Shown here in pieces: positions 1 through 64,000 of a DNA stretch of 64,000 nt. The notes under the pieces are model-generated. The model saw only the letters and a list, made by a program, of their open reading frames with translations, made no database searches and was not told where the DNA came from. The DNA comes from Chrysosporum bergii ANA360D (GTDB lineage Bacteria; Cyanobacteriota; Cyanobacteriia; Cyanobacteriales; Nostocaceae). The position numbers and the translations under genes were made by a program. How positions within the stretch are numbered: the stretch's first letter is position 1; each line of letters begins with the position of its first letter. The DNA is taken from the NCBI RefSeq assembly GCF_029891735.1, contig NZ_JANQDH010000090.1, positions 62,001-126,000 of the forward strand, written 5' to 3'.

Positions 1-831
1 GGTGGGAGTGTAGCCTTTTTCTTGAGCAATTTTGCGTTGAGCTTTTTTAATTTTGTTCAGCTTTTCTGTTATGTGAACAGGTAGGCGAATTGTCCGACTG
101 GAAGTAGCGATCGCCCGGGTAATTCCCTGACGAATCCACCAGTAAGCGTAAGTACTAAAGCGATATCCTTTAGTGGGGTCGAATTTTTCTACTGCTCTTT
201 CTAAACCCAAAGTCCCTTCTTGAACTAAATCTAATAGTTCTAAACCACGATTTTGATATTTTTTAGCAATGGAGACTACCAAGCGCAAATTGGCTTTAAT
301 CATATGTGCTTTGGCTTGAAGTCCTTGGCTCTGTACTTGCTCTAGTTCTTCTAGTGTTAACTTGGCAATTTCTGCCCAGCGTCGCTTACCATGAGCTAAG
401 GTTGGTTTCAGATCCGGTAAATTGACCCCAGCAGTAGTAGCCCACCTTTCTAAAGAAGGGCGGTGTCCTAGTTCTGATGTTAAACGCTCTTGAACTTCAA
501 TTAATTTTAAAAATGGGGTAACGATTTCATCACCTCGCTTTGCGGCTTGGGCTAGTATATTCCGCATCCGCAAATATCGCTGTACTTTTTGTGCTTCGGC
601 AACTTCTTCATCTCGTCCTAAAAGTCGAACTCGCCCAATTTCCTGAAGATATAAACGTACTAAATCAGTACTTCTACGGTTACTGTTTGGGCTATCAATG
701 GCAGCTGTTTCTAACTCCTGAATATCATCTAGGGATAACTCACCATCATCAACCGTTAATTCTGTGTCCCAAGCCTGGCGGTACTTTTTGGCTTTCAAAC
801 CGCTATCTGTGTGAAAAGATGTTGCTGACAT
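1..831 (-). CDS. sigC: RNA polymerase sigma factor, group 2 (SigC-like), 3' part outside window
   Basis: The first 277 codons of a sigma-70 family factor, read from the ATG at 829-831 down to the window edge. Region 1.2 is visible as [20 protein letters not shown] and regions 2.1-2.4 as [20 protein letters not shown], then [19 protein letters not shown] and [17 protein letters not shown], the segments that bind core polymerase and the -10 element. Regions 3 and 4 are cut off. The N-terminal 55 residues are acidic and variable. The [19 protein letters not shown] signature is what I associate with cyanobacterial SigC. Group 2 factors are non-essential relatives of the housekeeping SigA. The family call is safe; the letter C is less so. 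In Nostoc punctiforme SigC belongs to the hormogonium sigma cascade, which may matter given the hmp locus in this window. Confidence 0.85.
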
Positions 832-1300
832 AAGGTCGTCTCAATGGCTCCAGGTAACAATAGATTACGGTCAGATAATTAACTGTTGCTATTGTTCCCG
901 TGATTCAATATGAACTAACACGGTAGAGTTTTTCAGTAAAGTTTTCAAAAAAAACATACTGATGTTTTCTAACACTAATACCAGGTTTTGTTGGTTTAAC
1001 GTTAGAATTGAACCAATAGCTATTCAAATCTATATCTAGGGTTTATATGAAAAATTACTAACTCAGCATTTTCATATTATTTAACGAGATTGATCATTAT
1101 TGATGACTACTTTGTAAAAATGATGGTTATCATTGGTATAGTCACATCTACAAGGGCATAAAAGTAATATCCAGAAAATTTCTGATTTTTTTCTCAGGAA
1201 TATTGGCGAATAATCACAAGTTATCATCTGTGGTGATTCATTTACTAATATTTACTTAGAAAAAATGTCAAAATAAATTACTTTCATTGAGATTTAATAC
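832..1300. other. AT-rich intergenic region between sigma factor and gpsA
   Basis: 469 bases without a convincing ORF in any frame. It holds the upstream region of the sigma factor gene and the downstream flank of gpsA. I see no clear sigma-70 promoter pair, hairpin or repeat. Confidence 0.6.
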
Positions 1301-2233
1301 TTAGTTATACTCCGGCTTGATATCTCGTAACATTAATTCCTCTAATGCTTGTCGGGGGGTAATTTCTCCTTGCAGTAAGCGATAAACTTGCTCAGTGATG
1401 GGCACGGTAATACTGTGGTGCTGGGCGTGTCTTAATAAGACTCGGCAAGTGTTCACACCTTCGGCTGTTCCTGGTAAGTCAGCAAGAACTTCTGTTAGGG
1501 TTTTACCACTAGCCATTTGATAACCCACCTGGTAGTTACGACTGAGAGGACTGTTGCAAGTTGCTAACAAGTCCCCTAGACCGGATAAACCATAAAATGT
1601 TTCTGTATTTGCCCCCCAACTTCTGCCAATACGAATTATTTCTGTGAGTCCACGGGTAACTAAGGCGGCTTTGGCATTAGTGCCTAGATGTAAGCCGTCA
1701 CAAACACCAGCAGCGATCGCCATAATATTTTTTAATGTCCCCCCTAGTTCTACCCCTATGGGGTCGGGATTTGTGTATACCCGGAAACAAGGAGAAGAAA
1801 ATACCATCTGCACAAGTTCTGCCGCTGCTTGGTTTTGACTGGCCACTACAGTTGCTGCTGGTAATGATTGTTCAATTTCTTTTGATAGATTAGGACCTGA
1901 TAAAACCACTACCGGATGATGGGGGAAAGCTGTTTGCCAAATTTGGGAGGGTGTCAAGGTAGTTTGAGGATCTAAGCCTTTTGTAGCCGTGACAAAAATT
2001 GTGGTTGGCGACAGGGGAAATGATTGTACTTGAGAGGCTACTTCCCTCACCCCTTGCATAGAGATGGCTGATAACAATATTTGGGCATTTTGTAAAACTG
2101 TTTGTAAAGTTTGCCCTCCCCGACGCGACCACAACCGCACTTGATGACCATTTGCTGTGGCTAAATTGGCTAAAGCTACACCCCAAGCCCCTGCACCCAA
2201 AATTGCTATGGTAGTTTTTTGCACCGCGATCAT
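1301..2233 (-). CDS. gpsA: glycerol-3-phosphate dehydrogenase [NAD(P)+]
   Basis: A 310-residue cytoplasmic enzyme that reduces dihydroxyacetone phosphate to sn-glycerol 3-phosphate, the backbone of membrane lipids. The N-terminal Rossmann motif GAGAWG is at residues 13-18. The catalytic lysine lies in the ELGGTLKNIMAIAAG block (K168), followed by the C-terminal helical domain with the substrate-binding GLSGLGDLLATC segment. The length is near normal for cyanobacterial GpsA. It starts 17 bases downstream of the lipA stop on the same strand, so the two are probably co-transcribed. A 119-residue ORF over its 5' part in another frame is a shadow. Confidence 0.95.
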   Translation of the reverse strand: MIAVQKTTIAILGAGAWGVALANLATANGHQVRLWSRRGGQTLQTVLQNAQILLSAISMQGVREVASQVQSFPLSPTTIFVTATKGLDPQTTLTPSQIWQTAFPHHPVVVLSGPNLSKEIEQSLPAATVVASQNQAAAELVQMVFSSPCFRVYTNPDPIGVELGGTLKNIMAIAAGVCDGLHLGTNAKAALVTRGLTEIIRIGRSWGANTETFYGLSGLGDLLATCNSPLSRNYQVGYQMASGKTLTEVLADLPGTAEGVNTCRVLLRHAQHHSITVPITEQVYRLLQGEITPRQALEELMLRDIKPEYN

Positions 2234-2249
2234 AGTTGGTTAATATCAA

Positions 2250-3140
2250 TCAGATAGTATCAGGTATCTGGCGGGGGTAGCGTTCCATTAATGCTCTGAC
2301 TTCTTCTGCATGATAGGAACTGCGAGTTAATGGTGAAGAAACAACTTGTAAAAATCCGATTTGTTCACCAAATACCTGCCAAGTGGCAAACTGTTCTGGG
2401 GTGATAAAGTTATTAACTTGTAAGTGCTTTTGACTTGGTTGCAGGTACTGCCCAATCGTCAAAATATCACAATCTACACTTCTTAGGTCTTGCATAACTT
2501 GACGGATTTCGTCGTCAGTCTCACCTAAGCCCGCCATTATACCTGATTTGGTGTATACATGGGGAGCAATTTGGCGCGATCGCTTGAGTAATTCTAGACT
2601 GCGCTGGTAATTGCCTTGGGGACGCACCCGACGATATAAGCGCTCAATAGTTTCTGTATTATGGTTAAGTACTTCTGGGGCGGCTTGTAAAATAATTTCT
2701 AAAGCATTCCAATTACCGCACAAGTCAGGAATCAACACTTCTACTGTGGTTTGGGGTGAAACACTGCGTACTGCTTCAATACACTTGACAAACTGACTAG
2801 CACCACCATCTGGTAAATCATCCCGATTAACAGATGTAATTACTACATGATTAAGTTTCATCCGGCGCACAGCTTCCGCCAGTCGGGTTGGTTCTTTGGG
2901 GTCTAGGGGTTGGGGTTTTTTTTCAAAGTCAATATCACAGTAAGGGCAGGCACGGGTACAAGCCGGACCCATAATTAAAAATGTAGCAGTGCCTGCTTGG
3001 AAGCACTCACCTATATTAGGACAAGAGGCTTCCTCACAAACTGTATTCAGTCCCAAATCCCGCAGAACCTCTTTAACTGCGCCAACTCGCTCCCACTGGG
3101 GGGCTTTTACTCGCAACCACTTGGGTTTAACACTCACCAT
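2250..3140 (-). CDS. lipA: lipoyl synthase (radical SAM)
   Basis: A 296-residue radical-SAM enzyme that inserts two sulfur atoms into protein-bound octanoyl groups to make lipoyl cofactor. Both cluster motifs are present: the auxiliary-cluster cysteines C35, C40 and C46 ([12 protein letters not shown]) and the radical-SAM triad C61, C65 and C68 (CTRACPYC). The C-terminal RSSYHAEE segment supplies the serine ligand of the auxiliary cluster. Cyanobacteria often have two lipA copies; which one this is cannot be told here. It is first in an apparent lipA-gpsA operon and is divergent from the tRNA-Pro downstream of position 3246. Confidence 0.95.
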
Positions 3141-3196
3141 TTACTTTGATTTTGATAATATGATGCAAGTCTCATGGTAGCAAGTAAACCTGTGAG

Positions 3197-3226
3197 TTGA
3201 TGAATTTTGATTATTTATGATATAAT
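3197..3226 (+). promoter_or_regulatory. probable sigma-70 promoter of tRNA-Pro
   Basis: TTGATG (3197-3202), an 18-base spacer and a perfect TATAAT (3221-3226). The mature tRNA 5' end follows 20 bases after the -10 box. Confidence 0.6.
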
Positions 3227-3245
3227 CACAGGAGGGTAATTTTAA

Positions 3246-3319
3246 CGGGATGTAGCGCAGCTTGGTAGCGCACTTCGTTCGGGACGAAGGGGCCGCTGGT
3301 TCAAATCCAGTCATCCCGA
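3246..3319 (+). tRNA. tRNA-Pro, anticodon CGG
   Basis: A 74-nt cloverleaf. The acceptor stem pairs CGGGATG (3246-3252) with CATCCCG (3312-3318), and the discriminator base is A3319. The anticodon stem CTTCG/CGAAG closes the loop TTCGGGA, giving anticodon CGG, which reads CCG. The T-arm contains GGTTCAAATCC. CCA is not encoded. Integrative elements often use tRNA 3' ends, and the region downstream is a variable defence region, but I found no second copy of the tRNA 3' end in the window. Confidence 0.93.
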
Positions 3320-3362
3320 TTTGTTTGGAAGATGGCGATTGGCTTCGCCAGTGCCGTAGGCG

Positions 3363-5315
3363 ATGACATCTCTTGATGAACTCTGGGACATCCTCATTAC
3401 TGAAGATGAAGGCGTAAAAATAGAAGCAAAAAAAGGCTCAGAAGTGAGTAAAAGTTGCTGGGAAACCATCAGCGCATTTTCTAATGAACCCAGTCTAGGA
3501 GGGGGTTATCTGATACTGGGGATCAAATCACCAAACGAAAGTAAAACTAATAACTATGAAATTGAAGGAATAGCAGATCCTGACAAAATAAAACAACAAT
3601 TAGCTACCCAATGCACACAAATCTTTAATATTACTATTCGTCCCCAGATAGAAACTGCTACCAAGGAAGGAAAAATTGTAATTGTTGCTTTTATTCCTGA
3701 AGTTCAACCCTCTGAAAAACCTGTTTATATTACTAGCAGAGGACTTCCCAAGGGCGCATTTAGACGCACCGCTTCAAGCGATCAAAAATGCACTGAGAGA
3801 GATATGGAACTGTTTTATAAAGAACGCAACGCCCAAACCTACGACACTACAACTATCCCAGATGCTACCCTTGATGATGTAGATCCAGAAGCGATCGCCG
3901 CTTACCGCAGACAAAGACAAGACGTAAACCCCAACGCCAGCGAACTCAATTACGATGATCAGAGATTACTTTTTGCCCTCAATGCGATCACCAAAAATCC
4001 TAACCAAAAAGGAGAATACTGCCTCACCTTTGCCGGATTAATCTTATTCGGAAATGCGATCACCCTACGACGTTACTTTCCGATGCACCGTATAGATTAC
4101 ATCCTTGTAGAAGGTAAGGAATGGGTTTCAGATCCTGATAAGCGTTATCAAAGTATCGAAATCCGTGAACCCCTATTATTAGCCATTCCCAAATTAATCA
4201 CACTTGTTCTTAACGATATCCCCAAAGCCTTTGGCCTCGCAGAAAACGAAATTCACCGCAGAGAAACCCCACTTATTCCCCGTAAAGTAATCCGAGAGGC
4301 GATAGTTAACGCTGTCATGCACCGTAACTATCGAGAACGGAGTCCCATCCAGATTATCCGCTTCTCTGATCGTTTAGAAATTCGTAATCCTGGTTATTCT
4401 CTCAAACCGACAGATGAATTTGACCAACCAGGATCAAAAACTCGTAACGAACAAATTGCCGCAGTTCTCCATGAAATAAATTTGGCAGAGACAAAAGGAT
4501 CTGGAGGTAACGTTATGTTAGAGAAAATGCGAGAAGCCAACTTAACCCTGCCTTTATTTGTTTCTAATCGGGATAGAGATGATTTTCATGTTACCCTTTT
4601 TACCCATCATCTCCTAGACGGAAATGATCTTGAATGGCTGACACAATTTAAAAACTATGGATTAAGTAATGATGAAGCCAAAGCACTCGTCGTCTTAAGA
4701 CAAATGGGAATGATTAATAATTTAATTTACCGTAAAAGCAATGATTGTGATACTCTCACCGCCAGTGACCATCTGAGACGCTTACGGGATAGCGGATTAC
4801 TGGTACAAGAACGCAAAGGATCAGCCACTTACTACACCCTTAACCCTCAGTTTCTATCAACAGAAAAATCAGAGGTAGATAACTTTAATCTAGACAGTAG
4901 TACAGTTGAGGAAGAAATCTTATCTGGACAGTCCTCAACTCCTAATCTGGACAGTAGTACAGTTGAGGAAGAAATCTTGTCTGGACAGTCCTCAACTCCT
5001 AATCTGGACAGTAGTAAACTTACACATGAACAACTGAGCCTTGATTTATTTTCTCCTACAAAAAAGGAATCTTTACAAGACAGATTAGCAAAAATAGGTG
5101 CAAGAACTCAACCACAAGAAATTAAAAATTTAATCCTTGAATTGTGTGAAATACAACCTCGCTCATCCAATGAATTAGCATCTTTATTAAACAGAAATAA
5201 AAAATATTTATTAGATAAATATTTAAAACCTTTAATTGATGATGGTTTGCTTGAATATACTAATCCTGAAAACCCAAATGATCCTCATCAGACTTATCGC
5301 ACTGTTCAAAAATAA
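3363..5315 (+). CDS. AlbA_2 domain / GHKL-ATPase family protein (putative transcriptional regulator)
   Basis: A 650-residue protein. Residues about 8-150 fit the AlbA_2 (Schlafen-AlbA-like) nucleic-acid-binding domain, seen in [20 protein letters not shown] and [10 protein letters not shown]. Residues about 300-400 match the C-terminal ATPase-like module of this family ([17 protein letters not shown], then [10 protein letters not shown]). Winged-helix-like segments follow at about 430-500 and 590-650. Between them lies a 19-residue unit ([19 protein letters not shown]) present twice plus a partial third copy. Family members are annotated as regulators or ATP-binding proteins and are common in restriction-modification and other defence loci. 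It is the first gene after tRNA-Pro and is followed by restriction-type genes and remnants, so a defence link is inferred. The exact biochemical role is unknown. Confidence 0.8.
4887..5015 (+). repeat. 57-bp in-frame tandem repeat, 2.3 copies
   Basis: Unit 1 is 4887-4943, unit 2 is 4944-5000 and a 15-base partial unit is 5001-5015. Units 1 and 2 differ at only two positions (tctaGac/tctgGac and ttAtct/ttGtct), so the duplication is recent. Because 57 is a multiple of 3, each copy adds 19 residues to the linker without breaking the frame. Confidence 0.95.
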
Positions 5316-5343
5316 ATCATATATTTATCCGCATTATGCCTAA

Positions 5344-5553
5344 ATCTGGAGAACAAAAGCTCATTCAAAGCAAGCCGCATTCTCACCTATACCCAATAAA
5401 TATGAGCGTCATGAAGATAAGTATTTTATTCCAATTGCTCAAAAATACAGAATGATTATGGATTTAGATGATCGGAGAAATAAGAACTATGGAGAGTGGT
5501 ACACCGATTCTAACCCATTATCATTGGATAAACTTAAATGGTTTGTGGGCTAG
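5344..5553 (+). pseudogene. short ORF without start, possible gene remnant
   Basis: An open stretch of 69 codons between TAA at 5341 and TAG at 5551 that translates to a protein-like sequence (KYERHEDKYFIPIAQKYRMI, then NYGEWYTDSNPL). There is no good start codon or ribosome site, and I do not recognise the family. Its composition is that of a real protein and it sits among other gene fragments, so a remnant is more likely than a functional small gene. Confidence 0.35.
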
Positions 5554-5724
5554 GTTTAAGTACACAAGCCACTCAAACACACGGCATGAAGCCGACGTTC
5601 ACCCACAACTACATAGTATCATTTATATTAAAAACTTGCAAATAGTGTTGTAAAATGATATCAGTAAATCTTACTGTCAATCATATTGGCAACTATCGCC
5701 TAATTTATCTACTGTGCTGGCAAT

Positions 5725-6006
5725 ATGAATTACACCACACATAACGCTATAGTTAATTTTATCTGGGGCATTGCTGACGATGTGCTAAGAGATGTCTATG
5801 TACGGTGAACATACAGAGATGTTATTTTATCTATAACTGTACTGCGGCGGTTGGATTGTTTACTAGAACCCAGTAAAGATGAGGTACTTAAGCTTTATCA
5901 ACAATTAAAGGCGGGAGATTTTGGACTAAATGCGATCGCTCGAGAACTGCCAATAAAATCAGGTTATGTATTTTATAATACCTCTAACTTCACATTTAAA
6001 ACTCTG
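5725..6006 (+). pseudogene. hsdM-like type I restriction methylase, 5' fragment with in-frame stop
   Basis: From the ATG at 5725 the frame reads like the N-terminal domain of type I methylase subunit HsdM: NFIWGIADDVLRDVYVR, a TGA stop at 5806-5808, then on in the same frame TYRDVILSITVLRRLDCLL, EPSKDEVLKLYQQLKAG and SGYVFYNTSNFTFKTL. These are HsdM landmarks in the right order (IWG.AD, VLRRLDC.LEP.K, FYNTS.F). HsdM similarity ends near 6006 and the frame runs on into unrelated sequence before the nuclease gene at 6102. The catalytic NPPF-type region is missing, so this is a dead fragment. A TTG-started ORF from 5851 is the second part of this remnant and not a separate gene. The comparison is from memory of the family. 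Confidence 0.7.
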
Positions 6007-6101
6007 AAAGTACCTCTATCCAATGTGGAGACTAGGTGGGGCGATCACTTTGTCCCATTGTCTGATATTCTGGAATTTGCTCCCTTGTTATTTTTTGGAC
6101 T

Positions 6102-8141
6102 ATGCAAGTTAAAAGACAACCCATTTATCAGTTCCTAGAAGGCAGAAATAAAAGTTTTGTCATCCCTGTATATCAAAGAGATTATGCCTGGAAAGTCAAC
6201 AACTGTAAAAAGCTGTGGGAAGATATTATCTATTTGCAAGATTCTGGTAAGCGCAGTCATTTTCTAGGAGCTTTAGTTAACATATACAACCATCAAGACG
6301 AATGGATGGTGATCGATGGACAGCAAAGACTAACTACCATTTCCTTACTATTGTTGGCTTTAGCCAATTACTTGAAAGACACACAAAATCAAACATCATC
6401 AGAAGCAGATTTACAAGAAGATATCTTAAATGACTACTTAATTAACAAAAGATGTACAGACAAGTCACAACGGATTAGGTTAAAGCCTAACACGAAAGAT
6501 AAATCTTACTTTCAAAGCTTATTTGATAACTTAGATATTCAAAAGAATGATTCAAATATTATTCAAAACTATCTATTTTTTTATGATAAAATATCTAGTT
6601 GCCCTATTTCAGTACATGATATATTTGAACTGTTCAAAAAATTAGAAATTGTCCATATTGAGCTTGAGAAGGATATTGATGACCCCCAATTAATTTTTGA
6701 GAGCTTAAATTCCACTGGAGTTGATTTAACAGATGGAGATTTAATCAGAAATTATATTCTCATGGGTTTAAGTCAATCAGACCAAGAACAGCTTTATAAT
6801 AACTATTGGACAAAAATCGAACAGCTTTCTGGTAATGTAGCCGATTTTATTCGTGTATTCTTGATATACACTTTGCACAAAGATATTACACAAAGTAAAA
6901 GGGCTGTTTATAATGAATTTAAGCAATATTCTAAAAATCAATTTTCCCGAGATAGTTCTAGTATCCTCCAACATCTCCTCAAGTATGCTCAAATTTATAG
7001 CTACTTTGTCAATACCTCCCAGCATCCTCATAAAGACATCAATAAGGCTCTCCATCGGTTACATTGCCTAGAGTTTACAGTATGTCATCCCTTTCTCATG
7101 GATGTATTTGACTTATTTAATCAAGGTGTTCTAGGTGCGTCTGATGTCCAGGCTATCATTCAACTAATAGAAAGTTATGCTTTTAGAAAAATCTTAGTGA
7201 ACAATTCAACCCAAGGACTAAATAAATTCTTTCTCACATTATCGAAAGAAATTAAGAAAGAACCTACTTGGGAAAAAAAATATTTTGATATTATGTCCTT
7301 TATCATTAAAAACAAGTCTGCTAGTCTCAAATTCCCATCTGACAAAGAATTTAAAGAAACACTTATCTATAAAGAAGTTTATAAGTTAACTCCTAAGAAC
7401 AGAGACTTTCTCTTTGAAAGCCTAGAGCATTATGACGCTCCTTATATTAATATTCAGGACTTGACAATTGAACATATTATGCCCCAGAAACTCACTCCTA
7501 AATGGAAACAGGTTTTAGGAGATAAGTATTCAGAAATTCATGGCAAATATTTACATACTCTGGGTAATTTGAGTTTAACAGCAAAAAATAGTAGCTTATC
7601 TAATAAAGACTTTAAGAGTAAACAGAAAATTGACTATGAAACCAGTAAGATAAGTTTAAGTTGTGAATTAAAAAATATTGAAGAGTGGAATGAAAACTCT
7701 ATTGTCAACCGGGCTAATGTACTAGCAGAAAAAGCAGTTAAAATATGGAAGTATCCAGAATCAAGTTTTACTAAAGATGTTGAGGAAGATAAAATTTATG
7801 ACTTGAATAAAGAAATAGACTTTCGTGGGACTAAGCCTAAAACTTTAGTTGTAGGAGAGGATAAATATAAAATCAAAACCTGGCGAGAGGTAGTGAAAAA
7901 AATCTGTGAAATTTTGTTCAATGAATCTCCAACAGAATTTAAGTCAATCATGACTAGTGCAGAACTAAGTCGATACTTTTCCAATCAGAAAGACAATTCA
8001 AAATTAAGATCACCCATAGAATTTACAGATTTATATTTTGTGGAAAGTCATGGAAGTTCTAATTATATTGTCGCTTTCTGCTGTAAATTATGTGAGAAAT
8101 TAGATTTTAATATTGAAAACATTTCTATAGAAATCTTTTAA
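6102..8141 (+). CDS. GmrSD-like DUF262/DUF1524 endonuclease (type IV restriction family)
   Basis: A 679-residue protein. The N-terminal DUF262 (GmrS-type ParB-like) domain shows FVIPVYQRDYAW (19-30) and the nucleotide-binding signature DGQQRLTT (72-79). The DUF1524 (GmrD-type, His-Me finger nuclease) domain shows EHIMPQ with H458, then LGNLSLTAKNSSLSNKDF. A further C-terminal domain of about 120 residues (GTKPKTLVVGEDKYKIKTWR onward) is an extension found in some members. Relatives cut modified, often glucosylated, phage DNA; substrate specificity is not readable here. All expected catalytic motifs are present, so the gene looks functional. It lies between fragments of hsdM and an hsdR-like gene, as if it were cargo of a decayed type I locus. 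Confidence 0.85.
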   Translation: MQVKRQPIYQFLEGRNKSFVIPVYQRDYAWKVNNCKKLWEDIIYLQDSGKRSHFLGALVNIYNHQDEWMVIDGQQRLTTISLLLLALANYLKDTQNQTSSEADLQEDILNDYLINKRCTDKSQRIRLKPNTKDKSYFQSLFDNLDIQKNDSNIIQNYLFFYDKISSCPISVHDIFELFKKLEIVHIELEKDIDDPQLIFESLNSTGVDLTDGDLIRNYILMGLSQSDQEQLYNNYWTKIEQLSGNVADFIRVFLIYTLHKDITQSKRAVYNEFKQYSKNQFSRDSSSILQHLLKYAQIYSYFVNTSQHPHKDINKALHRLHCLEFTVCHPFLMDVFDLFNQGVLGASDVQAIIQLIESYAFRKILVNNSTQGLNKFFLTLSKEIKKEPTWEKKYFDIMSFIIKNKSASLKFPSDKEFKETLIYKEVYKLTPKNRDFLFESLEHYDAPYINIQDLTIEHIMPQKLTPKWKQVLGDKYSEIHGKYLHTLGNLSLTAKNSSLSNKDFKSKQKIDYETSKISLSCELKNIEEWNENSIVNRANVLAEKAVKIWKYPESSFTKDVEEDKIYDLNKEIDFRGTKPKTLVVGEDKYKIKTWREVVKKICEILFNESPTEFKSIMTSAELSRYFSNQKDNSKLRSPIEFTDLYFVESHGSSNYIVAFCCKLCEKLDFNIENISIEIF

Positions 8142-8175
8142 TTGCAGAATAAATTGATGCTTATAGGAGAGGGGA

Positions 8176-8274
8176 ATGAAAATAGTTATAGATACTAATA
8201 TTTTAGTATCTGCGGGAATTTCTGGTAAAAAAACAGAATATATTATTGCTTGGATTATCTCTCAACGAAGCTAA
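8176..8274 (+). pseudogene. PIN-domain gene, N-terminal stub
   Basis: 32 codons from ATG 8176 to TAA 8272-8274, preceded by a strong ribosome site (GGAGAGGGG). The protein starts MKIVIDTNILVSAGISGKK, the classic N-terminus of PIN ribonucleases (VIDTN with the first catalytic Asp). A PIN domain needs about 130 residues, so this is a truncated toxin-type gene. The frame fuses into a different fragment near 8249. Confidence 0.6.
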
Positions 8275-8383
8275 AAAACCCGATTTACCGGATACAGAAG
8301 GTTTAGCACAGGCGAAAAAATACGCCGAAAAATTAAAAACTCGCTTTGGGGCTATTCCCTTTGAGGATAAAAGCAGTACGTAG
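8249..8383 (+). pseudogene. hsdR-like fragment (type I restriction subunit)
   Basis: A frame overlapping the end of the PIN stub reads LSLNEAKKPDLPDTEGLAQA then KKYAEKLKTRFGAIPF and stops at TAG 8381-8383. EAK....TEG..QAK.YAEKL..RF is the nuclease-domain pattern of type I R subunits, including the E-x-K catalytic pair. Only about 44 codons remain. Together with the hsdM fragment at 5725 it points to a former type I restriction-modification operon. Related helicase-nuclease families share this pattern, so the exact parent is uncertain. Confidence 0.5.
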
Positions 8384-8808
8384 AAAGCCCGATACTATAA
8401 ACCTGGGTGCGACAAAATCATCATTAAAAATCAACAACGCCAAATAAACCTACACCTGTGAGCTTAAATGCTGGCTACTGTCAGCACACCACCGGGAATA
8501 TATCATGAAGGAATTAAACAAAGTTAACCAAACGTTACTTATTTTATCATCTCTAACGGCTGAAACCCCTATGATTACGTTAATTTGTAAAAAAAATTGT
8601 AAAAAAATTAATTTATAGCTTTACATATGTTATTGTTTGTATTATCTTAATGTTGTGTGTTGTGTTGTACTTTTAATATGCCCACCCAGTTTTCAGGAGC
8701 CACTGAAAGGGTGTGGAAAAAGTCTTGGGCGAACATAGTTCCCTGATACACAAGCAATATCCTCCAAGCCTGGAGTAACGAAAAAGCCAAATTTTTAACT
8801 TGCGTAAG
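8384..8808. other. gene-free stretch in defence region
   Basis: 425 AT-rich bases with no supportable ORF. It includes short T/G-rich simple sequence (8650-8672) and lies between the hsdR-like fragment and the TnpB tail. It is probably decayed sequence. Confidence 0.5.
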
Positions 8809-8951
8809 TTATCTTCCCAGAAAAAACTTATCACTGCGAGAATTGCAGTTATGAGACGGACAGGGATCTAAATACCGCAATTGATTTATCGCGTTTGGCT
8901 AAGGCGTGAAAGCTTACGGAGGGATAACTGCTCCCATGCTCCCGTTGAAGT
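8809..8951 (+). pseudogene. TnpB (IS200/IS605-type) transposase, degenerate C-terminal end
   Basis: The frame ending at TGA 8907-8909 reads KTYHCENCSYETDRDLNTAI then DLSRLAKA: the second half of the TnpB zinc ribbon (CxxC) and the conserved DRDLN(T/A)A motif with the last RuvC aspartate. A frameshift later, the usual TnpB tail AYGGITAPMLPLK continues to TAA near 8951. The upstream frame is broken by a stop at about 8806, and no TnpA or full TnpB is present. This is a dead mobile-element tail marking past insertion in this region. Confidence 0.65.
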
Positions 8952-9543
8952 AAGAAGTAAAGTCTAGCTTTGTCTAGGTTTTAGATAGCAGGTAAACTTC
9001 CTATAAGTCCACTGTGATTCTCAGCAAAATAGAATAGACGAATTTAGCGACATAGGGTTTGATAGTAATGCTAAGAAACAGCGAACTAAAGGTTAATCAA
9101 GGTTCTAATCTTAAATTAAAGATTGGAGATCAGGTCTACAAAGATTTTTTCAATATAGGACTTTTACGGAACCTTACTATGGGGAAGCCTCTAGGTTAAA
9201 CTTAGGGGAATACATCTGATTTCAGATGATCTTTCCACAGTCCAGGTCAACAATCCCTAAAGGACAAGTGCGAGTATGATGGCAATATATTGCTAGTGGG
9301 ACTAGTTGACTAGTTCAGAAGTAGCCTCCAATTTGAGGTAAACCCGTCTACAGAATTTATTCAAATGAATGGTGTTGTTAAATGACAATACCAGTCAGCA
9401 ATAAACTTTAGCTTTTTGACCAAAAGCCTGTTTTTTCATGCCTTTTATCTGAAGTTTGACTTCCAGATAAAAAAAAGTATGGAAGTAAATCGCAAATATC
9501 AGCAAATCTGACAGTTTTTTTACTGAAAATAAGGTGAACTAAA
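8952..9543. promoter_or_regulatory. mysA upstream region with two hairpins
   Basis: 592 bases without a supportable gene, holding the mysA leader. Hairpin 1 (9411-9436) pairs GCTTTT with AAAAGC and is followed by CTGTTTTTT, so it resembles a weak intrinsic terminator. Hairpin 2 (9443-9472) is TTTTATCTG-AAGT / ACTT-C-CAGATAAAA with one bulged base. Both lie 70-135 bases before the mysA ATG. If transcription starts upstream they could act as an attenuator; alternatively they end a lost upstream gene. No clear -10/-35 pair was picked out. Confidence 0.45.
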
Positions 9544-10773
9544 ATGAACAACGTGCAAGCATCCTTCGCCGCTACAGAAACCGCATTTCATGTGCAAGGT
9601 TACGAAAAAATAGACTTTAGTCTTGTCTATGTCAATGGTGCATTTAACGTTGAAAACAACGAACTTGCGGACACTTACAGCAAATTCGGACGTTGCTTAA
9701 CCGTAATTGATGCCAATGTCTATGAACTGTATGGCGAGGAAATCAGATCATACTTTAAGCACTATGGTATTGATCTGACAGTGTTTCCCATCATCATCAC
9801 GGAGCCAGATAAAACCTTAGCAACTTTTGAAAAAATTGTTGATGCTTTTGCTGACTTTGGCTTAGTTCGCAAAGAACCAGTTTTAGTTGTTGGTGGTGGT
9901 CTAATTACTGATGTAGCTGGGTTTGCCTGCGCTGCTTATCGTCGTAAGAGTAATTATATCCGCATTCCTACTACTCTGATTGGTTTAATTGATGCGGGGG
10001 TAGCAATTAAGGTAGCAGTTAATCACCGCAAGTTGAAAAACCGCCTGGGAGCATATCACGCACCTTTAAAAGTAATTCTGGATTTCTCATTTTTGAAAAC
10101 CTTGCCAACTTCTCAAGTTCGCAATGGTATGGCAGAGTTGGTGAAAATTGCTGTAGTTTCTAACTCAGAAGTGTTTGAACTCCTATACAAATATGGGGAA
10201 GAACTGCTTTATACACACTTTGGACACGTCAATGCTACACCTGAAATCAAAGAGATTGCCCATAAGGTAAACTACAAAGCCATCAAAACCATGCTAGAGT
10301 TGGAGACTCCTAACCTGCATGAAATAGACCTTGATCGCGTTATTGCCTACGGTCACAGTTGGAGTCCTACTTTAGAATTAGCTCCTCGTGTACCCCTCTA
10401 TCACGGTCATGCGGTGAATATAGATATGGCTTTATCTGCAACCATTGCAGCCAAACGCGGCTACATTCCCACCACAGAGCGCGATCGCATTTTAGACTTA
10501 ATGAGTCGCATAGGTTTATCACTAGATCATCCCCTGTTAGAGGAAAACTTGCTGTGGGATGCTACCCAATCTATCACCCTAACACGCGATGGTAAACAAC
10601 GCGCTGCCATGCCTCGCCCCATCGGTGAATGCTTCTTTGCCAATGACTTAACTCGTGAAGAACTGACTGAGGCTTTAGGTGAACACAAACTTCTTTGTGC
10701 TAAATATCCTCGCGGTGGAGAAGGGGTTGACGCATACATTCACGGTCAAGAAGCCCAACTGTTAGGGGTGTAA
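9544..10773 (+). CDS. mysA: 2-demethyl-4-deoxygadusol synthase (sugar phosphate cyclase)
   Basis: A 409-residue member of the dehydroquinate-synthase superfamily that cyclises sedoheptulose 7-phosphate (or an equivalent) to 2-demethyl-4-deoxygadusol, the first step of mycosporine-like amino acid (MAA) synthesis. The NAD-binding GGG is at 117-119 ([20 protein letters not shown]). The metal ligands E198 (MAELVK), H271 (AYGHSWSP) and H287 (YHGHAVNID) are present. The length fits the family. The assignment over its close relatives (2-epi-5-epi-valiolone synthase, DHQ synthase) rests on the adjoining mysB, mysC and mysD genes. mysB starts 5 bases after its stop. MAAs are UV sunscreens, and these clusters are often UV-B induced. 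Confidence 0.95.
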
Positions 10774-10777
10774 AGCC

Positions 10778-11611
10778 ATGACAAATGTTGTAGAAAAACC
10801 AACAGCCAGACCCATAACCCCACATGGCATTTTAGTAGCTTTGCTACAAAAAGCCCTGAAGTTAGCTGAAGAAAATCATATTTCCCCAGAAATATTAGAT
10901 TCTCTAGGCCAAAGCTTTGAATTAGCGAAGGGTTTAGATCCTTATTTGGATGATTACACTACCCCTGAATCTGGCGCATTAACAGCGTTGGCGCAAAAAA
11001 CCAGTCAAGAAGATTGGGGTAAACGCTTTAATGATCATGAAACAGTACGTCAACTAGAGCAAGAAATGCTCTCAGGACATCTGGAAGGACAGACATTAAA
11101 AATGTTTGTTCACATGACTAAAGCCAGGCGCATTTTGGAAGTAGGAATGTTCACTGGATACTCAGCTTTGGCTATGGCGGAAGCACTACCTAAGGACGGA
11201 CAGCTGATAGCCTGCGAAGTTGACCCTTATGTGGCGCAGTTTGCTCAAAATTGCTTTAGTGAGTCTCCCCACGGTCAAAAAATCCTAGTGGAAGTAGCAC
11301 CAGCTTTAGACACACTCCAGAAATTAGCAGCCAAGAAAGAATCATTTGATTTGATTTTCATTGATGCTGATAAAAAAGAGTATGTGCAATACTTCCAAAC
11401 CATTTTAGACCATGACCTACTCACCACCGATGGGTTAATCTGTGTGGATAACACCTTGTTGCAAGGACAGGTTTATTTACCGCCAGAACAACGCAGCGCC
11501 AACGGTGAAGCCATCGCCCAGTTTAACCGTGTTGTTGCTGCTGATCCTCGTGTAGAGCAAGTTTTGTTACCTGTGCGAGACGGTATCACTTTAATTAGAC
11601 GGGTGGCGTAA
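10778..11611 (+). CDS. mysB: 4-deoxygadusol-forming O-methyltransferase
   Basis: A 277-residue class I SAM-dependent methyltransferase that converts 2-demethyl-4-deoxygadusol to 4-deoxygadusol. The SAM motif EVGMFTGYS lies at 121-129, the acidic residue closing motif II in CEVDPY (146-151), and the metal/substrate-type motif DLIFIDADKK at 191-200. It is of the caffeoyl-CoA O-methyltransferase type with an extra N-terminal helical region of about 90 residues. It is spaced 4 bases from mysA, so the two are surely one transcript. A hairpin follows its stop before mysC. Confidence 0.94.
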   Translation: MTNVVEKPTARPITPHGILVALLQKALKLAEENHISPEILDSLGQSFELAKGLDPYLDDYTTPESGALTALAQKTSQEDWGKRFNDHETVRQLEQEMLSGHLEGQTLKMFVHMTKARRILEVGMFTGYSALAMAEALPKDGQLIACEVDPYVAQFAQNCFSESPHGQKILVEVAPALDTLQKLAAKKESFDLIFIDADKKEYVQYFQTILDHDLLTTDGLICVDNTLLQGQVYLPPEQRSANGEAIAQFNRVVAADPRVEQVLLPVRDGITLIRRVA

Positions 11612-11617
11612 TTTTAA

Positions 11618-11649
11618 GTAGGGTGGGTTATCAAAGCAACACACCCTAC
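11618..11649. repeat. hairpin repeat between mysB and mysC
   Basis: The 8-bp arms GTAGGGTG (11618-11625) and CACCCTAC (11642-11649) pair perfectly around a 16-base loop. GTAGGGTGGGT-type palindromes are common dispersed repeats in cyanobacterial genomes. There is no T-run after the 3' arm, so it is not a standard terminator, but it could lower mysC expression relative to mysAB or influence RNA processing. Confidence 0.7.
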
Positions 11650-11699
11650 ATCATTTGTGGCTACACAGTAGCTTCTATTTTCCTTAGTTACCAAAATTT

Positions 11700-13094
11700 A
11701 TGGCACAATCAATTTCTTTATCTCTGGCAAAATCCAAAACCTCATCAACCAGTGTCAAGGTAAAGTTAGTAACTTTGTTTCAAACTCTCGCTACTCTGAT
11801 ATTATTATTAATAGCCTTGCCCTTCAACGCCTTGATAGTATTGCTGTCTTTACTGTGGGGTGTTGTGCTGTGGCCGTTTAAGAAAAAAGTTGTAGCCGCT
11901 CATCCTCAAACTATCATGGTGAGTGGGGCTAAGATGACTAAAGCACTGCAACTTGCCCGCTCCTTCCATGCTGCGGGACACCGAGTTATTTTAATTGAAA
12001 CTCACAAATACTGGTTATCTGGACATAGATTTTCTCAGGCTGTCAGTGCTTTTTATACAGTACCCGCACCAGAAACAGACCCAGAAAGCTACATTCAGGC
12101 GTTAGTAGACATCGTTAAAAAAGAAAAGGTTGATGTTTATGTGCCTGTGTGCAGTCCCGTGGCTAGTTACTACGACTCTCTAGCAAAACCTGCATTATCA
12201 CAATACTGCGAAGTTTTTCACTTTGATGCAGATGTTACCAAAATGCTAGATGATAAGTTTGCCTTTACTGAATTGGCGCGATCGCTTGGTTTATCTGTAC
12301 CTAAATCTTTTAAAATCACAGATCCCCAACAAGTAATTAACTTTGACTTTAGTCAAGAAACTCGCAAGTATATCTTGAAAAATATTGCTTACGACTCAGT
12401 TCGTCGGCTAAACTTAACCAAACTACCTTGTGAGACAACAGAACAAACAGCAGCATTTGTCAATAGTTTACCCATCAGTCCAGAAAACCCTTGGATTATG
12501 CAAGAGTTTATTCCTGGTCGGGAGTTATGCACACACAGCACGGTGCGGAATGGAGAATTAAGACTGCATTGCTGTTCTAACTCTTCCGCATTTCAAATCA
12601 ACTACGAAAATCTAGAAAATACCCAAATTCGTGAATGGGTGGAACGCTTCGTCAACAGTTTAGGACTAACTGGACAAGTTTCCTTTGACTTTATCCAAGC
12701 TTCAGACGGTACAGTTTACGCCATTGAATGTAACCCCCGTACCCATTCAGCCATTACCATGTTTTATAATCATCCTGGTGTGGCTGATGCCTATCTTGGT
12801 AAAACCCCCCAACCGGCCCCCCTAGAACCTTTAGCCAACAGCAAGCCAACTTACTGGTTATATCACGAAATTTGGCGGTTAACTGGTATCCGTTCTTGGC
12901 AACAATTACAAACATCCCTACATACCTTACTGCGCGGCACTGATGCCATTTTCCGCCTCCATGACCCCATACCATTTTTAACTCTACACCATTGGCAGAT
13001 TCCCTTACTTTTACTCAAAAATCTGCAACAACTCAAAGGATGGGTAAAAATAGATTTCAACATTGGAAAACTGGTGGAGTTAGGCGGAGATTAG
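11700..13094 (+). CDS. mysC: mycosporine-glycine synthase, ATP-grasp family
   Basis: A 464-residue ATP-grasp ligase that joins glycine to 4-deoxygadusol to give mycosporine-glycine. A hydrophobic N-terminal stretch at about 24-56 (LFQTLATLILLLIALPFNAL onward) precedes the pre-ATP-grasp domain and may anchor it to membrane. The ATP-grasp core has the metal-binding segment AIECNPRTHSAITMF, with the key Glu near residue 343 and the Asn two residues on. It starts 88 bases after mysB, with the hairpin at 11618 between them. The length and membrane-like N-terminus match MAA-cluster ATP-grasp proteins. Confidence 0.93.
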   Translation: MAQSISLSLAKSKTSSTSVKVKLVTLFQTLATLILLLIALPFNALIVLLSLLWGVVLWPFKKKVVAAHPQTIMVSGAKMTKALQLARSFHAAGHRVILIETHKYWLSGHRFSQAVSAFYTVPAPETDPESYIQALVDIVKKEKVDVYVPVCSPVASYYDSLAKPALSQYCEVFHFDADVTKMLDDKFAFTELARSLGLSVPKSFKITDPQQVINFDFSQETRKYILKNIAYDSVRRLNLTKLPCETTEQTAAFVNSLPISPENPWIMQEFIPGRELCTHSTVRNGELRLHCCSNSSAFQINYENLENTQIREWVERFVNSLGLTGQVSFDFIQASDGTVYAIECNPRTHSAITMFYNHPGVADAYLGKTPQPAPLEPLANSKPTYWLYHEIWRLTGIRSWQQLQTSLHTLLRGTDAIFRLHDPIPFLTLHHWQIPLLLLKNLQQLKGWVKIDFNIGKLVELGGD

Positions 13095-13168
13095 TAAATT
13101 ATCTTTCCGGACCAGAACCAATCTTATTTGGTGAAACACACAATTATTACGCTTACTACACATAAATC

Positions 13169-14218
13169 ATGCCCATACTTCGTATTCTTCATTTAGTTGG
13201 CTCCGCACACAATGATTTTTACTGCAATTTGTCCCGCCTTTATGCCCAAGACTGCTTAGAAGCAACAGCAGAGCGATCGCGGTATGATTTTTACATAGCA
13301 TACATTACACCAGATGGGCTGTGGCGTTTTCCTCCTTCTGTCAGTCGAGAAGATATCGCTGCAACCAAACCCATGTCTGTGGTTGATGCTATCAAGTTTA
13401 TCAGTGAACAAAACATTGACCTGGTACTACCACAAATGTTTTGTATTCCCGGAATGACCCACTACCGCGCCTTATTCGACCTGCTGAACATTCCTTACAT
13501 AGGTAACACAGCAGATGTAATGGCAATAGCCAGCCACAAAGCCACAACCAAAGCAATAGTAGCCGGAGCAGGGGTAAAAGTACCCCAGGGAGAATTGCTA
13601 CGCCCTGGAGATGTACCCACAATTACACCACCAGTAATTATCAAACCCAGCAAATCTGACAATTCTTTAGGGGTAACACTAGTCAAACAAGCCAGTGACT
13701 ACCAACCAGCCTTACAGACAGCATTTAAATATGCAGATGAGGTCATTGTGGAAAAATTTATTCAACTCGGTCGAGAAGTGAGGTGTGGAGTCCTGGTTCA
13801 AGATGGGGAGTTAGTAGGTTTACCCTTGGAAGAATATAAATTAGATCCTCACCACAAACCCATCCGCAGCTATGCTGATAAACTCAAAGAAACAGATGAT
13901 GGTAATTTAACTTTTAGCGCCAAAGATCATCAAAAATCTTGGATTGTAGATATTACCGACCCCATTACGGCCAAAGTTCAGGAAGTAGCTAAAAACTGTC
14001 ATCAAGCTTTGGGGTGTCGCCACTACAGTTTATTTGACTTCCGCATCGACCCGGAGGGACAACCTTGGTTTTTAGAAGCTGGGTTATACTGTTCCTTTGC
14101 CCCTAAAAGTGTGATTTCCACCATGGCTAAAGCAAAAGGTATACCTCTAGATGAGTTATTTTACACCGTTGTTAAGCAAACATTAGCAAACCATCACTCA
14201 ATCAATTTCCGTTGTTAA
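13169..14218 (+). CDS. mysD: D-Ala-D-Ala ligase-like MAA ligase
   Basis: A 349-residue D-alanine-D-alanine-ligase-type ATP-grasp enzyme. In MAA clusters it condenses a second amino acid (serine, threonine or another) onto mycosporine-glycine to give shinorine, porphyra-334 or similar imino-MAAs. The N-terminal Rossmann-like part, the central ATP-binding part (VIIKPSKSDNSLGVTLV) and the C-terminal FDFRIDPEGQPWFLEAGLYC segment are visible. The last replaces the E-x-N loop of true Ddl with LEAGL. This cluster uses mysD and not the NRPS gene found in Anabaena variabilis. Amino acid choice cannot be read from sequence. Its 3' end overlaps the convergent DUF3122 gene by 21 bases. Confidence 0.92.
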   Translation: MPILRILHLVGSAHNDFYCNLSRLYAQDCLEATAERSRYDFYIAYITPDGLWRFPPSVSREDIAATKPMSVVDAIKFISEQNIDLVLPQMFCIPGMTHYRALFDLLNIPYIGNTADVMAIASHKATTKAIVAGAGVKVPQGELLRPGDVPTITPPVIIKPSKSDNSLGVTLVKQASDYQPALQTAFKYADEVIVEKFIQLGREVRCGVLVQDGELVGLPLEEYKLDPHHKPIRSYADKLKETDDGNLTFSAKDHQKSWIVDITDPITAKVQEVAKNCHQALGCRHYSLFDFRIDPEGQPWFLEAGLYCSFAPKSVISTMAKAKGIPLDELFYTVVKQTLANHHSINFRC

Positions 14219-14719
14219 CCATTGCCACTCAGTTACTACATTATTAGGAATCTTGAGAATTAATGTTTTTCCGCCTTTAATTGGCAGATAAAGTTTTAGT
14301 GCATCAGTGGTTGGCAACTGTGGTAAAATATTTGTCAAATCATACTCCCCCACATTAGGTGCAGGTGCTGCCAAAGCATATACATCAGATGCAGCCAGCA
14401 GCTTTCCTGATACCGTTTCAATTTCTAATGTTTGGGGGTGCGCCACTTCTACAACACCAGGAAACCCCACTAGGCGTAATTTTAATTCTTGAATTGGGAG
14501 GTTGTAATTTTGTTTAAACAGCACCACCTGCCAAGAATAGCCTTTTTCATCTTTAATTGATACTTGGGAGTGGTAGCGCAAAACACCAGGGGCATCATGA
14601 TGTTGTCGCAGTACCGCCTGGGCTGATTGTACATCCCATCCGCCAAAACTCAAAGCTACAACAATGAATAAAGCCCAACACTGGCAATATTGCCAAAATT
14701 TTCGCTTCAGGTGAGACAT
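14198..14719 (-). CDS. DUF3122 family exported protein
   Basis: A 173-residue protein with an N-terminal signal segment (hydrophobic core about 13-27, likely cleavage near SAQA) and a C-terminal domain matching what I recall of DUF3122, a cyanobacterial family of unknown function. There is no lipobox cysteine after the hydrophobic core. It overlaps the end of mysD tail-to-tail by 21 bases. The next gene upstream on its strand (DUF1499) ends 31 bases before its start, so the two may share a transcript. Confidence 0.7.
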   Translation of the reverse strand: MSHLKRKFWQYCQCWALFIVVALSFGGWDVQSAQAVLRQHHDAPGVLRYHSQVSIKDEKGYSWQVVLFKQNYNLPIQELKLRLVGFPGVVEVAHPQTLEIETVSGKLLAASDVYALAAPAPNVGEYDLTNILPQLPTTDALKLYLPIKGGKTLILKIPNNVVTEWQWLTTEID

Positions 14720-14750
14720 ACTCTCAACTTCCCTAATTAATAGAAGTTAG

Positions 14751-15248
14751 TTAAATATTTAAGTCCCGCAAAGCCAGACGAATTTGCTCTACACGTCTCC
14801 GGTTAACACCCAGATCTGATTCTCCAATGCGAGATGCTGAACGGACATGAATCACAGACTCATGAGCAGGTAGATAAAACTCCACATCATCCACAAATTT
14901 AAAAATGCGGCTTTTAGACAAAGCATGAATATAATTATCTGTTTGTTCTATCACCTCTGTACGGGGAACAACATTGATAACTTGCAGTAAAATTCCCCGT
15001 GCTGTGTCCCTGTCCACATGATAAGTAATCGGTTCAATGGCGTGTTTAGCATCAGCCCTTTGGCTAACAACACAATTATTACTAGGAGGACAAGAACTCA
15101 GATAACCGTTATTAACTCCCAAATTAAAGGACTCAGCCCAGGTGGGAGCGGAAAATATTAAACCACTGATCAACGTCAGGAACATAACAAAAGTAATCAT
15201 TGGCCAGAGTGGCTTTGTCACGGCTTTCACTACAGGAGACATAAGCAA
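14751..15248 (-). CDS. DUF1499 family protein, membrane-anchored or secreted
   Basis: A 165-residue protein. An N-terminal hydrophobic segment (about 15-35, LWPMITFVMFLTLISGLIFS) ends at APTWAES, a possible signal-peptidase site. The rest fits DUF1499: SSCPPSNNCVVSQR with its two cysteines, then DDVEFYLPAHESVIHVRSAS and RIGESDLGVNRRRVEQIR. The function is unknown; homologues occur in cyanobacteria and plastids. It lies in a minus-strand run between the WcaF-like and DUF3122 genes. Confidence 0.8.
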   Translation of the reverse strand: MLMSPVVKAVTKPLWPMITFVMFLTLISGLIFSAPTWAESFNLGVNNGYLSSCPPSNNCVVSQRADAKHAIEPITYHVDRDTARGILLQVINVVPRTEVIEQTDNYIHALSKSRIFKFVDDVEFYLPAHESVIHVRSASRIGESDLGVNRRRVEQIRLALRDLNI

Positions 15249-15299
15249 ATTATTTACTTTACAGTTTAATTACCACTTTATTATCTTCCATGATTTTGG

Positions 15300-15848
15300 C
15301 TACTGGCCGTATATTTTTCTTGGTTTAATTGCTTGGGCGGGATTTCCCCCATAAATAGTCATGGGTTCTAATGATTTAACAGCCACTCCCCCCATAGTTA
15401 ATACAGCACCTCTAGCAACAGTAACTCCAGGTCCAATAACTGATTTAGCTCCAATCCAACAACCCGCCTCAATGTCAATAGGAGCAATTTTTAACTCAAA
15501 GTTAAGATCATTCCAATTATGATTACCAGTACAGAGATACACCCCTTGAGATATGCAGGCATGACTGCCTATAGTTATATCAGCCAAATTATCTATCCAA
15601 GCATTTTCACCAACCCAGACATAATCACCCAGAGTTAACCGCCAGGGAAACTTGACCCGCACTCCCGGTTTAATGCGGACACCATCACCAACGGTAGCTC
15701 CGAACATTCGTAGTATTTTCACCTTAGCAGATGAAATAGGAAGCCAATAACTCTCCACTAAAGGAGAACCAATAAAGTACCATAACAGCTGTTTCCAATA
15801 GGGAGCGCCGGGAGTATAGTCGCCAAGGTTGTATTTATCTAGCCGCAT
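15300..15848 (-). CDS. WcaF-like left-handed beta-helix acyltransferase
   Basis: A 182-residue hexapeptide-repeat acetyltransferase of the colanic-acid WcaF type. Hexapeptide turns run from about 55 to 165 (VGDGVRIKPGV, LGDYVWVGENAWI, GCWIGAKSVIGPGVTVARGA). The probable catalytic His lies in CTGNHNW. Such enzymes O-acetylate sugars in polysaccharide or glycolipid synthesis. It starts 50 bases after cysW on the same strand but has no obvious link to sulfate uptake; no glycosyltransferase lies next to it, so the acceptor is unknown. Confidence 0.85.
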   Translation of the reverse strand: MRLDKYNLGDYTPGAPYWKQLLWYFIGSPLVESYWLPISSAKVKILRMFGATVGDGVRIKPGVRVKFPWRLTLGDYVWVGENAWIDNLADITIGSHACISQGVYLCTGNHNWNDLNFELKIAPIDIEAGCWIGAKSVIGPGVTVARGAVLTMGGVAVKSLEPMTIYGGNPAQAIKPRKIYGQ

Positions 15849-15898
15849 AATCTGGCTTTGGCAAAGGAGGGTTTAAAAAATTTAAGCTAAATATTACC

Positions 15899-16756
15899 TT
15901 ATTCCTCTAAAGACTCTTCATTTTTAATCCGGGTGCGACGCTCAAAAAACTCTTTAATCACTAAAGTTGCACCAGCAAGAGCAGCTAACACCACCGCAGC
16001 TGCAAAGGCACTTTGAGAATCATAATTGCGATAAGCCTCTTCTACATATAGAGTCAGGGTCTGGCTACGGCCAATTAAATTGCTGGAAACTACAGCAATA
16101 GCACCATACTCACCCATTGCCCGGGCTGTGGTGAGAACAACACCATAAAACAATCCCCAACGAATAGAAGGTAGTGTCACCCGCCAGAAAATTTCCCATT
16201 CTCCAGCCCCTAGAGTTTTAGCTGCTTCTTCTTCCTGAGTACCCACCTCTTCTAAGATGGGAATCACTTCACGAGCCACAAAAGGCATTCCCCCCATCAT
16301 AGTGGCCAGAGCAATACCAGGGAAAGAAAAAATAATCTTGATGTCTAAAAATTGTAGTATGTTGCTTAGTAGCCCATTGCGTCCATAAAGGGAGACTAGC
16401 ATTAAACCAGCCACAATAGGGGAAATGGAAAAAGGCAAATCAATAATACTTAATAACAAAGTACGTCCCCGAAACCGACGGCGGGCAATTACCCAAGCCG
16501 CACATAGCCCAAAGACTACATTTAGGGGTACAGCCACCCCTACAGCCAATGCGGTAAGGCGCACAGCTTGAGTAAAATCAAAACTAGTAAGAGTAGCAAA
16601 AAACGGGCTGATACCCCGGCTAAAAGCTCCAATGAATACGTAAAGAGTAGGAAGAAGTAACACCAAAGCCAAATATATAACCACTGCTGCAATCAAAGCA
16701 ACTTTGCCCCACTCTCTACCCTGATGAAATTGAGTAGATTTAGGTTTAACCCTCAT
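15899..16756 (-). CDS. cysW: sulfate/thiosulfate ABC transporter permease CysW
   Basis: A 285-residue inner-membrane permease with six predicted membrane segments and the EAA loop (EEAAKTLGAGEWEIFWRVTLP) that contacts the ATPase. It resembles CysW more than CysT by sequence and by its place as second permease. Its start overlaps the end of cysT by 11 bases, which indicates translational coupling. Partners are CysT, the binding protein SbpA upstream, and an ATPase CysA that is not encoded within this window. Regulation by sulfur limitation is expected from family knowledge; no site is evident. Confidence 0.93.
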   Translation of the reverse strand: MRVKPKSTQFHQGREWGKVALIAAVVIYLALVLLLPTLYVFIGAFSRGISPFFATLTSFDFTQAVRLTALAVGVAVPLNVVFGLCAAWVIARRRFRGRTLLLSIIDLPFSISPIVAGLMLVSLYGRNGLLSNILQFLDIKIIFSFPGIALATMMGGMPFVAREVIPILEEVGTQEEEAAKTLGAGEWEIFWRVTLPSIRWGLFYGVVLTTARAMGEYGAIAVVSSNLIGRSQTLTLYVEEAYRNYDSQSAFAAAVVLAALAGATLVIKEFFERRTRIKNEESLEE

Positions 16757-17597
16757 AACGTTGCCTCCAAGCCTGCAATAAATTCACCATCAGCAACAAT
16801 ACCAGGGAAATCACCAGTAATACTGTGGCAATAGCCGTAGCCCCGGCCATATCGTTTTGTTCAAGGCGCTGAAATACTAAAATAGGGGCAATCAAATCTT
16901 GATAAGGAATATTAGCAGCAATTAAAACTACGGATCCATATTCCCCCACAGCCCTGGCAAAAGCTTGGGTTGTACCTGTGAGGATAGCAGGTATAAGGGG
17001 GGGTAACACCACCCGCCAAGTTGTTTCCCAATGGGAAGCCCCTAAAGACCAAGCGGCCTCTTCAATGCTGTGGTCTAACTCTTGCAGTACTGGCTGGACA
17101 CTACGCACTACAAAAGGAACAGAAATAAACACCATAGCCACTGCCACCCCTAGGCGAGTAAAAGCCACCCTTAAGCCTAAAGGGGCAAGCAATGCACCAA
17201 TCCACCCCTGCTCACTGTAAATAGTAGTCAGGGTAATACCTGCTACCGCCGTAGGCAGGGCAAAAGGCAGGTCAATCACGGCATCTAAAACTCGCTTGAA
17301 AGGAAAGTCATAGCGCACCAGCACCCACGCCGTAGCAGTTCCAGCCATGCAGTTAATAGCCGCGGCAACAAAAGCAGTGCCAAAGGTGATGTTATAAGTT
17401 GACAGGGCAACGGGATCAGTAGCCAGTCGCCAAAACTCTCCTGGTGTCAAAGTTGCAGCCCGCAGCACTAAGGCAGACACGGGCAAAAGTAGGATAATAG
17501 AAAGATAGGTGATGGTAATTCCCCAGGGCAAAGAAAAGCGCTGCCAGTTTTTCTTAGGGGCGGGGGGGATGGTTGACTGTGTGTTGGCAACTGTCAT
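16746..17597 (-). CDS. cysT: sulfate/thiosulfate ABC transporter permease CysT (CysU)
   Basis: I place the start at the ATG 17595-17597 (MTVANTQSTIPPAPKK), giving 283 residues. A longer reading to 17762 adds 55 residues that only overlap the end of sbpA in another frame and have no family counterpart. Six membrane segments are visible, and the EAA loop is EEAAWSLGASHWETTWRVVLPP. Together with CysW it forms the membrane channel of the sulfate/thiosulfate importer. The gene begins 31 bases after the sbpA stop. Confidence 0.93.
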   Translation of the reverse strand: MTVANTQSTIPPAPKKNWQRFSLPWGITITYLSIILLLPVSALVLRAATLTPGEFWRLATDPVALSTYNITFGTAFVAAAINCMAGTATAWVLVRYDFPFKRVLDAVIDLPFALPTAVAGITLTTIYSEQGWIGALLAPLGLRVAFTRLGVAVAMVFISVPFVVRSVQPVLQELDHSIEEAAWSLGASHWETTWRVVLPPLIPAILTGTTQAFARAVGEYGSVVLIAANIPYQDLIAPILVFQRLEQNDMAGATAIATVLLVISLVLLLMVNLLQAWRQRYEG

Positions 17598-17628
17598 TGT
17601 TTGCAGATAATTTTGCAGATAATTAAGT

Positions 17629-18690
17629 CTAACGTCGAGTAATATTGGCTTGGGTGTTGTCAAAAATTCCCCCATCACCGAAGAATTGGGGAGTAACTTG
17701 ATTCCAACCGCCAAAATTTTGGATAGTAAATAGGGTGGAGATTTGCGGGTAAGTGTCGGCAAATTCTGCGGCTATTTCCGGTATTACAGGGCGAAATCCC
17801 GCCTTGGCAAATTCTCTCTGGGCTTGGGGAGTAAAAAGAAACTGCACAAAGGCTTCTGCCACTTCGCGGGTTCCTCGCTGGTCAACATAACTATCTACTA
17901 CGGCAATGGGGCTATCAATAGAAATGTTAATGTCAGGAACTAGGTAAGGTAAATTTTGTCCCTGTTGTTGAGCTAAAATCACTTCATTTTCATAATTGAT
18001 CAGCGCGTCTCCTTGTTTTTGCACAAAGAATGCGTCTGTGGCTTCGCGTGCATCTCTGGGGAGTACTCTGGCGTTGCTGTAAACTTTAGTTACAAAGTCT
18101 TGGGCTTGTTTTTCCGTGCCTCCTGTTTGGGTGACGTTCCCCCACAATGCCATGTAGTTCCAACGAGCGCCACCGGAGGTTTTAGGGTTGGCAGTAACTA
18201 CGCTAACATCATCCCTGGCTAAATCATTCCAGGTTTTGATATTTTTGGGGTTGCCTTGGCGGGTAATAATTACCCCCACAGAACGGTGAACAATGCCGTC
18301 GCCGTTGGGTGTTTTTTTCTCCCATCCGGGTTTAATCAATCCAGCATTCTGGATTTGTAGGGTGTCTGCTGATAATGCTAAGGCTACTATGTCTGCTTCT
18401 AACCCGTCAATTACAGCACGAGTTTGGGAGCCTGAGCCTCCGTAGCTTTGACCAAAGGTAACGGTCTGTCCGGTTTTTTCTCGCCACTGTTCTACAAAGA
18501 GAGGAATAATTTTTTTATATGCAGACCGGGTGACGGCATAGCTGACAAAGGTCAGTTCTTTTTTTGAACTGCTACCACCATAACCAGAACAGGCACTGAT
18601 AACACTACTTAAGCTAACTACCACTAGAAACAGCCATATCCAGCTTTTTAAAGACTTACCTTTCCATTGATTCCAATTATCCAGCCACAT
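17629..18690 (-). CDS. sbpA: sulfate-binding lipoprotein of ABC transporter
   Basis: A 353-residue periplasmic-type sulfate-binding protein when started at the ATG 18688-18690 (MWLDNWNQWKGK). A TTG 42 bases upstream (18732) would add 14 residues before the signal sequence and is less likely. The signal sequence ends in the lipobox ISAC, so the mature protein should be lipid-anchored at Cys. Then come LTFVSYAVTRSAYKKIIP, FGQSYGGSGSQTRAVIDGLE (anion-binding loops) and NPKTSGGARWNYMALWG, all typical of SbpA/CysP. It is first in the sbpA-cysT-cysW operon. Confidence 0.92.
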   Translation of the reverse strand: MWLDNWNQWKGKSLKSWIWLFLVVVSLSSVISACSGYGGSSSKKELTFVSYAVTRSAYKKIIPLFVEQWREKTGQTVTFGQSYGGSGSQTRAVIDGLEADIVALALSADTLQIQNAGLIKPGWEKKTPNGDGIVHRSVGVIITRQGNPKNIKTWNDLARDDVSVVTANPKTSGGARWNYMALWGNVTQTGGTEKQAQDFVTKVYSNARVLPRDAREATDAFFVQKQGDALINYENEVILAQQQGQNLPYLVPDINISIDSPIAVVDSYVDQRGTREVAEAFVQFLFTPQAQREFAKAGFRPVIPEIAAEFADTYPQISTLFTIQNFGGWNQVTPQFFGDGGIFDNTQANITRR

Positions 18691-18794
18691 AGAGACTTGC
18701 AGGCTCCTCAATTTTAATCTACAGTTAACCAATCAAGTTTTAGTATTTTACCTTTAGTCATGAATATTACAGATCAATAAATCAAATAGCAAGA

Positions 18795-18820
18795 AAATCA
18801 CCATAAGATTATGGTGATTT
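18795..18820 (-). terminator. perfect palindrome, probable terminator of uppS operon
   Basis: AAATCACCATAA (18795-18806) pairs perfectly with TTATGGTGATTT (18809-18820). Read on the minus strand the 3' arm runs into TTTTC. It lies 72 bases after the uppS stop and before sbpA. Confidence 0.6.
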
Positions 18821-18891
18821 GATAGAAGAAAAACTAGGGATGGTCTGGTAAAATTGTGTGTGTAAATAAGTATGGAATATACGATATTAAT

Positions 18892-19641
18892 TTAGACTTT
18901 ACCGAATCTCCGCTCTCGTTTCTGGTAGGCAGATAAGGCGCGGTGAAACTCATGCCGGTCAAAGTCAGGCCAAAGAGCATCAGTGATATAAATTTCCCCA
19001 TAGGCCATTTGCCAAAGGAGAAAATTGGAAAGCCGCATTTCCCCACTAGTGCGAATTAATAAGTCTGGGTCAGTAATCCCCGCGGTGTAAAGGTGACTCT
19101 CAAATAATTCTTCATCAATTTGATCAGGTTTAAGCAGGCCTTGCTGCACTTTTTCCGCGATCGCTCGGCAAGCTTGTAAAATTTCCTGCCTTCCGCCATA
19201 GTTAGTAGCTACTGTAAACCGAATAGCCTGATTATGGCGAGTTTCTGCCATTGATCGGGAGATTTCAGCTTGGAGCGATGGCGGTAAAGCCTGTAAATTC
19301 CCCACAAACTGGATTTGTACATTCTCCTCCATCATTTCCCGTAGTTCTTGGCGTAAAACTTTTTGGAACAGAGTCATCAAAAAATCTACTTCTTCCTGGG
19401 GTCTTTTCCAGTTTTCAGTAGAAAAAGCATAAGCTGTGAGGGCTGCAATTCCCCAGTCTTTGCAACAGCGCAGCAAATCCTTGAGGGTATCCACTCCTCG
19501 CTTATGTCCCATAATTCTGGGCAGACCTTGACGTTTAGCCCATCGACCATTGCCATCCATAATCACTGCAACGTGTTTTGGCAGTAGTTCTCGTTTTAAG
19601 TCAGGGGGTAAAAATTGCAGTTTAGTTGGTTGTGCTGTCAT
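18892..19641 (-). CDS. uppS: isoprenyl (undecaprenyl) diphosphate synthase
   Basis: A 249-residue cis-prenyltransferase that extends farnesyl-PP with isopentenyl-PP to undecaprenyl-PP, the lipid carrier for peptidoglycan and polysaccharide export. Conserved region I is [20 protein letters not shown], with catalytic D29 and the GNGRWA phosphate loop; later regions include [19 protein letters not shown] and [19 protein letters not shown]. The start codon overlaps the stop of cdaA (ATGA), so the two are translationally coupled. Confidence 0.95.
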
Positions 19642-20561
19642 TTTTTATTGCGAGAAGCGGTCGATGGTAATCCGAGTAAACGTGAAACTAGTATGATAGC
19701 CTTACGACCCATCTGAACACCCAAACCTAATATACTAGGAGCAACTGCTTCCCGGTCTACATTTGGGGATAATCGAGCCTCTAAACACTCTTTGAGTGTT
19801 CTAATAGTCAGTGGTCGATTGAGAGTTCCTCGTTCCGCTATGGAAATAGAACCCGTTTCTTCTGATACTACGACACAGATACAATTTTCCACCCGCTCAG
19901 TAATTCCCATAGCTGCCCGGTGGCGTGTTCCTAACTGGCGGGAGGCTGTACGTCCCGAAAGTGGTAATATTATACCTGAAGAAACAATACGCGAGCCACG
20001 GATCAAAGTAGCCCCATCATGTAGTAAGGTTTTTGGTTGAAAAATTGTTTGTATAAGTTCTTTAGAAACATCAGCATTTAGCTTAACTCCAGGTACGGAA
20101 AAATCCCGCTCGTGAATTGGAGCGGTTGTTTCCACAATCAACAAAGCTCCTATGCGGTTTTTAGAAAGTTCTTTCACCGCATCCACAATTTCATCAATTA
20201 CACTATCAGACTTAGGGATTGTTAAACTGGATGGCTTAAATAACTGCTGGAATTCACCACGCCCAACTTGTTCCAAAAAGCGGCGAAACTCTGACTGGAG
20301 AGCAACGGCCATGGCCACAGCACAGCCAATCACCAACTTTTCCAGGACAAAATTAAGCAGTAGTAGACCCATTCTGCCACTAATTGCCGAGGCTAACATC
20401 AAGATAATAAAGCCCCGCACCATCCAGAGTGTTCGGCGCTCACTAATAATAACTAGTATCATGTATGTCAGCACCAACACTAACAAGATATCCAGCATTC
20501 CCAGCAGCAAGGACTGCGACCATCCCAGGTTTGTCAGCCATTGCTGCGGTAAATCTTTCAT
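19638..20561 (-). CDS. cdaA: diadenylate cyclase (c-di-AMP synthase)
   Basis: A 307-residue membrane-bound CdaA-type enzyme that condenses two ATP into c-di-AMP. Three N-terminal membrane helices (about 17-38, 47-65, 66-88) precede the DisA_N cyclase domain. The catalytic DGA motif is at 182-184 and the GTRHRAA motif at 211-217, followed by [15 protein letters not shown]. It lies between lysA and uppS on the same strand, an arrangement common in cyanobacteria that ties the second messenger to cell-wall precursor genes. There is no CdaR regulator gene beside it, unlike in Firmicutes. Confidence 0.94.
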
Positions 20562-20912
20562 GACATCTGGATTACTCTTTGTTATGCCTCAATAATATTC
20601 TGCCATTTCGCTGTGGTTGTTATGCCTCAAAGGTTTACGTTAGACCTTGGTAACAAATTCCTCGGACAGTGACTGTACTAGCCTATTTCTCCCGCCCTTT
20701 CTCTCCTGAAAGAGCAAGTACACACTAGTGATGCAATTACTCAAAAACTAGGTAAATTTTGGAGATGCGTATACAACAAACCTTGAGTCAAGAAAGGGTT
20801 CAGGAAAAAATAGGCTTTTTTAGCTTCTAACTTCAAGGTAGTCGTTACCCTGGAAAAATGCCAAATGGCGACAAGTGGGGAAACTGGCCAATTTCAACCT
20901 TTAAGCTGGTGA
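20562..20912. promoter_or_regulatory. lysA-cdaA intergenic region with 14-bp direct repeat
   Basis: 351 bases without a gene. TTGTTATGCCTCAA occurs twice, at 20579-20592 and 20617-20630, 38 bases start to start, directly upstream of the cdaA start on the minus strand. This spacing could be two same-face binding sites for a regulator; it could equally be a chance duplication. No terminator after lysA is evident. Confidence 0.5.
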
Positions 20913-22325
20913 CTAGTCCAGGTTTAATCTATCTGGTAGACAATCCTGTCGAATCAAGTCCTGATAAGTTTCCCGGCGTGAAATTAAGTTAGCCTCGCCA
21001 TTGGCTACTAAAACAGCTGCGGGCTTGGGTAAGCGATTATAGTTGGATGCCATACTGTAATTGTACGCGCCGGTTGCCATAACCACCAGAATGTCCCCCG
21101 GTTCAGTTTTTGGCAGTTGGGCATTTTTAATCAAAATATCCCCAGATTCACAATGTTTACCGGCGATTGTCACAGTTTCTGTCAGAGGAGCAGATAGTTT
21201 ATTAGCAACCACTGCCCGATAAACTGATTGGTAGGTAATTGGTCGGGGATTATCAGACATACCACCATCAACTGTCACGTAGGTACGAATGTCGGGTACA
21301 ACTTTTGATGATCCAACAGTATAGGCTGTGATGCAGGCTGTGGCAATGAGCGATCGCCCTGGTTCACAGAGCAATTTTGGCAAGGGTAGATTTTTTGACG
21401 TGCAGGCTGCTTGAATCACATCACAAATAGCCTTAACCCATGCTTCAATAGTGGGGGGATCGTCAGATTCCGTGTATTTAATTCCTAAACCACCGCCAAC
21501 GTTTAATTCCGTCAGACTTAAACCATAGTTTGCGGCTTTTTGTAACCACTCCACCATAACAGCAGCTAAATCCTGATGGGGTTGGCGTTCAAAAATTTGT
21601 GAACCAATGTGAGCGTGTAACCCCACACAGTTTAAGGAAGGTTGCTGACTAACAAAAGTAAATACTTCGTCCAAATCATTGGGATCAAAGCCAAACTTAC
21701 TATCTAAATGTCCCGTGCGGATGTATTCGTGGGTATGACATTCAATTCCTGGTGTTAACCGCAACATAATCCGTATGGGAGCAGATGATTCTCCTTCTGG
21801 TTCGGCTATTTTCACTAAGGTATGCAGTTCTTCCCAGTTATCCGCCACAATAGTGCAACCAGAATCTATGGCTAAAACTAGTTCTTGACGAGATTTATTG
21901 TTACCGTGGAGGTAAAGTTTATCTGGGCTAACACCCGCAGTCACAGCTGTGTAGAGTTCGCCTCCGGAAACTACATCTATTCCTAAACCTTCAGATGCAG
22001 CAATGGCGCAAACAGCCAAGCAACTCCAGGCTTTTGAAGCGTATAGTACCTGAGATTCACCCTGGTAATATTGCTTAAATGCCTCTCGGTATTGCTGACA
22101 AGCTAAACGCAGGGTTGCTTCGTCTAAGATATACAAAGGTGAACCAAACTGCTGGACTAGGGTTGTGACATCACACCCACCAATTTCTAGGATGTCTTGA
22201 CTATTAACCTTAGCAGTCAAAGGCAAAAGTTCTTGATTGGGAGAAACATTTGCTTTTGGGGTGCGTTTTTCAGGTAAATACTGAGTACCAGTATATTGAA
22301 CCCCAGTGGGGTGAGTCGATACCAT
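20913..22325 (-). CDS. lysA: diaminopimelate decarboxylase
   Basis: A 470-residue fold-type III PLP enzyme that decarboxylates meso-diaminopimelate to L-lysine. The PLP lysine is K98 in YASKAW. HIGSQIF, GGGLGIKYTE (phosphate-binding glycine loop) and CEPGRSLIA are present, as is the C-terminal CESGDIL catalytic cysteine motif. An N-terminal extension of about 45 residues beyond bacterial LysA is usual in cyanobacteria. It lies upstream of cdaA and uppS on the same strand. Confidence 0.95.
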   Translation of the reverse strand: MVSTHPTGVQYTGTQYLPEKRTPKANVSPNQELLPLTAKVNSQDILEIGGCDVTTLVQQFGSPLYILDEATLRLACQQYREAFKQYYQGESQVLYASKAWSCLAVCAIAASEGLGIDVVSGGELYTAVTAGVSPDKLYLHGNNKSRQELVLAIDSGCTIVADNWEELHTLVKIAEPEGESSAPIRIMLRLTPGIECHTHEYIRTGHLDSKFGFDPNDLDEVFTFVSQQPSLNCVGLHAHIGSQIFERQPHQDLAAVMVEWLQKAANYGLSLTELNVGGGLGIKYTESDDPPTIEAWVKAICDVIQAACTSKNLPLPKLLCEPGRSLIATACITAYTVGSSKVVPDIRTYVTVDGGMSDNPRPITYQSVYRAVVANKLSAPLTETVTIAGKHCESGDILIKNAQLPKTEPGDILVVMATGAYNYSMASNYNRLPKPAAVLVANGEANLISRRETYQDLIRQDCLPDRLNLD

Positions 22326-22464
22326 AGTTTTTATAAATTGTCCTTGCTCAAAGTTGAAAATGTTTTGGGTTTGGCGTGAGTTGTCCCGATTCTCAGTTTA
22401 CCAAAGGGATGGGTTTACAGCCCCGTCCTCAAAGCACGGCTTTTCTTTATGTCTTCTTTTGATC

Positions 22465-23004
22465 ATGACTTTATTAGACTTAAAGCTTAAATCTTTGACC
22501 TTAGAGGATATCAATGCCATTTTAGAACTAGATCAAGCCTGTTTTGGCGGTCTATGGACAATGGAAGGTTACCAAAGAGAGTTAAACAGTCCTAACAGTG
22601 AATTACTGGGTTTGTCTTCTCGTTTTGCTTTGCCAAAATTAATAGGAATGGGTTGCTTTTGGGCGATTCTAGAGGAAGCTCACATTACTATCCTAGCTAT
22701 TCATCCCCAATATCAACGTCAAGGCTTGGGACAAGCTCTATTATATTCCCTACTCAAAACCGCTAGCGATCGCGGGCTAGAACGAGCCACTCTGGAAGTC
22801 CGCGCCTCTAATGTGGCGGCTATATCTTTGTATGAAAAATTTGGCTTTAAAATAGCCGGGCGGCGTAGGCTTTATTACCAAGATAACGGCGAAGATGCTT
22901 TAGTGCTGTGGCTTTCCGATTTGCAACATCCTCAATTTACCAAAACTCTGGCAAGTTGGCATAGTACTGTGAGCCAGCGCTTAAAACAGTCTTTTCATGA
23001 TTAA
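22465..23004 (+). CDS. rimI: ribosomal-protein-alanine N-acetyltransferase (GNAT)
   Basis: 180 residues from the ATG at 22465 (MTLLDLKLKSLTLEDINAIL). An upstream in-frame ATG at 22354 would add 37 residues with no family match and run into the lysA upstream region, so it is rejected. The acetyl-CoA loop IHPQYQRQGLGQALL and the RimI-typical LEVRASNVAAISLYEKFGF then GRRRLYYQDNGEDALVL are clear. RimI acetylates the N-terminus of ribosomal protein S18 in E. coli; cyanobacterial members may have other targets. Confidence 0.88.
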   Translation: MTLLDLKLKSLTLEDINAILELDQACFGGLWTMEGYQRELNSPNSELLGLSSRFALPKLIGMGCFWAILEEAHITILAIHPQYQRQGLGQALLYSLLKTASDRGLERATLEVRASNVAAISLYEKFGFKIAGRRRLYYQDNGEDALVLWLSDLQHPQFTKTLASWHSTVSQRLKQSFHD

Positions 23005-23129
23005 GATTTGTAAATATCCTGGATATGGGGAAAAATCCTCAAAAAGTTCTAATGAGCAAAAATTCCTAGATTTAAATATTTAATTAATCAAAAAATGAAA
23101 TTTAAAAAAATTATCAATTAACAATATTC

Positions 23130-23159
23130 TTGACTACAGGACAATAAATGTGCTATAAT
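23130..23159 (+). promoter_or_regulatory. near-consensus sigma-70 promoter upstream of clpC
   Basis: TTGACT (23130-23135), an 18-base spacer and TATAAT (23154-23159). It lies 250 bases before the clpC start, which implies a long 5' untranslated leader. A second TATAAT at 23326-23331 lies nearer the gene but lacks a good -35 box. The remainder of 23005-23408 holds no gene. Confidence 0.55.
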
Positions 23160-23408
23160 TTATTATGTAAAAACACCTAAATAAAGCATAAAAAATAGCG
23201 GGATGTTGCCCAGTAGTCAAGCCCAGAAAGCTTGATAGACTAAAGCTCTTCAGTACAGCAGCCAGATAAAAAGTAATAAATATTAATATTTACCCCATTA
23301 TGTGAGTCTAAAGTTTTTGGTAGCGTATAATCTTTATACAGGCATCCAAAAGCAGAGCCTGTGCTAAAATCAGCATACCGGCACGACGCAGGTGATGGGA
23401 AAAATGCC

Positions 23409-25877
23409 ATGTTTGAACGCTTCACAGAAAAAGCCATTAAAGTAATCATGCTGGCCCAAGAAGAGGCCCGCCGCTTAGGTCACAACTTCGTTGGAACCGA
23501 ACAGATCCTCCTGGGTCTGATCGGGGAAGGCACGGGAGTTGCGGCTAAAGTGTTGAAATCAATGGGTGTCAATCTCAAAGATGCCCGCATTGAAGTAGAA
23601 AAAATCATAGGCCGGGGTTCGGGCTTTGTGGCCGTGGAAATTCCTTTTACGCCACGGGCAAAGCGAGTCTTAGAACTATCCTTAGAAGAAGCGCGCCAAT
23701 TAGGGCATAACTACATTGGCACCGAGCATCTGCTGTTGGGCCTGATCCGGGAAGGGGAAGGTGTGGCAGCCAGGGTGCTAGAAAACCTAGGGGTGGATTT
23801 ATCGAAAGTACGAACCCAAGTAATTCGTATGCTGGGAGAAACAGCAGAGGTTTCAGCCACAGGGCCATCGGGACGCACCAAAACACCAACCTTGGATGAA
23901 TTTGGTTCTAACCTAACCCAAATGGCGACAGACAACAAGCTAGACCCAGTTGTAGGACGCGCTAAAGAAATAGAACGGGTGATCCAAATTCTGGGTCGCC
24001 GGACAAAAAATAATCCCGTGCTGATTGGTGAACCAGGAGTGGGGAAAACAGCGATCGCCGAGGGTTTAGCGTCACGAATTGCCAATAAAGACGTTCCCGA
24101 CATCCTAGAAGATAAGCGGGTAGTCACTCTAGATATAGGCTTGCTGGTAGCAGGTACTAAGTACCGGGGTGAATTTGAAGAACGCCTCAAAAAAATCATG
24201 GATGAAATCCGCTCGGCGGGTAATGTCATCCTGGTGATTGACGAGGTACACACCCTCATCGGTGCGGGTGCGGCAGAAGGTGCCATTGATGCAGCAAATA
24301 TCCTCAAACCAGCTTTGGCTAGAGGAGAATTACAATGTATTGGGGCCACAACTCTGGATGAGTACCGCAAGCACATCGAACGAGATGCAGCCCTAGAGCG
24401 ACGCTTTCAACCAGTAATGGTGGGTGAACCCTCAGTTGATGAGACAATTGAAATCTTACACGGGCTGCGGGAACGCTATGAACAACACCACAAACTGAAA
24501 ATCTCTGATGAAGCTTTGGTGGCTGCGGCTAAACTGTCAGACCGGTACATCAGCGATCGCTACCTCCCAGACAAAGCCATTGACTTAATCGATGAGGCTG
24601 GTTCTAGGGTGCGTTTGATTAACTCCCAATTGCCACCAGCAGCCAAGGAGTTAGACAAAGAACTACGTCAAATCTTAAAAGAAAAAGACGACGCTGTACG
24701 CTCCCAAGACTTTGATAAAGCAGGGGAACTCCGCGACCGGGAAATGGAAATTAAAGCGGAAATTCGCGCCATCGCCCAAAGCAAAACCAATGCTTCTCAC
24801 AACCAAGGTGAAGAACCCGTAGTCACTGAAGAAGATATTGCCCACATTGTCGCTTCCTGGACAGGGGTACCAGTAAACAAGCTCACAGAGTCAGAATCGG
24901 AAAAGCTGCTGCACATGGAAGACACCTTGCATCAGCGCTTAATAGGTCAAGAAGACGCTGTGAAGGCAGTTTCACGGGCAATTCGCCGCGCTCGTGTCGG
25001 TTTGAAAAATCCCAATCGACCCATCGCTAGTTTTGTGTTTTCCGGTCCCACAGGGGTGGGTAAAACTGAGTTGGCGAAATCTTTGGCTTCCTACTTCTTC
25101 GGATCGGAAGAAGCTATGATTCGCCTGGATATGTCTGAATACATGGAACGCCACACCGTCAGCAAGCTGATTGGTTCGCCTCCTGGTTATGTGGGTTATA
25201 ACGAAGGCGGTCAGTTAACTGAAGCGGTGCGTCGCCGTCCTTACACCGTGGTGCTGTTCGATGAAATCGAAAAAGCCCACCCCGATGTCTTCAATATGCT
25301 GCTGCAAATTTTAGAAGATGGTCGGTTAACTGATGCAAAAGGTCGCACCGTGGACTTTAAGAACACCCTGCTGATTTTGACCTCTAACATTGGTTCTAAG
25401 GTAATTGAAAAAGGCGGCGGCGGTATTGGCTTTGAATTCGCAGATGATGCGACGGAGACTCAGTACAACCGCATTCGCTCCTTAGTGAACGAAGAACTCA
25501 AGCAATACTTCCGTCCGGAATTCCTCAACCGTCTAGATGAAATTATCGTCTTCCGTCAGTTGAGTAAGGCAGAAGTAACAGAAATTGCTGACATCATGCT
25601 CAAAGAAGTATTTGGTCGCCTCACTGAAAAGGGTATCACTTTGGAAGTGAGCGATCGCTTCAAAGATCGCTTGATTGAAGAAGGTTACAGCCCCAGCTAC
25701 GGCGCAAGGCCATTACGTCGAGCAATTATGCGTCTGCTAGAAGATAGCCTAGCGGAAGAAATTCTCTCAGGTCGTATCAAAGATGGCGATGTTGCCTTAG
25801 TTGATATTGATGAAAATGGCGTTGTCCAAGTTACTACCCAAGAGCGTCGAGAATTATTAACTCAAGGCGTTGAGTAG
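23409..25877 (+). CDS. clpC: ATP-dependent Clp protease ATP-binding subunit ClpC
   Basis: 822 residues from the ATG at 23409 ([20 protein letters not shown]), the universal ClpC start; an in-frame ATG at 23361 only adds a 16-residue tail unlike the family. Two Clp-N repeats occupy about 1-145. AAA+ domain 1 has Walker [14 protein letters not shown] and Walker [16 protein letters not shown]. The UVR-type coiled middle region contains [20 protein letters not shown], and AAA+ domain 2 has [15 protein letters not shown]. ClpC unfolds substrates for the ClpP/ClpR protease and is essential in cyanobacteria. It is monocistronic, with its own promoter and a terminator at 25913. Confidence 0.97.
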
Positions 25878-25912
25878 TAGTTAATCACTTGTAAAAGTAA
25901 AAGTTTAATAAG

Positions 25913-25946
25913 CGGTGGGGAATTTCCGTTCTCTGCCGTTTTTTTT
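25913..25946 (+). terminator. intrinsic terminator of clpC
   Basis: CGGTGGGGA (25913-25921) can pair with TTCTCTGCCG (25929-25938) including G-U pairs, followed directly by eight T. It lies 36 bases after the clpC stop. Confidence 0.65.
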
Positions 25947-26043
25947 GCTTCAAGCACCGGGCGCACCAGGCGATCCAGAGGAGGAAGAGGGGTTTTAGTC
26001 TAGGATAAAATGTTAAATATAGTAATGAAAGGTATTGACAATT

Positions 26044-26205
26044 ATGACCTTTAGTGATTTAGTTGAAGCAATAAAATGTTTTTCAACTAAAGAAAAGTTA
26101 CACATTCAATTATTTTTACAAGAATACTTAAGAGAAGAACGCCAGGAGGAAATTTCCCAAAATTTGCAAGCAGCCAAGCAAGAAAAGAAAAATGGTGAAC
26201 TTTAA
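26044..26205 (+). CDS. small antitoxin-like protein
   Basis: 53 residues from ATG 26044 to TAA 26203-26205. It is charged and helix-prone, starting MTFSDLVEAIKCFSTKEKLH and ending NLQAAKQEKKNGEL. Short proteins of this form (a helix about adjusting substrate, then a Glu/Gln/Lys-rich tail) are frequent cyanobacterial toxin-antitoxin antitoxins, but no toxin gene follows; the next 91 bases have stops in all frames. It may be an orphan antitoxin or a chance ORF. The call rests on pattern resemblance only. Confidence 0.45.
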   Translation: MTFSDLVEAIKCFSTKEKLHIQLFLQEYLREERQEEISQNLQAAKQEKKNGEL

Positions 26206-26296
26206 TTTTGTGCCAATAGTGATGAACTGAAACAACAAGGGTCATAGTCTAATTTGTCACACTTTCAGTGTTTTATATACACCACCATGAAAAACA

Positions 26297-27190
26297 ATGA
26301 TTGAACAATATGATAATCAAGAACATACTATATTTTATGGTGATGCTATCAGCACTTTATCAAAATATATTTCTTCTGATTCAGTTGATTTAATTTTTAT
26401 TGATCCTCCTTATAATATAGGTAAAAAATTTAGTGATTTTCATGATCAATGGGAATCGGAAGCGGAATATTTAAATTGGTCATATAAATGGCTGGATGAA
26501 TGTATCCGCATTCTCAAACCAAATGGCACAATTTATGTTATGACAAGCACTCAAGCAATGCCTTATTTTGACATTTACCTGAGAAAAAAATTAACTATTC
26601 TCAGTCGCATAATATGGCATTATGATAGTTCCGGAGTACAAGCAACAAAATACTTTGGTTCAATTTATGAACCAATTCTTCATTGTGTCAAAAATAAAAA
26701 CAATTATATTTTTAATGCCGATGATATTAAAATTGCCGCAAAAACAGGCGCAGAACGTAAATTAATAGATTATAGAAAATCTATACCTACTCCTTATAAT
26801 ACACAAAAAGTACCCGGTAATGCTTGGTATTTTCCCCGTGTGAGATATCGAATGGCAGAATATGAAAATCATCCTTCACAAAAACCCGAGTCATTGCTAG
26901 AAAGAATTATTTTAGGAAGTAGTAATGAAGGAAATTTAGTACTTGATCCGTTTGCAGGCACTTTTACAACTGCTGCAGTAGCCAAACGTTTAGGTAGAAA
27001 ATCTATCAGTATTGAATTACAAGAAGAATATCTAAAAATTGGCTTGAGAAGGGTTTTAGAATTCCCAGAATATAAGGGAGAAAAACTTTTACCACCGCAG
27101 AAAAATCATCATGTCAAAAATAAAAATAGTAAAAAATTCAATTTGGATGTGATACAGGGTAATATTTTTGATGCAAATACTACAACATGA
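26297..27190 (+). CDS. DNA adenine N6-methyltransferase, YhdJ-like (probable ATGCAT specificity)
   Basis: A 297-residue beta-class-like N6-adenine methylase with catalytic DPPYN at residues 36-40 (LIFIDPPYNIGKKFSDF) and the SAM motif LDPFAGTFTTAAVAKRLG. The central parts IIWHYDSSGVQATKYFGSIY, YRKSIPTPYNTQKVPGNAWY and FPRVRYRMAEYENHPSQKPE match what I recall of E. coli YhdJ (M.EcoKII), which methylates ATGCAT, the site of Anabaena AvaIII. No restriction gene is intact next to it, only a 27-codon overlapping ORF at 27171. It therefore looks like a solitary methylase. AT content is higher than in the neighbours, which fits transfer. Confidence 0.85.
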   Translation: MIEQYDNQEHTIFYGDAISTLSKYISSDSVDLIFIDPPYNIGKKFSDFHDQWESEAEYLNWSYKWLDECIRILKPNGTIYVMTSTQAMPYFDIYLRKKLTILSRIIWHYDSSGVQATKYFGSIYEPILHCVKNKNNYIFNADDIKIAAKTGAERKLIDYRKSIPTPYNTQKVPGNAWYFPRVRYRMAEYENHPSQKPESLLERIILGSSNEGNLVLDPFAGTFTTAAVAKRLGRKSISIELQEEYLKIGLRRVLEFPEYKGEKLLPPQKNHHVKNKNSKKFNLDVIQGNIFDANTTT

Positions 27191-27254
27191 TTTTACACTC
27201 ACAATAATTACTGTTTTGAATAAATATTTTCCTGATTTAGGAGATATTATTTAG
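27171..27254 (+). pseudogene. 27-codon ORF overlapping methylase end, possible nuclease stub
   Basis: ATG 27171 to TAG 27252-27254 overlaps the last 20 bases of the methylase gene in another frame (MQILQHDFTLTIITVLNKYF). Overlapping restriction genes commonly start this way, but the frame ends 13 bases before the MITE-like element and no homology is recognisable. It could be the start of a lost restriction gene or chance. Confidence 0.2.
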
Positions 27255-27266
27255 GAAATATTATTT

Positions 27267-27371
27267 TATGGCGGTTTTCATGCTTGGTGAGGTACATCAT
27301 TAACAAGCAGGATGCTTGTGTTACAAGACGATCATTTACATTTGTATCTCACGTGTTTAAGAAATGCTATA
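27267..27371. mobile_element. MITE-like element, copy A
   Basis: 105 bp, about 90% identical to 34937-35042. The ends form an imperfect inverted repeat: TATGGCGGTTTTC at the left, and GAAATGCTATA at the right whose complement is TATAGCATTTC. The internal AAGCAGGATGCTT is a small hairpin. Both ends carry TA, as for IS630/Tc1-type targets. It lies in the convergent gap between the methylase and the metallophosphoesterase gene and encodes nothing. Confidence 0.8.
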
Positions 27372-27398
27372 ACTAATAGTCAATTATTACAACTATGC

Positions 27399-28961
27399 TC
27401 AAATAACAAAAGAAGCCATTTCGTAATTATGCCATTGCCCTTGATACCATTCGGCCACTAAGGGACGGAGAATAAATTGAGGATGGGCATGGTCTGTAAC
27501 ATCAATGCGTAAACTAGAATAAGGTCGTTTCTTTTGAGAACCCTGACCATGACGACCAACAAACAAATGTGATCGCGCCACTAATTGACTTTTATCTCCC
27601 ACAGTTTCCATTAAATCTGCTCCCTCGGTTCTTTGGCGACGTAGACTATACCCACTACCGCCACAAATTACCCAGTGAATATGAGAGTCGGCGTGTCCTG
27701 TATCCACAGTTTGCAGGTGTTCTAAGCAGTGGGCGTGACCATTTAAAACTAAATCTACCACAGGCCGTCCGCGGGTCAAATCACCTACAGATACCTTCAC
27801 TGCATCTAGTACACGACGGAGACGATGACGGACTGCTAAAGTTTGTGCTTGTTGCCATTTTGTCGCCTCAGTCACATAAGGCGGATGGTGAAAGTAAATC
27901 ACCCTACCTCGCACATCTGCGGTATTCCAGGATTTAATAAGTCTTTGTTTTAACCATTCCAACTGTTCAACATCAGTTACAGTTTTTTCCACTGGGTTTA
28001 ACTGCTTGTCGATATCCACAATCAATTCTTCAATTTGTGATATCTGATTTTGTAAATCATCTAGTTTTTCTGCTTCACTGGGGTTGTCAGGATTTAGCCC
28101 GGCTGAGGTTTCCATAATTTCCTGCTTTTCCTCCTCAAAATGTTGACGGCGTTTTTGCAAAACTTGACGCTGTTCCCTACCGTCCCTTGTTTTCGGTAAT
28201 GGTGGGGGTTGATTAAATGTATTGGAGTCCAAAGCAAAAAAGTCAATTCCTTTATAACAAAAAGTGTAATAGCGATTAGGTAAGCGGGTAAAGCGCCCTG
28301 GCTGGTACAAAAGACAGCGCCCTGTATCTGTATGAGCAGTGTAATAAGTATCTAAATGTTGGGCTAAATCCCCTGGAATATGAAAGGCTTTGAGATAGTC
28401 TAAAAATGCCTTAGCATAGGCTCTACCCTTACCGGAGCCATGTAAGCCTACATCTAATTCTAGTTGCGATCGCAATAAACGACGTAGGGGTAAAGTGGTT
28501 AAAGAAAGCAAACTTAACACCAATGGTAAGTCATAATAATCATGATTTCCCGGTACTGGCAAAATCGGGAAGTTAAACACCATCTTGTCGTAATTAATCT
28601 GCTCTGGATGTTTTCCACCCACCAGAAACTCCCGGTAAGGTTGAATAAAGTTTTTTTGGTAATACTCACTCGAACCCACCAAATAAATTACATCACCCGT
28701 GTGTAACATAAAACTACATTCCGTCTGATGGGGTAGCATTTGTTCTGCAACCTGTCGCTGGGGATTATATCCCCAATGGCTACCAGTACCACTATCACCC
28801 ACAACCAAAAAAGAAAACTTGCCATCATCAGGGTGATCATCCGCCATAACCAGCCGAGTTTGGTCAATACCCCGGTTTAAAATCAACGGGTCTTGCCATT
28901 TTACCCTTTGCTGCATTTTGCTAATTTTTTTAGCGATCGCTGGATCAGAAACGAGTTTCAA
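27399..28961 (-). CDS. calcineurin-like metallophosphoesterase
   Basis: 520 residues. Metallophosphoesterase motifs appear in order: GDSGTG (D-x-G substitute region), LHTGDVIYLVG (GDxx), PVPGNHDYYD (GNHD), YFHHPPYV and LNGHAHCLEHLQ (GHxH). A charged coiled insert at about 255-335 separates the halves. The start is taken as TTG 28961 because GGGAG sits about 10 bases upstream; an ATG at 28916 would drop 15 residues and lacks a ribosome site. The substrate is unknown. There is no signal peptide. Confidence 0.85.
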   Translation of the reverse strand: MKLVSDPAIAKKISKMQQRVKWQDPLILNRGIDQTRLVMADDHPDDGKFSFLVVGDSGTGSHWGYNPQRQVAEQMLPHQTECSFMLHTGDVIYLVGSSEYYQKNFIQPYREFLVGGKHPEQINYDKMVFNFPILPVPGNHDYYDLPLVLSLLSLTTLPLRRLLRSQLELDVGLHGSGKGRAYAKAFLDYLKAFHIPGDLAQHLDTYYTAHTDTGRCLLYQPGRFTRLPNRYYTFCYKGIDFFALDSNTFNQPPPLPKTRDGREQRQVLQKRRQHFEEEKQEIMETSAGLNPDNPSEAEKLDDLQNQISQIEELIVDIDKQLNPVEKTVTDVEQLEWLKQRLIKSWNTADVRGRVIYFHHPPYVTEATKWQQAQTLAVRHRLRRVLDAVKVSVGDLTRGRPVVDLVLNGHAHCLEHLQTVDTGHADSHIHWVICGGSGYSLRRQRTEGADLMETVGDKSQLVARSHLFVGRHGQGSQKKRPYSSLRIDVTDHAHPQFILRPLVAEWYQGQWHNYEMASFVI

Positions 28962-28986
28962 TATTACTTACTCCCTTGACAGTCAC

Positions 28987-29949
28987 CTATAATTGCTTCG
29001 TTTCCACAGTTAAATTAGGAAGTCCCTCTAGTTTTTCCGTAGGACTAAGAGCCTGATCAAAAGGTACAAAAACTTTCAACCCTGCTGGGACACAATAAAC
29101 CTCAATGGGAGTTTTGCCGATCATTTCACCATCTAAAACCACTTTTTGGGGTGGTTCAGCCTTTATTTTAAACTGATTTGCTCGCAGATAGCCAATATCG
29201 TCTCGTTCCACTGCGCTACTCATGGAAGCTGTTTGTAATAAATGAATTGTAGCGGCGATCGCTCCAGCCTTGCTATTTGGAGCCACAATAGTTAAGTCTA
29301 GTAGTCCATCATCATAAATAATCCCGGCTGGACCTTGAGCCAAAACCGAACTAGGAGGGGCTGCATTAGCCACGGTTATTGCTGAAGCTTTGGTTTTAAT
29401 AATCTTATCTTCAGTTTCTATTTCCACCTGAAAACTCTGTAAATTGCCTAGTTGTTGTACCCCTGCTAAAATATAAGCCATCATTCCCAGGCGTTTTTTC
29501 GCCTCCCGGTCTGCCATTTCTACAGTTTCGGCTTCAAAACCGATACCTGCTAGTAGTACCATAGGCTTACCATTACAATAAGCTGCATCCACATATCGAG
29601 TTTCTCCCTGCACAATTGTCATACAAGCAGCATCAATTGTGTTAGGTATTCTCAAAGCAGCAGCAAAGGCGTTGGCTGTTCCTCGGGCAATGATCCCAAA
29701 GGGGATACCCGTACCTATTATCGCACTGGCCGCCGCAGACAAAGTTCCATCTCCTCCGCAAGCAATAATCGCTTCTACACCCCGTTTTACAGCTGCTTGA
29801 GCCAGTTGATCAGCGTCAACTTCTGCGCTGGTCAGATAAATATCCAAGTCAATTTCCGGCTCTAATAATGACCTAATCATTTCCAATTCTAATTCCGGGT
29901 TACCCTGACCCGCAACTGGATTAAAGATTAGGCAAGCGGAACGGTTCAT
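28987..29949 (-). CDS. YegS/DgkB-type lipid kinase
   Basis: A 320-residue diacylglycerol-kinase catalytic-domain protein: LIFNPVAGQGNPELELEM near the N-terminus, the nucleotide-binding IIACGGDGTLSAAASAI, and GIIARGTANAFAAALRIP. The C-terminal half (AQGPAGIIYDDGLLDLTIVA) and VVLDGEMIGKTPIEVYCVPA fit YegS-like kinases. It phosphorylates a lipid or polyprenol-type alcohol; the substrate is not clear. It is 25 bases upstream of the metallophosphoesterase gene on the same strand, so a two-gene operon is likely. Confidence 0.88.
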   Translation of the reverse strand: MNRSACLIFNPVAGQGNPELELEMIRSLLEPEIDLDIYLTSAEVDADQLAQAAVKRGVEAIIACGGDGTLSAAASAIIGTGIPFGIIARGTANAFAAALRIPNTIDAACMTIVQGETRYVDAAYCNGKPMVLLAGIGFEAETVEMADREAKKRLGMMAYILAGVQQLGNLQSFQVEIETEDKIIKTKASAITVANAAPPSSVLAQGPAGIIYDDGLLDLTIVAPNSKAGAIAATIHLLQTASMSSAVERDDIGYLRANQFKIKAEPPQKVVLDGEMIGKTPIEVYCVPAGLKVFVPFDQALSPTEKLEGLPNLTVETKQL

Positions 29950-30252
29950 AAAGTCAAAAAGTTAAATTTTAGTCAATAACATATCAATTTATTCATAACA
30001 TAACTGTAAAAATATCGGTTCTATCTGGTGGCTAGTTTGCCTTTTTTCTGGCTTATTTGTTGACTCGGCATTTGTGTATTTTATGCTTACTTTTATCTGT
30101 ATTAACTGTTTTCCTATGCAAAAGAAATGTAAATAAATGTTAAAAAAGCGAAATAAAGTTTACCTAAATTAGAAAATAGCGATCCGGAGGCTCACCCACT
30201 GGGGTAGTCTAGATGAAAATAAGTTGCTCGCCTGGTTTGACCTAATTGTTCT
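29950..30252. other. divergent promoter region, lipid kinase / hemC
   Basis: 303 AT-rich bases between divergent genes. It must hold promoters in both directions, but I cannot single out convincing boxes. No ORF, repeat or hairpin of note. Confidence 0.5.
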
Positions 30253-31236
30253 ATGACTTCAGTTATTTCTAGTCCTGCTCGCACCATCCGCATCGGTTCT
30301 CGTAAAAGTCAACTTGCCCTGGTTCAAACTTACTGGGTACGAGAACAACTCCAGACACGCTTTCCTCAGATTAATTTTGAAGTCCATACCATGTCTACCC
30401 AAGGCGACAAAATCCTGGATGTAGCACTAGCCAAAATTGGGGATAAAGGACTATTTACTAAAGAATTAGAATTGGGAATGCTCAATCATGACATTGACTT
30501 TGCTGTTCACTCTTTGAAGGATTTACCAACCAATTTACCACCAGGGTTAACTCTGGCAGTGATTACAGAACGGGAAAACCCAGCAGATGCCCTGGTAGTA
30601 CATGAAAAATATAAAGACCAGCAAATTGAAACCCTGCCAGCAGGTGCGGTAATTGGCACATCTTCCCTGAGAAGATTAGCACAGTTAAGGCACAAATTTC
30701 CTCACTTTACATTTAAAGATGTACGTGGAAACTTAAATACACGCCTAGCCAAACTGGATGCAGGGGAATATGATGCTTTAATTTTAGCAGCAGCCGGACT
30801 ACAACGGCTGGGCATGGGGGACCGCATTCATCAAATTATCCCTCCAGAAATTTCCCTGCACGCGGTGGGACAAGGAGCTTTAGGCATAGAATGTCGTGCT
30901 GATGACGAGGAAATGATCACCATGCTCAAAGCCATTGAACACAGCGAAACCCGCGATCGCTGTTTAGCAGAAAGAGCATTTTTGAGGGTTCTGGAAGGTG
31001 GTTGTCAAGTACCGATAGGGGTAAATACAGAGATTAATGGTGATACTTTAACGCTGACTGGCATAGTTGCCAGCGTGGATGGTCAAAAGCTGGTGAAAGA
31101 TTCTGTGACTGGTGCGGCTGAAGATGCGGAGAAATTAGGCGCAGACCTAGCACAATTGCTCAGAGAACAAGGGGCAAATGAAATTTTAGCGGAAATATTT
31201 ACTGAAATTCAACGGGTTTCCTCATCTATTGGGTAG
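30253..31236 (+). CDS. hemC: porphobilinogen deaminase (hydroxymethylbilane synthase)
   Basis: A 327-residue enzyme that polymerises four porphobilinogens into hydroxymethylbilane, on the shared path to haem, chlorophyll and phycobilins. [18 protein letters not shown] at the N-terminus, the catalytic Asp region ([17 protein letters not shown]), [13 protein letters not shown] and the dipyrromethane-attachment cysteine C251 (EGGCQVPIG) are all present. It is monocistronic by spacing (110 bases to glgA). Heptamer-like repeats (AGTAAGC) follow its stop. Confidence 0.97.
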
Positions 31237-31345
31237 GCAGATGTGATTAGATAAGTAAGCAGTAAGCAGTGAAAAATTAATTATTTACTGTTTGTCAATT
31301 ACAAACTGAAAACAAATCAGCGGAACCAGGGAAATAAAAACTACC

Positions 31346-32749
31346 ATGCGGATTCTATTCGTAGCAGCAGAGGCCGCTCCCGTGGCGAAAGTGGGAGGAA
31401 TGGGGGATGTTGTGGGAGCATTACCCAAAATATTGAGAAAAATGGGGCATGATGTCCGCATATTCTTACCTTATTACGGCTTCTTACCAGATAAAATGCA
31501 GGTTCCAGAAGCACCTATTTGGAAAGGATATGCCATGTTCCAGGACTTTGACGTTTACGAAACCGTTTTACCTGGTACTGATGTTCCTTTGTACTTATTT
31601 GGACATTCTGCCTTTTTACCCCGCAAGATTTATGGCGGTGATGATGAAGATTGGCGGTTCACTTTTTTTGCCAACGGAGCAGCTGAATTTTGCTGGAACT
31701 ATTGGAAGCCCGAAATTATACATTGTCATGATTGGCACACAGGAATGATTCCGGTGTGGATGCACCAAGACCCGGATATCACCACTGTTTTTACCATTCA
31801 TAACCTGGCCTATCAAGGCCCGTGGAAATGGTACTTAGAAAAAATCACTTGGTGTCCTTGGTATATGCAAGGACATAACACCATGGCAGCTGCGGTACAA
31901 TATGCCGACCGGGTAAATACGGTTTCTCCCACCTATGCCGAACAAATTAAAACCCCAGCCTACGGTGAAAGCATCGAAGGTTTACTGTCTTTCATCAGTG
32001 GTAAGTTATCGGGGATTATCAATGGGATAGATATTGATGTTTACGACCCGGCGACAGATAAAGCTATTAGCCAAAGCTTTACCATTGACACTCTGGATAA
32101 ACGTAAGGCCAACAAAATTGCGCTGCAAGAAGAAGTGGGTTTAGAAGTTAACAGCCAAGCCTTTTTAATTGGTATGGTGACACGCTTAGTAGAGCAAAAA
32201 GGTATTGATTTAGTCTTGCAGATCCTTGACCGCTTCATGGCATACACAGATGCTCAATTTGTGCTATTGGGAACAGGCGATCGCTACTACGAAACCCAAA
32301 TGTGGCAGTTAGCATCCCGTTATCCCGGACGTATGGCAACTTATCTGCTGTATAACGATGCCTTATCTCGGCGGATTTATGCTGGCGCTGATAGCTTCCT
32401 GATGCCTAGCCGATTTGAACCCTGCGGTATCAGTCAAATGATGGCTTTGCGTTATGGTTGTCCCCCCATTGTCCGCCGTACAGGTGGATTAGTGGACACG
32501 GTATTACACCACGACCCCATGAACGCCGCAGGGACTGGTTATTGCTTTGACCGCTATGAACCACTAGACCTATTTACCTGTATGATTCGAGCTTGGGAAG
32601 GTTTCCGTTTCCAACCTCAATGGCAGGAATTACAAAAACGTGGTATGAGCCAGAATTTCAGTTGGTATGAGTCAGCCAAGCAGTATGTAAGGTTATATCA
32701 ATCTATTTTCGGTTTACCAGGTGAAGAAGAACAGCTACTCAAGGAGTAA
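31346..32749 (+). CDS. glgA: glycogen synthase (ADP-glucose type, GT5)
   Basis: A 467-residue GT5 glycosyltransferase that extends glycogen from ADP-glucose. The N-terminal ADP-glucose motif is [14 protein letters not shown] (K15-x-G-G), with the C-terminal GT-B domain containing [30 protein letters not shown] and [10 protein letters not shown]. Cyanobacteria usually have two glgA genes; this may be either isoform. No other glg gene is adjacent. Confidence 0.95.
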
Positions 32750-33120
32750 TAAGCAACCCAAATTCTCAATCAGCCCCAAGTTCATGACCAAAAGAATGGG
32801 ATGGGAAGCTTGTACTTCTAAAACTGCTTTTTTTATGTGTTATGTATACAAGTGGTCTGCATGGGACATGGGTAGGACTTTAAACGGATGGGGAGCGAGT
32901 GTCAGACTGCTTTGGTAGCAAGTTGCGGTGAAGCGTCAAGAATCACCGACCTAGAAGGTCGGTGAGTATGTCGCACGGGAGCTAAAAAGTAGAGCAGCTT
33001 ACATTTACTTTCGGGTGAGTCTGTGGAATAGGTCAGAAAACCGTAATATAAACTTTTGTTACTAGCTAAAAATAAATCATAACTGTAATTTAAAATACAA
33101 TAAAATCAAGTATCCTGATC
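32750..33120. mobile_element. IS200/IS605-type right-end remnant
   Basis: A 371-base gap with no gene. TCACCGACC (32943-32951) and GGTCGGTGA (32957-32965) form a perfect 9-bp stem with loop TAGAA, followed by GTATGTC. The preceding segment GTGAAGCGTCAAGAA and the hairpin plus GTATGTC tail match what I know of the right ends of cyanobacterial IS605/IS1341-type elements, where the tail also forms part of the TnpB guide (omega) RNA. No tnpB gene remains, so it is a solo end or decayed copy. Confidence 0.5.
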
Positions 33121-33810
33121 ATGGAGTGCATTATGGATTACATGGCTTACTCGCATATATATATGGCCAATGAAGAAGCGAATGAAAACACTGAATACAA
33201 TTTTCCTGACTTTCAATTTGAGTGGAAAAAACTTTTCCAAACCAGGACGCTAATTACATCGACAGCAGACCATCAGCCCAGGTTGCAATTCCACTGGATA
33301 AGTTTTCTCAAATCTTCTGCTTGGTTAGCCTTGGCTGGTATTACTGTACTGTTTGCTACAATTACCCACGCTCAGACAGCTTCGATATCAACATCAACAT
33401 CATACGTGAGAACTAACGGTAGTTGTTTACGTATCCGTGAAGATGCTAACCTCCAATCGCCCATTGTGGGATGTATTCCTAATGGTACGAAAATAACAAC
33501 TACAGAAATTATCAATGGTTTTGCTCGTCTGTCTCCCAAGAGATTTGTTTTTGCTAAGTGGATTGATGGTAAACCGAAGATGTCTAATGTCAGCAATGTT
33601 ACTAGTCCTGGTACTGCCGGGTTAGTTAATTTGAGCTTAGGTTCCCGCGGTTCGGAAGTCAAGGAAATTCAAAAAGCATTAGGTGTGCAACCCACTGGGT
33701 ATTATGGACGCACCACTTATCGCCTAGTGCGAGAATTTCAGTCGCGGAATAATTTAGCTGTTGATGGCATTGTCGGACCCCAAACCCGCAGTGCTATATT
33801 TAGAACTTAA
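33121..33810 (+). CDS. secreted/anchored protein with SH3-like and peptidoglycan-binding domains
   Basis: 229 residues. After a cytoplasmic N-terminal stretch there is a membrane or signal segment at about 60-82 (SSAWLALAGITVLFATITHA). Then an SH3-type bacterial domain (SYVRTNGSCLRIREDANLQS, about 97-150) and a PG_binding_1 domain (GSRGSEVKEIQKALGVQPTG, then LAVDGIVGPQTRSAIF, about 175-228). The second ATG at 33133 (MDYMAYSHIYMANEEA) resembles the start used by Nostocales homologues and is an equally good start. The role is likely cell-wall binding; no catalytic domain is present. Confidence 0.8.
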   Translation: MECIMDYMAYSHIYMANEEANENTEYNFPDFQFEWKKLFQTRTLITSTADHQPRLQFHWISFLKSSAWLALAGITVLFATITHAQTASISTSTSYVRTNGSCLRIREDANLQSPIVGCIPNGTKITTTEIINGFARLSPKRFVFAKWIDGKPKMSNVSNVTSPGTAGLVNLSLGSRGSEVKEIQKALGVQPTGYYGRTTYRLVREFQSRNNLAVDGIVGPQTRSAIFRT

Positions 33811-33811
33811 T

Positions 33812-34936
33812 CTAAGGGAGTTGAAAATAATTTTCCACAATTTCTAAGATGCGCTCGGCTGCATGACCATCACCATAAGGATTAATGGCATTTGCCATGG
33901 CTGCATAAACCTTGGAGTTACTAAGTAACTCCTCGGCAGCTTGAACAATGTTCTCAGTGGTAGTTCCCACCAGTTTGGCAGTACCAGCAGTTATAGCCTC
34001 TGGCCTTTCTGTGGTATCTCTGAGAACTAACACTGGTTTTCCCAGACTAGGGGCTTCTTCTTGCAAACCACCAGAATCAGTTAATAAAAAATGCGATCGC
34101 CCAATCACTGCCACCAATTGAGCATAGTCTAGCGGTTCTGTCAAGAAAATTCGGGGATGATTGCCTAAAACTGCTTGTAATGGTTCCCGCACTGTGGGGT
34201 TACGGTGCAAAGGTAACAGTAGGGCTGTATCTGGGAATTTGTCTAATATTTGTAGAAATCCTTGGGCGATGGCTTGCAATGGTTCTCCCCAATTTTCCCG
34301 TCGGTGGACTGTTGCCAACAATATGCGATGTGAGTTCCAGTTTAAACCCGGTATATTACAAATCGGTTGACTTGCAGCTACATTTAATAGTGCATCAATT
34401 ACTGTGTTACCTGTGATGTGAATTTCCCCCAAAACCCCGGAACGTTGTAAGTTTTCAGCCGCCCACACAGTGGGGGCAAAATGTAACTGAGTGAGTTGAG
34501 AAATTAGCCGTCGATTTGCTTCTTCTGGATATGGATTAAATAAATCATCAGTTCTTAACCCAGCTTCCACATGACCAACGGGGATTTTTTGATAAAAAGC
34601 CGCCAAAGCTGCGGCAAAAGCCGTGGTAGTATCTCCCTGAACTATGACCAAATCCGGTTTACTTTTTTGAAATAATGCTTCTAGTCCCTGTAAGCTGCGG
34701 CAAGTAATATCATTTAAACTTTGCTGAGGCTGCATAATTTGTAGATCATAATCAGCTTTGAGATGGAATAACTGCATGACTTGCTCAACCATCTCCCGAT
34801 GCTGTCCAGTTAAAATTACTTGCGACTCAAATTTTGCCGACTGCTGAAATACTTGAACTACCGGGGCTAGTTTAATTGCTTCCGGTCGCGTACCCAAAAT
34901 AATGCTAATTTTTTTTCTAGTCATTTTTTGATACAT
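33812..34936 (-). CDS. wecB: UDP-N-acetylglucosamine 2-epimerase (non-hydrolysing)
   Basis: A 374-residue epimerase making UDP-ManNAc from UDP-GlcNAc for surface polysaccharides. Landmarks: IILGTRPEAIKLAPVV, TGQHREMVEQVM, VQGDTTTAFAAALAAFY, GHVEAGLRTDDLFNPYPEE, TVHRRENWGEPL, LTDSGGLQEEAPSLGKPVLV and LRDTTERPEA. It can start at 34936 or four codons later at 34924 (MTRKKISIILG); no ribosome site decides. The start codon abuts the MITE-like element at 34937, so its leader and perhaps promoter lie inside or beyond that element. Its 3' end is convergent with the peptidoglycan-binding gene, with 1 base between. Confidence 0.95.
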   Translation of the reverse strand: MYQKMTRKKISIILGTRPEAIKLAPVVQVFQQSAKFESQVILTGQHREMVEQVMQLFHLKADYDLQIMQPQQSLNDITCRSLQGLEALFQKSKPDLVIVQGDTTTAFAAALAAFYQKIPVGHVEAGLRTDDLFNPYPEEANRRLISQLTQLHFAPTVWAAENLQRSGVLGEIHITGNTVIDALLNVAASQPICNIPGLNWNSHRILLATVHRRENWGEPLQAIAQGFLQILDKFPDTALLLPLHRNPTVREPLQAVLGNHPRIFLTEPLDYAQLVAVIGRSHFLLTDSGGLQEEAPSLGKPVLVLRDTTERPEAITAGTAKLVGTTTENIVQAAEELLSNSKVYAAMANAINPYGDGHAAERILEIVENYFQLP

Positions 34937-35042
34937 TATAGCGGTTTTCGCTGGTTAGTGAGGTACATGATTAACAAGCAGGATGCTTGTGTGACAAGAG
35001 GATCATTTACATTTGTATCTCACGTATTTAAGAAATGCTATA
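34937..35042. mobile_element. MITE-like element, copy B
   Basis: 106 bp, about 90% identical to copy A at 27267-27371 with small differences (for example GTGACAAGAGG against GTTACAAGACG). The ends TATAGCGGTTTTC and GAAATGCTATA are inverted repeats, bounded by TA. The inner AAGCAGGATGCTT hairpin is conserved. It is non-coding. Its left edge touches the wecB ATG. Confidence 0.82.
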
Positions 35043-35177
35043 ATATACAATAGGTTTAATTCTGAAAACCGAAGCAAGAAGAATTAGATTCTCCCTGCTT
35101 ACAATAGCAAAAATTAACTATGAAAAAACCCGGATTAACCGGGCAGATGCTCTGTTTGTCGAATTGCCCAGGATTAA

Positions 35178-35552
35178 CTATGACTTGATCTCGCAAGTTA
35201 AAGGACAAGCTGCATATGTAGTAGTCTGGGTTTGTTCAACTTCTCCATGTAACCAGTTCAACCATTTAACCTCGTTTGGGTGTACACCCTTCAAAGTCAA
35301 TACCCCCGCAGCGATAATTACTGCCATGACATTAAACAAGATTAAACCGCCTGATACCAGCAAAACAGCACTGGCAGGCATTACAGATTGTAACACAATT
35401 GACAACAAGCATCCTACAGTGGCCATCAAAAAGACCAATGGAAAACCGACAACCAACAAGCATACTGCCAATGTAAAAGTCCAAATCAAAAAACTTTTAA
35501 CCGTCATTAGGTAGTAGGTCTTTCCTAAATTAGAGGTTTGAGCCGACACCAT
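35178..35552 (-). CDS. small membrane protein of unknown function
   Basis: 124 residues if started at ATG 35552 (MVSAQTSNLGKTYYLMTVKS); an in-frame ATG at 35663 would add 37 residues of less protein-like sequence. Two or three hydrophobic segments (about 18-42, 43-56, 60-80) are followed by a short tail GVHPNEVKWLNWLHGEVEQT. I do not recognise the family. It is flanked by the MITE-like element and by the pilT promoter region, divergent from pilT. Confidence 0.6.
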   Translation of the reverse strand: MVSAQTSNLGKTYYLMTVKSFLIWTFTLAVCLLVVGFPLVFLMATVGCLLSIVLQSVMPASAVLLVSGGLILFNVMAVIIAAGVLTLKGVHPNEVKWLNWLHGEVEQTQTTTYAACPLTCEIKS

Positions 35553-36063
35553 GACTTTCCTCCCCAAAATATACAATAAGGTTGTTATTTCAGTCATATA
35601 TCGTCCCGTCAGGGCGTTGACTGAATTGTTTGATGAGATTTCAGTATATAGAATGTTTTTCATAAAATGAGCATTTTTTTACTAAACTTTACAATTAATT
35701 TTTAATAATTATGGATGTAAGTTGAACTTGACAGTTAATTGGCAAGATGGTTTATGGCATCTATCTTCAGGAATACAGATTAATAGGGCTTTGCCATCAC
35801 AGGGGATTTCTTAGCTTGTAACTCAGTTATGCTTAACATTTCTTATAACAAGTTTCTTCGGTTCTCATATTTCTGAGAAAAGAGTGAAAATTTATTTATC
35901 TTGATCCTGGACAGTAATAATGTTCATTTACCTGAAATATATAGTTATATTTACTGTAGGTATTGAGGGGATGTAAGTGTAATAAATGAATAAACCTGTA
36001 TTGCAACCGTCAATAGGACTCAGATTAGCTTTTCAACTGTTCAATTGGAGATTGTAAATTTAT
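35553..36063. promoter_or_regulatory. divergent promoter region upstream of pilT-like gene
   Basis: About 510 AT-rich bases between the small membrane protein and the pilT-like gene. It must contain the pilT promoter. No clear boxes, hairpins or repeats stand out. Confidence 0.45.
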
Positions 36064-37317
36064 ATGACAGAATCAAGGGCTTCGTCCCATCCCAATCCAA
36101 ATCCTGTTCCCCGCCTGGATGTCCCGCCAGTACCACCACCTCCACCACCGTTAGTCAAGCCACCGGACTCTAAACAAAAGTTGGAGATGTCAGCCCATCA
36201 AAATTCCAGCCAACGTCAGAGTAGTCCCCCACCCATGCCTAGTTCTGCAACTGTTCCTAAAATCACTTTGGAGCAGATTATCAAGGAAGCTTTTGATTCA
36301 GGATATTCTGATATTCATTTGGGAGTGGGTGAAGTCCCCCGTTTCCGCAACCGTGGGGAAATTCAACCCACAGATTATCTAGAAACAGACTCAGAAACCT
36401 TTATGAGTTGGTTGCGGGAGATATTAACAGAGTCAGAAATTCAGCGTTTTCAAGACCATCTGGAATTTGATGGCGCAACTCAGTACGATTTTGCCAGGGT
36501 GCGGATTAATGTTTTTGACTCTCTCAAAGGCTCTGCCATGGTACTGCGGTTAATTCCCCTGAAAATCTTGTCTATGGAGCAGTTGAGATTACCGACAGTT
36601 TTTCGGGAGATTTGCCATCACCACAAAGGATTAATTTTAGTTACTGGGCCAACGGGTTCTGGTAAATCCACCACAATGGCCGCCATGATTGACTATATCA
36701 ATAGAGAGATGGCGAAACACATCATCACTATTGAAGACCCTATTGAGTTTGTCCACCAAAGCCGTAAATCTTTGGTTAAGCAACGGGAAGTAGGAATGCA
36801 CACCCGCAAATTTGATAACGCTTTAAAGGCGGCTTTACGGGAAGATCCAGATTTGATTCTAGTGGGGGAAATGCGTGATAAAGAAACCGTTAATACTGCT
36901 CTGAAAGCCGCTCAAACTGGTCACTTGGTCATGGGAACCCTACATACTAATAGTGCGGTGAAAACCATTGAGCGGATTCTCAATCTTTACTCTGGTGAAG
37001 AACAAGATGCAATGCGGGTGGCAATTTCCGAGTCTTTAGTGGCGGTAATTGCTCAAGGTTTATGCCGCACAAGTGATGGAAAGCGGGCGGCATTCCACGA
37101 TATTTTGATTAATACTGAGGCCATCAAAGAATGGATCAAAGATGGTAAGTATGATGAAATTACTGAGTTGATGAAGCAAGCCAGTTTTGACGGCATGATT
37201 ACCATGAATCAATCCTTGTACAATCTTTACCAAGAAGGTCGCATCACCGAAGAAACGGCTTTAGAAATGTCACCAACTCCTAACGAAATGGCACAATTTC
37301 TCAGGGGACGAGTTTAG
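36064..37317 (+). CDS. pilT: PilT-like type IV pilus retraction ATPase
   Basis: A 417-residue secretion ATPase. Residues 1-65 are a Pro/Ser-rich disordered leader. The N-terminal PAS-like domain (ITLEQIIKEAFDSGYSDIHL) and the RecA-like core follow: Walker A GPTGSGKST at about 195-203, Asp box IITIEDPIEFVH, Walker B-type LREDPDLILVGEMRD, His box GHLVMGTLHTNSAVKTIERI. The PilT-type C-terminal AIRE-like helix is not obvious, so PilT2 or a PilU-like paralogue is possible. It powers pilus retraction for twitching or gliding. It is followed by the KaiB-like gene and lies next to the hmp motility locus. Confidence 0.85.
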   Translation: MTESRASSHPNPNPVPRLDVPPVPPPPPPLVKPPDSKQKLEMSAHQNSSQRQSSPPPMPSSATVPKITLEQIIKEAFDSGYSDIHLGVGEVPRFRNRGEIQPTDYLETDSETFMSWLREILTESEIQRFQDHLEFDGATQYDFARVRINVFDSLKGSAMVLRLIPLKILSMEQLRLPTVFREICHHHKGLILVTGPTGSGKSTTMAAMIDYINREMAKHIITIEDPIEFVHQSRKSLVKQREVGMHTRKFDNALKAALREDPDLILVGEMRDKETVNTALKAAQTGHLVMGTLHTNSAVKTIERILNLYSGEEQDAMRVAISESLVAVIAQGLCRTSDGKRAAFHDILINTEAIKEWIKDGKYDEITELMKQASFDGMITMNQSLYNLYQEGRITEETALEMSPTPNEMAQFLRGRV

Positions 37318-37327
37318 TTAGAATATA

Positions 37328-37353
37328 GGGTAAAAAAAATTGTTTTTTTACCC
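37328..37353. promoter_or_regulatory. hairpin between pilT and KaiB-like gene
   Basis: GGGTAAAAAAA (37328-37338) pairs perfectly with TTTTTTTACCC (37343-37353), an 11-bp stem with loop ATTG. It lies 10 bases after the pilT stop and 11 bases before the next start. There is no following T-run on the plus strand, so it may be a partial terminator, a processing site or a translational control element. Confidence 0.6.
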
Positions 37354-37364
37354 CTGTAACTCAA

Positions 37365-38129
37365 TTGATCACAGATAAACTATCTCAACCCCAGTTGTGC
37401 AAAGGTGTTGCTCTTTTTACACCAGGAGGAGATTTAATTTACTGCATCGACCCTAACAAGCAGGGTCGATGGCATTTAGATTTGTGTGCTGCTTTGCAGG
37501 AAATCTTAGATTTACCAGAAGCACCACACTTTTTAGTTCCTTGTTATACTGCTACCATTGACCACTGGTTAGATCCACATAGCCACCAAGTGCGAACCTT
37601 TGCGGAAGCCTATCCAGCTGTAATTCGACAACAGGCTATACTTAATGCCATTTTTGGGACTCAGGTAGTTTGGCAAACAGCACCTTGGCAAGAGGGGTTG
37701 TGCGATCGCATGGTATTAAGTACCTATCGCGCTGCGTTTCCCCAACTGTGGGAAGACCATGATTTAATTGTCAATTTAGACCAATGGCAAAGCAAACCTA
37801 AACATCATCCACAAGTAATATCTGGACAAAAGTCACAGTTAAACACAGAATGCTATGTTTTGCGCCTGTTTGTTGCTGGACATAGTATGAATACTCAACG
37901 GATCCTGGAGAATCTGCACCAACTTTTAGAGCGATCGCTGGGGTATCCTTATACTATGAAAGTTATTGATGTTTTAACTAATCCCGAACTAGCAGAAATT
38001 GACCAAGTTTCTGCAACTCCCACACTTGTTAAGGTTTGGCCGCAACCAATTCGGCGCATTGTCGGCGATATAGATAATGTAGATAAACTTTTACAAATGT
38101 TAGGGGCTAAGAGGATGTCTGAGAAGTAA
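37365..38129 (+). CDS. KaiB-like domain protein with N-terminal extension domain
   Basis: 254 residues from a TTG start; there is no ATG nearby in frame. Residues about 163-247 match the KaiB fold: YVLRLFVAGHSMNTQRILEN, then YTMKVIDVLTNPELAEIDQV and SATPTLVKVWPQPIRRIVGD, the same pattern as KaiB and the SasA sensor domain. Residues 1-145 form a separate domain I cannot name (CKGVALFTPGGDLIYCIDPN onward). There is no kinase domain, so it is neither SasA nor canonical KaiB (about 100 residues). It follows the pilT-like gene by 47 bases and is probably co-transcribed. A clock-like or thioredoxin-fold partner role in motility is inference only. Confidence 0.8.
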   Translation: MITDKLSQPQLCKGVALFTPGGDLIYCIDPNKQGRWHLDLCAALQEILDLPEAPHFLVPCYTATIDHWLDPHSHQVRTFAEAYPAVIRQQAILNAIFGTQVVWQTAPWQEGLCDRMVLSTYRAAFPQLWEDHDLIVNLDQWQSKPKHHPQVISGQKSQLNTECYVLRLFVAGHSMNTQRILENLHQLLERSLGYPYTMKVIDVLTNPELAEIDQVSATPTLVKVWPQPIRRIVGDIDNVDKLLQMLGAKRMSEK

Positions 38130-38251
38130 GAGAGCTTAGGTAACGGTATCCTGTCAGTAGAAAAAACACTTAAGTATGACAGGGTTACAAGAGCTATGAA
38201 TCCATCCTACTCAAGTAAATGGTAAAAAAAGATCAGTCGAGTATTGTCAGT

Positions 38252-41200
38252 TTAAGAACTAACTAATTTTTCTCCTGTCAGCATCCGTACTGCTGCTTCC
38301 AGTAATACTTCTTCCAGATAAGGCTTGGTAAAGTAACCACTAGCACCGAGTTGAATTGCCATTTGTCTGTGTTTGTCTGCACCCCTGGAAGTGAGCATGG
38401 CAATGGGAAGGTGGTTGAGGTTAGCATCTTTTTGGATGCGGGAGAGTAATTCCAGTCCATCGCAACGGGGCATTTCAATGTCACAAAATACGATATCGCA
38501 AGGTAAACCAGAACGCAGTTTTTCCCAGGCTTCCTGTCCGTCGCGGGCTTGTTCAACTCGATAACCAGCTTTATTAAATGTCAGTGAGAGTAATTCCCTC
38601 ACTGTAATGGAATCATCCACAATTAGGACTGTAGGATCAACTTTTTCTACCGTTTCTGGTTGCAGCCAAAGATTACTGCTATTCTGTTTAGAAATCCGTC
38701 CGTGGAAGATGTCAATAATTTCTAGTACATCAGCAATGGGCATAATATGACCGTCACCCAAGATGGTAGCACCAGCAACACCAATGGGTTTAGGTGCGGG
38801 TGGTTCAAATTGCTTGATGACAATTTCTTGTTCACTCAGCACCATGTCAATTTGAAGGCCAATTAAAGTATTCCCGGATCGCACTACCACCACCGAAATC
38901 ATATCATCATCTCGGTTGCCACCATAAACATTACCGCGACTCAGTTGGCGATTGAGAGTTAAAAGTTCTCTCAAAGGTCGCAAAGGCAGTACTGTATCAC
39001 GCCAAGAAATATATGATTGTCCATCCTGGTTATACTGAATACTAGTTACTGGTATATCTAAAGTATCTTCCACCCCGTCCATAGGGAAAGCAATCCGCCC
39101 TTTATCAGAAACACAGCATAAGGCTTTACAAATACTCAAAGTCAACGGTAAACGAATGGTAAAAGTAGTTCCCTTACGTACAGCAGAGTCTGTGCTGACT
39201 GTACCGCGAATTTCGCTAATTGCGGAGCGGACTATATCCATTCCGACACCACGCCCGGCGATTTCATCTGCTTTGTCTTTGATACTAAAACCAGGACGGA
39301 ACAGCAGGTCATAGATTTCCTTGTGGGAAATGGATTTTGCCTGAGCTGGTGTAATCATCCCCATTTGCATCGCTTTTGCCTTGATTCTTTCTGGATCGAT
39401 ACCAGCACCGTCATCACCGACAGAAATGACCGTTTGATTACCTTGGTGGAAGGCGCGAATCGTAATTTTTCCCACCCTGGGTTTACCGCGTTTCTCCCTG
39501 ATCTCTGGGGTTTCAATACCGTGAGCGATGGCATTATTGAGCATATGGGTAAATGGGTCGGTGAGATGATCTAAAATCATCTTGTCAATCAAGACATCTC
39601 CACCTGAAATCACCAACTCTACTTGTTTACCATACTTGATGGCATTGTCCCGCACTCCTCGCCGCAAGCGATCAATAGTTTGGGAAAAAGGAACCATTCG
39701 CGCTCTTGTTAGCCCTTCTTGCAGCTGGTTTGTCACTTGGCGGAACTGTCGCGCTACTGTTTCTGTTTCTTCTGTGACGAAATCAATATCACTCGCTGAC
39801 TCGCGCACCCGGACAATAAATTCAATCATTTCTTGGGATAAGGTGTGAAAAGGAGTGAAGCGATCCATTTCTAACTCACTAAATCCCCTGTCTGTATGGG
39901 AATCATCATTATTCTGGTCAGTTGTTAGATGTCCTTGAGGTTCTTTGGTTTTGCGACTAGCTAAGAGAGAAGCTTCCAATAGCGATCGCTCATACAATTC
40001 TTGCATCCTTGCTCCCACGTCGGACAGATGTTGGACTTGAATCAGCAAGTTATCTAAAGATTGCCGTAGCCGTTCATAATCCTGTTCCAAGGTGTTCCGG
40101 TTGACCACCAACTCCCCAACTAAATTGCTCATCTCGTCCAGTTGCTTAACTGGGACTTTCATTGTTTCCTCAAATCTAGCAGTATAACGATCTGAACTAG
40201 GGGAGATTTTGCTGGTGTTTGCTCTTGGTTGGGTTGGTGATGACTGGGATATAGTTTTATCTGCTTGTGCCAGTAGTTTCTCTAAATCGCTAAATTCATC
40301 ATCCACATCCGATGATGTGATGGTATAGTCGGCAGTTTGGTTAATAATTGATTCAAATTCTGGTGCGTAGGATGGTTGAGTTAGTTGGTTCAGTCCGGTT
40401 CTATTTAGCAAAGCCTCCAGTTCAGCAAAATCATCTTCTGGGAGGGAACTGGCATCAGAACCTACTACTATTTGCCTGTCTAATATAGCTTCTAACTCAG
40501 CAAATTCATCTAGGGTAGAAGTATCAGTGTCTAAAACCAATAATTGATCATCTTCATGACTTTGAAGATAAGTTAAATTATCTCTAGAGGTTATGTCCTC
40601 ATTTAATATGATTGGGGAATTTTGGTCCAGACTATCTGTTTTTGATGACTCTTTTGTAAATTCTGGTGTTACATCTAAAGTTTCTGGCTCTTGGGAAAAG
40701 CTACTCATTTTCTGTAGAGTCAGGTTTTCATCATTGTCATCGATAGAAAGTAGAAAATTAGATGCTGCTAAATCTGCAAATAAATCATCCGCATCGTCAT
40801 TTTCTCTATTAACACTTGTTGTCAGAGTGGGTATATACTCTTCAATGTTGCTACAAGCGTCACCACCTACGGAAGCCAACAAACTTTCCTCTAAGGCTTT
40901 TGCTACATCTTGATCAACTACGGGAACAACTTCCCCTTGTTCTGCTGTTATGCTTTCCTGGTTCCAAAAGTCCTCTTCTGCCTGCGTAAACTCTATTATT
41001 TGTGTAGGAGTTATATCAAATAAATCACTTATTTCTGAATCATGGTTAGACAAATGTGGTTGCTCTTCAAGGTCAGCAAAATCATCAAACAAATCATCTA
41101 AACTCAAAGACTGTGACTCTAGTGTACTAGCTTGGGCTTCTCTGTAGTTATCTAGGGGAATATCTCGACTATTTGCATTACTTGTTGCTGATAATAAATC

Positions 41201-42511
41201 ATCAAAATCGCTATCAATATCGTCAACATTAGGCTTACTAACATTTATTTCTAATTCACTAGCGGCGCTAACATTTAAAACTTCCTGTTGTTCCCAATGT
41301 TGATCTAATTCTGGCATTTCATCTGCAAATAAATCTGCCAGAGTATTCAATTCAGACAATCCTACTAATGGGGTATTTGAGTATAAATCATTATTACTAA
41401 TATCTACCTCTTCTTCCTGACCCAGGGAGAATATTTCCCCAAAAGCTGAAGTATCCTCCGTGGGGTGAAGTTGGTCTGAGAGTTGACTTAAGCTGGTTAT
41501 ACTGTCTATTGGCTGTATATCGGTTTGACTTGCAAAATTATCTGTGGTGGAAGGTAATTCCTCATCTGCTGTCAGAGGATACAAGTAGTCCGCGGGTAAA
41601 AATCCTGCTAATTGCTGACTAATGCCTATGCTGGTTTCTTGTCCTTGAATAACTAATTCTTGAGCTTGTTTAATTTCAGTAATGACAATTTTAGCCAGGC
41701 TGAGATAATTATTTTCCGGATTACTGATGGCATTTGCTGCTGCTTGACATAATTTACACCAATGTGGCAAATTCCGCTTTTGTCCGAGTTTGACTAACTT
41801 TTGACAACATTGCTGAAGATTTTGCCGAGATTCGGGTGTTGTATTTGTTTTAAACAGTTGCAACATTTCCCGCAGTGTTTGTAAAACATCGGTTTTAAAT
41901 TCATCCCAATTTTGATGAGTCAGCGCAGGTAGGGAATTTTCTGTGAGTTTTACTGATGTATTTTCCTTTTCTTGTTCCCAGTGGGAAATATCTGTCCGCA
42001 GGAACAGTTCAGTTAGTGTGCTGAAAGTATCCTGCTCATTTAATTCTGCTTGTGTTGTTGTATTTCTTGTTGCTACCCCACTTCTGTTTTGTTCTACCAG
42101 CAGTTCCAGATGCTCATTTAACCATTTAAAGACTGGCTCAGTTTCTAACATCAGAGTATTAGCAGCCTCTTGTGATAGACCTAAAGGACCACTCAAATGT
42201 TCTAATAAGACCTTGAGGGTATCAGATACACCAAGAAATAAAGATTCTAATTGTTGGTCAACCTGAACCGGATTTTCTTTAAGAACTTTAAAACAATCTT
42301 CCAGACGGTGGGAGGTACGCTGAATGCTATCCAGCCCCAGCATAGCTGCACCTCCTTTGATGGAATGAGCAGCCCGGAAAACTTCGTTGATCATTTCCGG
42401 GTCTTTCAAGGTACTTTCGAGGTTCAGTAAGCCTTGCTCAATCGTATTCAGATGGTCTCTGGCTTCTTCTATGAAGTAACCTAAAATCCGCTGTTGTTGT
42501 TCCTGCAGCAT
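38252..42511 (-). CDS. hmpE: hybrid CheA histidine kinase of hmp locus
   Basis: A 1419-residue CheA. The Hpt domain at 1-105 has phospho-acceptor H49 (AAHSIKGGAAML). A long acidic, low-complexity linker follows at about 150-770. The dimerisation helices begin at about 785 (VPVKQLDEMSNLVGELVVNR), then the HATPase (HMLNNAIAHGIE as N box; VGDDGAGIDPERIKA as G1), the CheW-like domain and a C-terminal REC domain (VLIVDDSITVREL, phospho-Asp in FCDIEMPRCDG). It phosphorylates the CheY-type HmpB/HmpA under MCP control. It is last of the minus-strand hmp genes, 68 bases after hmpD. The symbol follows Nostoc punctiforme gene order. Confidence 0.9.
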   Translation of the reverse strand: MLQEQQQRILGYFIEEARDHLNTIEQGLLNLESTLKDPEMINEVFRAAHSIKGGAAMLGLDSIQRTSHRLEDCFKVLKENPVQVDQQLESLFLGVSDTLKVLLEHLSGPLGLSQEAANTLMLETEPVFKWLNEHLELLVEQNRSGVATRNTTTQAELNEQDTFSTLTELFLRTDISHWEQEKENTSVKLTENSLPALTHQNWDEFKTDVLQTLREMLQLFKTNTTPESRQNLQQCCQKLVKLGQKRNLPHWCKLCQAAANAISNPENNYLSLAKIVITEIKQAQELVIQGQETSIGISQQLAGFLPADYLYPLTADEELPSTTDNFASQTDIQPIDSITSLSQLSDQLHPTEDTSAFGEIFSLGQEEEVDISNNDLYSNTPLVGLSELNTLADLFADEMPELDQHWEQQEVLNVSAASELEINVSKPNVDDIDSDFDDLLSATSNANSRDIPLDNYREAQASTLESQSLSLDDLFDDFADLEEQPHLSNHDSEISDLFDITPTQIIEFTQAEEDFWNQESITAEQGEVVPVVDQDVAKALEESLLASVGGDACSNIEEYIPTLTTSVNRENDDADDLFADLAASNFLLSIDDNDENLTLQKMSSFSQEPETLDVTPEFTKESSKTDSLDQNSPIILNEDITSRDNLTYLQSHEDDQLLVLDTDTSTLDEFAELEAILDRQIVVGSDASSLPEDDFAELEALLNRTGLNQLTQPSYAPEFESIINQTADYTITSSDVDDEFSDLEKLLAQADKTISQSSPTQPRANTSKISPSSDRYTARFEETMKVPVKQLDEMSNLVGELVVNRNTLEQDYERLRQSLDNLLIQVQHLSDVGARMQELYERSLLEASLLASRKTKEPQGHLTTDQNNDDSHTDRGFSELEMDRFTPFHTLSQEMIEFIVRVRESASDIDFVTEETETVARQFRQVTNQLQEGLTRARMVPFSQTIDRLRRGVRDNAIKYGKQVELVISGGDVLIDKMILDHLTDPFTHMLNNAIAHGIETPEIREKRGKPRVGKITIRAFHQGNQTVISVGDDGAGIDPERIKAKAMQMGMITPAQAKSISHKEIYDLLFRPGFSIKDKADEIAGRGVGMDIVRSAISEIRGTVSTDSAVRKGTTFTIRLPLTLSICKALCCVSDKGRIAFPMDGVEDTLDIPVTSIQYNQDGQSYISWRDTVLPLRPLRELLTLNRQLSRGNVYGGNRDDDMISVVVVRSGNTLIGLQIDMVLSEQEIVIKQFEPPAPKPIGVAGATILGDGHIMPIADVLEIIDIFHGRISKQNSSNLWLQPETVEKVDPTVLIVDDSITVRELLSLTFNKAGYRVEQARDGQEAWEKLRSGLPCDIVFCDIEMPRCDGLELLSRIQKDANLNHLPIAMLTSRGADKHRQMAIQLGASGYFTKPYLEEVLLEAAVRMLTGEKLVSS

Positions 42512-42579
42512 AATACAAATTCTAAGTGCTGAGTTCTGAGTGGTCTTGGGTCTTTGGTCATTGGTTAATGACTAATTAA

Positions 42580-45495
42580 TTACTTAGATTCTGGTGTTTC
42601 CACGCGGAAACGCTCAACGGAGGAGATCAAGTCGCGGGAAACACCCACTAAAAATTGTAAAGCTCCTGAGACCCGTTGAGCCTCTTGGGAGGTTTCTTGG
42701 GCTGTAAGTTCTACAGATTGCATTACCTGGGCTACGGATCGAGAAGTTTCCGTTTGTTCTACGGTGTCACTGGTAATGGAACGCACGAGAGTGTCAATGC
42801 GGTTCGCTACTTGAATAATATTATCTAGCGATCGCTTGGCTTCTTCTGCCAATTTTGTGCCTTTAATTACCTGTTGTGTACCTTCTTCCATGGCGGTCAT
42901 GACTGAGCCTGTTTCGCTTTGGATTTGCAGAACAATCTGTTCAATTTCCTTTAAGGATTTGGCAGATTTATCTGCTAACTGACGCACTTCATCTGCTACG
43001 ATAGCAAAACCGCGTCCTGCCTCACCTGCCCTTGCTGCTTCAATACTGGCATTAAGTGCTAGTAAGTTGGTGCGGGAGGCAATTTGAGAAATTAACGCCA
43101 CAATTTTAGAAATTTCTTGAGAAGATTCAGCTAATCGCTTTACCTTACGGGTGGTTTCCGCTACAGTTTCCCGAATTTCTAAAATTCCTGCTACGGTATT
43201 TTCCACTGCTTCACCACCTTTAACAGCGATGGCACTGGCATCACCGGCAACGATTTCCGCTTCTCGCGCTGCCTCTGCTATTCTTTTTATGCAGTCAGTC
43301 ATCACCTGGACTGAATTTAAGGTGACTTTTAACTCTTCTGCTTGTCGTAAGGCATCACTAGATAAAGCTCTAGCAAATGTTTCTGAATTAGTTGCACCTT
43401 TTGTTACCTCTTTTGCCGCCACTGTTACCTGTTGAACAATGTCCCGGAGGTTTTGAATTGTCAGGTTAAAGGCATCGGCAACTGCGCCTAGTACGTCGGC
43501 AGTTACTTCGGCTTGGACTGTCAAATCACCTCTGGCAGCGCCCTCTACATCGTCCAGTAGGCGAATTACTTGGCGTTGCAGGTTTTCTTTAGCTTCTTCT
43601 TGTTCGTTGGCTTTACGTTGGGCTTGATGGGTAGTTGTTAAAACTGCTTGAGCCATTTCATTAAAGCCGGTGGCCAAGCGCCCCAGTTCGTCTTGGGAAT
43701 AAACAGTGGCTTCCACATTAAAATTACCTTGACGGACTGCTTCAAACTGAGCTTCCAGATCCTCTGTGGTGCGGCGAATTTGCTTGAGTGTTATGCTGCC
43801 CATAAAGGCTGCTGTACCGAACCCAGCAATACCGGCAGCTAGTGACATTGCCCAGCCTGTATTTCGCACTGACTCTCGTTGTTCGGCTGGAGAAAAGTTA
43901 GTAGCTGTAAAGCTTACCGCAGCTACAACTAAGGCTGAAAAAATACCCACTGTACCAGCCACGAACCAGGGTTTCACATCCAGGGGGGCATTTTCTAAGG
44001 GTGCTAACCAGCCTTGTTCAATGCCTACTTTGGGTTCCAGATCCGATAAATCTGTTGCTGTAAAAGGGCTATTTTGTGAGTCGGTGATGGAAAACAGTTC
44101 ATCTTCGCTATTGTTTTCCTCCGTAGTAAGTCCGCGGAAAAGCAGAGTTTCACTATCGCTAGTTTCTTGGTGGTATTTATGGCTACTTTGCAGTTGCCCA
44201 CTGGAATTGAGGGAACCGGAAATCATACTCACATCATTAAAACTGGCTGATGTTTCTTCTACGTCAAACCCAGAAATGTTGGCTAAATCATCAAATTCGT
44301 CAAAGTCATCTAAAAACTCCACATTAGTGTGATGATTGTCTTCATTGGGTTTGTGGTTTGTATCTTCATCTCCAAAAGCAGCTTTAAATGTCTCCAAATC
44401 AAAATCATCATCATTACCAAAGTGATTTATATCTAAATTTTCATCACTGGGAATTTCCTGGGGTTGTGGTGCGGATAGATTGTCTAGGCTTGGCGATGGT
44501 GTTGTTAAATTTTCTTGAACTTTAATTTTATCTGACCAATTACTAGATTCAGATCCGGAGGAATTATCACTCAAATTTGTTAGTGAAGAAGCATTTTCGG
44601 GATTTTCTCCAGTTACCAGTAAATCTTTGTATTCTTGGTTACTTTCTTCCCCGGCAAAGTTTGCCATGTTTTGCTCTTGTTCGGGTTGATATGCCCGAAT
44701 ATTATCACCCTCGGCAAAATTTACTTCTGCGATAGCTTGCTTTACTATATTGTGATTAGTGTTATAAGTGAGTGTGGTTTGCTGAGATTCATCATGGTCA
44801 ATTTCTGGCTCATCTGGGCTGGCTGGGTCAATTTTTTCTTCCCAGAACAGGGGTAATTCTAATTCAATTTGCCCATTGTCTGTGTTCCCATCAGATTCTT
44901 GCTCGCTTTGGGTTTGATTCCAAGCAAAAGGATCTTTACTGGAAGGTTTGATGAAATCTGGGTTTTCATCCAAGGAAATACTGTCTATGGGTACTTCAAA
45001 TGGATTAGTTAAAGATAGATCATCTATATTTACAGATTCATCAAGCCCGTTAATTGAACTTAATTCCCAACTATTGTTATCTAAGTTGTCAAACAACGCC
45101 AAATTTTCTAAATCTGGGTTAACAGATTGCAGATGATTATCAGTTTCTGCAAAATTGCCTTGCTCCTGCTGCTGATTTTCTTCCGCGGGAGCAGGCTCAA
45201 TATTGGACTCTTGTGGTTCTTGGTATTGGTTGATGTTTTTTAAACCATCATTGGCAAAACCAATAATTTCTGGGTCATCAGACAACTGCAAAACTTTTTT
45301 GTACTCTTCTTGTGCTACATGGTACTGCTGCAACACATAGTAGACGTGACCCCGTAATAAATGGCAGTTAGGGTCATCTGGTACATTTTGCACCACTTGA
45401 TCCACTAACCTGGCTGCTACTTCGTAGTTCTGTTGTGCATAGGCTGTACGAGCCTGCTTATATGTCTCTAAATGATCATTTAAACTAGCTGGCAT
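42580..45495 (-). CDS. hmpD: methyl-accepting chemotaxis protein with TPR-like N-terminus
   Basis: 971 residues. A TPR-like helical pair at about 1-85 ([20 protein letters not shown]) precedes an acidic disordered region to about 500. Two membrane helices, about 508-530 and 548-570, are separated by only about 18 residues, so there is no periplasmic sensor domain. HAMP-like segments ([20 protein letters not shown]) and the MCP signalling domain with hairpin tip [20 protein letters not shown] follow. Sensing must therefore come from the cytoplasmic N-terminus or from partners. It is 16 bases from hmpC. Confidence 0.9.
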
Positions 45496-45511
45496 TTGCT
45501 CCCTCCCAATT

Positions 45512-46042
45512 TCATCCTGCCCATCTTGTGCTTTGCAAAATTGCCATTTGATCGATCAGTCTTAAGCACTGTTGATTATTAGCATTTATTAACCACTCTC
45601 CACGTAAAAACGGAGTCATCGTGTCCGGTAAATTAGTTGGTGGCATTAGATTCTGGATATCCAGCCAGTCCATACCACCAATTTCTTCCACGGCTAAACC
45701 CATGATTGTATCTTGGTCTTCAATAGCAATCACTGGAATTTCTGATCTATCTGTGTTTAGCCCGGTTGGTTCACCCAGGAATTGACCCAAGTCAGCCACC
45801 CAAATTACTCGACCCCGTAAATTTAGAGTACCCAAAAGTAAAGGAGAAGCATTAGGAATGGGGGTAATTCTATCAGGCGTTAGCTCCATTACCTCTCGGA
45901 TACCGGTGGCCGGTAGTGCAAATTCCTGACGGGAGGGGATATAAAACCGCAAGTGTAACTCACCTTCAGGGCTTTCTACTTGTAATTCCGGACGAAACTG
46001 ATCTTCACCGCTACCACTTAAAAAGTTGGGTTTGCTCACCAT
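45512..46042 (-). CDS. hmpC: CheW-type adaptor protein
   Basis: A 176-residue CheW-domain protein coupling the MCP HmpD to the CheA HmpE. Typical CheW features: [20 protein letters not shown], then [20 protein letters not shown] and [10 protein letters not shown]. The start ATG lies 7 bases after the hmpB stop, and hmpD follows 16 bases after its own stop, so hmpB-C-D are one transcription unit. Confidence 0.9.
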
Positions 46043-46049
46043 ATTCTTT

Positions 46050-46415
46050 TCATCCTCGCAGCAGTTGTTTGACTGTTCCCACCAATTCGGTTGGTTGAAA
46101 CGGTTTGGCTATGTAAGCATCTGCACCTTGCTTCATACCCCAGTAGCGGTCAAATTCCTCACCCTTAGAAGAACACATGACCACAGGTACATTTTGGGTG
46201 GTCGGGTTAGACTTTAACCGACGACAAACTTCATAGCCGTTCATCCGGGGCATAACAATATCCAATACCACTAAATCCGGAGGGGCAGTTTGAATTGCCT
46301 CTAATGCCTCTACTCCGTCATTGGCATGGGTAACCATTAAACCACTTGCTTTCAGGAGGTCTGTAATCATCTCCCGTTGTGCAATACTGTCTTCCACAAT
46401 TAAAACTGTACTCAT
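46050..46415 (-). CDS. hmpB: CheY-like response regulator
   Basis: A 121-residue stand-alone receiver domain. Acidic pocket E8/D9 (IVEDS), phospho-acceptor D52 (VVLDIVMPRMNG), switch Ser in PVVMCSSKGEE, and conserved Lys in YIAKPFQP. It is PilH-like and lacks an output domain, so it acts by protein contact. It lies in the hmp operon between hmpA (175 bases upstream) and hmpC. Confidence 0.92.
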   Translation of the reverse strand: MSTVLIVEDSIAQREMITDLLKASGLMVTHANDGVEALEAIQTAPPDLVVLDIVMPRMNGYEVCRRLKSNPTTQNVPVVMCSSKGEEFDRYWGMKQGADAYIAKPFQPTELVGTVKQLLRG

Positions 46416-46590
46416 AAATCCCTATCTGCCTCCTGATGTAGAGGTTCCTGGTTGGAACATTCCCTAATCCCCCGAAAATAGTTAATTGTATAAATTAATT
46501 TGATCTTTTCACTGATGTATTTATAATAATAACCTGGTGCTGAGGATAATTGATTATTTGATAACACGTTTTGCCCAAGATTTTCTCAAA

Positions 46591-47793
46591 TTAGTCTGTG
46601 TAGTTTTGTATTGGTGTTCCCTGATAAGGTTGTGGGTTGATATATTTTTCTATGAGCATGAGTAACTCAGCATCCCCAAAGGGCTTGGTGAGATAATCTG
46701 TTGCTCCCACCATTGTCGCCCTGACTCGATCTATGAATTGATCTTTACCAGTTAGCATGATAATGGGTGTATCCTGAAATGCGGTGGAGTGGCGTAACAT
46801 GGCGCAAATTTCGTAACCATCTAATTCTGGCATGGCAATGTCACATATGATTAAGTTTGGCTGGAGTTGAAAAATGAGACTGATAGACTCTAAGGGATTG
46901 GTCAAGCCGATGGCTTCATATCCCTGTGGTTGTAATATAGACTCTACAGTTTCACAAACTGTTCTGGTGTCGTCAATACATACTACTCGTGTTTTATACT
47001 TGTGAGCATTTCTGGAATCTTCTCTGTGTATGGTAAAATTATTATTACCTGAATCGACTAGTTGTAGCCAACCCTGTTGTAAATATGGATATATTGCCTT
47101 GGCAACGGTCAAAATATCTCGGTTGAGATGGCGAGCTAGTTGACGCAGGGTTGTCTTACCATCTGCCCATCGCTGTAATTTTTTGATTGCCGCCGCGGGG
47201 AGTGAGGATTGTAGTTGAACTAACTCAGCTAGGATGGGTAATTGTTCGGCAGACTGAATATGTGGATAAAGCTGCTTCCATTCTTGTATGGCCTGAGTAA
47301 CTTTGTATATCAAAGGGGGAATTTCCCAGCTGGTCAATTGCGGGGTGAGGGTGGTACCTTGCCGAAATGTAAAACTACCGTGATGTAAACTCAACAAATC
47401 AAACAGAGTCTCATACACCAAGCTGTGGATAATACTATGAGCTACCTTGGGGTTAATGAGATTCCGTTCTAACAATGCCCATATATAGCCATATTCTGGT
47501 ACATTCTGAAACCCTAAGCAAGCAAGTTGCTGTTGATCAAGTCGCGTCTCAATGCGGTAATATCGTAAGTAATCGTCAATGCGTGACAAATTAGTCTCGC
47601 CCTGTTGACAGTAGATAATTTGACCATTGATAAAAAAAACGAACCAAAACTGTTTATGTCTGGCTGTCTGATCATTTGTGTATCTGTCAGTATTGTGAAA
47701 GCAGGCTTCCACTAAAAGTTGTCCTGTTCGCTGTCCTAACGAAATCAATTGCAGGATGCTGCGAATATCAATTTCATTTAAATTTCCCTGCAT
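46591..47793 (-). CDS. hmpA: PatA/PixG-like response regulator
   Basis: 400 residues. The N-terminal PATAN (DUF4388) domain begins MQGNLNEIDIRSILQLISLG and runs to about 150. A winged-helix-like middle region follows, with the C-terminal REC domain at about 270-395 (VVCIDDTRTVCETVESILQP, phospho-Asp in LIICDIAMPELDG, Lys in DYLTKPFGD). This is the architecture of PatA, PixG and PilG-type regulators, which in cyanobacteria act on type IV pilus motor proteins or cell differentiation. It is first of the hmp genes and divergent from hmpF. Confidence 0.9.
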   Translation of the reverse strand: MQGNLNEIDIRSILQLISLGQRTGQLLVEACFHNTDRYTNDQTARHKQFWFVFFINGQIIYCQQGETNLSRIDDYLRYYRIETRLDQQQLACLGFQNVPEYGYIWALLERNLINPKVAHSIIHSLVYETLFDLLSLHHGSFTFRQGTTLTPQLTSWEIPPLIYKVTQAIQEWKQLYPHIQSAEQLPILAELVQLQSSLPAAAIKKLQRWADGKTTLRQLARHLNRDILTVAKAIYPYLQQGWLQLVDSGNNNFTIHREDSRNAHKYKTRVVCIDDTRTVCETVESILQPQGYEAIGLTNPLESISLIFQLQPNLIICDIAMPELDGYEICAMLRHSTAFQDTPIIMLTGKDQFIDRVRATMVGATDYLTKPFGDAELLMLIEKYINPQPYQGTPIQNYTD

Positions 47794-48382
47794 TTAGCTT
47801 AAAGTTTCTCCTAATGATTGTATTGACTTTGTTGTTAACTGTGCTTGTTTAATCAGGTATTACTAATCAACATTTGATTTCCTTTATAACAAGTCTAATC
47901 ACAAACTATAAAGTTTTGTAACCACTTGGGGAAAAGGTAGTAATAACACTGAAGCCATAATGGCTGCTATCAGCACAAAATATAAGGGTATCACTCAATT
48001 ATTGCTACAAATATCAAGGCCCATATCACGTTTATAAATAGTTTTGTCTGTCTTTATAAGAAAATAGGCTGAGAACCCTTGAGGTTGAGTTTTGGAGGGT
48101 GGCGGAAAAACTTAACCGTCCTTTAGGCAAGGGATTAAGGCCAGTTGAGGCGTAAACGCCTCAGTCGTTTTAACTATTTCTTGGTAACGCTATAGGAGTT
48201 GGAATCTCTATTCTGGTTGGTGAAAACCTGCTAGGGCAAATTCTGACGTAGAATGTAGAATCACCGTGGGTTTACGCGGAGGAGTGTCAATTGCTAAGAT
48301 TAGGTAAAATTAAAATAAATTAGCAAAATTAACCGGGGGTATACCCAAAAATCGCCATGAAGTATACAAGAGGGCAAACGGT
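47794..48382. promoter_or_regulatory. divergent hmpA/hmpF control region
   Basis: 589 bases with no gene. GGGTATACCC (48337-48346) is a perfect palindrome 37 bases before the hmpF start. AGGCGTAAACGCCT (48147-48160) is a perfect hairpin. A segment near 48255-48290 (GAATCACCGTGGG, then GAGGAGTGTCAA) resembles a degenerate IS605-type right end. The region must carry promoters for both hmpA and hmpF. Confidence 0.5.
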
Positions 48383-50125
48383 GTGCTGTATTTAGCAGAA
48401 GTACAAAGGCAAAAGGGCGGCTTGCTCGGTGGTGGAGCTAAAACTGAACTGAAACTGCTAGCTTGTCAGCGAACCGACCAGAATTGGGGTACTGTGTCGG
48501 AAGAACTAATAGCGGCTGAGGATGCTAGTAAGTTGAGTGATGGCGCACTGGTGCTGGTGGAACTTAACCCCAATCGCCAAGTGCTGCGCATTCAAGAGGC
48601 TGGAAGGCCATTGGTTAACATTTTGCAAAATCTTTCCCGTCAGTTGGAAAAATTTAAGCTCAAGGAAGAGGAAATTGATCAGTGGAAAGAGTCACTGACA
48701 TTTCAGGCGCAGGTGATGAATCGCCGTGAAATGGAGATGGAGGCTCGTTTAGAACAGTTACAACAAATGGAGGAACAAGTCCAACGTTTGGAGTTACAAA
48801 AACAGGAAGTTGAGACTAAATGGGAGCAAATTTGCCAATTACAGGCGGATATTGAGCGTAACCGTCAGGAACTACGGGGGGCTTGGGAACATTTGCGGGG
48901 TGAGCAACGCCGCTTAGAAGAGTTGCAAGCAGATTCGCTACCCGGTCAGGTCTTGGATCAGGAACACAGTCGGGTGATGGGGGAGTTACTTGACCGCTTG
49001 TGTAATAGAGTTGCACCTACGGAAATTGTTAGGGAAGATTTGAATCTGGCTTTGGAATTGGTGGAAAGCCAGCAAGCTGGTTTAAACTCGAATTGGCAAG
49101 AAGTAGAGCGGCAAAAAACTTTAGCTACTCAACAACAAGCAGAAATTGACAGCTTATGCCAAACTTTAAGCGATCGCCGCAATGCCTGGCAACAGGGACG
49201 CGATTTGTTGGAACAGCAAAAGGCTCAATTAAAAGTAAAAACCGCTACTCTTGCCAGTAAGCAAGATTATCTGGAAATCTTCATAGAACAATTGCAACAT
49301 CAAGAGATGTTACACCAAAAAATTCGTTCTTTAGCTGCAACTTCTGGTGATGTCGTACTTGGGCAGCAAGTTGATTTTCAAGCTTTAGAAAAGATGTCTT
49401 TAGAAGAACTACAAAAAGTAATACAAGATTTGAGGCATAAGTTGGAAACAGATTCTAGCTTTGTCCAGGATCAGGAGCAAGAACTAAAATATAAACAAGA
49501 AACTATAGAAAAACTGCAAAATCAAATCAACGCAGCACCGGACTATGAAAAAAATAATTTGCAAATGGAACTGGCGGATGAACAAGACCTTTACCAAATG
49601 TTAAATGAAACTTTGGTGGGACAACGCCGCAATTTGCTAGAACGGGAAAAGTTAATTAAGCAGCATGAAAATATACTCCTACGGAGACAAGGACACCCTG
49701 TTACTAATATAGAAGAAACTCACAAAATTGATTTTGAACCGATTTTGTTACAGATGAAAACTCAGCGACAACAACATTCCCAAGAAATAGAAAAGTTAGA
49801 AGCTGAAATTTCCCAAATGCTTGCTGGTATTGAGATGGAACAAGGAATCATTAATAATCAAAGCCAAGAACAAGATGAAAAGCAGCAAGAATGTGAGGAC
49901 ATAGAAACTAACTTGCTATCCTTACGAACAGCAACTGCTGAATATTGGGGTCGTATAAGTCTTTATCAAGAGGTATTACAACCAATTCAGGATAGTATAA
50001 ATGAATTACGGCATACAATACAAAGAATTGCCGAATCTTTGGCTCAAGTTGAAGAAACTCATGATCAGCAACTCCAAACTATTAATGAAATGCGTCACAT
50101 TATCCATGGTTTTATATCTCAGTGA
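48383..50125 (+). CDS. hmpF: pilus motility taxis coiled-coil protein HmpF
   Basis: 580 residues from GTG 48383, with GAGGG 9 bases upstream. A conserved N-terminal domain of about 85 residues (MLYLAEVQRQKGGLLGGGAK, then TELKLLACQRTDQNWGTVSE) precedes long coiled coils from about 95 to the end, rich in Q, E, L and R. This matches HmpF of Nostoc punctiforme, a protein needed for type IV pilus motility and located at pilus machines. It is divergent from hmpA-E as expected for the locus. Confidence 0.88.
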   Translation: MLYLAEVQRQKGGLLGGGAKTELKLLACQRTDQNWGTVSEELIAAEDASKLSDGALVLVELNPNRQVLRIQEAGRPLVNILQNLSRQLEKFKLKEEEIDQWKESLTFQAQVMNRREMEMEARLEQLQQMEEQVQRLELQKQEVETKWEQICQLQADIERNRQELRGAWEHLRGEQRRLEELQADSLPGQVLDQEHSRVMGELLDRLCNRVAPTEIVREDLNLALELVESQQAGLNSNWQEVERQKTLATQQQAEIDSLCQTLSDRRNAWQQGRDLLEQQKAQLKVKTATLASKQDYLEIFIEQLQHQEMLHQKIRSLAATSGDVVLGQQVDFQALEKMSLEELQKVIQDLRHKLETDSSFVQDQEQELKYKQETIEKLQNQINAAPDYEKNNLQMELADEQDLYQMLNETLVGQRRNLLEREKLIKQHENILLRRQGHPVTNIEETHKIDFEPILLQMKTQRQQHSQEIEKLEAEISQMLAGIEMEQGIINNQSQEQDEKQQECEDIETNLLSLRTATAEYWGRISLYQEVLQPIQDSINELRHTIQRIAESLAQVEETHDQQLQTINEMRHIIHGFISQ

Positions 50126-50131
50126 GAGTGA

Positions 50132-51130
50132 CTAGTTTGTCAGCCATATCTCATCGCCATGGACTTGGGCGATGATACCCCCTGGAAATGGATCGGTTTG
50201 TGAACGGTTGGGTGCTGTAATTAAGTCCGTTAATTTTTCAATATGGTCAAAAGTGGGAGCATCATTTAATATCTGTTGTAATATCTGTCGCATGACGCGA
50301 CGTTGCAGCGCCAGTGGTGCTTTTTTTAATACCCGACGATTTAACCTCAAGTTAGCCCAGTTTCCCTCATTCTCTAATTCCCAGTTTATGGCTTCTTGTT
50401 TCAACTGATGGGCTACTTGTTCTAAATATTCCACTTCGGCTTGTAAAAGTTCTGCTGTTTGAGCCAGGGCTGATTCCACCTTGGGGTTAAAGTTGGCTTG
50501 TAAGTATGGGATTAATTCTTGGCGAATGCGGTTGCGGGCATATTTTATATCTTGATTGGTGGAATCTTCCCAAACTGAAAGATCAAACTCTTGACAAAAT
50601 TCTCCGGTTTGTTGACGAGTGATTTCTAATAAAGGGCGGATCAGTAAAATATCTCTGGTTATTGGTCTTTTCCAAGTTAGTGCTTGTAACCCATCAGCCC
50701 CAGTACCCCTGATTAAGTTGTACAACAGAGTTTCCGCGCGATCGCTTGCTGTATGTCCTGTGACGATATACTGATAATTGTTGGCTTGCGCCATGGCAAT
50801 TAAAGCGTGATACCGCCAATTACGGGCTGCTGCTTCACTGTTTAATGGTTGTGTTGCTGTTTCTAAATAAAAAGATATACCCCAACTTTCTGCTAATTGT
50901 TGCACATGACGGGCATTAGCTGCCGAGTCGCTACGCCAGCGATGATCGCAATGGCCAATGCCTAAATACCATCCCCATTTTGGTTGTAAGTCTAACAGTA
51001 ATTTAATTAAACATAGAGAATCTTGACCCCCAGATACCGCCACTAATAGCCTGTGATCATGGTCAAATAAGTGGCGCGAGCGAATAGTGCGATGTATTTT
51101 GGCGTGTAAGACAGTCCATACCATTGACAA
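50132..51130 (-). CDS. tilS: tRNA(Ile)-lysidine synthetase
   Basis: A 332-residue N-type ATP pyrophosphatase that modifies C34 of the CAU-anticodon tRNA-Ile to lysidine so that it reads AUA. The PP-loop AVSGGQDS is at 31-38; DHRWRSDSAANARHVQQLAE and VTGHTASDRAETLLYNLIRG follow. The C-terminal part is short, as in other cyanobacterial TilS. It is convergent with hmpF, with 6 bases between stops. Confidence 0.93.
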   Translation of the reverse strand: MSMVWTVLHAKIHRTIRSRHLFDHDHRLLVAVSGGQDSLCLIKLLLDLQPKWGWYLGIGHCDHRWRSDSAANARHVQQLAESWGISFYLETATQPLNSEAAARNWRYHALIAMAQANNYQYIVTGHTASDRAETLLYNLIRGTGADGLQALTWKRPITRDILLIRPLLEITRQQTGEFCQEFDLSVWEDSTNQDIKYARNRIRQELIPYLQANFNPKVESALAQTAELLQAEVEYLEQVAHQLKQEAINWELENEGNWANLRLNRRVLKKAPLALQRRVMRQILQQILNDAPTFDHIEKLTDLITAPNRSQTDPFPGGIIAQVHGDEIWLTN

Positions 51131-51279
51131 ATTCTATTTCTCAGAAAATAATATTTAATTTCCATCGGTTGTTTTCCCCTCCTTGTGGCAGAAAGAAGTT
51201 ACCGGGAGGGCTTTTCTCCGGGTATACTTCTCCTCTAGACAGGCTAAGGGTGAATTGAGGAAATACCAGGGGTGGGATT

Positions 51280-52338
51280 TTATAAAAACCAACCATAGGA
51301 ATGCAAACCTTTACCTAAAAGATTCACACCCAAATAGCAAATCCACACCACCACAAATCCACTAGCAGCTAAAATTGCGGGACGACGACCTTGCCAACCG
51401 CGAGTAATTCGGGCATGGAGGTAGGCTGCGAAAACTAACCAAGTAATTAACGCCCAAGTTTCTTTAGGGTCCCAACTCCAGTAAGAACCCCAGGCTTCGT
51501 TAGCCCACACTGCACCGGCAATAATGCCAATGGTAATCAGGGGAAATCCTAATCCAATAATGCGATAGCTGATATTATCTAAGGTTTCCGCCAAGCTCAG
51601 GCGCTGTGGTGACAGTGGTTCATTGGCTGGTACTATTGTGGAAGATTGACCAGTGGTGACTAGATTTAAAACAGCAGTATTACCTTTGCCATTGTGATTA
51701 GTTTCCCAGGAAGAAAAACCATTGTTTTCCATTGGCGGTGTTGCAGTCTGAGAAATTAATTTTTCTCCTTTGTGCAGGCGGTAGCCGTTGCTACGATAAC
51801 CGCCATTACCCACAGAACTGCCCTGTAGTTGAATATCTTGACCGCGAGTAACAATCAGAAAAGCGATGGCCAGCAGTGAACCCACCATCAAAGCTGCATA
51901 ACTTAACATCATTACACTGACGTGCATCATCAGCCAATTAGACTTGAGTGCGGGTACTAATGGTTCTGCTGATTGCATTTCTGAGGGTAGGGTGAGGGCG
52001 GCAAAGGCAGTTATACCCATGGCTACAGGTGCGGTAACAACTCCTACTAGTCGGCTCCGGCTAGTGTTCTCAGCAAATAGGTGTACTGCGGTAATACCCC
52101 AAACTAAGAAGAATAAAGATTCATAGAGATTACTGAGGGGAAAATAGCCAGCTTCTATCCATCGCGCCCCTAAAAGTGTAGCTATGCACAAGTTAGCAAT
52201 GGCCATTCCCCCAGTACCCAAAGTAGCAAGGGTAGGGAGATGGGGAAAAGCTGCTCCTCCCCAATACACCAGCATTGTCAGAAATAGTACAGCAAAACTG
52301 GCATTGTCTAACCAGTTCTGGAGTGCAACCAGATTCAT
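51280..52338 (-). CDS. ccsA: system II cytochrome c biogenesis protein CcsA (CcsB/ResC type)
   Basis: A 352-residue thylakoid or plasma membrane protein with about eight membrane helices that handles haem for attachment to c-type apocytochromes. The haem-binding WWD signature is [20 protein letters not shown]. His residues flank it ([26 protein letters not shown] at the end). A Gly/Asn-rich insert of about 80 residues at about 165-245 lies between helices and is poorly conserved. The partner Ccs1 is not in the window. Naming differs between cyanobacteria/plastids (CcsA) and other bacteria. Confidence 0.9.
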
Positions 52339-52422
52339 AAACTTTTCTCTCCCATTGATTGATTAAAATAACGATGCTGACTCTTCTGATCCTATCTGTT
52401 TAGAGACTGATCAGACACGCTC

Positions 52423-54198
52423 TTAATTTAGTTTCTGCATTACTGACTCAGCACTCAAGGGAGGAAAAGGTGCAACTGCTGAACTATTACTTTTTTTGAG
52501 GACTATAAAAATGTTGTAGCGAGTACTGCGATTATCGCTGACAGCAGACGTTACCCCGATGGAGCGTGTTGCATCTAGAAAAGTTTGTTGGTTAGGAAAT
52601 AAACTACTAAGTGTAAAGTTTTTGACAGCCGTTTCCATGTCTAAGAAAAACTGCCCATTGCTGGGATTGGGTTCTGTGGGAACGGTTTGTTGAAATGGCA
52701 AGGTACTAGCTAGTGTTTGATCAGGTTTCGGGAGAATTTTATCTGTGATGGGAGCCCCCACTACTAAAAAAGCAATATCATCATCTAACCAACCACGGCT
52801 AGCGGTTAAAGTGTTAAAGGGGGTCATCCAGTTAACAACCTGTTGACCAGCCACCCTACTGGGTTGGATTTGAAACTGGTATTGGTTTTTCATTACCTCA
52901 TCCAGCTTTTTCAAAGATGCTTCAGCTTTTCTACGTAGGCTTTTACCGTTGGATGAGTCCTTGGCTTGTACCAGGAATAACAAACCGGCCCGAAAATCCT
53001 GGGCAGAATCATTATTCCCAGTGTTGGGAATCACTGAGACAGAAAATTCACCTTGCATCCAACTGAGAAAGTCTCGATCTAAATCTAATTCAGTCAGGGA
53101 CTTAACCCCACCTCGCAACTGTTCTGGTGATATGGGGGAGAGGGGATTTTTTTGTGATGTGGAAACATAGTCTTCCCACCACTGTTTTAAGTTTCCGCCA
53201 GACAGCATCATTAAGGTGTCCGCCGGTACGCGGTTTTGCATTGTCCCGGCTTTGTTTTCCACTTTCAAGAGACGCTGACTATGAGAATTACGCCAAGAAA
53301 TGCCGGTTAAGCGTATTCCTTCAGGTTCCAAGGTGATAGACCCTGCTAAACCTTGATTGTTTTGCAGTTGAGCTAAAACCTGATCGGGTAAAGCACGGTT
53401 GGGAGCAGCAGCTGCTAATTTGGCGGCTATTGGTACATTGACATAAAACTGAGCAAAGGAGCGAGGGTTGAATATTTTTCGGAAATGCTCGCCAAAACCT
53501 GCCACAGTTGCCAAAGATGTTTTACCTTGATATGTATCAATTGCTCGTTCTGTGGCTTGGGGATGATCGGTAATCACTAGAAACTGTTGATCTAATAATG
53601 CGGCTGACAGCTTTTCCCCCGATGGACTATCAATTTGTTTAATGGTAATTCCCTGGTAAGTGCGATCGCTCCATTTCCCTGGTTTGAGGGTTTTGGGTGC
53701 TGTGAAGATGTTTTTAGCTGCTGCTGGGTTGTTCACTGGTAATACCATCACCATGGACTGTTGAGGGCTGGTAGCATCTTTGTTCTTTTCTGCTGGTTTG
53801 AGTGCAGGTTGAGTGGTTGATGGAGACAAAATTGCTAGGGTGACTTGATTTCCTACCCAAGGGGCGATGTCTTTCTCAAAGTCATAACCATTACTATTTA
53901 GTAAGCGATCGCGCAACTGAACTAAATTTTTATTTATTGCTGCTTGGGTTTGTTTTGTTCCCAACTTCTGTAGTTTTTGCCATTCTTGGGCATCTGTGGT
54001 TAAAGAGAGGGTAAACAGTGCATCTTGAGGAATAATATTAGCACCCACTGGCAAGCCTTGAGAGGGGGTTTGACGTTGGGTTAAAGTCCAGTATGTAGCA
54101 CTTCCCCCAGCAATCAATAATCCAGCGGCCAATAGTGTTAGCAGCAGAGGGTGTTTCTTGATTTTGTTTTTGAGAACAGACACAATAGGCAGGGTCAT
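52423..54198 (-). CDS. DUF3352 family membrane-anchored protein
   Basis: 591 residues from ATG 54198 (MTLPIVSVLKNKIKKHPLLL). An in-frame start at 54318 would place 40 extra residues before the anchor and is less likely. One membrane helix at about 16-36 (HPLLLTLLAAGLLIAGGSAT) is followed by a large extracytoplasmic domain matching DUF3352 (PQDALFTLSLTTDAQEWQKL, then GYDFEKDIAPWVGNQVTLAI and LDLDRDFLSWMQGEFSVSVI). The function is unknown; the family is common in cyanobacteria. Confidence 0.8.
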   Translation of the reverse strand: MTLPIVSVLKNKIKKHPLLLTLLAAGLLIAGGSATYWTLTQRQTPSQGLPVGANIIPQDALFTLSLTTDAQEWQKLQKLGTKQTQAAINKNLVQLRDRLLNSNGYDFEKDIAPWVGNQVTLAILSPSTTQPALKPAEKNKDATSPQQSMVMVLPVNNPAAAKNIFTAPKTLKPGKWSDRTYQGITIKQIDSPSGEKLSAALLDQQFLVITDHPQATERAIDTYQGKTSLATVAGFGEHFRKIFNPRSFAQFYVNVPIAAKLAAAAPNRALPDQVLAQLQNNQGLAGSITLEPEGIRLTGISWRNSHSQRLLKVENKAGTMQNRVPADTLMMLSGGNLKQWWEDYVSTSQKNPLSPISPEQLRGGVKSLTELDLDRDFLSWMQGEFSVSVIPNTGNNDSAQDFRAGLLFLVQAKDSSNGKSLRRKAEASLKKLDEVMKNQYQFQIQPSRVAGQQVVNWMTPFNTLTASRGWLDDDIAFLVVGAPITDKILPKPDQTLASTLPFQQTVPTEPNPSNGQFFLDMETAVKNFTLSSLFPNQQTFLDATRSIGVTSAVSDNRSTRYNIFIVLKKSNSSAVAPFPPLSAESVMQKLN

Positions 54199-54380
54199 GG
54201 AAACCTTTACCTCATCATTAGTTGAATTGAGAAGACAAGTTTTCTGGGATAGTTTCTCTTGGATAAATTCCTCTATGCCCAACAATTCGAGGGTATAACC
54301 AACTCGCAAAACCTGCAAGTTATGGGTATCCTGAGTTGCACCCTGTAGAAAACTTTAATTTCTGATTTTCTGGAATTAGG

Positions 54381-55019
54381 CTAAGTAGCTGGATCTTTCC
54401 CATTTTGGGAAATCAGTTTTGAGCTTCCCAAATATTTGGTTAGATAAGGGGAAAAAACTTCATATATTAAGGTTAGAGGTCTTCCATGATGCCAAAACAA
54501 GTAATGACGACCCCAAAAAGGGCCAACTACCTGAAAACCTGATTCTAGTGCTGCTGAGTAGCCGTAGTAAATTCCTTGAATATCCCGATATAATTCGGTA
54601 CGAATGCGAGCTAAACTCGCCCAAATTGGTAGAGAGCGATTTTGTAAAAATTCATCTACATGACTAGCTTCCCACCATGAGGTGGCATAGCCTAATCGTT
54701 GCCCAGAAGCAGTACGTAGCCACACCTGTCGCCGCAGTCGCGGTCCTGGTACAGCTTGAATTAAATCGGGAGCATTATCTAAGTCCATGCCAATCAATGA
54801 CATATCCATGACATCCACTTCTGTGGGTTCACCCGTGAGTAATTGTAAATGTCTTGTGGGGGAGCCGTCACCCAGAAGTAACAGTTGCCACGCTGGTGCT
54901 AACTGTGAGTGAGGCAAACTTGTTTGAATAACTTCCTCACCCCCTTGCCAAATCGGGGTGAGGTAATGCCATGTTGTTGGCAATGTTGAGTTGTTTGTGC
55001 TGGTAAAAGTTGCAGTCAA
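54381..55019 (-). CDS. chorismate lyase (DUF98 type)
   Basis: A 212-residue protein of the cyanobacterial chorismate lyase family, which releases 4-hydroxybenzoate from chorismate for plastoquinone synthesis. Recognisable blocks: LLLGDGSPTRHLQLLTGEPT, PRLRRQVWLRTASGQRLGYA, SWWEASHVDEFLQNRSLPIW and LTLIYEVFSPYL. It differs from proteobacterial UbiC in sequence but plays the equivalent role. It lies upstream of the DUF3352 gene on the same strand. Confidence 0.82.
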   Translation of the reverse strand: MTATFTSTNNSTLPTTWHYLTPIWQGGEEVIQTSLPHSQLAPAWQLLLLGDGSPTRHLQLLTGEPTEVDVMDMSLIGMDLDNAPDLIQAVPGPRLRRQVWLRTASGQRLGYATSWWEASHVDEFLQNRSLPIWASLARIRTELYRDIQGIYYGYSAALESGFQVVGPFWGRHYLFWHHGRPLTLIYEVFSPYLTKYLGSSKLISQNGKDPAT

Positions 55020-55106
55020 TGTTCTTTACAAAAGTTCACCTACTTATATAAAAGCACAAAAATTTTGGCAGGGGGGGTTAAGTTGAAAATGAGAAATATA
55101 AATAAT

Positions 55107-55134
55107 GAAAAGGCGCTGCCATAGCAGCGCTTTT
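55107..55134 (-). terminator. terminator of tRNA-Leu
   Basis: GCGCTGC (55113-55119) and GCAGCGC (55124-55130) form a perfect 7-bp stem with a CATA loop, flanked by AAAA and TTTT so it could work in both directions. It lies 16 bases after the tRNA-Leu 3' end. Confidence 0.7.
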
Positions 55135-55145
55135 CTTGTTAATCA

Positions 55146-55226
55146 TGCGGATGGCGAGACTCGAACTCGCAAGGCAAAGCCACACGCACCTCAAGCGTGC
55201 GCGTATACCAATTCCGCCACATCCGC
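55146..55226 (-). tRNA. tRNA-Leu, anticodon GAG
   Basis: An 81-nt class II tRNA with a long variable arm. Acceptor GCGGATG (5' end at 55226) pairs with CATCCGC, and the discriminator is A (55146). The anticodon stem CACGC/GCGTG closes the loop TTGAGGT, anticodon GAG, reading CUC/CUU. The T-arm has GAGTTCGAGTCTC. CCA is not encoded. A protein ORF track across it in the same region (55078-55365) is spurious. Confidence 0.95.
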
Positions 55227-55586
55227 GTTTGTCCAGAAATAAAGCATAGCACAAAAAAATCAAGATGGTAAGAAAATATTTAAATTTAAATGGAAGTAAA
55301 TACCAGTCCTGGGAGGGACGACATATGGCTGACAAAAATATAATGGCTTTACAGGTGAGATGCAAACTGCCCTGATGGCTAGTTGGGTAAAGTGAGTCCA
55401 GACTAGAAGATGCAATATTGTTACTCTAGTTAAGATGCCTCAAGGCAGGCTACCAAATCATCTCTAAACTCTGCTCAGGATAAAGCTAGAAACACTCCTG
55501 TCATAATTTCAGATCAAGCGAAAGCATGGTGGTAAATGGGATGGGAGACGATAACAATCTACTGGTACTAATATCGAAGCTAAAAC
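55227..55586. other. divergent region tRNA-Leu / accC
   Basis: 360 bases between divergent genes, holding promoters for tRNA-Leu and accC. No gene, hairpin or repeat was found. Confidence 0.5.
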
Positions 55587-56930
55587 ATGAAGTTTGACAA
55601 AATATTAATTGCCAATCGCGGAGAAATCGCCCTTCGTATTCTCCGAGCCTGTGAAGAAATGGGAATCGCCACAGTTGCGGTTCACTCTACCGTTGACCGA
55701 AATGCTCTCCATGTCCAACTGGCTGATGAAGCCGTTTGTATTGGCGAGGCTGCCAGCAGTAAAAGTTACTTGAATATTCCTAATATTATTGCTGCTGCCC
55801 TCACCCGTAATGCCACGGCCATTCATCCTGGTTATGGATTTTTAGCTGAAAATGCCAGATTCGCAGAAATCTGTGCTGATCATGACATTGCCTTTATTGG
55901 CCCCACTCCCGAAGCCATCAGGTTGATGGGGGATAAATCCACAGCTAAAGAAACTATGCAAAAAGCTTTAGTACCAACTGTGCCTGGTAGTGATGGGTTG
56001 GTAGAGTCTGAACAGGAAGGATTGCTCATTGCCAAAGAGATGGAGTATCCGGTAATGATTAAAGCTACTGCTGGAGGTGGGGGTAGAGGAATGCGTTTAG
56101 TGCGTTCTGAAAGTGAATTTGTCAAACTTTTCTTAGCTGCTCAAGGAGAGGCCGGAGCAGCCTTTGGCAATCCCGGCGTTTATGTGGAAAAATTTATTGA
56201 ATGTCCCCGCCACATTGAATTTCAGATTTTGGCAGATAATTACGGTAACGTTATCCACTTGGGTGAACGGGATTGTTCAATTCAGCGCCGCAATCAAAAG
56301 TTATTAGAAGAGGCTCCCAGTCCGGCATTAGACCCAGAACTAAGAGAAAAAATGGGACAGGCTGCCGTTCGAGCAGCTCAGTTTATCAACTTTACAGGAG
56401 CGGGTACGGTTGAGTTTCTTTTAGATAAGTCTGGTAAGTTCTATTTCATGGAAATGAACACGAGGATTCAAGTTGAGCATCCCGTCACGGAGATGATCAC
56501 AGGAGTAGACCTAGTGGTTGAACAAATCCGCATTGCCCAAGGGAAAAGACTACGGTTGACCCAAGACCAAGTAATTTTGCGGGGTCACTCCATTGAATGC
56601 CGGATTAATGCTGAAGACCCGGAACATGAATTTCGCCCCTCTCCCGGACGTATTAGTGGCTATCTTCCCCCCGGTGGTCCTGGTGTGCGTATTGATTCCC
56701 ATGTTTACACGGATTACCAAATCCCGCCCTATTATGATTCTCTGATTGGCAAATTAATTGTTTGGGGACCAGACCGGGCTACTGCAATTAACCGGATGAA
56801 ACGCGCACTGCGAGAGTGCGCCATTACCGGACTTCCTACTACTATTGGATTTCATCAAAAAATTATGGAAAACCCAGAATTTTTGCGGGGTCATGTCTAC
56901 ACCAATTTTGTCCAGAAGATGAATCTTTAG
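55587..56930 (+). CDS. accC: acetyl-CoA carboxylase, biotin carboxylase subunit
   Basis: A 447-residue ATP-grasp enzyme that carboxylates biotin on AccB, the first half of malonyl-CoA formation in fatty acid synthesis. Blocks in order: [54 protein letters not shown] (ATP lid), [38 protein letters not shown] and [18 protein letters not shown] (catalytic Glu and Arg). It is full length. accB, accA and accD are not adjacent, as usual in cyanobacteria. Confidence 0.98.
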
Positions 56931-57043
56931 GAATGGGGTAATGGGGAGTAAGAAGTGGTGGTACGTTTTTTGAACCTAGCATCACGTTCCTCTGTCTAAT
57001 AGTTTAGGTGGCTTGCTCCCAGACACATTAAGTCCTATAATCT

Positions 57044-57337
57044 CTAATGCAAACGAGTCATCATGGTGAGTAGTCCTTGCTGACCGAGAAGAATCTCCCT
57101 AATGAGGCTGAAAATTCCTACCCAGAGAATAGGGGTAATATCTACTCCCCCTATGGGTGGTACTAATTTTCGCAATGGCACTAAAAAGGGTTCAGTTGGC
57201 CAGGCTATGAGATTAAAGGGTAAACGATTCAGGTTTACTTGCGGATACCAGGTGAGAATGATGCGGAAAATAAATAAAAATATCATCACTCCCAACACAG
57301 GTCCGAGAATCCAAACGGTCAGGTTAACGCCAGTCAT
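57044..57337 (-). CDS. YggT family membrane protein
   Basis: A 97-residue protein with two membrane helices (about 8-28 and 65-85) and the family signature FRIILTWYPQVNLNRLPFNL then PTEPFLVPLRKLVPPIGGVD. YggT-like proteins (Ycf19/CCB3 relatives) are linked to chloroplast and cyanobacterial cytochrome b6 maturation and nucleoid distribution; the exact role here is not known. It is convergent with accC. Confidence 0.88.
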   Translation of the reverse strand: MTGVNLTVWILGPVLGVMIFLFIFRIILTWYPQVNLNRLPFNLIAWPTEPFLVPLRKLVPPIGGVDITPILWVGIFSLIREILLGQQGLLTMMTRLH

Positions 57338-57692
57338 CGGTTTAAGCTATTATTTGTGGACTAAGAAACAATTTAGGGAAAAGCCTGCAATTTGGCAGCT
57401 TTGTTAAGTATTCTTTCTTTAATTTAACAGGACTCAGGCAACTGGCTTCGCCAGTGCCTAAAGAAATCTGGTGGTCTGTGCAAAAACTAAACGAGAAACA
57501 TGGGAAGGTCTGGACATTTAGACAAAAACCCAAGGATAAATTGAAACTCCTCAACCTTCCAACGTACTTTACACAATTTTCTAGAGGGACGTTGAGTTTT
57601 AAGATGAGAACGTCTCTACATTTCTCTATTCCCTGTTCCCTCAGAGAGCATATTAGAATTATGATGAAGTGTGTAAAAAAAGGTTTAGAACA
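57338..57692. other. YggT-psbX intergenic region with repeats
   Basis: 355 bases with no gene. ACTGGCTTCGCCAGT (57440-57454) is a hairpin; the core GGCTTCGCCAGTGCC also occurs at about 3340, so it is a small dispersed repeat. A second inverted repeat, TAGAGGGACGTT to AACGTCTCTA (57583-57618), belongs to the TAGAGAC-type family also seen at 62304-62331. The psbX promoter must be near the right end. Confidence 0.5.
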
Positions 57693-57812
57693 ATGACGCC
57701 TTCATTAGCAAATTTTCTTTGGAGTCTGGCTTGGGGTACTGTGATTGTAGTCATTCCCGCTACAATTGCCCTGATTTTCATTAGCCAAAAAGATAAAATT
57801 CAGCGTTACTAA
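57693..57812 (+). CDS. psbX: photosystem II protein PsbX
   Basis: 39 residues from ATG 57693 to TAA 57810-57812, starting [20 protein letters not shown] and ending [11 protein letters not shown]. This is the typical cyanobacterial PsbX: a single membrane helix (about 10-31) with a short charged C-terminus. PsbX binds at the edge of photosystem II near cytochrome b559 and affects QB turnover. AGG lies 10-12 bases upstream of the start. The Ycf66 gene follows. Confidence 0.95.
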
Positions 57813-58158
57813 GGCTGGAGAGAGTCGGTTTGACTCTGATCTACTACCGATGACCTGTCAGCTATTTCAGCTAAAAATGATTGATTTCTCATAGCTTTAG
57901 AATTTTGTCAAGGTGTTTTCGGGGGGCATTTTGCCCACCTGAACTATGCTAGTTAATATGAACCAGCTTACCTAATGGCATCAAAAGCAGAAATTACTCT
58001 CCGTAAGGACAAGGTATACTTAGCTGACAGACATCGGCTTTTTTAGCTGGATGTGCAGTTTAAATAATTTGAGTATTATATTGTGCATATTGTGTCTAAT
58101 TAAAGTAGTGATTTTAATTGTGACCCGTTAACATAGATTTGATATTTGGAAAGGAACA
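57813..58158. other. psbX-ycf66 intergenic region
   Basis: 346 bases without a gene. Upstream of the Ycf66 gene AAGGA sits 4 bases before its ATG. I see no clear terminator after psbX, and no promoter that I would defend. Confidence 0.45.
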
Positions 58159-59070
58159 ATGATAAATTTTGGGCTGAACTCAGCCAGCGTTCTGGCTCAG
58201 GTCAATTTTGGGACTAACTCAGCCAGTATTTTAGGGATTTTCCTGGCTGTGTCTGGGGCAGCGCTGTATTTTCTCCGCACTGTGCGTCCAGAACTGTCAC
58301 GAGATCAGGATATATTTTTTGCGGCAGTGGGTTTACTCTGCGGCTTTATTCTCATTTTCCAAGGATGGCGGTTAGACCCAATTTTGCAATTTAATCAACT
58401 GCTTTTGGTTGGATCGGCTGTGTTTTTTGCCGTGGAAAGTATCCGCTTGCGAGGTATAGCTACTCAACAAGCTAAACGCAACACTCCCATTGTGGATGAA
58501 GAGCGAGAAGTGAGCAGAAATTATTCTTACAATCGCAGGGGAGGATATGAGGCTGAAGTGGAGGGGGATTTAGAACCACTGCCTTATGAGGAAGAAGAAC
58601 CGCCCGTCCGTCCTCGGATTCGCGGTACTAGGGATACTCGTTCTGCTTATGATGACTACTATGAGGATGAACCACCGCGCCGCCCAGAACGCCGCAGCAG
58701 TAAGGTGAGACCAGAAACCAAAGAAAGAAAGCGTCGTCCCAGTTCTGGTCCTTCTGTAGGTCGCAGTCCTGAAGGTTTTAAACCGGAAGATTGGAGTTCT
58801 TCTCCTAGGGAAGTTGATGATCGGGGGGGTCCTAGTGGAGAAGTGAGAAAATCTTCCCCTCGTGGCACAAATAGACCACCACGCCCAGATACTCGTGACC
58901 AGGATATCTCTTCTCGACCCAGAAAGCGCCGCCCACCTGCTGACTCGGCTTCCCCAAGACTAGGTGAGGATGATGATGTCATACCAACTGAATATGTGCC
59001 ATATAACCCAATTGATAAGCCCAATCAGAGGCCGGATAATTCCTCTGACTTTGATGATGGTATGATTTGA
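58159..59070 (+). CDS. Ycf66 family membrane protein
   Basis: 303 residues. Three hydrophobic segments (about 22-42, 52-70, 78-95) carry the Ycf66 pattern SASILGIFLAVSGAALYFLR, then FFAAVGLLCGFILIFQGWRL and DPILQFNQLLLVG. From residue 100 on the protein is a long, highly charged R/P/E/D-rich disordered tail (for example RRPERRSSKVRPETKERKRR). The function is unknown; the family is conserved in cyanobacteria and some plastids and is often next to psbX, as here. Its stop overlaps the possible TTG start of the next gene. Confidence 0.88.
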   Translation: MINFGLNSASVLAQVNFGTNSASILGIFLAVSGAALYFLRTVRPELSRDQDIFFAAVGLLCGFILIFQGWRLDPILQFNQLLLVGSAVFFAVESIRLRGIATQQAKRNTPIVDEEREVSRNYSYNRRGGYEAEVEGDLEPLPYEEEEPPVRPRIRGTRDTRSAYDDYYEDEPPRRPERRSSKVRPETKERKRRPSSGPSVGRSPEGFKPEDWSSSPREVDDRGGPSGEVRKSSPRGTNRPPRPDTRDQDISSRPRKRRPPADSASPRLGEDDDVIPTEYVPYNPIDKPNQRPDNSSDFDDGMI

Positions 59071-59660
59071 GGCGATGGAAAACAATTGAGGTGAAAAGAG
59101 TTACGCCTAGATTTTGGCTCCAAAAACCAATTTATTGGAGCCTGATGCTGAGTGTTGGTAGTGTATTATTATCTTGCAGTTCTGATGAAATACCCATTGG
59201 GTCTAATTCCCTCAACACTCGCTATGCTGAGGAGCAACCAGCATTAAGTGGAAATGGTCGTTTTTTAGCGTTTGTATCTCATCGTAATGGTAGTCACCAA
59301 CTGTTGGTTTATGATTTGATAGAAAAACGCTTGGTTAGAACACCAGGGTTGAATAGACCCCGAACAATTGCTGAAAGTCCGAGTTTGAGTTATAACGGGC
59401 GTTACATTGCTTATCTAACCAGTGACCAGGGTAGACCTGTGGTGGGACTTTATGATCGCGCCTCCCAAAAGTCACAAATTATAACTCCCACTTATCGCGG
59501 TTGGATCAAAAATCCTGGCATTAGCCCAGATGGACGTTATGTTGTTTTTGAAACTGCTAGCCGTGGTCAGTGGGATATTGAAGTTTTAGACCGGGGACCG
59601 AATATTGAGTTAGATATTCCTAATGGTGCGAGTGTGAGTGTCTCTCCCCCATTGCCATAG
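59067..59660 (+). CDS. TolB-like (PD40) lipoprotein, first of a tandem pair
   Basis: 197 residues from TTG 59067, or 189 from GTG 59091; the second gives a cleaner signal peptide (hydrophobic core then VLLSC, a lipobox). Three PD40 beta-propeller units follow, each with the pattern SxNGRFLAFVS, LSYNGRYIAYLTSDQGRPVV and ISPDGRYVVFETASRGQWDI. Three units cannot close a propeller, so it may act as part of a larger assembly. The last codon lies inside the left end of a small inverted-repeat element (59657-59767). Related to the next gene. Confidence 0.75.
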   Translation: MRRWKTIEVKRVTPRFWLQKPIYWSLMLSVGSVLLSCSSDEIPIGSNSLNTRYAEEQPALSGNGRFLAFVSHRNGSHQLLVYDLIEKRLVRTPGLNRPRTIAESPSLSYNGRYIAYLTSDQGRPVVGLYDRASQKSQIITPTYRGWIKNPGISPDGRYVVFETASRGQWDIEVLDRGPNIELDIPNGASVSVSPPLP

Positions 59661-59767
59661 TCATAAGCTGTTACGCATTTCATGAAGTATACTCGAACTA
59701 TGCCTGCACTACATATGTTGATGAAATACAGATTATTGGATTTAGCAGCACAATAGCTTATGACCAT
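59657..59767. mobile_element. small inverted-repeat element between tandem paralogues
   Basis: 111 bp bounded by ATAGTCATAAGCT (59657-59669) and AGCTTATGACCAT (59755-59767), inverted repeats matching at 12 of 13 positions. No coding capacity. It supplies the TAG stop of the first TolB-like gene and ends just before the second. A MITE-type element is the best guess; only one copy is in the window. Confidence 0.6.
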
Positions 59768-59781
59768 TGACTGATGAGCAA

Positions 59782-60300
59782 ATGAGTTATAACAATATTT
59801 TTTTACCTATATTAGTTGCTGGCTTGGGCTTGTTGGGGGGCTGTGTTGGCTATCCTCGTTTAGTGAATTATTCCTTTGATCCTAGTGGTCGCAGTCTTAA
59901 TAGTCCATCTGCGGAACTTAACCCCCAGACTTCCGGGAGATATATTGTTTTTACCAGCGATCGCCGGGGTAGCCAAGATGTTTATATGTTTGATACCTTA
60001 ACTCGTAGTTTGGTAGATTTACCAGGTTTAAATTCTTTAGATACTATCGCCTCTCATCCTAGCGTGGCTGAAAATGGTCGCTACATTGTTTTTGTTGCTA
60101 GTCGTCAGGGACGGTCTACTATTTTGCTCTATGACCGAGAAACCAGACAATCAAGAAATTTAACTAATAACTTGCCGGCAGAAGTCCGCCACCCTAGCAT
60201 TAGCGCTGATGGTCAACGGATTGCTTTTGAGTATAGTAACAATGGGCAATGGGATATTTTAGTTTATGAACAATCTGGGCAAAGGTTAAATATGCCTTAA
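59782..60300 (+). CDS. TolB-like (PD40) lipoprotein, second of a tandem pair
   Basis: 172 residues from ATG 59782 (MSYNNIFLPILVAGLGLLGG, then C). The signal sequence ends in a lipobox-like LGGC, so it is probably lipid-anchored. Three PD40 units follow: LNPQTSGRYIVFTSDRRGSQ, VAENGRYIVFVASRQGRSTI and ISADGQRIAFEYSNNGQWDI. It is a clear paralogue of the preceding gene with matching unit order. A TTG at 59767 would start inside the inverted-repeat element and is less likely. The role is unknown; envelope or protein-interaction function is inferred. Confidence 0.78.
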   Translation: MSYNNIFLPILVAGLGLLGGCVGYPRLVNYSFDPSGRSLNSPSAELNPQTSGRYIVFTSDRRGSQDVYMFDTLTRSLVDLPGLNSLDTIASHPSVAENGRYIVFVASRQGRSTILLYDRETRQSRNLTNNLPAEVRHPSISADGQRIAFEYSNNGQWDILVYEQSGQRLNMP

Positions 60301-60380
60301 AATTCCGGTTAGGGGCGAGAAGTGAACGCCTCAAGGCTGGTATTCTAATTTCTTCTCTCCCCATCCCCAGTGGTGACTTT

Positions 60381-61388
60381 CTACTTTTTATTTTCTAGTT
60401 CTTGCTGTACAGATTCGATAAGCGATCGCACTTGTTGAGTACCTTGGGAGGGTTCAAAGGATAATGGGAATTTACCCCGGATGATCATCCGCAAACCAAG
60501 GGGTGCAAGACTGAGTAATCCTTTGAGGTCGCGAAAGTAGTTACCAACTACTTGTATTCCAAATTGACGTTCATCGATCCAACCACCTTGTTTAACCAAA
60601 TCTACTAATACTTTACGGTGGCGAATTGAGCGACTGTCTTGAGCTTGTTTACGTTCTAGAATTTCCTGTTTGATTTTGGTGATTTGCTGTAATGGTGCTA
60701 CCTCCATGGGACAAACTGAGTCACAATAAAGACAACGGGTACAACCCCAAACCCCTTGAGTACCCTGGTTATAAGTTTCTAAGCGTTTTTCAGTTTCACT
60801 ATCACGAGAGTCGGCTACCATACGATAGGCTTTAGCCAAAGCGTGGGGTCCAACAAAATCTGAATTAATTTCACGGGCATTACATTCAGAATAACAAGCA
60901 CCACACATGATACAATTACCTGTCTGATCAAGACGCGATCGCTCCAGTGGCGTTTGTAAAAATTCCCTTTCTGGAACTTGTCGCGCTGCTGTACTAACAT
61001 AAGGAGCTACTGCATCCAGATGATGCCAAAAACTACTCATCTCCACCACCAAATCTTTAATTACGGGCATATTACCGAGGGGAGCTACTGTAATTTCTCT
61101 AATATTATTGGCGTTATTCTCCACATCCGGGATTTGTGGTAGTCTGGCCAGTTCACTACCAACATTTTCCTTACAAGCTAAAGCTGAACGCCCATTGATT
61201 CGCATAGCACAGCTACCACAAATGGTATTGCGACAATTTTTGCGAAAAGCTAGTGTTCCATCTTGTTCCCATTTAATTCGATTCAGGCAATCTAGGATTG
61301 TATTGCCAGCATCTACCTCTAAAAGGTAAGTTTGTACAACAGGAGAAGAATTATGTTGCTGCCGAATGATCTTAAATAGAACTTCCAT
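60381..61388 (-). CDS. sdhB: succinate dehydrogenase / fumarate reductase iron-sulfur subunit
   Basis: 335 residues from ATG 61388 (MEVLFKIIRQQHNSSPVVQT); a start five codons upstream at 61403 is also open. The N-terminal [2Fe-2S] ferredoxin domain has CRNTICGSCAMRINGRSALAC. The C-terminal part has the [4Fe-4S]/[3Fe-4S] cysteines CIMCGACYSEC and CTRCLYCDSVCPMEVAPLQQ. It carries electrons from SdhA to the quinone pool on the respiratory side of the thylakoid. sdhA is not adjacent, which is usual in cyanobacteria. Confidence 0.93.
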   Translation of the reverse strand: MEVLFKIIRQQHNSSPVVQTYLLEVDAGNTILDCLNRIKWEQDGTLAFRKNCRNTICGSCAMRINGRSALACKENVGSELARLPQIPDVENNANNIREITVAPLGNMPVIKDLVVEMSSFWHHLDAVAPYVSTAARQVPEREFLQTPLERSRLDQTGNCIMCGACYSECNAREINSDFVGPHALAKAYRMVADSRDSETEKRLETYNQGTQGVWGCTRCLYCDSVCPMEVAPLQQITKIKQEILERKQAQDSRSIRHRKVLVDLVKQGGWIDERQFGIQVVGNYFRDLKGLLSLAPLGLRMIIRGKFPLSFEPSQGTQQVRSLIESVQQELENKK

Positions 61389-62786
61389 CATCACCAACCA
61401 CAATCTAAAAATTACATCATCAGCCTGAGAAATCGTGAGTCAAAGCTGGTGGTTGCACAAATTGAGCTATACTCTGGTTAACCCCAATACCCGTCCCACT
61501 GTTAATAGGCTGATGCTCAAAGAGCAAGTGATTCTAGTTTAAGGATAACCATTCAAATTTAATTTGCAGAACTGGTATAAGTGAGATTATTGTCAAGCTC
61601 TAAAACCAAAGGCAAATAACCTAATGGTGGCGACAGCATTTAACTAACTTGTTGGGGACTAGAAGCGGGAGTAGGGTCATGGGCAAAAAACTTGCCTTGA
61701 TTTTTGGTATGGCAAAGATATGCCCACTAAATTGGTTAATGTTTCTCAATAAATCTTGGTTTTAATAGTAATGGCAGCAAATGCCTAGGAAAATTCCTGA
61801 TCTAGTGACAAAAGGTGAATTTTTTGTGGCTCAGTCACTGCTCAAGCTGTTGATTAACTCAGACGTGAGCATGGAGCATTTGCAAGATAGGGTAAGATTT
61901 ATTCTTCCCACAGACAGACGTATATAATAGCTGTTTGGTTTTTGTCTGGTGAGAATAAACCAGCAAGAGAATCCTGTCTTGGTTTTGTCTCTAGGAAATC
62001 CAGCAAATTTAGGATTTAAACTCAGTTGTCAAAACTGGTGGTGGAGTAAATTTAGATTAATTTTTATAAAAGCTATCCTGTAATACTCTCTAAGGCAATA
62101 AACTAGAGGGAAAATACAGACAGATTTTTACCCTACCACGGTTAGATATGAAAATTAAAGTCTAGTAGGAAGTTAAATTCAAAACTAAACAATTATTTTG
62201 CTATTATTAATTCATGCTAGTATTTAATATGAAATTACGAAGTAACAAATCCAGTCCCAATAGCTGCACAAGCAGGGCTGATCCTGCTTTGTTGGTTCGT
62301 AATGTAGAGACCATAAAATTCACGTCTCTACAGGCAGGACAAAGGTGTATGTCCGTTAGAGCCTATTCAAATACTATGCTGTCCTCAGCTGGAGAGTCAG
62401 AGTAGGGAAAACCCAACAACTCAAGGGCAATAAAGGCCAGCAGTGAAAGTTGAAAGCCTACAATTTATTGAGTCTACAACTTATTTGTACTAGGACTCAA
62501 ACAACTTGTGAAGGTGGCTGAAAGTTACACCGCTACAGTAGCGCCGAAAAAGAAAATCAATTGATTTTCCATGGCGAGTAATGGTTAAAAGTGCCGTAAA
62601 ATCACCAAAATTAATGTTTGTGGACACCATGACCTTAAATCTGTTGTGGGTGACCATGGCATAGGTGCTTGTAGCTCAACCTATAAACAGGAATTTATCT
62701 GTCACCCTAGGGTCATGAGTAGTCAAATACTGGCATGAAACAAAATCGTTTATCAGTTTGGAGAGAGTAAGGAAAATTTGAGCGTA
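61389..62786. promoter_or_regulatory. 1.4-kb gene-free region upstream of cyAbrB gene
   Basis: No ORF here looks like protein; a 63-codon ORF at 62214 is low-complexity and crosses repeats. Features seen: AGCAGG/CCTGCT hairpin (62271-62288), GTAGAGAC/GTCTCTAC inverted repeat (62304-62331), CGCTACAGTAGCG (62531-62543) and the perfect 18-bp palindrome GAAAATCAATTGATTTTC (62552-62569). The last two are about 220-255 bases before the regulator gene. A long leader, an antisense or a small RNA gene is possible. Confidence 0.5.
62304..62331. repeat. TAGAGAC-type inverted repeat
   Basis: GTAGAGAC (62304-62311) and GTCTCTAC (62324-62331) pair perfectly. A related imperfect pair lies at 57583-57618. 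Short TAGAGAC palindromes are dispersed repeats in Nostocales. Confidence 0.65.
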
Positions 62787-63224
62787 ATGACTGAAACAGC
62801 AACCGCACCATTAACGGGAAAAGCATTGCTTGCTAAGGTAAAAGAACTGTCTAATTTACCACGCCGGGAAAGAGCCAAGCAGTGCGGCTATTACACTGTT
62901 ACTAAGAATAATCAAGTACGTGTCAACCTCACAGATTTTTATGATGCTTTATTATCGGCTAGAGGAATTCCCCTCAGTCCAGAAGCACCTAAAGATGGTC
63001 GTGGTCGTGAACCGACATATCGGGTGAGTGTTCATCAAAACGGTCAAATTGTTATTGGTGCTACCTACACTAAAGCAATGAATTTAAAGCCGGGAGATGA
63101 GTTTGAAATTAGATTAGGCTATAAGCACATTCACCTAATTCAACTGGGGGAAACTGATAAAAAAGCCACTTCAGCCAATATAGATTCTGAAGACTCAGAT
63201 GAGGATTTGGAAGACGAAGAGTAA
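62787..63224 (+). CDS. calA: AbrB-like transcriptional regulator (cyAbrB, CalA-type)
   Basis: 145 residues from ATG 62787 (MTETATAPLTGKALLAKVKE); a TTG three codons upstream is also possible, with AAGGA before both. It contains the conserved cyAbrB core: LPRRERAKQCGYYTVTKNNQ, VRVNLTDFYDALLSARGIPL, GRGREPTYRVSVHQNGQIVI and GATYTKAMNLKPGDEFEI, the last being the AbrB DNA-binding fold at the C-terminal half. An acidic tail follows. cyAbrB proteins regulate carbon/nitrogen balance, heterocyst genes and hydrogenase. Two paralogues exist per genome; choice of calA (cyAbrB1) is likely but not certain. Confidence 0.85.
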   Translation: MTETATAPLTGKALLAKVKELSNLPRRERAKQCGYYTVTKNNQVRVNLTDFYDALLSARGIPLSPEAPKDGRGREPTYRVSVHQNGQIVIGATYTKAMNLKPGDEFEIRLGYKHIHLIQLGETDKKATSANIDSEDSDEDLEDEE

Positions 63225-63420
63225 ATTTAAAGTCGAGGCTTTGTAATTTATTCCCACTACTTGAGTAATTTTGACATCTTTAAAAATACGATTAGATTCC
63301 TTGTAGAAGTGAGAGACTTGGAGCAAGTCTTGATTAACCAGCAAGTAATCTATCGTGTTTTTTTTGTGTCTATTTTGCTTTACATTTAGTCAACCCATAG
63401 TTAATACCCTGAAAAAATTT

Positions 63421-64000
63421 ATGGTGATGACATTTTTTATTAGCTGGATCGGGTGTTGGTTACCCATAGCAGCGGTAATAGCAATTACATTTAATTGGCA
63501 ACCAAGTAAACCTTTACAGCCTGAACAAAAATTACCTTTATTGGTGCCACTTTACCTATTAGCTCCCTTGGTTCTTTGGGGAGTTATTTGGAAATACCAT
63601 CAATCTTTTTTAGATTATGGCTTGGTGGGAAATGTGGCTATGGTGAGTTCCTTTGCTCTGGGTTTTGGTTTAGGAGTAATTAGCTTAGGAATTATGTTTA
63701 CTTGCCAAGTTTGGCTAGGGTGGTGCTATTTGGAAAAGTCAAATATAAAGTTGATCCCGTCAATATTGCCATCTATTTTATTAATAGCGTTGTTAGTGGG
63801 AGGGATAGAAGAGTTAGTTTTTCGTGGTTTTTTGTTAACTGAATTACAGCGTAGTTACTCGGTTTGGGTAGCAGCAGTTATTTCTAGCTTGATTTTTGCT
63901 CTTTTACACTTAGTATGGGAGCAACGGGAAACTATACCTCAACTACCAGGGTTGTGGCTGATGGGAATGATGCTGGTGTTAGCTAGAATTGCTGATGGTG
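63421..64000 (+). CDS. CPBP family intramembrane metalloprotease, 3' part outside window
   Basis: 193 codons from ATG 63421 (or 63427) to the window edge. Several membrane helices are visible. The CPBP (Abi/CAAX protease) motifs are present: EExxxR in GGIEELVFRGFLLTEL and the F-x-x-x-H motif in FALLHLVWE. These supply the glutamates and histidine that bind the catalytic metal. A third motif is expected after the cut. Roles include peptide-bond cleavage in the membrane and bacteriocin immunity; the substrate is unknown. Confidence 0.85.
   Translation, partial: MVMTFFISWIGCWLPIAAVIAITFNWQPSKPLQPEQKLPLLVPLYLLAPLVLWGVIWKYHQSFLDYGLVGNVAMVSSFALGFGLGVISLGIMFTCQVWLGWCYLEKSNIKLIPSILPSILLIALLVGGIEELVFRGFLLTELQRSYSVWVAAVISSLIFALLHLVWEQRETIPQLPGLWLMGMMLVLARIADG

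Follow-up and report, generated by a model that had tools for sequence, protein, structure and literature searches.

SasA is a larger KaiC-binding protein, whose stable KaiB-like N-terminal domain docks on KaiC. A different case is that of the proteins named "elongated KaiB", with about 250 amino acids and an N-terminal extension of ~150 amino acids, which are described as occurring only in cyanobacteria (Schmelling et al. 2017, PMC5520375). Their KaiB domain was given the name KaiB-4 by Wayment-Steele et al. (2023, PMC10808063), and one KaiB-4 domain solved by NMR (PDB 8UBH) is presented in that paper as a monomer in a stable fold-switched state. The same source states that a KaiB from Legionella likewise crystallised in the fold-switched state. 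For KaiB itself, the double mutant G89A/D91R has been reported to be mostly fold-switched, and KaiC to be bound only by the fold-switched form (PMC8059507). In S. elongatus, pilus genes and competence are described as being under the control of the clock through gene expression (PMC7125226), which makes it plausible, in principle, that pili are tied to the clock.

The window analyzed here, a stretch of 64,000 nucleotides from Chrysosporum bergii ANA360D, encodes an elongated KaiB protein (P0002) immediately after a pilus retraction ATPase (P0001), with both genes on the same strand (Table 1). The initial annotation had described a PilT-like ATPase gene followed by a KaiB-like gene; its coordinates are exact, and both family matches hold.

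Table 1. Features of the pilT2-fusion locus and its surroundings (positions of the window).
Feature	Coordinates	Strand	Remarks
PilT2-type ATPase gene (P0001)	36064..37317	+	ATG start, 417 aa, TIGR01420 match
Elongated KaiB / KaiB-4 fusion gene (P0002)	37365..38129	+	TTG start, 254 aa
N-domain of P0002, residues 9-140	37389..37784	+	Fusion-specific in the survey
KaiB domain of P0002, residues 163-247	37851..38105	+	Pfam PF07689, closest PDB chain 8ubh
A/T-rich hairpin GGGTAAAAAAAATTGTTTTTTTACCC	37328..37353	+	Inside the 47-nt pilT2-fusion gap
Small membrane-protein-like ORF, 161 aa	35178..35663	-	Divergent neighbor of pilT2
hmp-type chemotaxis cluster: CheA, MCP, CheW, CheY, DUF4388/receiver	38252..47793	-	Converges on the fusion

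With its 254 aa and an N-domain placed ahead of a KaiB domain, P0002 has the length and the architecture of an elongated KaiB. Pfam recognizes KaiB at residues 167-247 (E 2e-29), and the KaiB domain that was expected in residues 163-247 is present there, as judged by sequence. The score against the canonical KaiB model TIGR02654 (82.7 bits) lies below its cut-off of 145.3; P0002 is also much longer than a canonical KaiB (about 100 aa) and is encoded away from kaiABC, and it is therefore not a canonical KaiB. The best PDB match obtained by sequence search is 8UBH, of which the compared stretch of 83 residues is identical (83/83) to the C-terminal domain of the fusion from locus L071 (genome G083), a gene located 19 nt behind pilT2. 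This identity indicates that P0002 and the protein solved by NMR belong to one family and share their gene neighborhood, the window fusion being a distant orthologue of the L071 fusion (47% identity). P0002 is thus a member of the described elongated KaiB / KaiB-4 family and not a new type of fusion: the fusion, which the initial annotation had presented as one without a described function, is real, but its family had already been described.

The product of the gene that precedes the fusion is a type IVa pilus ATPase of the PilT/PilU family (483.2 bits against TIGR01420, whose cut-off is 319.1), with a proline-rich N-terminus and an intact Walker A motif (GPTGSGKST, residues 195-203). One further full-scoring PilT is encoded in the same genome, where it adjoins a PilB-like ATPase on contig C12, while P0001 is encoded on C90. 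For this reason, P0001 is considered a stand-alone second PilT and is here named PilT2, a label that denotes a second PilT away from pilB and that was assigned by gene position.

This gene pair, whose conservation the initial annotation had proposed as a check, is conserved. Of the 291 genomes of the phylum that were searched with a profile of the fusion, 79 hold a full-length copy, a count from which G141 (a decayed pseudogene) and G191 (N-domain lost) were left out. In 70 of these 79 genomes, the gene directly upstream and on the same strand encodes PilT2, with the ends of the two matches 7-942 nt apart (median 96, and at most 300 nt in 63 of them). Among the remaining ones, PilT2 is found elsewhere in five and was not found in four, and it is therefore present in 75/79 fusion genomes, with matches at E up to 1e-100 scored as present, including those of G221, G251, and G285, which are partial or contain stops. 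PilT2 is also present in 40 of the 60 genomes that have some KaiB match but no fusion; G013 and G090, whose weak KaiB matches fall outside the class, were left out of this 79/60 table together with G141 and G191.

Of the 51 loci of a second collection (among them L035, which holds an internal run of N, and L053, a second copy on the contig of L039), 44 have a near-full-length, stop-free PilT2 at most 472 nt upstream of the fusion. In the others, PilT2 is interrupted (L045), reduced to fragments (L017 and L004), or was not found within the locus (L008, L010, L028, and L043), although the genome of L043 holds a PilT2-like match on another contig. The interruption at L045, from Planktothrix paucivesiculata PCC 9631, splits pilT2 by about 1 kb (L045:3638-5732).

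The pairing of PilT2 and the fusion is far above chance, and a linkage that the window's family shares with a genome as distant as that of the 8UBH orthologue is hard to explain by chance. Among the matches listed in a search of the openly licensed literature, no report of the pilT2-KaiB-4 pairing was found. As the protein family itself is already known, the new part is the linkage to pilT2, together with its exceptions.

With respect to the flanking features, the chemotaxis cluster that converges on the fusion, which we take to be of the hmp type following the name used in the initial annotation, is next to the pair in the window as had been claimed, but this adjacency is not conserved. Downstream sequence of 5 kb or more is available for 42 of the 51 loci; among the 51, L004 and L047 are the only ones that again encode a close HmpE-type CheA, and weaker CheA matches (32-49%) appear in L008, L010, and L030. 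The divergent 161-aa ORF has no Pfam or NCBIfam family (a Tetraspanin match with E 0.06 is below the cut-off). Homologues of this ORF are encoded in 36/51 loci (L004-L054) and in 4/8 fusion-less loci, and they stay beside the fusion in the loci that lost pilT2. Hairpins comparable to that of the window occur at the same site of the gap in L011, L013, L015, L016, and L018, and those of the relatives have the form GGTAAAAAG...CTTTTTACC. No terminator-like site was found, and the hairpin has no Rfam match; this structure could lower the expression of the second gene. The TTG is found at the same start codon in 29/51 loci, which would be compatible with low amounts of the fusion protein.

The residues of the KaiB domain are informative about its conformation. 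After merging identical domains (from 96 to 90 for KaiB-4 and from 21 to 20 for KaiB1), Gly89 is replaced in 90/90, Asp91 in 88/90, and Pro71, a residue that presumably also bears on the fold switch, in 87/90 distinct KaiB-4 domains, and none of the three is replaced in any of the 20 distinct KaiB1 sequences. P0002 shows Met, Gly, and Gln where KaiB1 has Gly89, Asp91, and Pro71, with its fold-switch-associated residues at positions 227, 245, and 247. From this composition, the KaiB domain of the window is expected to be fold-switched at rest. A KaiB-like fold switch, which the initial annotation had suggested as a signal, is consequently unlikely, as the domain of the orthologue is a stable fold-switched monomer and P0002 carries these replacements. 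AlphaFold2 yielded a poor model of the full P0002 (pLDDT 51, with low values in the KaiB domain too), and Foldseek placed 8UBH first with ground-state KaiB chains close behind, so that the fold is not decided by that ranking. Other residues of KaiB have been retained in KaiB-4: Y40, P63, P70, P72, and G78 are unchanged in 90/90 domains, K43 is kept in 87/90, and R74 in 82/90. In turn, A41, which we take to face KaiA, is changed to T in 89/90, and K58 to Q in 76/90, and because positions such as these differ from KaiB1, the partner may differ as well.

The N-domain has no match in Pfam, and a search of its profile against the PDB returned only noise (the best hit being a stathmin chain, E 0.01). 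Besides the 79 fusions, the N-domain profile (A2) matched, at E up to 0.1 in the 291 genomes of the phylum, only the G141 pseudogene (in two pieces) and a single noise hit (E 0.02); no gene encoding only the N-domain was found in these genomes, and within this survey the N-domain occurs only in the KaiB fusion. Residues W36 and H37 are conserved in 92/92 sequences, and C41 in 91/92. The AlphaFold2 model of the N-domain alone is too weak to assign a fold (pLDDT 64, pTM 0.57), and Foldseek found no match to it at E 0.001 or less. Gelsolin-like domains were considered as kin of the N-domain, and the best VIA-align Z of 3.7, obtained on this weak model, was treated as no evidence of kinship. Synechocystis slr1534, which we took to adjoin pilT2 and to be a possible N-domain-only relative, was dropped in view of the survey of the 291 genomes. 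At L097 (G191), the fusion is reduced to its KaiB half (match residues 114-248), and PilT2 is intact.

Regarding function, the reading that we tentatively favor over the others is that of P0002 as a two-domain clock adaptor, a SasA-like reader of KaiC for which pilus retraction would be one output. The C-terminal KaiB domain would be held in a thioredoxin-like, fold-switched, KaiC-binding shape and, being already in the binding form, it would be expected to dock on the CI ring of KaiC in the manner of the SasA N-terminal domain, skipping the slow fold switch of KaiB1. Docking would track the phosphorylation cycle of KaiC, and the N-domain, as the putative output that acts on a partner, would thereby be presented or hidden. 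The fusion gene is probably co-expressed with pilT2, presumably from a common operon transcript, and for motile species this would point first to the retraction ATPase, or to its control, as the partner, whereas a partner would also have to exist in species without pili.

The clock itself is encoded elsewhere in the genome of the window, where a canonical kaiABC cluster is located away from the pilT2-fusion locus. The KaiA of this genome is a truncated form of 101 aa (L133:670-975), and truncated KaiA has been reported for Nostocales (PMC5520375). KaiA_C is found in 77/79 genomes with the fusion versus 43/60 without it, counting KaiA as present even as a fragment or with stops (G033, G135, G153, and G258). 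The Fisher p for co-occurrence with the fusion, in which relatedness is ignored, is 1.9e-5 for PilT2 and 1.8e-5 for KaiA; given that KaiC and KaiA are widespread in the surveyed genomes, this co-occurrence says little. A full-scoring KaiC is present in 9/9 genomes with an intact fusion and no intact PilT2 (G046, G227, G177, G262, and G291-G295). Individual genomes depart from the complete set of clock genes. G249 holds the fusion, KaiB1, and KaiC with KaiA undetectable, and at its kai locus (L132, G249:C1:640000-648000) kaiB1 and kaiC have no detectable kaiA adjoining them. G038, a draft of 220 contigs, has the fusion, and neither KaiA nor a full-scoring KaiC was detected in it. In G153, a single draft of 200 contigs, kaiA is decayed, kaiB1 is missing from the kai locus, and the fusion is absent, with PilT2 and KaiC intact. 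The loci L131 (G153:C3) and L134 show an intact kaiC, a decayed kaiA, and no kaiB1, with pilT2 kept without the fusion.

The joint absence of the fusion, kaiB1, and intact kaiA in G153 would fit a pure clock modulator, in which KaiB-4 rivals KaiB1 or SasA in binding KaiC, or keeps hold of KaiA or CikA, trimming the phase or the amplitude, with pilT2 as a neighbor that shares its timing. The persistence of the fusion after the loss of pilT2 (see below) points in the same direction, as would the TTG start of 29/51 loci if it does mean low amounts of protein. However, the pilT2 linkage reaches the distant genome of the 8UBH orthologue, and A41 is changed in KaiB-4, so that we regard this explanation as somewhat unlikely. 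Published expression data on kaiB paralogues were also considered. Translation of the kaiB3 primers for Cyanothece 51142 gives HHLLET and VSATPT, peptides with a KaiB-4-like look, but a search of 388 genomes found no copy of the forward primer, and the kaiB3/kaiB4 rhythms of this strain were therefore rejected as evidence on the fusion. A kaiB paralogue of Microcystis with inverse expression is not assignable to the fusion from the available part of its description.

The fusion remains open in genomes that have lost PilT2. A single PilT, adjoining a PilB-like ATPase, is kept in G046, G227, and G295 (L028), which show no PilT2 match; G262 and G294 (L017) hold the PilT/PilB family reduced to a fragment, and no PilT/PilB-family match was found in G177 or in G291-G293 (the L004, L008, and L010 genomes). 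Altogether, six fusion-bearing genomes (G177, G262, and G291-G294) are without an intact PilT/PilB match; L010 derives from a chromosome-level record, and L004, L008, and L028 from MAGs, in which absence is weaker. Purifying selection acts on the fusion in three pilT2-less pairs (G046/G227, G177/G262, and L008/L010), each of which we infer to share one loss event. In these pairs, respectively, 8, 16, and 28 amino-acid changes were observed versus 18, 34.5, and 45 expected under neutrality (p 7.5e-6, 2.6e-9, and 7.8e-7), with omega values of 0.14, 0.14, and 0.25. Omega is 0.04-0.14 in four pairs of which both members keep PilT2 near the fusion (L006/L047, L012/L014, L071/L072, and L024/L026), and these lower values suggest that the constraint may be somewhat relaxed after the loss of pilT2, most in L008/L010. 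G141, in which pilT2 and the fusion have both decayed, is a case against persistence.

A fusion that is intact and constrained once pilT2, and sometimes every intact PilT/PilB ATPase, has gone disfavors a role restricted to pilus retraction. G153, which keeps pilT2 but has a decayed kaiA and neither the fusion nor kaiB1, also goes against such a role. Of the link to retraction drawn in the initial annotation, a tie between the clock and pili may hold. It is also unlikely that the fusion is a dedicated regulator that adjusts retraction by binding PilT2 and whose KaiB domain serves only as a thioredoxin-like protein-binding module. Such a regulator would account for the adjacency in 70/79 genomes and 44/51 loci and for the presence of PilT2 in 75/79 fusion genomes, but not for the constraint in the three pilT2-less pairs, the intact fusions of L004, L017, and L028, the six genomes devoid of an intact PilT/PilB match, or the 40/60 genomes in which PilT2 lacks the fusion. 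A direct mechanical link between the clock and retraction, in which the fold-locked KaiB domain would sit on KaiC and the N-domain would retain or free PilT2 according to the state of KaiC, through contact and not transcription, seems to us improbable. Also quite doubtful is a thioredoxin-like domain that has lost its binding to KaiC and has another partner, with W36, H37, and C41 of the N-domain as a ligand or metal site, which would suit the conservation of these residues (92/92, 92/92, and 91/92) and the fold-switched crystal of Legionella KaiB, but not the retention of Y40, P63, P70, P72, and G78 in 90/90 KaiB-4 domains and of K43 and R74 in nearly all of them.

KaiB-4, a KaiB locked by nature in one fold, has served to test structure prediction. 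The strong linkage to pilT2 and the survival of the fusion after the loss of this gene narrow the question of its role, and could expose an output of the clock that operates by protein contact.

Among the known systems, SasA resembles P0002 in having a KaiB-like domain at one end of the protein, and its N-terminal domain shows weak homology to the KaiB domain of P0002. However, SasA is a histidine kinase, and P0002, which has no kinase domain according to Pfam, does not belong with it. The PilT-family gene described in PMC6495340 is, like P0001, located apart from the pilB-pilT locus, a likeness that refers to the description given in that source, whose available passages do not mention what adjoins that gene. 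KaiB-TV-4 of Thermosynechococcus vestitus (WP_011056401, PDB 8UBH) shares both architecture and family with P0002, and pilT2 is not mentioned in the available sections of its source paper (PMC10808063). Finally, the KaiB1 of the kaiABC clock of the same genome has a KaiB domain homologous to that of P0002 and 47% identical to it but, unlike P0002, it carries no N-domain, keeps Gly89, Asp91, and Pro71, and is encoded within kaiABC.
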